DNA of 22,794 bases, taken from IMG/VR virus record IMGVR_UViG_3300043399_000004, positions 1 through 22,794 of that record. One strand, 5' to 3'. The notes under the pieces were generated by a model that was given only the letters and a program-made list of their open reading frames with translations, was not told where the DNA came from and made no database searches. Shown piece by piece: positions 1-22,794 of the stretch. The translations under genes and the position numbers were made by a program. This stretch comes from a virus. Each line of letters begins with the position of its first letter. Positions within the stretch are counted from its first letter, which is position 1.

Positions 1-2531
1 GATGCTCCTGCAATTAGCGTACTACCTGCTCCGCCGCTTCCGCCGCCGCCGCCGCCTTGTTGAGTTGTTGATGAAGTGTTTGTATCTCCACCGGCTCCTC
101 CAGTACCTCCCCCACCGCCACCTGCACTAGCATAGCAATTTCCTCCAGCTCCTCCAGCGCCGCCGCCACCAGTTCCTGCGCCACCTGCGTTTCCAGAAGC
201 TGTTCCGCCATTGTAACCATTTCCCAGCGGTGAACCAGAAGACCCGCCGCCCGTTGGAACGTTTGTGAAAGCTGCGCCACCATTTCCGCCAGAATAAGCG
301 CCTCCATTTGTAACGGAAACGTGTTTCGTTGCAGAACCGCCAATTCCGGCAGATGATAAAGCTCCAGCGGTTCCGTTATTTGCTGTTAATAACGTTGTTC
401 CACCATAAGAAACAGTTGCAACGCCAGAAGATATATTCAATGTTACTGTTTGCCCAGGAGTGACAGCAATATCTCCAAAAGCGCATCCACCACCACCGCC
501 GCCACATCCCGTACCGAGATAGCCATTACCGCCAGCGCCAAACGCATATACTCTAATTGATGTAATTTGAGACGGAACCGTGTATGTTCCTGTTGCTGTA
601 AATGCTGTCCATGTTTTTCCGCCACCGGACGCTATTGTCACTGCGCCAGTTTGACCGTTGACTGAAGTGACGCCGCCGTTTCCTGCCGTAGCCGCGTAAT
701 TGACTGACTGCGATCCAATGTTGCTTGTAGTGATAGCGGTTGCAGAAGCTTGTGCGCCCAAAGCAGTCAGCATATCAGCGGCAGTCAAAGACGAAACCGT
801 ATTGTTTGCGTTGATTCGCGGAAACGAAATAGCTGTTGGGTTTGTCAGCGTAAAAAAGTTTTGACCGACAGTTGTTCCACCGAGCGACGAGCGACCAGTT
901 GCGGCTACAAGGTTTGTGCTACTACCATCCCATTGCAAACGCTGCGTGTAAGCAGAATCCCAATTTGTTTGCGATGCGGTTGTTGGGATTGCATAACCCG
1001 CTGACATTGTCAACGCAAGCGTGCCAGACGTAGTAATTGGCGTGCCTGATACAGATAAGCCAGTTGGAACAGTCATAGCAACAGAAGTAACAGTACCCGT
1101 ATTGTTAGTTTTGTTATTAAACGTATTCCAATCGGTGCTGCTCAAGTAGCCGTTAGTCGTGCTGCTGGCTTGAGTAATGCTGACGGTAGGAGTAACGCCG
1201 CCGCTAGATTGAATCGGGGCTGTAGCACTCACGGAAGTAACCGGAGTCGTACCGCTGGATGCCGCCGTGACACGACCTTTAGAATCAACTGTGACTGACG
1301 CATTAGTGTAAGAACCAGCCGTAACAGCGGTGTTCGCAAGAGTTAATGCTGTAGCAACGTTGGTTGAGCCATCAACCGAGCCGGAGCCTGTTGCATCGCC
1401 TGTAAAAGATAATGTCCGTGCGGTTGTCCACTTGCCAGCAGAAGTTGCGGTAGCAGCATTGCCGGTAGTGTCGGCGTTGATGGTAGCGGGCAGAGAAAGA
1501 GTAACGCTGCCGGTAGCAGCCGAAACGTCAATTTCATTAGCCGTACCAGCAAGTGAAGTAACCCCACTATTAGAAATAGTGATAGAACCAGCACCATTGG
1601 TTACTCCAATACCCGTTCCCGCGGTAATGCTCGCGTTTTCCCACACGCCCTGAACCGCGTCATAGACCAGCGTTTGCCCTGACGTTGGGCTTGTAATGAC
1701 TACGTTATGCAATTCGTCCAGTTCGTAACCATTATCCACTTTGACGTAAACAGAGCCGACAATGTTATCCACCCGTTCCACATAACCCAGCGTGACCCGA
1801 TGATTCGGGGCGGTAGGTGGGGTTTGAGTGTACGCGCCAGCAACAGAAGCGGACAGATAAATCAAACCGCCAGCGGTCAATCCCGTAGTGTCCAGTTTGT
1901 TTACCGTGCCCACCATCGTAATGAAGCCTTCCGCGCCTGACGCGATGGCTTCTGTGACCATGCCCAGCGTACCGGCTGACGTTGCTTCGCTGTTGGCTTG
2001 CGCCAGCTTTACGGCAATGCGGTTGCCTTGTGCGCCAGAGATGTAAACGATTTGCCCATCCGTCAGCGCAACGCCGCTGTCGTTGTAAACACGGGCTACA
2101 ACTTCTTGACCAACTTGCAGCGTGACGTTCCCGCCCTTCAATCCTAGCTGGGCGGTACCATTGCCATCATCCCACGACAAACGCCCCACAGCCGCCGCCG
2201 GAGTAGCCGCCGTGTCGATATCAAACGCATCCGCTTTGACCGTAGTGAAATCCGCGTTGCCGGAATCATCAAGCGTAGCCGTGCTGTTTTGAATCAGCTT
2301 GCCTGTTGCCCCGTCAAAACGAGTAATGGCATTGTCGGTAGCAAAGGCGGGTCCATATACGTCACCGCCCCCGCTGCCGCCACCGCCAACAGCAATGACT
2401 GTTCCGCTTGCGTCTTTGCTATACAGCTTCGCATCCGCAAGGTTGACGGCTAGTTCGCCAACTTCCAAGTCGGTTGATAACGGTACTTTGCCTACAACCG
2501 AACTTTTCTTTAGAACAATCTTGTTTGCCAT
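1..2531 (-). CDS. Large tail fibre with glycine-rich C-terminal domain (partial, runs off left edge)
   Basis: An open frame of 843 codons starts at ATG 2531 (GAGG 8 bases upstream) and has no stop before the window edge. It begins MANKIVLKKSSVVGKVPLST and then DLEVGELAVNLADAKLYSKD, the same type of anchor as the previous fibre. Residues about 358-424 repeat the shared block (KWTTARTLSFTGDATGSG, NTAVTAGSYTN, KGRVTAAS). From about residue 637 it has WTAFTATGTYTVPSQITSIR and then a glycine-rich region (CGGGGGGC near residues 670-677, and long GGG/GGAGG runs after 750). Such glycine-rich fibre ends are known receptor-binding tips in phages. The frame was checked codon by codon and shows no internal stop from position 2531 to about 300 and is open at the left end. 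The true C-terminus is not seen. Confidence 0.88.
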   Translation of the reverse strand, partial: MANKIVLKKSSVVGKVPLSTDLEVGELAVNLADAKLYSKDASGTVIAVGGGGSGGGDVYGPAFATDNAITRFDGATGKLIQNSTATLDDSGNADFTTVKADAFDIDTAATPAAAVGRLSWDDGNGTAQLGLKGGNVTLQVGQEVVARVYNDSGVALTDGQIVYISGAQGNRIAVKLAQANSEATSAGTLGMVTEAIASGAEGFITMVGTVNKLDTTGLTAGGLIYLSASVAGAYTQTPPTAPNHRVTLGYVERVDNIVGSVYVKVDNGYELDELHNVVITSPTSGQTLVYDAVQGVWENASITAGTGIGVTNGAGSITISNSGVTSLAGTANEIDVSAATGSVTLSLPATINADTTGNAATATSAGKWTTARTLSFTGDATGSGSVDGSTNVATALTLANTAVTAGSYTNASVTVDSKGRVTAASSGTTPVTSVSATAPIQSSGGVTPTVSITQASSTTNGYLSSTDWNTFNNKTNNTGTVTSVAMTVPTGLSVSGTPITTSGTLALTMSAGYAIPTTASQTNWDSAYTQRLQWDGSSTNLVAATGRSSLGGTTVGQNFFTLTNPTAISFPRINANNTVSSLTAADMLTALGAQASATAITTSNIGSQSVNYAATAGNGGVTSVNGQTGAVTIASGGGKTWTAFTATGTYTVPSQITSIRVYAFGAGGNGYLGTGCGGGGGGCAFGDIAVTPGQTVTLNISSGVATVSYGGTTLLTANNGTAGALSSAGIGGSATKHVSVTNGGAYSGGNGGAAFTNVPTGGGSSGSPLGNGYNGGTASGNAGGAGTGGGGAGGAGGNCYASAGGGGGGTGGAGGDTNTSSTTQQGGGGGGSGGAGSTLIAGA

Positions 2532-2561
2532 TGGGGTTTCCTCGCTATAGAGCCAGAGTTT

Positions 2562-3659
2562 TTAGAACGTGCCGCCATCCACATTGATGTCGTAAGCCGC
2601 CAGCGCGGTCAGTTGACCTTGCGCGTTGACTGTTGCGACCAATGTTTGCTGACCATTTACGTTGCCGTATGCGCCAGCGGTAACGGCGGTGTTGGTGATG
2701 CTGAATGTGTTGCCGGTAAGGGTAAGACCGGTGCCAGCTTGGTAAGTACCCGCGCCGGAGAACTGCGTCCACGTTACAGGGTCAACGTCCAGCGTGCCGC
2801 CAGCATTGATGGTACACACCCAGCCGGTGTCGGCGTAGGTGGAACCTTCTTCAACGAAGCAATAAGCCGATACCAGTTCAGCCCATGTATTAGCATCAGG
2901 CGAACGTGACCAAGCCGATGCGCTGGCGATGTAAATGCCGTTTTCAGCGGGGGCTGTTTGTGACTTAACCAGCACGCGTTGACCGGCAACGATGCTCACT
3001 CCGTCAATAGTTTGTGTGCCAGATAGCGTGATGTTGCCAGAGGTTGCAACAGCAACAGATGCCTTAACGTCAAGCCCTTGGGCAACGCTGTCAACGTAAT
3101 ACTTGGTGGCTGCGTCTTGGTCACTAACGGGGTCTGCGAGGTTGGTGAGGAGTTGCCCTCCCATGCTGAACGCAGAGGTTGGTGAACTGATTTCGTTGAG
3201 AGTTGCGGTTGCGCCCGTAGTAACACGACCTTTGACATCGACAGTTACCTTTGTGTACGAGCCAGCGGTAACGCCCGTGTTCGACAGGGAAGCCGCAGCC
3301 GATACGTTAGCCGAGCCATCAACGCTGGTCAGCGTAGCAGTTACGTCACCCGTCAGAGACAGGTCACGCGGTGTTTCCCACTTGGTAGCCGTGTCAGCAT
3401 TGCCAGTTACGTCAGCAACGATGCCGTCCGTGAATGTCTTTACGCCGCCGACTGTTTGCGTTGTGCTTGTATCAACAAACGCACCATTACCAGCGATTGG
3501 AATAATAGCGGTAGCAGAACCGCCAGCACCGCCGGTGCCAACGCCAATATAAAGAACGCTAGAGTCTTCGTTGAATGCAAGTTCAGCATTTTGCAAAGAT
3601 GATGGTGCGCCAGAGCCACCGCCAGCGGCACGGCGTTTAATACGAATGGTGTTTGCCAT
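2562..3659 (-). CDS. Tail fibre protein
   Basis: The 365-residue product is a probable trimeric tail fibre. The N-terminal segment MANTIRIKRRAAGGGSGAPSS and LQNAELAFNEDSSVLYIGVG (residues 1-41) form an anchor-like region found in many environmental phage fibres. Residues 86-150 contain the block GNADTATKWETPRDLSLTGD through NTGVTAGSYTK and KGRVT. Then QDAATKYYVDSVAQGLDVKA and the repeats up to about 300 (ITLSGTQTIDGVSIVAGQRV, NGIYIASASAWSR, EGSTYADTGW) match a common fibre shaft module. A second, weaker VTAGAYGNVNG copy is at 326-336. The protein ends DGGTF. It shares its anchor and the 86-150 block with the larger fibre downstream. AAGGAA 7 bases upstream supports the start. Confidence 0.85.
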   Translation of the reverse strand: MANTIRIKRRAAGGGSGAPSSLQNAELAFNEDSSVLYIGVGTGGAGGSATAIIPIAGNGAFVDTSTTQTVGGVKTFTDGIVADVTGNADTATKWETPRDLSLTGDVTATLTSVDGSANVSAAASLSNTGVTAGSYTKVTVDVKGRVTTGATATLNEISSPTSAFSMGGQLLTNLADPVSDQDAATKYYVDSVAQGLDVKASVAVATSGNITLSGTQTIDGVSIVAGQRVLVKSQTAPAENGIYIASASAWSRSPDANTWAELVSAYCFVEEGSTYADTGWVCTINAGGTLDVDPVTWTQFSGAGTYQAGTGLTLTGNTFSITNTAVTAGAYGNVNGQQTLVATVNAQGQLTALAAYDINVDGGTF

Positions 3660-3670
3660 TTTGAGATTCC

Positions 3671-3916
3671 TTAAAAGTTGCCGCCATCGGCGATTTCAGT
3701 TTGCGGGATATTAGTCCACGCACCTTGAGACGAATTGAACATCAATGCGTCATAGTTTGCCGGTTCGCCAATAATGCTGATTGGATAACCGCCAATGCTA
3801 TTCGGTCCTGCTGGTCCGACCATGCCACGATTGATGGTGACTTCGGTACGTGGAACAGGCGTGACAGATACAGTCACGTTTTGATTGTCTGTGACTTGGA
3901 CATTCATGCGAGCCAT
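3671..3916 (-). CDS. Small fibre-associated protein
   Basis: An 81-residue protein in the fibre cassette. The N-terminus is a beta-rich MARMNVQVTDNQNVTVSVTPVPRTEV, followed by a short GPAGPNSIGGYP collagen-like turn and ending PQTEIADGGNF. The C-terminal DGGNF matches the DGGTF end of the next fibre, a recurring end in this kind of tail protein set. It could be a fibre tip or connecting peptide. Its ribosome site AAGGAA is inside the previous stop codon region, and the next gene starts 11 bases past its stop. Function is unknown. Confidence 0.7.
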   Translation of the reverse strand: MARMNVQVTDNQNVTVSVTPVPRTEVTINRGMVGPAGPNSIGGYPISIIGEPANYDALMFNSSQGAWTNIPQTEIADGGNF

Positions 3917-3918
3917 GA

Positions 3919-4401
3919 TTATTCCTTCACAATGCCGTCAGATCGAACAATGAACAGCAAGAAAATAATAATGTCTTCAGCCGGTACGCTTCCTGTAGAT
4001 GGAAAGCTGATTTTGATTCTGCCGGAATAGCCAACACCATTAACATCTGCAATGTTAAGTTGCGGGTCGCTTGCTATTAGACCCCATGCTTCACTGTCAA
4101 TAACAAGCGTAAACCGACCTGTGTTGTTATCACGATTGGCAATCGTTAACGGAACAGGGTCTGGAGTTGGTGTGTAGTCTGAAATGTCAAACGTCAGCCC
4201 GTAGCGGCTATCACGGACGTTTGATAGGTTGCGCCGAATGATTTGAGCATCAATCATTGCGCCGTCAAGATCAACGGCAGTCACGCCGTTGTTCATTTCA
4301 AGATTCCAGAACGTTTGCTGGTTGAAAACAAGTTCGCCAGCAATGATCGGGTTGTCGAAGCCGCTAACTTGCGTCAGCGAGTTCTTGTTAAATACTGCCA
4401 T
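3919..4401 (-). CDS. Structural protein of unknown function, fibre cassette
   Basis: The 160-residue product is not recognised. It begins MAVFNKNSLTQVSGFDNPIIAGELVFNQQTFWNLEM and ends IIFLLFIVRSDGIVKE, with a beta-rich centre that contains DLDGAMIDAQIIRRN and NRDNNTGRFTLVIDSEAWGL. It resembles a beta-sandwich fibre-attachment or baseplate-type domain, and its location between the J-like protein and the fibres supports a tip accessory or adaptor role; that is inference. The ATG at 4401 has a strong AAGGAG 5 bases upstream. The 72-base gap before it holds only a weak inverted repeat ATGCCT/AGGCAT (4423-4448), no T-run and no clear promoter. Confidence 0.75.
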   Translation of the reverse strand: MAVFNKNSLTQVSGFDNPIIAGELVFNQQTFWNLEMNNGVTAVDLDGAMIDAQIIRRNLSNVRDSRYGLTFDISDYTPTPDPVPLTIANRDNNTGRFTLVIDSEAWGLIASDPQLNIADVNGVGYSGRIKISFPSTGSVPAEDIIIFLLFIVRSDGIVKE

Positions 4402-4422
4402 GATTGCTCCTTACTAGGGGTT

Positions 4423-4448
4423 ATGCCTTTATGTTCTCACAGAGGCAT
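4423..4448 (-). repeat. Small inverted repeat in the J-like to 160-residue gene gap
   Basis: ATGCCT and AGGCAT (6 bp, 14-base spacer) lie in the 72-base gap after the J-like gene. There is no T-run, so a terminator is not supported. It may be chance. Confidence 0.25.
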
Positions 4449-4473
4449 GAATCATGTCTTGTCTTTTAGGATG

Positions 4474-7400
4474 TTACCCGCAAAGATAAATACACGCAAC
4501 AAGAACCGGCGTAGTAGTGTCTGTGAATATAAGGGCTTCCCGCGCTTTGGCTACCGTATAATTCCGCACGATGTCATCAGCTTGTTTCATGCCAACGCCA
4601 GCGACAGAACTGGTGACAATCAAATCGCCCGCAGCAATGTTGCCATTCTCACCGCAGACATAAACTTGTCCTTCGCCAACAGCATTTGCTGAACAATAGT
4701 CATAGTCGTTTTTATACAAATCATATTCTGGATAAAGGATAGTTTTGGTTTCCCATTCTCCGTCAACTTCTATGTACTCATATTTTTCAACGAAAGCGGC
4801 TGGAATTTGATTTGCTAGTAATCCGTTGTTCAAAACCATTACACCAATGCTAGGTTCATTTGGTGCGTCAGACAAAGCAACGGAAAACACAGTATTAGAA
4901 ACGTTCTTTTTAACCAAACAAGCAACGTCCTTGACGATATAGCCCTGCCCAATGTTTGAACCAACAGCAACCATTACATCGTGAGAACCTGTGAATGGTC
5001 CATAGTTGACACCGCTGCCATCAGCATAAAAATCGTAACCGTTAGCAACCCCCACCAATCCTCCGGTTGATGTGCCACCGTTTTGTGCCGTATTAACCCC
5101 GCGAAGTCCATGATTGCTACCACCATATGTTCGCGCAACCCCACAAACGCCGATGCCGTTGTTGTTGCTGTCTCCGCGAATCGCAGTGCCAATTGTGTTC
5201 GAACCTAACAAACAAGGCACATCTGTAATAGCGCCAGAACCAGAAAATGCAGAATATCCTGCAATGTTTGGATAAGATGTGCCGCTAACAGTTGTGTTGA
5301 CTGCAATGCCGCCACCGCTACCAGCGCCACCGATCACGCTAACTGCAATGCCGCCGCTATCATAAGTTGTCAGGGTATTATTAGAACCTTGTAAAACAGT
5401 TCTTACGCCAGATGTAGCCGTTTGAATTGTTCCACCAGTAATTGTCACGCCGGTTATCGTACCGGCTGTTACCGTGCCAAGATTTGCGCTAATTGCCGAT
5501 AAAGAGCCAACTTTTAACGCGGAAAGATATGGCACATTCCAAACTGTGTTTCCAGTTGACGGATCATAAATGCCATCTGATTGATACACAGATTCGCCAG
5601 CGACAATGGAAGGGGGCGTAGCTTGCCACGAAGTACCAGCACCCCATGAGCCAGCCGGAGGGAATGATGTGCTGCCAGAAGTGGTGATTGTTGTAGGGGT
5701 GGAGTTCAAACTTGCTAGCGTTGTCTTTGTGTAACAGATACGAGCAGACGCGCCTGTGGTTCCAGTTGAACCGTTTGTGCCAGCGTAGCCGCGTGCTGTG
5801 ATACTTGCAGTAGTCCAGTTGATTGATGTAGTTGTTGCTGTTGCGCTATCTAACAAGCTAACCGTTGCGCCCCACAATGTATATCCGGCACTAGGCGCTG
5901 TGCCTGGGTCTAAACTCCAACCGCTAGGGGTTGGCGTAAATGACGATGTAGCCCAAGTGTAAGTAGATGAACCAGTTGGTCCTAGTGGGATTGTAATAGC
6001 CCATTGATAAACAGTAGGCGTGGCAGTTTGAACGCCAGCCGCACCATTCTGTGTGACATCAGCAACGGTAAAACCAGATGTCCAGCTAACTGTTGTTGTA
6101 GTAACTGTCGCGGCGTCTACGATTTGTTTTGACGCTTGCCACAAACGCAGCAAAGGGATTCCAGGGTTAGAAGGAATGCTCGTTTGCCATCCGTTTGACC
6201 CTGTGTAACTAGACATTGAGCCATCAGCCCATGTATAGATAGATGTTCCATTTGGGTTCCCTGGCGTTGCAGAATTCCATTGATACAAATAACCTGTAGC
6301 GTATTTGTTAGCCGATGTTCCGTTTACTTGATAAGCATATTGAATCGAAGCTGGTGATACTTGATGTATTGCACCTGCCAAATCTTTGTACCGGACGGGA
6401 ACTTGCATCGTAGCTGTGCTGGCTGGCATTGCAGTCGGCTGCCCAAAATCCGCATGTGTTCCCCCATCCGTAGGGTCTGGGACGGTAATGTTTGTTTTTA
6501 CAATGTCGCCATATCCCGTTGAATCTGTTGCGCCAATGCGCCACGTTCCAGAAACGAATGTTGGATCGCTATCCGTTTGCGCTGGAACAAAATCCACGCC
6601 TCCCAAACCGTTCTGTCCATACAATTTACAAATCACTCCGGCGAAGCTAGGTGTGCTACCGCTGTATGGCACTTGCAATGTAGAAGGGTTGAACGTGAGC
6701 GTGAAACTAGAAGCATTGGCTGGATCGGGAGTCCAAACAAGAATAGTAGATTTTGCAGAAAGCGGTGATGAATAGGATTCGTTGCCTACTTTGTAAGCGA
6801 AATGATAATTCCCTGCTGGTAAGCTAATGTCTTTGAAAGATACAATCGCGCCGCTGCCGAAAGGCTGAGAATTGGAAAGCGTTTGCGTACCAAAAGATGT
6901 CCAATCAGAAGCCGTGGGGCTTCCTGTCGTTGTATAAAATAGCGTCAAATATGTTGTGCGCCCTTTGATTGGCACGGCGCAATTAACGCTGAAAGTTGGT
7001 ACGCTTACATACGGTTTCGCATCAACAACAGCCGGTGGCGACAATGTACTAAAATACCCGCTTGATGGGTTTCCTGTATTGCCTGATGGTGAATATTGAG
7101 TGATGTCAAAGTTGTCATATACTTGGGCGTTGTATTCAGTCAATTGCAACTGTGCCCCAAGCGAACCATCGCCTGTGACAGACTCTTGCACTTGCATACA
7201 GCGGAATGGTTTTGCACTCCAACCATAAGCAGAGTTTGTAATAGTTACAATGTCTCCTGCAGAAAGTTGAATGCCAACATAAGTCGTGTTAACTGTAATA
7301 GTTAAATCTTCACGCCCTTGTTCAAGAACTCTGTTTGCCAAATACAACGCTTGAACGCTGTTGTTCACAAGCTCGTATGTAACGGTTTGTTTGTTGACAG

Positions 7401-8577
7401 GTTCATTTGGATAAAGCAATGCAGGAGGCACGGCTTCGTTCACATAATTGTATTGATCGCGGTTTGTTCCGTCTGGAAATTTGGCTTCAATGACATTAAC
7501 TGTTTGAGCGAGATCAATAGTTCCAACAACGATTGATCCAATGATGTTGTTATCGTTCAAAGCCAGAGCAGGGGTTTCTGCTTTGTTGATTGTCACCGAC
7601 CATTTGCCGCTTGCAGCTTCATAACGCAGCCATGAGTCACAGGCTTGCATAATGTCATCAATGTTTTTGAGGACGGCTTTGGTTGTGTCTACAACGCCAT
7701 TGATTGTGTAACGCGCTTGTGTTTGTGGGTTTCCATCATAATCCGTGAACGTGATAAGTTCTTCAGAATATGTGTTCAACGCTGCGGCAGAAGCGACATC
7801 AACGAATTCTGGCTTGATTGCAGCACCATAAACGCTGTTAGTCATGTAGTCATACCAAACATCACCTGGCTTCGATTTGCCATATGTGTACAGGTATTGA
7901 GCGCAATGATATGTGATCGGTTGAAGCTGCGTAGTGCCAGCGTCACGGTTATAATCCAAACGAATGATGGCAAAAGCCAAGCCGTTCATTCGGCGACCTG
8001 TAGCCGCCCATTGCGCTTCTGATGGCAAACCGGATGCCGCACCCATTACTAAGATGCTTGAACTGTCCCAAGGCATGAACGGTGTGTTGAGTCCAGTTAT
8101 GTTTCCGTTTTTGTCTGACTTGTACAACGAAATGTTCAAATGATCTTTGATCGTTGTATCCACATTGCCAGCGCCGTCCGTTAGGCTTGCCACTGTAGTC
8201 GTGTTAACGGTATCAAAAGTGATTTTTCTGTCGCCGTAGTAAAAATTGTTTGTATCAAAAACGAAGATGCCATTTTCGCTGATGCAGCTTATAGCCATAA
8301 CGTAATACATCACCTTTTGATCTGTAGTAATGCACGCATCAACAAATCTGCCGCCTAGATATGCCTCACCATAAACAACAGGCATCGGAGTCGTTGTGTC
8401 AGGAGGGACTTGAGCGCGAACTCCAGGGTCTGTTTGTGTCGTGCCTTTCAAACCATCAGGCTGGTTTAACGATGACATGACATACGACAACGCAACCATC
8501 GCAACAAAGGTATATACCGTCCCCATTGTGATGGCATAAGTGCCAATGGTGAACAAAACTGTGCTGATTGCTGGCAT
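4474..8577 (-). CDS. Central tail tip/host specificity protein (lambda J-like)
   Basis: This 1367-residue protein probably forms the tail tip hub and central fibre that contacts the receptor. The first 37 residues are hydrophobic (VLFTIGTYAITMGTVYTFVAM), and PMPVVYGEAYLGGRFVDA follows at about residue 64, as in tip proteins of the J group. A hub-like section includes KNIDDIMQACDSWLRYEAAS near residue 305. Beta-sandwich-like sections lie at about 510-700. Two related repeats of about 75 residues (near 765-835 and 856-930) share YQW, STYTWA, GW and DSATATTT-type blocks. A KVGSLSAISANLGTVTAGTI stretch near 1020 is common in J-like C-terminal regions. The tail end has GENGNIAAGDLIVTSSVAG followed by AKARE, resembling an autoprocessing/chaperone-like terminal domain. 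The start has AAGGAA 5 bases upstream; no peptidase motif was seen. Confidence 0.88.
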   Translation of the reverse strand: MPAISTVLFTIGTYAITMGTVYTFVAMVALSYVMSSLNQPDGLKGTTQTDPGVRAQVPPDTTTPMPVVYGEAYLGGRFVDACITTDQKVMYYVMAISCISENGIFVFDTNNFYYGDRKITFDTVNTTTVASLTDGAGNVDTTIKDHLNISLYKSDKNGNITGLNTPFMPWDSSSILVMGAASGLPSEAQWAATGRRMNGLAFAIIRLDYNRDAGTTQLQPITYHCAQYLYTYGKSKPGDVWYDYMTNSVYGAAIKPEFVDVASAAALNTYSEELITFTDYDGNPQTQARYTINGVVDTTKAVLKNIDDIMQACDSWLRYEAASGKWSVTINKAETPALALNDNNIIGSIVVGTIDLAQTVNVIEAKFPDGTNRDQYNYVNEAVPPALLYPNEPVNKQTVTYELVNNSVQALYLANRVLEQGREDLTITVNTTYVGIQLSAGDIVTITNSAYGWSAKPFRCMQVQESVTGDGSLGAQLQLTEYNAQVYDNFDITQYSPSGNTGNPSSGYFSTLSPPAVVDAKPYVSVPTFSVNCAVPIKGRTTYLTLFYTTTGSPTASDWTSFGTQTLSNSQPFGSGAIVSFKDISLPAGNYHFAYKVGNESYSSPLSAKSTILVWTPDPANASSFTLTFNPSTLQVPYSGSTPSFAGVICKLYGQNGLGGVDFVPAQTDSDPTFVSGTWRIGATDSTGYGDIVKTNITVPDPTDGGTHADFGQPTAMPASTATMQVPVRYKDLAGAIHQVSPASIQYAYQVNGTSANKYATGYLYQWNSATPGNPNGTSIYTWADGSMSSYTGSNGWQTSIPSNPGIPLLRLWQASKQIVDAATVTTTTVSWTSGFTVADVTQNGAAGVQTATPTVYQWAITIPLGPTGSSTYTWATSSFTPTPSGWSLDPGTAPSAGYTLWGATVSLLDSATATTTSINWTTASITARGYAGTNGSTGTTGASARICYTKTTLASLNSTPTTITTSGSTSFPPAGSWGAGTSWQATPPSIVAGESVYQSDGIYDPSTGNTVWNVPYLSALKVGSLSAISANLGTVTAGTITGVTITGGTIQTATSGVRTVLQGSNNTLTTYDSGGIAVSVIGGAGSGGGIAVNTTVSGTSYPNIAGYSAFSGSGAITDVPCLLGSNTIGTAIRGDSNNNGIGVCGVARTYGGSNHGLRGVNTAQNGGTSTGGLVGVANGYDFYADGSGVNYGPFTGSHDVMVAVGSNIGQGYIVKDVACLVKKNVSNTVFSVALSDAPNEPSIGVMVLNNGLLANQIPAAFVEKYEYIEVDGEWETKTILYPEYDLYKNDYDYCSANAVGEGQVYVCGENGNIAAGDLIVTSSVAGVGMKQADDIVRNYTVAKAREALIFTDTTTPVLVACIYLCG

Positions 8578-8579
8578 GG

Positions 8580-9026
8580 TTATTCCTTTATGTACGATGT
8601 TTCAAGTTTTTTATAGCCGCGCTTCTCGTAATTTATCGCGGGGCTTTCTGCGCTCAAAGAAGTTTTGACGTATTGTACGCGACCATTCTGCATCATGGTT
8701 TCTGCTTCTTTGTCGAACGCTACCCAAAGCTTTCCACCGATTGTGCTGTTTCTATGCTCTGGCGTGACCCACCATGCCAACTCACACAATTCTGTTAATT
8801 TTGGATACCAAAGATTGGGCAATACGATAGCGGCGAGAAATCCACGCTTGTCATCGTCAATCAAAACAAAGCCGCATCCAGCAATCATCGTCATCAACAA
8901 TTGTTGAATGTGCTGTTCTTCAATCCATCGGTCTTGTTTTGCTAATTCAGAAGGAAATTCTTTGGCGTATTGTTTAACCATTTCCACAAGAATTGGCAAA
9001 TCATATCTTGTCGCTTTTCTTATCAT
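8580..9026 (-). CDS. GNAT-family acetyltransferase in the tail-tip cluster
   Basis: A 148-residue protein with a GNAT-type N-acetyltransferase fold. The start MIRKATRYDLPILVEMVKQ is a typical GNAT N-terminus (strand 1 and helix 1), followed by VLIDDDKRGFLAAIVL (beta 2-3), and the acetyl-CoA binding motif A strand and loop in ELAWWVTPEHRNSTIGGKLW (residues about 90-109). A late YEKRGYKKLETSYIKE matches the usual C-terminal strand pair. A longer ORF begins at 9092, but the ATG at 9026 has GGA upstream and fits the family start. It may modify a tail protein or the host surface or a host target during entry; the substrate is unknown. It sits where many phages encode a lambda gpK-like peptidase. 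It ends AAG GAA TAA, forming the ribosome site of the J-like gene. Confidence 0.8.
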   Translation of the reverse strand: MIRKATRYDLPILVEMVKQYAKEFPSELAKQDRWIEEQHIQQLLMTMIAGCGFVLIDDDKRGFLAAIVLPNLWYPKLTELCELAWWVTPEHRNSTIGGKLWVAFDKEAETMMQNGRVQYVKTSLSAESPAINYEKRGYKKLETSYIKE

Positions 9027-9027
9027 G

Positions 9028-9708
9028 TTATCCGCTGTAGTCGTTTGATGTTGTTGTGGCGCTTTGGTCTGGTGCAATTTCTGTTCCACCACCTGATGAA
9101 GCTACTGGTGTGGCTTGACTACCGCCTATTGGCGCTTTGCCAAAATCAAAATAAGTTGACGCAATGATTTCTACTCTATCCATGCTTGTGTCATTCGGAT
9201 AAAAGTATTGCCATGATTTCTGATTTGTTTTGATGCCAGCGATTCGAGCATCTAATACAGCACGCATGGAAGCACTTGCTATGACGCAAGTTGCTATCCG
9301 AGTCCGCAATTCTTCATTGAAGTCTTCTTGAATTGACATTGAATTGACAATGCCTTGGTATCGCTTGAAAAATTGTGTTGTTGGCGTTGTGATGATTTGA
9401 TTGTTGTCATCTAAAAATCCCCGCCAAATTTCTACAACGCTTCCTTTGAGGTTTTGCCCTAAAACTAATGCGATGTTGTTTGGGTCAATACCCGTCAGAG
9501 AAAGTTTGAAATCTTGACTTGTTGATTTCACATTGCGGTTAATCTCGCTGATACCCAACAAAGAGCCAAGACCTTCAAATGTAATGCCGTTGACCGTTAC
9601 CGGAGCGGCTGCATTACAAAACGTGAGGGTGGAAGAAGGAAGGGTAAGCCTTACAAACTCCGCAAATTTGATGTGCGGAGAATTTAATGCTGTCATAGTT
9701 GTTGCCAT
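9028..9708 (-). CDS. Probable tail tip hub protein (lambda gpL-like position)
   Basis: From the chosen start the protein has 226 residues. An in-frame upstream ATG at 9762 would overlap the previous gene by 50 bases, while ATG 9708 has AGGA 7 bases upstream, so 9708 is preferred. It is beta-rich (KFAEFVRLTLPSSTLTFCNA; TVNGITFEGLGSLLGISEINR) and has a helical middle (LRTRIATCVIASASMRAVLDAR) and a KSWQYFYPNDTSMDRV segment typical of tail-tip proteins that attach below the distal tail. The C-terminus is low complexity (SSGGGTEIAPDQSATTTSND). The gpL-like role is inferred from position between the tape measure and J-like genes. It ends one base before the GNAT gene. Confidence 0.63.
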   Translation of the reverse strand: MATTMTALNSPHIKFAEFVRLTLPSSTLTFCNAAAPVTVNGITFEGLGSLLGISEINRNVKSTSQDFKLSLTGIDPNNIALVLGQNLKGSVVEIWRGFLDDNNQIITTPTTQFFKRYQGIVNSMSIQEDFNEELRTRIATCVIASASMRAVLDARIAGIKTNQKSWQYFYPNDTSMDRVEIIASTYFDFGKAPIGGSQATPVASSGGGTEIAPDQSATTTSNDYSG

Positions 9709-9712
9709 TGTT

Positions 9713-10315
9713 TTATCCTGTGATGTATTCGCGGAAAACGAAATCTTCTGACCATTCGACAAACGCGCCGTCTGTCATAGGATTCAGTTTATACGTTGGG
9801 CATTTTTCTGCAATGACTCGGAATGTGACATTTTTTCCAAGCGTTAAAGTTGTACCGGCTGATGGTGTTCCAATGATAGGACGATGCAATGATAGCGATG
9901 ATCCAGAAGAATCTGCTGTTACTTTGTAAGGGTAATTACCAATTTGAATGAAATCGCCTGCTTTGAACGTACCGTTGGATGTTACAGAAATGATCTGTGC
10001 ATTAGCAGGAGGAGTTGTCGCCAGCACAGCAGAAGTCGCTGTCCCTTGCATTTTTGTAAACCATTGCAAGTTTGCAGAACTGAATGTAATAGTCTGCGGA
10101 ATTGTTCTGTCTGAATTGTCGATTGACTGAATGATGTCGCGCACTTGCGGATAATACAAATAAGCATGAGGCGTTACCGTGAACACGAAAGGAACGGCAG
10201 TAAGGTAATCAGCAGTTGTCGTATATCCGGAGCGTGCTACTTGGATGCCTGTGGTTCTGCGATTGTTGACTTCCATTTTCTGCTGGATGTCAAAGATAGT
10301 TTGAAAGCCAGCCAT
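9713..10315 (-). CDS. Probable tail tip/distal tail protein
   Basis: The 200-residue protein is encoded directly after the tape measure, with a TAATG overlap between the tape measure stop and this start, where siphoviruses place the distal tail or lambda gpM-like tip component. Beta-rich sequences are visible, such as TVTPHAYLYYPQVRDIIQS, IQIGNYPYKVTADSSGSSLSLH and GKNVTFRVIAEKCPTYKL, with a tail end DFVFREYITG. No family signature is definite, so this is a position-based call. The ATG has GAGG 5 bases upstream. The end of the gene forms the AGGA ribosome site of the next gene. Confidence 0.62.
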   Translation of the reverse strand: MAGFQTIFDIQQKMEVNNRRTTGIQVARSGYTTTADYLTAVPFVFTVTPHAYLYYPQVRDIIQSIDNSDRTIPQTITFSSANLQWFTKMQGTATSAVLATTPPANAQIISVTSNGTFKAGDFIQIGNYPYKVTADSSGSSLSLHRPIIGTPSAGTTLTLGKNVTFRVIAEKCPTYKLNPMTDGAFVEWSEDFVFREYITG

Positions 10316-12234
10316 TATGACCTCGTCCTAGAATTTGAAATGTTCTTTGTGGCATACTGATTGGCAGCCCATACAGCACGGCTACTTCCGTACAATCTAT
10401 CTTCAAAAGATTTTGTATCAATTGCGTCGATATAATTGTTTGTAACGTATGTGGTGCCGCCCATATCTCCAAGTTTATTATTTGGGATAATTGTTCCATT
10501 ACGTTGTGGCACAAACATTTCGGGGCCACGTTCCCCAACAATATACGGCGTATCTGAAAAAACATCTCCACCTTCTGCGCGAGGCGCAGGAGGGCCAGCA
10601 ATAAACGGGGATGTTCCTGGAGTTATCATTGGGCTAACAATTGCACCAATAGCCATTGAAAACAATTTTGAAACCATCAATTGCATTTGAATTCGTATTA
10701 AATCTGCAATAATTGCTCTAGTAAAATCTGCAAAATTTAATTTACCCGTCATAACAAACGCGGTCAAAGCATTTGTCATTCCAGAAAAAAGAGCGTCGAC
10801 AGATGAGGATACTGTTTCGGCAACGTTGATGGATTCAAATTGGAATTTTTGATAAGACGCTAACAAACCGCCTTCAAAAGATTGTGACAAAGTTTGGTTT
10901 TGTGTAATGGCATCGGTAATTTTGGTTTTGTACGCTTCGGCCAATTCGTTAACTTTTTCAATTTCTTGGTCAATTTGTTCGATAACGCGATTGTCTGCAC
11001 CAGCAGCAACGGCTTCTTTGCGTTTTTCTTCTAGCTTGGCTACTTCCGCAGACCGCTGTTTATCAAGTTGATACATGGCTTGATAAACTTGCGCTTGGTT
11101 CTGCGTCAGGTAAAGCATTTGCGTTTGAACGTTAATGCCTTCTACTTGCATACGTTGCTGGTTATCAAATTGGATTGATATAAACCGCAGCGTTTCCAAT
11201 TGTTTTAGCAAATTGGCTAATTTTGTATCAGCCGATTTGTCTTCATAAGGCGTAACTTTTCGACCAGCAAATCCATTGCTTGATTCGGTTGGTGACCCAC
11301 CTTTTAATGCGTTTTGAACTTCTTTAAGATTTTGGAGAAAACGTTCATTGTTTTCGGAACCAAGATTTTTTAATGTGTCCCAAAAACTGCCGCCCGTCAT
11401 TAAAGATGCAGCAGCAGTATTAAGATTTGCTAATGATGCAACCGCCCATTTAATGCTTTCAACAACAAACGTAATAGTTGCAACCACGCCATCAAACGCT
11501 GCTTTAATTACTTTGCCAACAATTTCGGCTGTTCCACCAAAATCCTTCATTTGGATTTCGGCAAATTTAAGAATAGGCAACAACGCTTCGCTTAGCGTCA
11601 ATTTAACTTGGGTAATAATACCTTCCAGTTTTTCCATGTACGCAGCAAGTTGTTGCACGGCTGCGACTTGTTTGTCTGTTGCTTGCGCGCCATTGTTTAA
11701 TTCGCTGGCAAATCTGGTTATATCAACGCCGCGCATTGCTCGACCAAACACATCAAACGCAATGGCGTTTCGCGTTAACGGGTCTTCAATTTGCGCCAGA
11801 CTGCTTGCTGTTTTGGATAACAAGTCTTCTGTTGACAGCGTTTCCAAATCTTTTAGGGATATGCCAATACGAGCGAACGCTTCTTGTGCTTGCTTGGAAC
11901 CAGACGCAGCTTCGTCAACTTTATTTGAAAATTGCCCAAGCAATCGACCGGCGTTATCAAAAGAGCCGCCAGCTTTTTCCAATGCTTTGCTAATATCGAG
12001 GATGCCGCGTACCGATACCTGATATGCGTCTGCCGCGTCACTCATTTGGTCTGCAAATTGCAAAACTTTCATTGTTGTGGCAACAAATGCCGTGCCAACA
12101 ATGGCTATACCAGCCCGCAGCTTAACAAAGTCGGCTTCTAATTCTTTAGTTTTTTGCTTTGCGCGGTCAATGCCTTGCACAAATTCCGTGCTGCTTAAAC
12201 CTAGTATTACGCCAAGACGAGCAATGTTTGCCAT
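10315..12234 (-). CDS. Tail tape measure protein
   Basis: This 639-residue protein is the tail length ruler and assembly scaffold, and is probably ejected during infection. The N-terminal region has a coiled-coil-like helix (FVQGIDRAKQKTKELEADFV) followed by a hydrophobic segment IAIVGTAFVATTMKVL. There is another hydrophobic stretch near residues 250-270 (VVATITFVVESIKWAVASLA) and one near 545. The central region is charged and helical (QLDKQRSAEVAKLEEKRKEAV). The late segment GERGPEMFVPQ (from residue 567) is common to phage tape measures. Following the chaperone pair and preceding the tip genes is the standard place. If the tail rises about 0.15 nm per residue, the tail would be near 95 nm; this is a rough inference. 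Start has AAAGGA 5 bases upstream. Confidence 0.94.
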   Translation of the reverse strand: MANIARLGVILGLSSTEFVQGIDRAKQKTKELEADFVKLRAGIAIVGTAFVATTMKVLQFADQMSDAADAYQVSVRGILDISKALEKAGGSFDNAGRLLGQFSNKVDEAASGSKQAQEAFARIGISLKDLETLSTEDLLSKTASSLAQIEDPLTRNAIAFDVFGRAMRGVDITRFASELNNGAQATDKQVAAVQQLAAYMEKLEGIITQVKLTLSEALLPILKFAEIQMKDFGGTAEIVGKVIKAAFDGVVATITFVVESIKWAVASLANLNTAAASLMTGGSFWDTLKNLGSENNERFLQNLKEVQNALKGGSPTESSNGFAGRKVTPYEDKSADTKLANLLKQLETLRFISIQFDNQQRMQVEGINVQTQMLYLTQNQAQVYQAMYQLDKQRSAEVAKLEEKRKEAVAAGADNRVIEQIDQEIEKVNELAEAYKTKITDAITQNQTLSQSFEGGLLASYQKFQFESINVAETVSSSVDALFSGMTNALTAFVMTGKLNFADFTRAIIADLIRIQMQLMVSKLFSMAIGAIVSPMITPGTSPFIAGPPAPRAEGGDVFSDTPYIVGERGPEMFVPQRNGTIIPNNKLGDMGGTTYVTNNYIDAIDTKSFEDRLYGSSRAVWAANQYATKNISNSRTRS

Positions 12235-12236
12235 GT

Positions 12237-12584
12237 TTATCCTTTGAACAAGACCTCATTAGGCTTTGAACGCGCTTTGGCAAACGCCATAAGGCTTTTT
12301 GTTACTTGCGCCCTTTTGTCTTGTTCTGTCAGAGGCGGATAAAGGTAATCATACGCGGACGGAATTATTGCTTGCAGTTTATACGGAGTTGCGCCTTTGG
12401 GCAACATCTTATTGAATTGCCCTGCCGTAAGCGTGCCAAGCACTTGCAACAATCCAAGATTGCCAATTGCGCCATCATGGTACATGACGCATATATCCCC
12501 AAACGTTTCTTCGTCTACGGCAGAAGGGTCGGTACCATGAGCCGTCAAATATGCTTTTACTTGACGGCGCACCGACCCAATTAT
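12237..12584 (-). CDS. T portion of the frameshifted G-T tail chaperone
   Basis: This reading frame supplies the C-terminal 115 residues of G-T, reached by a -1 slip at 12590-12584; the full fusion would have 270 residues (155 from G). After slipping, translation continues IIGSVRRQVKAYLTAHGTDP and runs to TAA at 12237. An isolated ORF can be opened at GTG 12572, but it has no suitable ribosome site (the nearest purine run is about 14 bases away) and that codon lies inside the frameshift stem, so independent start is unlikely. In lambda the T part binds the tape measure and the tube protein. The stop codon and its AAAGGA form the ribosome site of the tape measure gene. It should be annotated as a joined CDS with the upstream frame. 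Confidence 0.85.
   Translation of the reverse strand: MIGSVRRQVKAYLTAHGTDPSAVDEETFGDICVMYHDGAIGNLGLLQVLGTLTAGQFNKMLPKGATPYKLQAIIPSAYDYLYPPLTEQDKRAQVTKSLMAFAKARSKPNEVLFKG
12526..12578 (-). promoter_or_regulatory. Two-tier frameshift-stimulating stem-loop
   Basis: Starting 5 bases after the slippery heptamer, GGGTCGGT (12578-12571) pairs perfectly with ACCGACCC (12533-12526), and inside it GCCGTCAA (12568-12561) pairs with TTGACGGC (12548-12541). The two 8-bp helices are separated by a 2-base and a 7-base internal loop, and the hairpin loop is 12 bases. The position and strength fit a frameshift stimulator. Confidence 0.85.
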
Positions 12585-13048
12585 TTTCCCCTGCGTTCCT
12601 TGTAATCTGGGGAGATTGTTTTGGCAATGTTTTCCATCACTTCCAATTGAATGGCGAACGGGAACAATTCGTCAATCATGTCGTAGGTAATGGTGGCCAT
12701 GTCAAATTCTTTGTCTGCCGGAACCAGCAATTTAAACATTTCCACAATGCGTTTTTCGGCCAATGCCTTTTGCTTGGCTAAATCACGAAGCGATTTTCCT
12801 TCAATAATGTAATCGTCTTCCAACACTTCAACACCGCCGGCTTTCAAAACTTCTGCATCCAAGCCCGACGTAAGGTTTTGGTAGTGTTTTTCAATTAATT
12901 CTGGGGCTGGCTCTTTAAGACGTTCGGCCATTGCTTCCATTTCAGCCGTAAGCGGCACTTTGACCTTAAACGTATGGCCGTTTAATTCAAACGTGCGGAT
13001 ACGGAACGCGCCGCTTTCAAACCCACCCAATGCTTGTGCCAATGACAT
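12581..13048 (-). CDS. Tail assembly chaperone G (upstream frame)
   Basis: A 155-residue protein in the position of lambda gpG, a chaperone that keeps the tape measure protein soluble during tail assembly. It is soluble, acidic and helical (LTAEMEAMAERLKEPAPELIEKHY; LAKQKALAEKRIVEMFKLLVPADKEFDMATITYDMIDELFPFAIQ). The start at 13048 has AAAGGAC 5 bases upstream. The final codons are AGG GGA AAA TAA; the heptamer G GGA AAA and a large hairpin just past the stop create a -1 frameshift signal that makes a longer G-T product. Lambda's equivalent heptamer is GGGAAAG. The family name is by analogy of size, place and frameshift; the sequence does not closely resemble lambda gpG that I can see. Confidence 0.85.
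   Translation of the reverse strand: MSLAQALGGFESGAFRIRTFELNGHTFKVKVPLTAEMEAMAERLKEPAPELIEKHYQNLTSGLDAEVLKAGGVEVLEDDYIIEGKSLRDLAKQKALAEKRIVEMFKLLVPADKEFDMATITYDMIDELFPFAIQLEVMENIAKTISPDYKERRGK
12584..12590 (-). other. Slippery heptamer for -1 frameshifting
   Basis: The sequence reads G GGA AAA in the zero frame of the G gene, followed directly by the TAA stop. This is the X XXY YYZ form, in which both tRNAs can re-pair after a one-base slip to GGG AAA. The next codon in the new frame is ATA and the frame stays open to 12237. Confidence 0.9.
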
Positions 13049-13062
13049 ATCTTGTCCTTTCC

Positions 13063-13602
13063 CTATTTAATCTTTGCGCGCCTTGCGGCACGCGCTTTAT
13101 AACGCTCTAGCTGCGTTTTTAACTCGTCACCTAATGAGTCTACCACGACAGCCTTGTTTGCCTCCAGAGCAGGCCTTAAAAATGGTTTGGCGGCCACTTT
13201 AGCCGTGCCAAACTCCATTGCCACGGCGCGAGCATCGGAATTGATGCCAACTTGTTTAATGTCGGACTTTTTATTCTTTTTGTTGAAAAACGCTGTTTTT
13301 TTCAACTTCCAACCGGGCGCAGTAGTAACAGACGCAATAACGGCATCCGTCCTGTCCACGTATTTGGAACGCCTATCCTTGCCCGTAGGCTTTCTGGCTT
13401 CCACTTGCAATGACGCTGCCAACGCGCCCGTGTCGCTAGGTGCGCGCAACTTTGCATCTACCAATACAGGTTGCATGGCATTTTTCATGGCGTTGCGCAT
13501 CATTTTGCGCGCATCTTTTTCGCCAAAATCTTCAACAATTTCGTTGACCAAATCTTCAAATTCTTGGAAACCCTCCCAACCGAAAGAGATTTTGGTAGCC
13601 AT
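13063..13602 (-). CDS. HK97 gp10-like neck/tail completion protein
   Basis: This 179-residue protein has the pattern of the HK97-gp10 family: an early helix EFEDLVNEIVEDFG, the segment MMRNAMKNAMQPVLVDAKLRAPSDTGALAASL (residues 35-66), and a late AMEFGTAKVAAKPFLRPALEANK. These proteins act in neck or tail completion and are normally encoded before the tail terminator and tube. Here the gene lies after the tube gene, which is unusual. The C-terminus is very basic (YKARAARRAKIK), and an inserted lysine-rich stretch FFNKKNKKSDIK interrupts the middle. It ends with TAG 14 bases before the next start. The family call is good; the exact role in this phage is inferred. Confidence 0.82.
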   Translation of the reverse strand: MATKISFGWEGFQEFEDLVNEIVEDFGEKDARKMMRNAMKNAMQPVLVDAKLRAPSDTGALAASLQVEARKPTGKDRRSKYVDRTDAVIASVTTAPGWKLKKTAFFNKKNKKSDIKQVGINSDARAVAMEFGTAKVAAKPFLRPALEANKAVVVDSLGDELKTQLERYKARAARRAKIK

Positions 13603-13603
13603 G

Positions 13604-13837
13604 TTAACGTTTCTCGATTAGCTTCCTATAAATTGCGTTATTTAAAGCAATAACATAGTCAGCAATTTCATCGGGGCTCATAGACGGGGCGTGACGTTCT
13701 GCCATTTTATAAGCCAAATTGATTCCGGCAATGCGTTGTTGCTGAAACCCAAACCAGTTTTTGTTACCGCTATTGGCTTGCGTAACCAAATAGTTTAGCA
13801 ACGCTTCCGAATTGTTTTGTGTCATATCAATGTCCAT
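13604..13837 (-). CDS. Small protein of unknown function between tube and gp10-like genes
   Basis: A 77-residue product that I do not recognise. It is a soluble, mostly helical protein (NNSEALLNYLVTQANS, IAGINLAYKMAERHAP, DEIADYVIALNNAIYRKLIEKR). The listed ATG at 13837 sits right after a strong hairpin and has no clear ribosome site. An in-frame ATG at 13825 has GGA 7 bases upstream and is equally plausible, giving 73 residues. It ends 1 base before the gp10-like start. In this location it may be a small tail chaperone or neck accessory, but that is inference from position only. Confidence 0.6.
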   Translation of the reverse strand: MDIDMTQNNSEALLNYLVTQANSGNKNWFGFQQQRIAGINLAYKMAERHAPSMSPDEIADYVIALNNAIYRKLIEKR

Positions 13838-13844
13838 AAGAGAA

Positions 13845-13860
13845 AGCCCCCGAAGGGGCT
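13845..13860 (-). terminator. UUCG-tetraloop hairpin after tail tube gene
   Basis: On the minus strand the sequence AGCCCC-TTCG-GGGGCT forms a 6-bp stem closed by the exceptionally stable C(UUCG)G loop, 7 bases past the tube stop codon. It is followed by TTCTCTTATGG, moderately T-rich. It is either a leaky terminator or a 3' stabilising structure setting the tube mRNA apart from the downstream tail genes. The next gene's ATG lies only 7 bases past the stem, so read-through transcripts may start it poorly. Confidence 0.62.
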
Positions 13861-13867
13861 CTCCAAT

Positions 13868-14392
13868 TTAGGCGTTGTTTGACCAGCCGTAGCTATTGCC
13901 ACCAACCGGATGCAGCGTAAAGTTAAACTTGCCTTCTGCTGCTGGGGACATATCCCAATTCATACCGCCAACGCGTGCGTTGAAAGCATAAGCAACAGTA
14001 TCCGTGCCATCATAAACAGCGATAACGTAAGTGCGAATTGTGTAACCATCATCGCCGTCATCACGAATCAGCAGTTGAGCAGAATCAGCAGGATTCCACG
14101 CAGCAGTAATTGCCAGCGACATAACTTGGTTTTGGGTGGTGATTTTTGCGCCTGTACGAGCGCCGGCAACAGAATAAGCTGCAAAAGCATCTTCTGCGCC
14201 AAATGCCGGAATTGCTTCAACCGGAACTTGGATGCCGTCAGTACCCGTGCCGCCAGCGGCAGTACCGATAATGTCAGCAACTTGACCAGTCCAAGTGCTT
14301 AGTTGAGCATCGGTCAAAGCGGTGGGAGTTGCGCCCGACTGCATCCACAGGGTTGCTGTGTAGCCAGGTAATACTTTGTTGATGAGAGCCAT
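13868..14392 (-). CDS. Major tail tube protein
   Basis: The 174-residue product is probably the tail tube subunit. It has the expected position before the tail chaperones and tape measure, a suitable length, and a beta-rich sequence with glycine/alanine/threonine-rich loops, for example TAAGGTGTDGIQVPVEAIPA and TYVIAVYDGTDTVAYAFNARVGG. The strong ribosome site AAAGGAAAC lies 8 bases before ATG 14392, which suits a highly expressed protein. The gene is followed at once by a UUCG-type hairpin, also consistent with its high dosage. No close family motif is visible, so this assignment is from order and general character. The alternative would be a different small tail or neck protein, which is less likely. 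Confidence 0.7.
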   Translation of the reverse strand: MALINKVLPGYTATLWMQSGATPTALTDAQLSTWTGQVADIIGTAAGGTGTDGIQVPVEAIPAFGAEDAFAAYSVAGARTGAKITTQNQVMSLAITAAWNPADSAQLLIRDDGDDGYTIRTYVIAVYDGTDTVAYAFNARVGGMNWDMSPAAEGKFNFTLHPVGGNSYGWSNNA

Positions 14393-14428
14393 TTTAGGTT
14401 TCCTTTTGCAAAAGTTGAACTGGTCTTA

Positions 14429-14836
14429 TCATGTCGGGATGTCAAGCTGACAATCTAGGATTATTTGGTTTAATCCTAACTCATTGTCATAGGTGTTGTA
14501 TAGCCACGAAATATCGCACTTGGCAACATAAAGCGTATCAAAGTAACCATTGTAGCCGTGCAGGTCTTGCAGCAGCGTGTTGGACATTTGAAGCGCGTCA
14601 TTATAGCCTTGCGCAAAGATACTTACTTGAAATATTGGTCGGTCGATACCTTTGTTGTTTTGGTCAACGCCGGTATAAACGTCTTGATGAATGTTCCGCA
14701 ACTGCCATGTCACAAACTTGGGTTCCGTAGCCCAATTTCGATTGAAGTTGGCATACACGGGGATAACACCAAACACTTCCACCAATTTGGATTGGATGGA
14801 TTGTGCGTATGTAACCGGATTTTGTTGAACACTCAT
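14429..14836 (-). CDS. Tail terminator-like protein
   Basis: A 135-residue protein between the head closure and tail tube genes, where phages of this type place the tail terminator (lambda gpU or the DUF3168 group), which caps the growing tail tube and joins it to the head. The pattern of an early helix (QSIQSKLVEVFG), a VIPVYANFNRNWATEPKFVTWQL strand pair, a mid-protein beta strand (PIFQVSIFAQGYNDALQMSNTLL) leading into a helix, and a late strand (LNQIILDCQLDI) fits that fold. The sequence alone does not prove it. The start overlaps the previous stop as ATGA; there is a 36-base gap before the tube gene. Confidence 0.6.
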   Translation of the reverse strand: MSVQQNPVTYAQSIQSKLVEVFGVIPVYANFNRNWATEPKFVTWQLRNIHQDVYTGVDQNNKGIDRPIFQVSIFAQGYNDALQMSNTLLQDLHGYNGYFDTLYVAKCDISWLYNTYDNELGLNQIILDCQLDIPT

Positions 14837-15174
14837 ACTGGCACCGATGGGTCATTGCGGTAGCACATGAACGTGGCATATTGCCGGTCATTGGATTCCC
14901 GAACATCCGAAATACGCCAATCTTTGTTGCGCCATGTCAGGCTATACAAATCCTGGTTATCCACAATTGTCCGAATGTTTGGCGTGTAGTTAAGAGTAAT
15001 GCTCAACAAATCCGTGTAGGCGCGGTACTTTTCGGCAATGCGCAACGAATTGGCAATGTCGTGTACCTCTCCGCGGGTTTCAAACCAAGGCGTAATGGTG
15101 GTGGTGTATTCGCCAACGCTGTCCGTGCCATTGGTTACGTTGTTAATCACCACGTTTTCATAACGCTTGACCAT
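14833..15174 (-). CDS. Head closure protein (head-tail joining)
   Basis: This 113-residue protein occupies the place of the head-closure or stopper protein that docks the tail to the filled head. The beta-rich sequence, including VGEYTTTITPWFETRGEVHDI near residue 20 and SLTWRNKDWRISDVRESNDRQYATFMCYR near the end, resembles the small barrel fold of SPP1 gp16 and phage head-tail joining proteins. It starts at a TAATG overlap with the adaptor gene and ends at an ATGA overlap with the next gene. The assignment rests mostly on length, order and the 'DWRI-DV-ES' type end. Confidence 0.72.
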   Translation of the reverse strand: MVKRYENVVINNVTNGTDSVGEYTTTITPWFETRGEVHDIANSLRIAEKYRAYTDLLSITLNYTPNIRTIVDNQDLYSLTWRNKDWRISDVRESNDRQYATFMCYRNDPSVPV

Positions 15175-15833
15175 TACATCACCAAAGGCTTGTACGGACG
15201 GAGCAGCGTGGATACGCCAAACGGAATTTCAGACTTCATGCCCACAGTATCGCCAACAGTTGAACGATTGTTGTAAAGATGCGTAAGCAACATCAAACCA
15301 GCCTGTTTGATAACAGGGTATTGCGCAATGATGCTTGGGCTAACCGAATACGTCACCACAATCGGGTTGGCAATGTATTGATTAATCTCGTTCGGCACTT
15401 CCGCCAGGATAATCCGATTGCCGGTTGGGTCATAGGCATACGCCGTTTCCGTTATCAGCACCGGCGTTGTGTTGGACGTTCCGTAAACTTCTACGGATTC
15501 AACAACCAAATTGCCTTGCCCTTCCGTAACTTCCGGCAAGTCCAAATACAGCGCATTGTTGCTGAAAGCAAAATACGGGTAATAGACTTTGTACGTTACG
15601 GGGAAGATTGGCATACCCAGATAATCTTCAATCGCCATACGCGTGGCGAGTTCCAATGATTCCAGATATGCGTCTTGGCTTTCGTCTTGGAATAGGTTGA
15701 GCTGTTGAGTAATCTCATCCAGCGTCAACCATCCCGTAGTAAGGTCGCGCGCAACCTGTTCAACTTTGGCGTAGTTGTACGGGTTGCGGTTGTTTGCCAT
15801 AAATGGCGCGAGAGTCATATTCTCGACTGCCAT
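15174..15833 (-). CDS. Head-tail adaptor (gp6-like connector)
   Basis: A 219-residue protein probably forming the adaptor ring beneath the portal. The C-terminal half carries the pattern of the phiE125 gp8/HK97 gp6-type connector family: IKQAGLMLLTHLYNNRSTVGD followed by EIPFGVSTLLRPYKPLVM. The N-terminal part has LTLDEITQQLNLFQDESQDA and LATRMAIEDYLGMP, helices often seen in these adaptors. The gene sits right after the capsid genes, with a good AGGGGAAC ribosome site 3-6 bases from the ATG at 15833. Its stop codon overlaps the next start as TAATG, consistent with coupled synthesis of neck proteins. Confidence 0.87.
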   Translation of the reverse strand: MAVENMTLAPFMANNRNPYNYAKVEQVARDLTTGWLTLDEITQQLNLFQDESQDAYLESLELATRMAIEDYLGMPIFPVTYKVYYPYFAFSNNALYLDLPEVTEGQGNLVVESVEVYGTSNTTPVLITETAYAYDPTGNRIILAEVPNEINQYIANPIVVTYSVSPSIIAQYPVIKQAGLMLLTHLYNNRSTVGDTVGMKSEIPFGVSTLLRPYKPLVM

Positions 15834-15846
15834 GACGTTCCCCTAA

Positions 15847-16869
15847 TTAGGCTGCGCTTGCACGAACACCCGCGAACGGGTCACGGACTGTAGAAGCAAC
15901 TCGCTTCTCGGCGTACATAGTAATGTAACCGGGGGCGGTTTGTTCAAACATTTGAACGCTAATTTCTTCCACGTCAGCAATTGTCAGGAAACGATTCCAG
16001 TTAGCCAGATAAATCGGGAAGTCCGCGCTCATGTACGGGTTCGGAATTACAGGCCAGCCAAAGACCGAGCCAAGTGCGCCCGCGTCATTAGGTTCGCCAA
16101 TGTCGATAAACAACGGCATACCAGCCGTGTCTTTCAGTTCGCGCAGCGTTTGAATCATTGCCGGAGTCATTTGCCATGCGGTGCCAGGCAGCGACCAATA
16201 TTGAGCGGGAAGAGCGTTAGCAATAGCCGCTACCTTTGCATAAGTAATGGTTGCGCCGGCAAGGCTTACAGTAGCGAGAGTGTGAACACCATTGGTAATA
16301 GCAGTACCGCTTGTGCCGTAAGCTGCTGTTGAACCGCTATTGTAAGAATCCAGTCCGCGTAGGCCACTCGTGCCACCCGTTGCAGTAGTTGTTGAACCCG
16401 ATTGGTCATCGTTAACCGCCATTGACAGACCTTCTTGCTGGCTAAATTCCAGCATCATGTCTTCAACCAGCGATGCATCCAGACCATTAATGTCATCCAG
16501 CGCAGCAACACGCACCGGCAATTGAGCCGTGATAACGCGTGTAGGCATTTGCCAAAAAGCCGTAGCGGTGTCAGGCGTGCCGCTGTTAGGCGTAAACGTG
16601 TAACCCCAAGGGTTGGTTTGATTGGTTGCGTTACCAGTTTTTGCAACAAATTGCACAGCCGAAGAATCGGGCGCTGCAATTGCACGCGCGCCCATACGGA
16701 ACGGGTTGGCATAACGTAATGTGGCGAAGGCTTCATCAAAATAAGTGCGACCACCAACATTCAGACCAGAACCAGTCAGAGCCGATGCTTCACGCAGGTC
16801 AATGGTTACTTTCCGGTTTTCGGTGAAAGCTTGTTTGATGCCTTCCAGAATTTTTTGAGTTGCACTCAT
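15847..16869 (-). CDS. Second capsid protein paralogue (HK97 fold) without delta domain
   Basis: This 340-residue protein is clearly related to its upstream neighbour. Shared blocks in the same order include EASALTGSG, GGRT, KTGN, WGY, AALDDI-GL, EFSQ-EG-SM, DQ-GSTTT, GLRGL-SY, LP-QYWS and PGYIT--EKR-AS-V-DPF. The matched core starts at residue 27 rather than 104, so the coiled-coil delta region is absent; the N-terminus MSATQKILEGIKQAFTENRK is one short helix. It may be a vertex (pentamer) or minor shell protein, as T4 gp24 is to gp23, or a variant major capsid subunit; function is inferred. The start has AGAGGAC 9 bases upstream. The divergence between the pair is high, so the duplication is old rather than a recent copy. 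Confidence 0.88.
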   Translation of the reverse strand: MSATQKILEGIKQAFTENRKVTIDLREASALTGSGLNVGGRTYFDEAFATLRYANPFRMGARAIAAPDSSAVQFVAKTGNATNQTNPWGYTFTPNSGTPDTATAFWQMPTRVITAQLPVRVAALDDINGLDASLVEDMMLEFSQQEGLSMAVNDDQSGSTTTATGGTSGLRGLDSYNSGSTAAYGTSGTAITNGVHTLATVSLAGATITYAKVAAIANALPAQYWSLPGTAWQMTPAMIQTLRELKDTAGMPLFIDIGEPNDAGALGSVFGWPVIPNPYMSADFPIYLANWNRFLTIADVEEISVQMFEQTAPGYITMYAEKRVASTVRDPFAGVRASAA

Positions 16870-16897
16870 TTTGATATGTCCTCTAGGGATGGGAGAA

Positions 16898-16916
16898 GGG
16901 GGGCATAAAGCCCCCC
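16898..16916 (-). terminator. GC-rich hairpin between the two capsid genes
   Basis: A perfect 7-bp inverted repeat reads GGGGGGC-TTTAT-GCCCCCC on the minus strand, just after the major capsid stop and 28 bases before the second capsid gene. The bases after it (TTCTCCCATCC) are only weakly T-rich, so it looks more like a partial terminator, an RNase-blocking 3' end or an attenuator than a full terminator. It would allow high expression of the first capsid gene and lower expression of the downstream genes. Confidence 0.55.
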
Positions 16917-16922
16917 ATTCTT

Positions 16923-18257
16923 TTAGGCTGCGGTAGCGGTCGAGCGGTAACGAATGATGCTGAACGGGTCAACAACAGACGATGCCAGACGCTTTTCACC
17001 AAAGAAGGTGATGTAGCCAGGCAGGGTTTGGTCATAGCGACGCAGAACCATGTTCAAACGGTCAACAATGGTGTGGCCACGTTGGAAGTCACCGAAATAA
17101 ATCGGGTACTTGCTAACTTCACCAGCTTCTGCACCGGCACCGACAGGGCTGTCAACGTAGTTGTTAACAACAACGTCAAAGCCAAGCAGCTTGCCAACAA
17201 TACCTTCGGTAACCAGCGGAGCCATACGTTCAAACACCGGCGTGCCGTTGTCATCTTTCAGACCACGCAGACCAGCAAGAGCCAGCGGGCTCATCATGAA
17301 CTTATTGCCATTGCTCCAGTATTGTTGCGGGAGCGAGTGGATGAAAGTCACAATGTCTTCAAACGTGATGAGGTTGGCCGAACCATTGCCGTTGGTGGTT
17401 AGCTGGTCGTAGGTAGCGATATCATGCATACCATCCGAAGCAGCCGTACCAGACGAACCGAAAGCAGCCGTGCTGATAACGCCGCCAGCGTAAACGCTGT
17501 TAGCGCCGCCGTAGCTGTTCAGACCGCGCAGGCCATCGGTAGCACCAGTGTCGGTCGTGGTTGAGCCAGCTTGGTCGTTGTTCTGCACCATCGAAGCACC
17601 TTCGACTTGCGAGAATTCTGCCAGCATATCGTCAACAACGTTGGCTTCCAAACCATCAATATCGTCCAAAGCGGCGGTACGAATCGGGAATTGAACGTTA
17701 ACGTCCTTCAGATTCAGTTGCCAAATGCTGGTGTTTTCGGTGGTTGCCGAGCCGTTGTTCTGGATGGCATAGCCCCATGCAGCACCAGCGTTGCCGGTCT
17801 TAGCGCGGAATTGATAAGTAGCGCCATCGGTAGCCACGTTGCGCGACAGACCACGCATTGGGTTAATCAGACGCAGCTTGTGGAACACGGGGTCGTAAGC
17901 AGTACGGCCACCAATGCCAGCACCCGAACCCGTGAGGGCAGAGGCTTCTTGCAGGTAGGCGGTGCGCTGGTCTTCCGATTCAAACAGTTTGATTTCCTTT
18001 TCAGCGCGTGCGCCGTTGCGGAAAGCATTCAGTTGTTCTTTGACCATTTTGTTCACATCAGCGCGAACAGATTTTTCTTGCTTGATGATTGCGGGTGCTT
18101 GAACCGATGCAACCTTGGCTTCCAGAGCAGCAACTTGCTCTACAAACTCGGCTTTAGCGGCTTCAACTTCTGCATGAGCAGCAGCTTGCACTTCTTCAAT
18201 CTTGCTTGCTTGGGCAGCTTCAATAGCTTCCAGCTTTTCGATGATAATTTGCGACAT
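16923..18257 (-). CDS. Major capsid protein with delta-like N-terminal domain (HK97 fold)
   Basis: This 444-residue protein is the probable main shell protein. Residues 1 to about 55 form an alanine/glutamate-rich coiled coil (AAHAEVEAAKAEFVEQVAALE), and the stretch to about 100 is charged; together they match the removable delta (scaffold) domain of HK97-type capsid proteins, consistent with the protease gene just upstream. The HK97-fold core begins near EASALTGSG (104-112) and includes AALDDIDGLEANVVDDMLAEF, a GLRGLNSYGG loop, HSLPQQYWS, and the terminal LPGYITFFGEKRLASSVVDPF block. If cleaved near residue 100, about 340 residues would remain. The start follows an AAGGAATAATC ribosome site that overlaps the protease stop. 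It is followed by a strong hairpin and by a paralogue. Confidence 0.94.
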   Translation of the reverse strand: MSQIIIEKLEAIEAAQASKIEEVQAAAHAEVEAAKAEFVEQVAALEAKVASVQAPAIIKQEKSVRADVNKMVKEQLNAFRNGARAEKEIKLFESEDQRTAYLQEASALTGSGAGIGGRTAYDPVFHKLRLINPMRGLSRNVATDGATYQFRAKTGNAGAAWGYAIQNNGSATTENTSIWQLNLKDVNVQFPIRTAALDDIDGLEANVVDDMLAEFSQVEGASMVQNNDQAGSTTTDTGATDGLRGLNSYGGANSVYAGGVISTAAFGSSGTAASDGMHDIATYDQLTTNGNGSANLITFEDIVTFIHSLPQQYWSNGNKFMMSPLALAGLRGLKDDNGTPVFERMAPLVTEGIVGKLLGFDVVVNNYVDSPVGAGAEAGEVSKYPIYFGDFQRGHTIVDRLNMVLRRYDQTLPGYITFFGEKRLASSVVDPFSIIRYRSTATAA

Positions 18258-18259
18258 GA

Positions 18260-19060
18260 TTATTCCTTAATAAAGGCGTTGAGTTTTTTCAGCAACTCGC
18301 GTTGCTCGAGAGCAGCGAGAATACTGGCTTCGTCCACCGCATCCGACTCACTCGGCTTCGGGGGCTCCACAATAGCCGCAGGAACCGCATCACGCGATTC
18401 AATTAGCTTTTTGAGGATGGAAGATGCGGTGGTGGCATCTTTCTTGGAAAGCCCTGCTTCACGCAGCACTTTCTCAATTTGTCGCGGGTTAGGGTGGCCT
18501 TCTGCATCAAAGCATTCCAGCTTCATAACTTCCGCGCGGTCATTGTTTGGATACATAACGACAGACACTTCGCGTAGACCGCCTTTGGTAATTTGAAAAT
18601 AACCATCGGTGTACGGGTCATCCGAACCAACAGCCATTGGCGAACCATCTTCTTTTACCCATTGATATTCGTCAGCATAAGCACCAACGGAAACGCCGCC
18701 AAACATATTGGGCGATTCTTTCATAATGGTGTAAACGTCAGAGCCGCCAACTGTGTTCAAATACAGTTTACCTTGGGCGGTCATTCCATCGCCATCAAAT
18801 TCAAAAGCGTTCCATTCGCCAATAGGCATACCCATGTCATTATGGTTTAGGAACATCGGAAGCGGTTTGCCGTCCACGGCAAATTCAGCAGCCCATTGCG
18901 CAAAGCCTTCCGGCTGATAGTTAAATTTCCGACCATCGGCACCTTCGCGCGCACCCCAAGTTGTAACGCGAGCTTCAATCTTGCCGCTTGGGTTTTCTGC
19001 CTCGTTTGCGTTTTCCTGCACCATTAGGCGCGCTTCGCATACCAGCATTAGATTCTTCAT
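18260..19060 (-). CDS. Prohead maturation protease (HK97 family)
   Basis: This is the serine protease that, in HK97-type assembly, cleaves the delta domain from the capsid protein inside the prohead. From the chosen start it has 266 residues. The catalytic candidates are H73 in MFLNHND, S124 in GGVSVGAY and E164 in GLREVSVV, in the order and spacing expected of this family. The region after residue 190 is charged and helical and may act as a scaffold or capsid-targeting tail. The reading frame extends upstream to a GTG at 19117, but no ribosome site is visible there. The ATG at 19060 has GGGG upstream and gives a start close to the family norm. The gene ends AAG GAA TAA, which forms the ribosome binding site of the capsid gene two bases later. 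Confidence 0.9.
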   Translation of the reverse strand: MKNLMLVCEARLMVQENANEAENPSGKIEARVTTWGAREGADGRKFNYQPEGFAQWAAEFAVDGKPLPMFLNHNDMGMPIGEWNAFEFDGDGMTAQGKLYLNTVGGSDVYTIMKESPNMFGGVSVGAYADEYQWVKEDGSPMAVGSDDPYTDGYFQITKGGLREVSVVMYPNNDRAEVMKLECFDAEGHPNPRQIEKVLREAGLSKKDATTASSILKKLIESRDAVPAAIVEPPKPSESDAVDEASILAALEQRELLKKLNAFIKE

Positions 19061-19190
19061 AGATAACCCCATTGTGAATTGCGAGATTGTTGTCTTGTAT
19101 CTTGTGGGGCGTATCACTTATTGGAAGTGTAACACCAGACGTTTTAATTTGTGAAGCCATAAGCTTCAACAATTTTTTCATGTGGCTCAT
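18975..19190 (-). CDS. Small ORF of unknown function after portal
   Basis: A 71-codon ORF whose ATG overlaps the portal stop as ATGA and has GGGG about 5 bases upstream, both typical of a coupled phage gene. It is not a recognised family. The product is hydrophilic, with a lysine-rich N-terminus (MSHMKKLLKLMASQ) and a strongly basic tail, KRKRGRKPKRQD, that resembles an AT-hook-type RGR core. The last 27 or so codons overlap the proposed 5' end of the protease gene in another frame, so that part of the protein could be constrained by, or an artefact of, the protease reading frame. It may also serve mainly to couple portal translation to the weakly initiated protease gene. Real gene is more likely than not. 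Confidence 0.5.
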   Translation of the reverse strand: MSHMKKLLKLMASQIKTSGVTLPISDTPHKIQDNNLAIHNGVIYEESNAGMRSAPNGAGKRKRGRKPKRQD

Positions 19191-20584
19191 TTTGCCCCGA
19201 TATTTGCTCGGCGTTTTTGGTTGCCGCCACCGCCGCCCGTGTCTTGTGGGCTAGTTCCGGCAATCGGGTCTTGAACCTTTGTATCTTTTTTCAATTCGTC
19301 TGCGCCATCAATCGTTGGCATATTCATGTATTCTCGTGCCTCGTTGGGAGTCATAATACCAGCATTAACTCCAGCCGAAACAAAATTAACTTGGTCAAGC
19401 GGCGCACCTTTAAGAAAATCTTTGGTGTCAAACCGGATGCACAGGTTCGGGTACCCTTTCAACAAATGCTGCTTTAGCTTTTGCTCCACATTAATAATCA
19501 TTGGATACATGGTGGTTTTATAAAACTCGTCCAACATGGTTTGGGTGTTGTTGTATTTCTGGTCATCAATGCCAAGCATTGTGGCCGGTACGCCAAACAA
19601 GCCGCAAATTCGTTTCATGGTTTGCTGTTTAAGAGCAGCGCATTCCGCGTCTTGCAAAGTCAGCATATCAACCGGCGTGTACGTCATGCCTTGGTCAAGC
19701 AGCATACCTTGACCGGCTTTGCTTGGGTCAACGTTGCGCGAACCGGTCATGGCGTTCCAAGTTTCCTTCAAACGCGAAGCAATTTCCTTGTATTTGGCAT
19801 CTGGGATAACTTGTGATGTTGAGAAAATGCCGGACGGCTTTGCCCCGTTTTGCATTACAAAATTGGCATAAATGTCAATATCTTGGTCAAGGCCAACCAA
19901 TTCAGCGGCCAAAATCCCTTTGTTAAAGCCTGACGAACCTTGCCATGCCGCTTCTTTAATGTGCATAACTTGGTGGGAATCCAAAGGCTCGTCACGGCTA
20001 AATCCGTATGACGGCGTGGACAAGCGATAAGATGGGTAACGTGTAGGCGTTAGCTGAACAGTAATCAGCGTAGCGTCTAGGTTATACATTTCCAGCGGGG
20101 TTTCGCTGGGGTCTTTTTGGTTTTTGCGCCACCAAAGAGTGAATGCTTCACCGGCAAGGTCTTGCCACATACACCATTGATACCAGAATTCATAACGCGA
20201 TTGGAAGTTGTTTGGGTTTTCCAACAACGCCAATACTTGCCGCGCCTTGTTTTTGTCGCGTGGGCTTACACGCTTGTCGGTAGTTGCATCAACAAAGCTG
20301 CCGTCTTCCATCTTAACCATCACGCCAAGGCCGCATTGAGCAAGGCTTCGGGCTTTAATTCCTACGCAACCCATAATTGTCGAGTTGCGCGTAAGGCCGG
20401 AAATATCCACCTGACGGCCAGCGGTAGTTGCGCTGGATGTGGTGACGTAAAGCAGTTGTTGTGCCGGTTGGCCTTGTTGACCGCCGTAGATAACTTGGTT
20501 GCCAAGTTGGAGTTGACCCAAAACAGTATTAGATTCCTGCTGTACGGGCTGTTTCTTTCGGAAGATGTCCAACAAAGCCATCAT
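19187..20584 (-). CDS. Portal protein (HK97 family)
   Basis: The 465-residue protein is the head portal, the dodecameric channel through which DNA enters and leaves and on which the capsid nucleates. It follows the large terminase directly, as in most HK97-like phages. Family features include an early MGCVGIKARSLAQ helix, an EFWYQWCMWQDLAGEAF segment, HIKEAAWQGSSGFNKG in the middle, and a late KRICGLFGVPATMLGI block, which is characteristic of phage portal proteins of the HK97 type. The C-terminus is low-complexity glycine and lysine/arginine rich (DTGGGGGNQKRR). Two ATG codons stand in tandem at 20584 and 20581; the upstream GGAG is 4 bases from the first and 7 from the second, so the second may be the true start. 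Its stop overlaps the next ORF as ATGA. Confidence 0.94.
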   Translation of the reverse strand: MMALLDIFRKKQPVQQESNTVLGQLQLGNQVIYGGQQGQPAQQLLYVTTSSATTAGRQVDISGLTRNSTIMGCVGIKARSLAQCGLGVMVKMEDGSFVDATTDKRVSPRDKNKARQVLALLENPNNFQSRYEFWYQWCMWQDLAGEAFTLWWRKNQKDPSETPLEMYNLDATLITVQLTPTRYPSYRLSTPSYGFSRDEPLDSHQVMHIKEAAWQGSSGFNKGILAAELVGLDQDIDIYANFVMQNGAKPSGIFSTSQVIPDAKYKEIASRLKETWNAMTGSRNVDPSKAGQGMLLDQGMTYTPVDMLTLQDAECAALKQQTMKRICGLFGVPATMLGIDDQKYNNTQTMLDEFYKTTMYPMIINVEQKLKQHLLKGYPNLCIRFDTKDFLKGAPLDQVNFVSAGVNAGIMTPNEAREYMNMPTIDGADELKKDTKVQDPIAGTSPQDTGGGGGNQKRRANIGAK

Positions 20585-20600
20585 ATTTCTCCGTTAACGG

Positions 20601-22271
20601 CTAAAAACTTCGGAAGCCAAAACTGTTCGAGACGAACGGGTTATCCAGACTGCAATGCGCCGCGATAATGAGCGCGATAATACCATCAACCTTTGCGGAT
20701 TTGTCAGCTTCGTTTTTACGCACTTTAATGTTGCCATTAACGTCAGTATAAACTTCACAGTTGCCTAGCTGCCACCCTACAAACGGGTTGCCGTCATGTT
20801 TTATCTTTTTGTTGAGGATTAACTTCTCAACATACTTGGACGGGTTGTTCAAAACAGCCATGCCCTGCCCGACCTTCTTAACGGGTATCCCCGCATCGTG
20901 CAGACGCGCAACAAGTGATGCAGCGTTATAAGCATCGTATCCTACCTCGCGCACGTTGTATAGTTCCGCTTGCTGTTTAATATACTCCGAAATCTCCCTG
21001 TCATCCATAACGTTGCCTTCCGTCAGCTTCAAAACGCCTGATTGAATAGCCACGTTAAAAATGTCCAAGTAATGTTTTGGAATTAGGGATAGGCTTTCTT
21101 CGGGAATAAAGAACTTCCATTCAGCTTCGTAATCCTGTTCCCCGTATCGCTTCAAAGTACAGACGGCATTTAAGTCTCGGGTAGCAGCAAGGTCAAATCC
21201 GATAAACACCGCTTCCGGTTCTTCCGGCCTGTCTTCGGTAATCAGACACAATGGGTCATCCCAATGCGCGCGGTCAAGCCATGCCGTATTGGCAGAAACG
21301 AAGATGTTTAGCGTCTTACAAAGAAATTCGTTTAACGCTGCTGGCTTGTGTTTGGCTTCTTCGGCGCGTTGAGCAATGGCTTCTTCAAACACGGATATGC
21401 CGTGCATGGGGTTGGCTTTAGCCCAATTGGACGGGTCGCGCCAATCGTCTTGCTGGTCAAGCCCGTAAAGCAGCCCAAACCAACGGGGATTGTCTGTTGC
21501 TTCGCCGGTAAACATAGAACGAAGCATGGCAAGGTCTTCGTAAAACTTTGTGTCTTTGGTAAAACTGGCTGTCGTAATATAAATCCGCAGCGGGTTTTGT
21601 CGTGCCACCATACCGGAATGAAGCACCTCAATGCTGTTCCGGTCTACAATCTGCGCCGCTTCATCAATGATGACGCATGACGGATTCTTACCATCGCCCG
21701 ACTTTTTCGTGTCGCGCGACAAGGCTTTAAACATAGATTGGGAATCCCCGACCTTAGCTATAACGTATTTTTGCACGTTATAGATTGAAGCGAATTCCGG
21801 CGGCATATTCTCCACAAAGCCTTTGGCAGCATCAAACACGATGGTTGCCTGTTCTCGGTTGGTAGCCAACGTGAAAACTTCCGCGCCGACTTCCCCGCAC
21901 GCCAATTCATACAACGCAATTGCCGCAGTTAGCGTGGATTTGCCGGCCTTTCTGGGGATGAAAAGGATAACATCGGTAACCATTCGGATATTTCGGTCTT
22001 TTTTCGACCTAAATCCGTAAACGCAGCAAATGAAAAATATCTGCCAGGCCTCCAATACGATGGGTTGACCGGCTTGTGGGCCTTTGGTGTGCCGCAGGAA
22101 ACCGATGAAATCCAGAACGTGTTGGGGGTAATCGGGGTCAAATACCCATTCCCATTCTTGGTTTTCGTACTGGTTGATAAACCGCTGACAAACCAGCCGC
22201 ACATCTCGGCAAACGTTTATGTCACCTTTTGCTACTTGGATGGCGTACCGGACGCCGTCTTCCCACATCAT
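20601..22271 (-). CDS. terL: Terminase large subunit (HK97/Terminase_1-like)
   Basis: This 556-residue protein is the packaging motor ATPase and nuclease. The N-terminal ATPase shows a Walker A variant IPRKAGKST (residues 105-113), a Walker B strand ending in a DE pair, CVIIDEAA (199-206), and a coupling motif YITTAS (231-236). The C-terminal RuvC-like nuclease shows the expected acidic residues in GFDLA (D360), GYDAY (D446) and KVDG (D529). Length and motif order are normal for Terminase_1-type phage terminases, so it appears intact. Its start overlaps the small subunit stop as ATGA, implying translational coupling; a second ATG follows immediately. It ends 16 bases before the portal start. 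Identification is firm; the packaging mode (cos, pac or other) is only suggested by the HK97-like type. Confidence 0.96.
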   Translation of the reverse strand: MMWEDGVRYAIQVAKGDINVCRDVRLVCQRFINQYENQEWEWVFDPDYPQHVLDFIGFLRHTKGPQAGQPIVLEAWQIFFICCVYGFRSKKDRNIRMVTDVILFIPRKAGKSTLTAAIALYELACGEVGAEVFTLATNREQATIVFDAAKGFVENMPPEFASIYNVQKYVIAKVGDSQSMFKALSRDTKKSGDGKNPSCVIIDEAAQIVDRNSIEVLHSGMVARQNPLRIYITTASFTKDTKFYEDLAMLRSMFTGEATDNPRWFGLLYGLDQQDDWRDPSNWAKANPMHGISVFEEAIAQRAEEAKHKPAALNEFLCKTLNIFVSANTAWLDRAHWDDPLCLITEDRPEEPEAVFIGFDLAATRDLNAVCTLKRYGEQDYEAEWKFFIPEESLSLIPKHYLDIFNVAIQSGVLKLTEGNVMDDREISEYIKQQAELYNVREVGYDAYNAASLVARLHDAGIPVKKVGQGMAVLNNPSKYVEKLILNKKIKHDGNPFVGWQLGNCEVYTDVNGNIKVRKNEADKSAKVDGIIALIIAAHCSLDNPFVSNSFGFRSF

Positions 22272-22735
22272 CCTTTAGGACCCTTTAGGAATTTCGCCAC
22301 CGGAGAATCATCGCCGGTCTTGTTCGCGCCCAATCTGCCGCGCGGAGTAAGCCCCAATTCGTTCATTAATTGGATGATAAGCGTGGTGGTTTTGTTCCGA
22401 AGCGACAGGAAAGGGTTAGTTCCGAATGTCTTTCCGTCATTAAAAGGTACAACTAAAGATTTATCTTTCAGCGAAATAGAGCAGCGAACGTACACTTCAA
22501 TCTGGTCGGCCAGCATCGCCAGCGCGTGTTTGTCCTGTTCCGAGCCAATGCCGTAAACCTCGTGCAGGAATTCGGCCGTTTCTTCGATAAATTTATCCTT
22601 GGAAAATCCTTCGGGATTGTCGAGCCATTCAGCTTTCGGCACGCGCTTCCGAATGGTCGGCGGGAGCATGGCAGCGTCGACACGGCGGGATTTTGTTCCG
22701 TCAATGACGTGAAGTTCAGGGGGTTTTTTATTCAT
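22268..22735 (-). CDS. terS: Terminase small subunit (P27-like)
   Basis: This 155-residue protein is the probable small terminase, which recognises the phage DNA and presents it to the large subunit for cutting and packaging. It is directly upstream of the large terminase gene and overlaps it by four bases (ATGA), the usual terS-terL arrangement. Residues about 50-90 look helical (EETAEFLHEVYGIGSEQDKH), and the C-terminal part contains LMNELGLTPRGRLGANK, which resembles the 'LGLTPssRarl' segment typical of P27-family small terminases. The very basic N-terminus (KSRRVDAA, TIRKRVPKAEW) could contact DNA. The ATG at 22735 has only a short GGGA upstream as ribosome binding site. The family assignment rests on this motif, length and position, not on a search. 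Confidence 0.82.
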   Translation of the reverse strand: MNKKPPELHVIDGTKSRRVDAAMLPPTIRKRVPKAEWLDNPEGFSKDKFIEETAEFLHEVYGIGSEQDKHALAMLADQIEVYVRCSISLKDKSLVVPFNDGKTFGTNPFLSLRNKTTTLIIQLMNELGLTPRGRLGANKTGDDSPVAKFLKGPKG

Positions 22736-22744
22736 AATTCCCGC

Positions 22745-22773
22745 TTTGTACCATCAAGACCCCCTATCGTCAA
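22745..22773 (-). promoter_or_regulatory. Weak candidate promoter upstream of terS
   Basis: TTGACG (22773-22768) lies 17 bases from TACAAA (22750-22745), 5 of 6 and 4 of 6 matches to the sigma70 boxes. A start of transcription some 7 bases on would be only about 3 bases from the ATG of the small terminase, so the mRNA would be nearly leaderless and lack the GGGA. This is why the call is weak. The rest of 22736-22794 shows no other feature. Confidence 0.25.
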
Positions 22774-22794
22774 ATTACAACGCGCTAAATTGCC

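Follow-up and report, generated by a model that had tools for sequence, protein, structure and literature searches.

A conserved stop-adjacent slip site and hairpin point to −1 frameshifting in the putative tail chaperone genes of an aquatic phage family

A programmed −1 ribosomal frameshift almost certainly makes two proteins, the putative tail assembly chaperone G and the longer fusion G-T, from one gene of the virus analysed here. The DNA under study (the window; 22,794 nt) is an IMG/VR virus contig (IMGVR_UViG_3300043399_000004). The architecture of the locus, its conservation, the covariation of its RNA stem and the missing start of T can all be read from the sequence, and some 150 virus contigs that encode T relatives, together with the cultured phage P19250A, have the same arrangement.

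The genes concerned lie on the minus strand in the order terminase, portal, protease, major capsid (PF05065), adaptor-like genes, an HK97-gp10-like gene (13063–13602), G, T, tape measure and tail-tip genes. G (12581–13048, minus strand) encodes 155 amino acids in the zero frame, and T (12237–12587, minus strand) is its −1 extension, running from the slip lysine (12587) to a TAA at 12239–12237. The tape-measure gene (10315–12234, minus strand; PF09718, 1.7e-16, and PHROG tape-measure families) begins with an ATG at 12234, immediately 3′ of the end of T (12237). An acetyltransferase-like gene (phrog_1249; 8580–9092, minus strand) lies within the tail module and overlaps one of its genes (9028–9762). 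Another gene (15847–16869, minus strand) adjoins the capsid gene (16923–18257), yet its own C-terminal half matches major head protein profiles; its product is perhaps an additional coat or decoration protein. The major capsid gene is separated from its neighbour by a perfect GC hairpin (GGGGGGCTTTATGCCCCCC, minus strand; 16898–16916) that, on the plus strand, is followed by a T-rich run, giving it a terminator-like appearance.

No curated family in Pfam or PHROGs matched G or T, single relatives of G gave weak and mutually incoherent matches to both collections, and a search of Rfam gave no match. G, for which 25 relatives were aligned, was modelled with a pLDDT of 82, and its nearest solved structures were YqbN (3KLU, Z 5.8), 5IR0 (Z 5.8) and the HK97 tail assembly chaperone (2OB9, Z 5.6 over 102 residues), followed by 3FGX (Z 4.2) and then by neighbours that drop to 3.2; Foldseek with the same model returned no significant E-values. 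Of these close neighbours, HK97 2OB9 and YqbN 3KLU share only 11% and 6% identity with G, respectively, and the likeness is one of fold alone. The model fits a tail chaperone without being proof of one; its resemblance to HK97 and YqbN-type chaperones is weak (Z < 6). The T model (pTM 0.37) was too poor for a structure search.

At its 3′ end, G reads AGG GGA AAA TAA (minus strand), which contains the slippery heptamer G_GGA_AAA (12584–12590) with the zero-frame stop TAA (12581–12583) directly 3′ of it. Five bases (TAATT, 12579–12583), the stop included, separate the heptamer from a two-tier hairpin that spans 12578–12526 and consists of an outer stem (GGGTCGGT, 12571–12578, pairing with ACCGACCC, 12526–12533) and an inner stem (GCCGTCAA, 12561–12568, pairing with TTGACGGC, 12541–12548). 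The first-pass annotation had placed heptamer, stop, five-base gap and hairpin at these positions, had the −1 frame open from the slip to 12237 with the tape measure next, and had given the junction peptide as RRGKIIGSVRR; direct reading and translation (junction RRGK|IIGSVRR) agree on every point. Its description of the hairpin as two perfect helices of 8+8 bp needs amendment: the arms are present, yet the predicted helices run longer (roughly 11 pairs in the inner tier and 10 in the outer), and relatives retain the inner tier only in part. The segment 12600–12520 folds at −38 kcal/mol, compared with −20.2 ± 3.0 kcal/mol for shuffled sequences (z −5.85, 0/200), no other 60-nt segment on either strand of the window is as stable as the hairpin, and none of 500 recodings that preserve the T protein was equally stable (z −3.8). 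Among the 20 coding-strand open reading frames scanned, this was the only canonical in-frame heptamer touching a stop. An in-frame TTTAAAT at 13646, within a small unassigned gene (13604–13837, minus strand) and 11 codons before its stop, is probably a chance occurrence.

Searching viral contigs with T of the window returned 68 contigs that encode relatives (59–75% identity); these T matches (L002–L069) and the window form clade A. In phage records, a DNA search found no match and a protein search found P19250A, a cultured phage of freshwater Methylophilaceae (PMC8163748), as the sole match, with 39% identity in G and 40% in T; a methylotroph is a plausible host for the window's virus. T of P19250A retrieved 80 further contigs, and clade B comprises P19250A (L070) and L071–L150. 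By alignment search, encoding contigs number at least 558; the 80 retained from this search include some that had already been found. G alone as a query found no relatives in viral_contigs, and no T relatives were found in genome_contigs.

Protein conservation locates the change of frame. Across the aligned relatives, without exception, the homology of T sets in at the slip lysine (K1), which is invariant, as is the last lysine of G in the alignment with 25 relatives. At 23 loci (13 in clade A and 10 in clade B), the T frame is closed by a stop one codon upstream of the slip lysine, so that the two frames overlap at the slip site only. Several loci have no start codon in the first 25 T codons, and no Shine–Dalgarno sequence was found before T-frame starts near the junction in relatives or, as the first-pass annotation had observed for T, in the window. 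That annotation had also foreseen that T would be filed as a separate hypothetical gene, which is how the P19250A record presents it: both frames are annotated as separate hypothetical genes, and T starts at an ATG 13 codons after the slip lysine.

The outer stem has been maintained while its sequence changed. In clade A (scored on alignment A2), columns 18–60 (AU, UA, GC, GU) and 15–63 (GC, AU, GU) covary, and in both arms of the stem these columns fall on third codon positions. The outer stem has 15 double-changed cells compared with 4.0 ± 1.6 after shuffling, and 90% of its cells are paired, compared with at most 39% when the arms are slid. On a tree built from the T sequence behind the hairpin, paired columns never changed in opposite directions, and well-supported independent double changes were few, below the number that a significance test needs. 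Relatives conserve the window's inner tier in part and not base for base; in many clade A relatives, the outer stem is instead longer by about four pairs. Clade B has a 10-bp stem of unrelated sequence at nearly the same spacing, with 99.7% of cells paired and compensatory changes of its own. Hairpins were more stable than protein-preserving recodings in most relatives, and the recoding tests in both clades always pointed in the same direction (z −1.4 to −4.5).

Two further RNA signals were considered. A pseudoknot, which the first-pass annotation had proposed to look for, did not emerge: a 5-bp scan found no conserved helix between loop and downstream sequence in clade A, where the best fixed-position helix occurred in 32 of the 80 sequences, and in clade B it found one shared candidate helix, located in conserved sequence. 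A 9-base complement in the window (GCGCCGTCA/TGATGGCGC) did not turn up in the scan as a helix common to relatives. An upstream Shine–Dalgarno stimulator does not belong to the conserved site; the window has AAGGA, yet such a motif occurs in only 17 of the 72 clade A and 11 of the 30 clade B distinct sequences.

The slip site itself differs between the clades. Among the 74 distinct sites of clade A, 61 were GGGAAAG and 9 GGGAAAA (that is, GGGAAAR in 70/74), with two GGTAAAG, one GGAAAAG and one GGGAAAC, and a stop followed directly in 69 of the 74 (TAA 50, TAG 19, TGA 0). With the covarying outer stem, these counts answer in the affirmative the earlier question of whether heptamer and stem are conserved in relatives. 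Four clade A loci (L187, L191, L209 and L219) have broken heptamers (G_GTA_AAG or G_GAA_AAG) in which A_AAG and the stop remain. Clade B lacks the canonical heptamer altogether: 40 of its 41 distinct sites were N_TCA_AAR and one was GCA_AAG (the site of P19250A reads GTCAAAGTAG), and TAA or TAG followed directly in all 41. Since the two-tRNA heptamer is absent there, slippage in clade B would be weaker or of another type. The minimum common to both clades is A_AAR, a stop, a few bases and a hairpin.

Other explanations for the locus fare poorly against these observations. T might be a gene in its own right whose translation re-initiates, coupled to the end of G, at the GTG at 12572 or at a later start; the window does have this GTG 9 bases after the G stop, and the annotation of P19250A uses a later ATG for T. 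We consider this very unlikely, given that there is no Shine–Dalgarno sequence, that relatives have not retained the GTG and that protein conservation reaches the slip lysine even where the first 25 codons contain no start; re-initiation would also leave the conserved slip motif and stem unexplained. That the hairpin serves mainly as a transcription terminator or RNA-processing element setting the dose of T or of downstream genes is highly improbable. Its great stability and its location at a gene end would suit such a role, but no T run follows it, a terminator scan did not report it, and its place is within the conserved coding sequence of T, at a constant distance from the slip site, with two sequence forms that are unrelated to each other.

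Polymerase slippage is generally known to need longer runs than are present here. The site is a short G and A run (GGGGAAAA), which could in principle invite transcriptional slippage, but its runs are of three or four bases only, clade B has AAA alone, and a hairpin at ribosomal spacing would have no explanation. Because some 150 independent contigs and a cultured phage all show this frame break, sequencing error is excluded. A change of frame by either of these routes is therefore extremely improbable.

We infer from the preferred reading, programmed ribosomal frameshifting, how the locus would work. Most ribosomes would halt at the TAA and release the putative chaperone G. On meeting the hairpin, a minority would slip one base back on G_GGA_AAA (from GGA AAA to GGG AAA) and translate T as well, producing the fusion G-T. 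By analogy with lambda, G may coat the tape measure, with G-T recruiting tail-tube subunits. Part of the slippage may take place late, in competition with release factor, and the full heptamer in clade A would add the usual two-tRNA route. The slippage itself, its rate and these roles of the two proteins are what the conserved arrangement leads us to expect.

The adjacent stop looks selected in the sequences of both clades. The T valine after the slip lysine is GTA in 60/64 clade A and 40/40 clade B sequences, compared with 27–28% of valine codons elsewhere in the genes of the two clades, and GTA followed by A or G spells the zero-frame stop. As to the part of the stop in the slip, the observation is this codon bias towards keeping it. 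In six clade A relatives, the stop is displaced (by 24 nt in L032 and by 36 nt in L155, L156, L169, L215 and L227) while heptamer and hairpin are retained, so the adjacent stop is favoured and not required; these relatives are natural controls for its role. Given that only A_AAR, the stop and the hairpin are common to both clades, the site may act as a −1 ‘shifty stop’, in which lysyl-tRNA slips from the P site with the stop in the A site and the hairpin holding the ribosome. We put this forward tentatively, as a possibility that is on balance somewhat doubtful. If it is true, the chaperone ratio would depend on termination efficiency (the stops used, TAA or TAG, are RF1 codons), and the two-tRNA heptamer would be optional, to which the sites of the P19250A clade point.

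Each separate feature has precedents in other systems. The window shares with lambda G/G-T a GGGAAAR site where G ends, a T read in the −1 frame and a tape-measure gene that comes next. The first-pass annotation had cited GGGAAAG as the lambda slip site, which is correct, although the lambda stop lies 15 nt after the heptamer, whereas that of the window is immediate. No similarity between the lambda and window proteins was found by families or tblastn. Among annotated cases in actinobacteriophages, the mean distance from slip to stop is 26 nt (PMC10885494), and by this measure and that of lambda a distance of zero is short. Slippage on an A_AAG tetramer is known in bacteria: IS1222 uses G_CGA_AAG (PMC5009743) and resembles clade B in that only the A_AAG part of the heptamer is used, but its site lies in a transposase gene of an insertion sequence, and the window has the full heptamer. 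Stops as the natural next codon occur at the −1 sites of Rous sarcoma virus (RSV) and barley yellow dwarf virus (BYDV), where, as in the window, a slippery heptamer is followed directly by a stop and then by RNA structure; the introduction of a stop at the slip site of HIV-1 showed that ribosomes can shift frame while this codon occupies the A site (PMC4373837). RSV and BYDV rely on eukaryotic ribosomes and release factor, unlike the window, and in RSV, frameshifting is unaffected by changing its stop.

On these sequence grounds, the aquatic phage family is almost certainly an unannotated case of the lambda G/G-T kind. It has two overlapping open reading frames, the second in the −1 frame without a start of its own, directly before a tape-measure gene (PF09718), and an in-frame X_XXY_YYZ heptamer near the end of G that is present in the window and absent from clade B (N_TCA_AAG). 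The lambda-type reading of the first-pass annotation is upheld by the conserved heptamer, stop and stem, the onset of T homology at the slip codon and the tape measure next to T; its remark on the stop directly after the heptamer also extends to both clades. The finding corrects the annotation of a large aquatic phage group, whose G and T have been recorded as hypothetical proteins with no relation to each other. In addition, nature offers sites for comparison that have a heptamer with an adjacent stop, a hexamer with one, or a heptamer whose stop comes later, and these make it possible to test whether −1 slippage in bacteria occurs when the A site already holds a stop.
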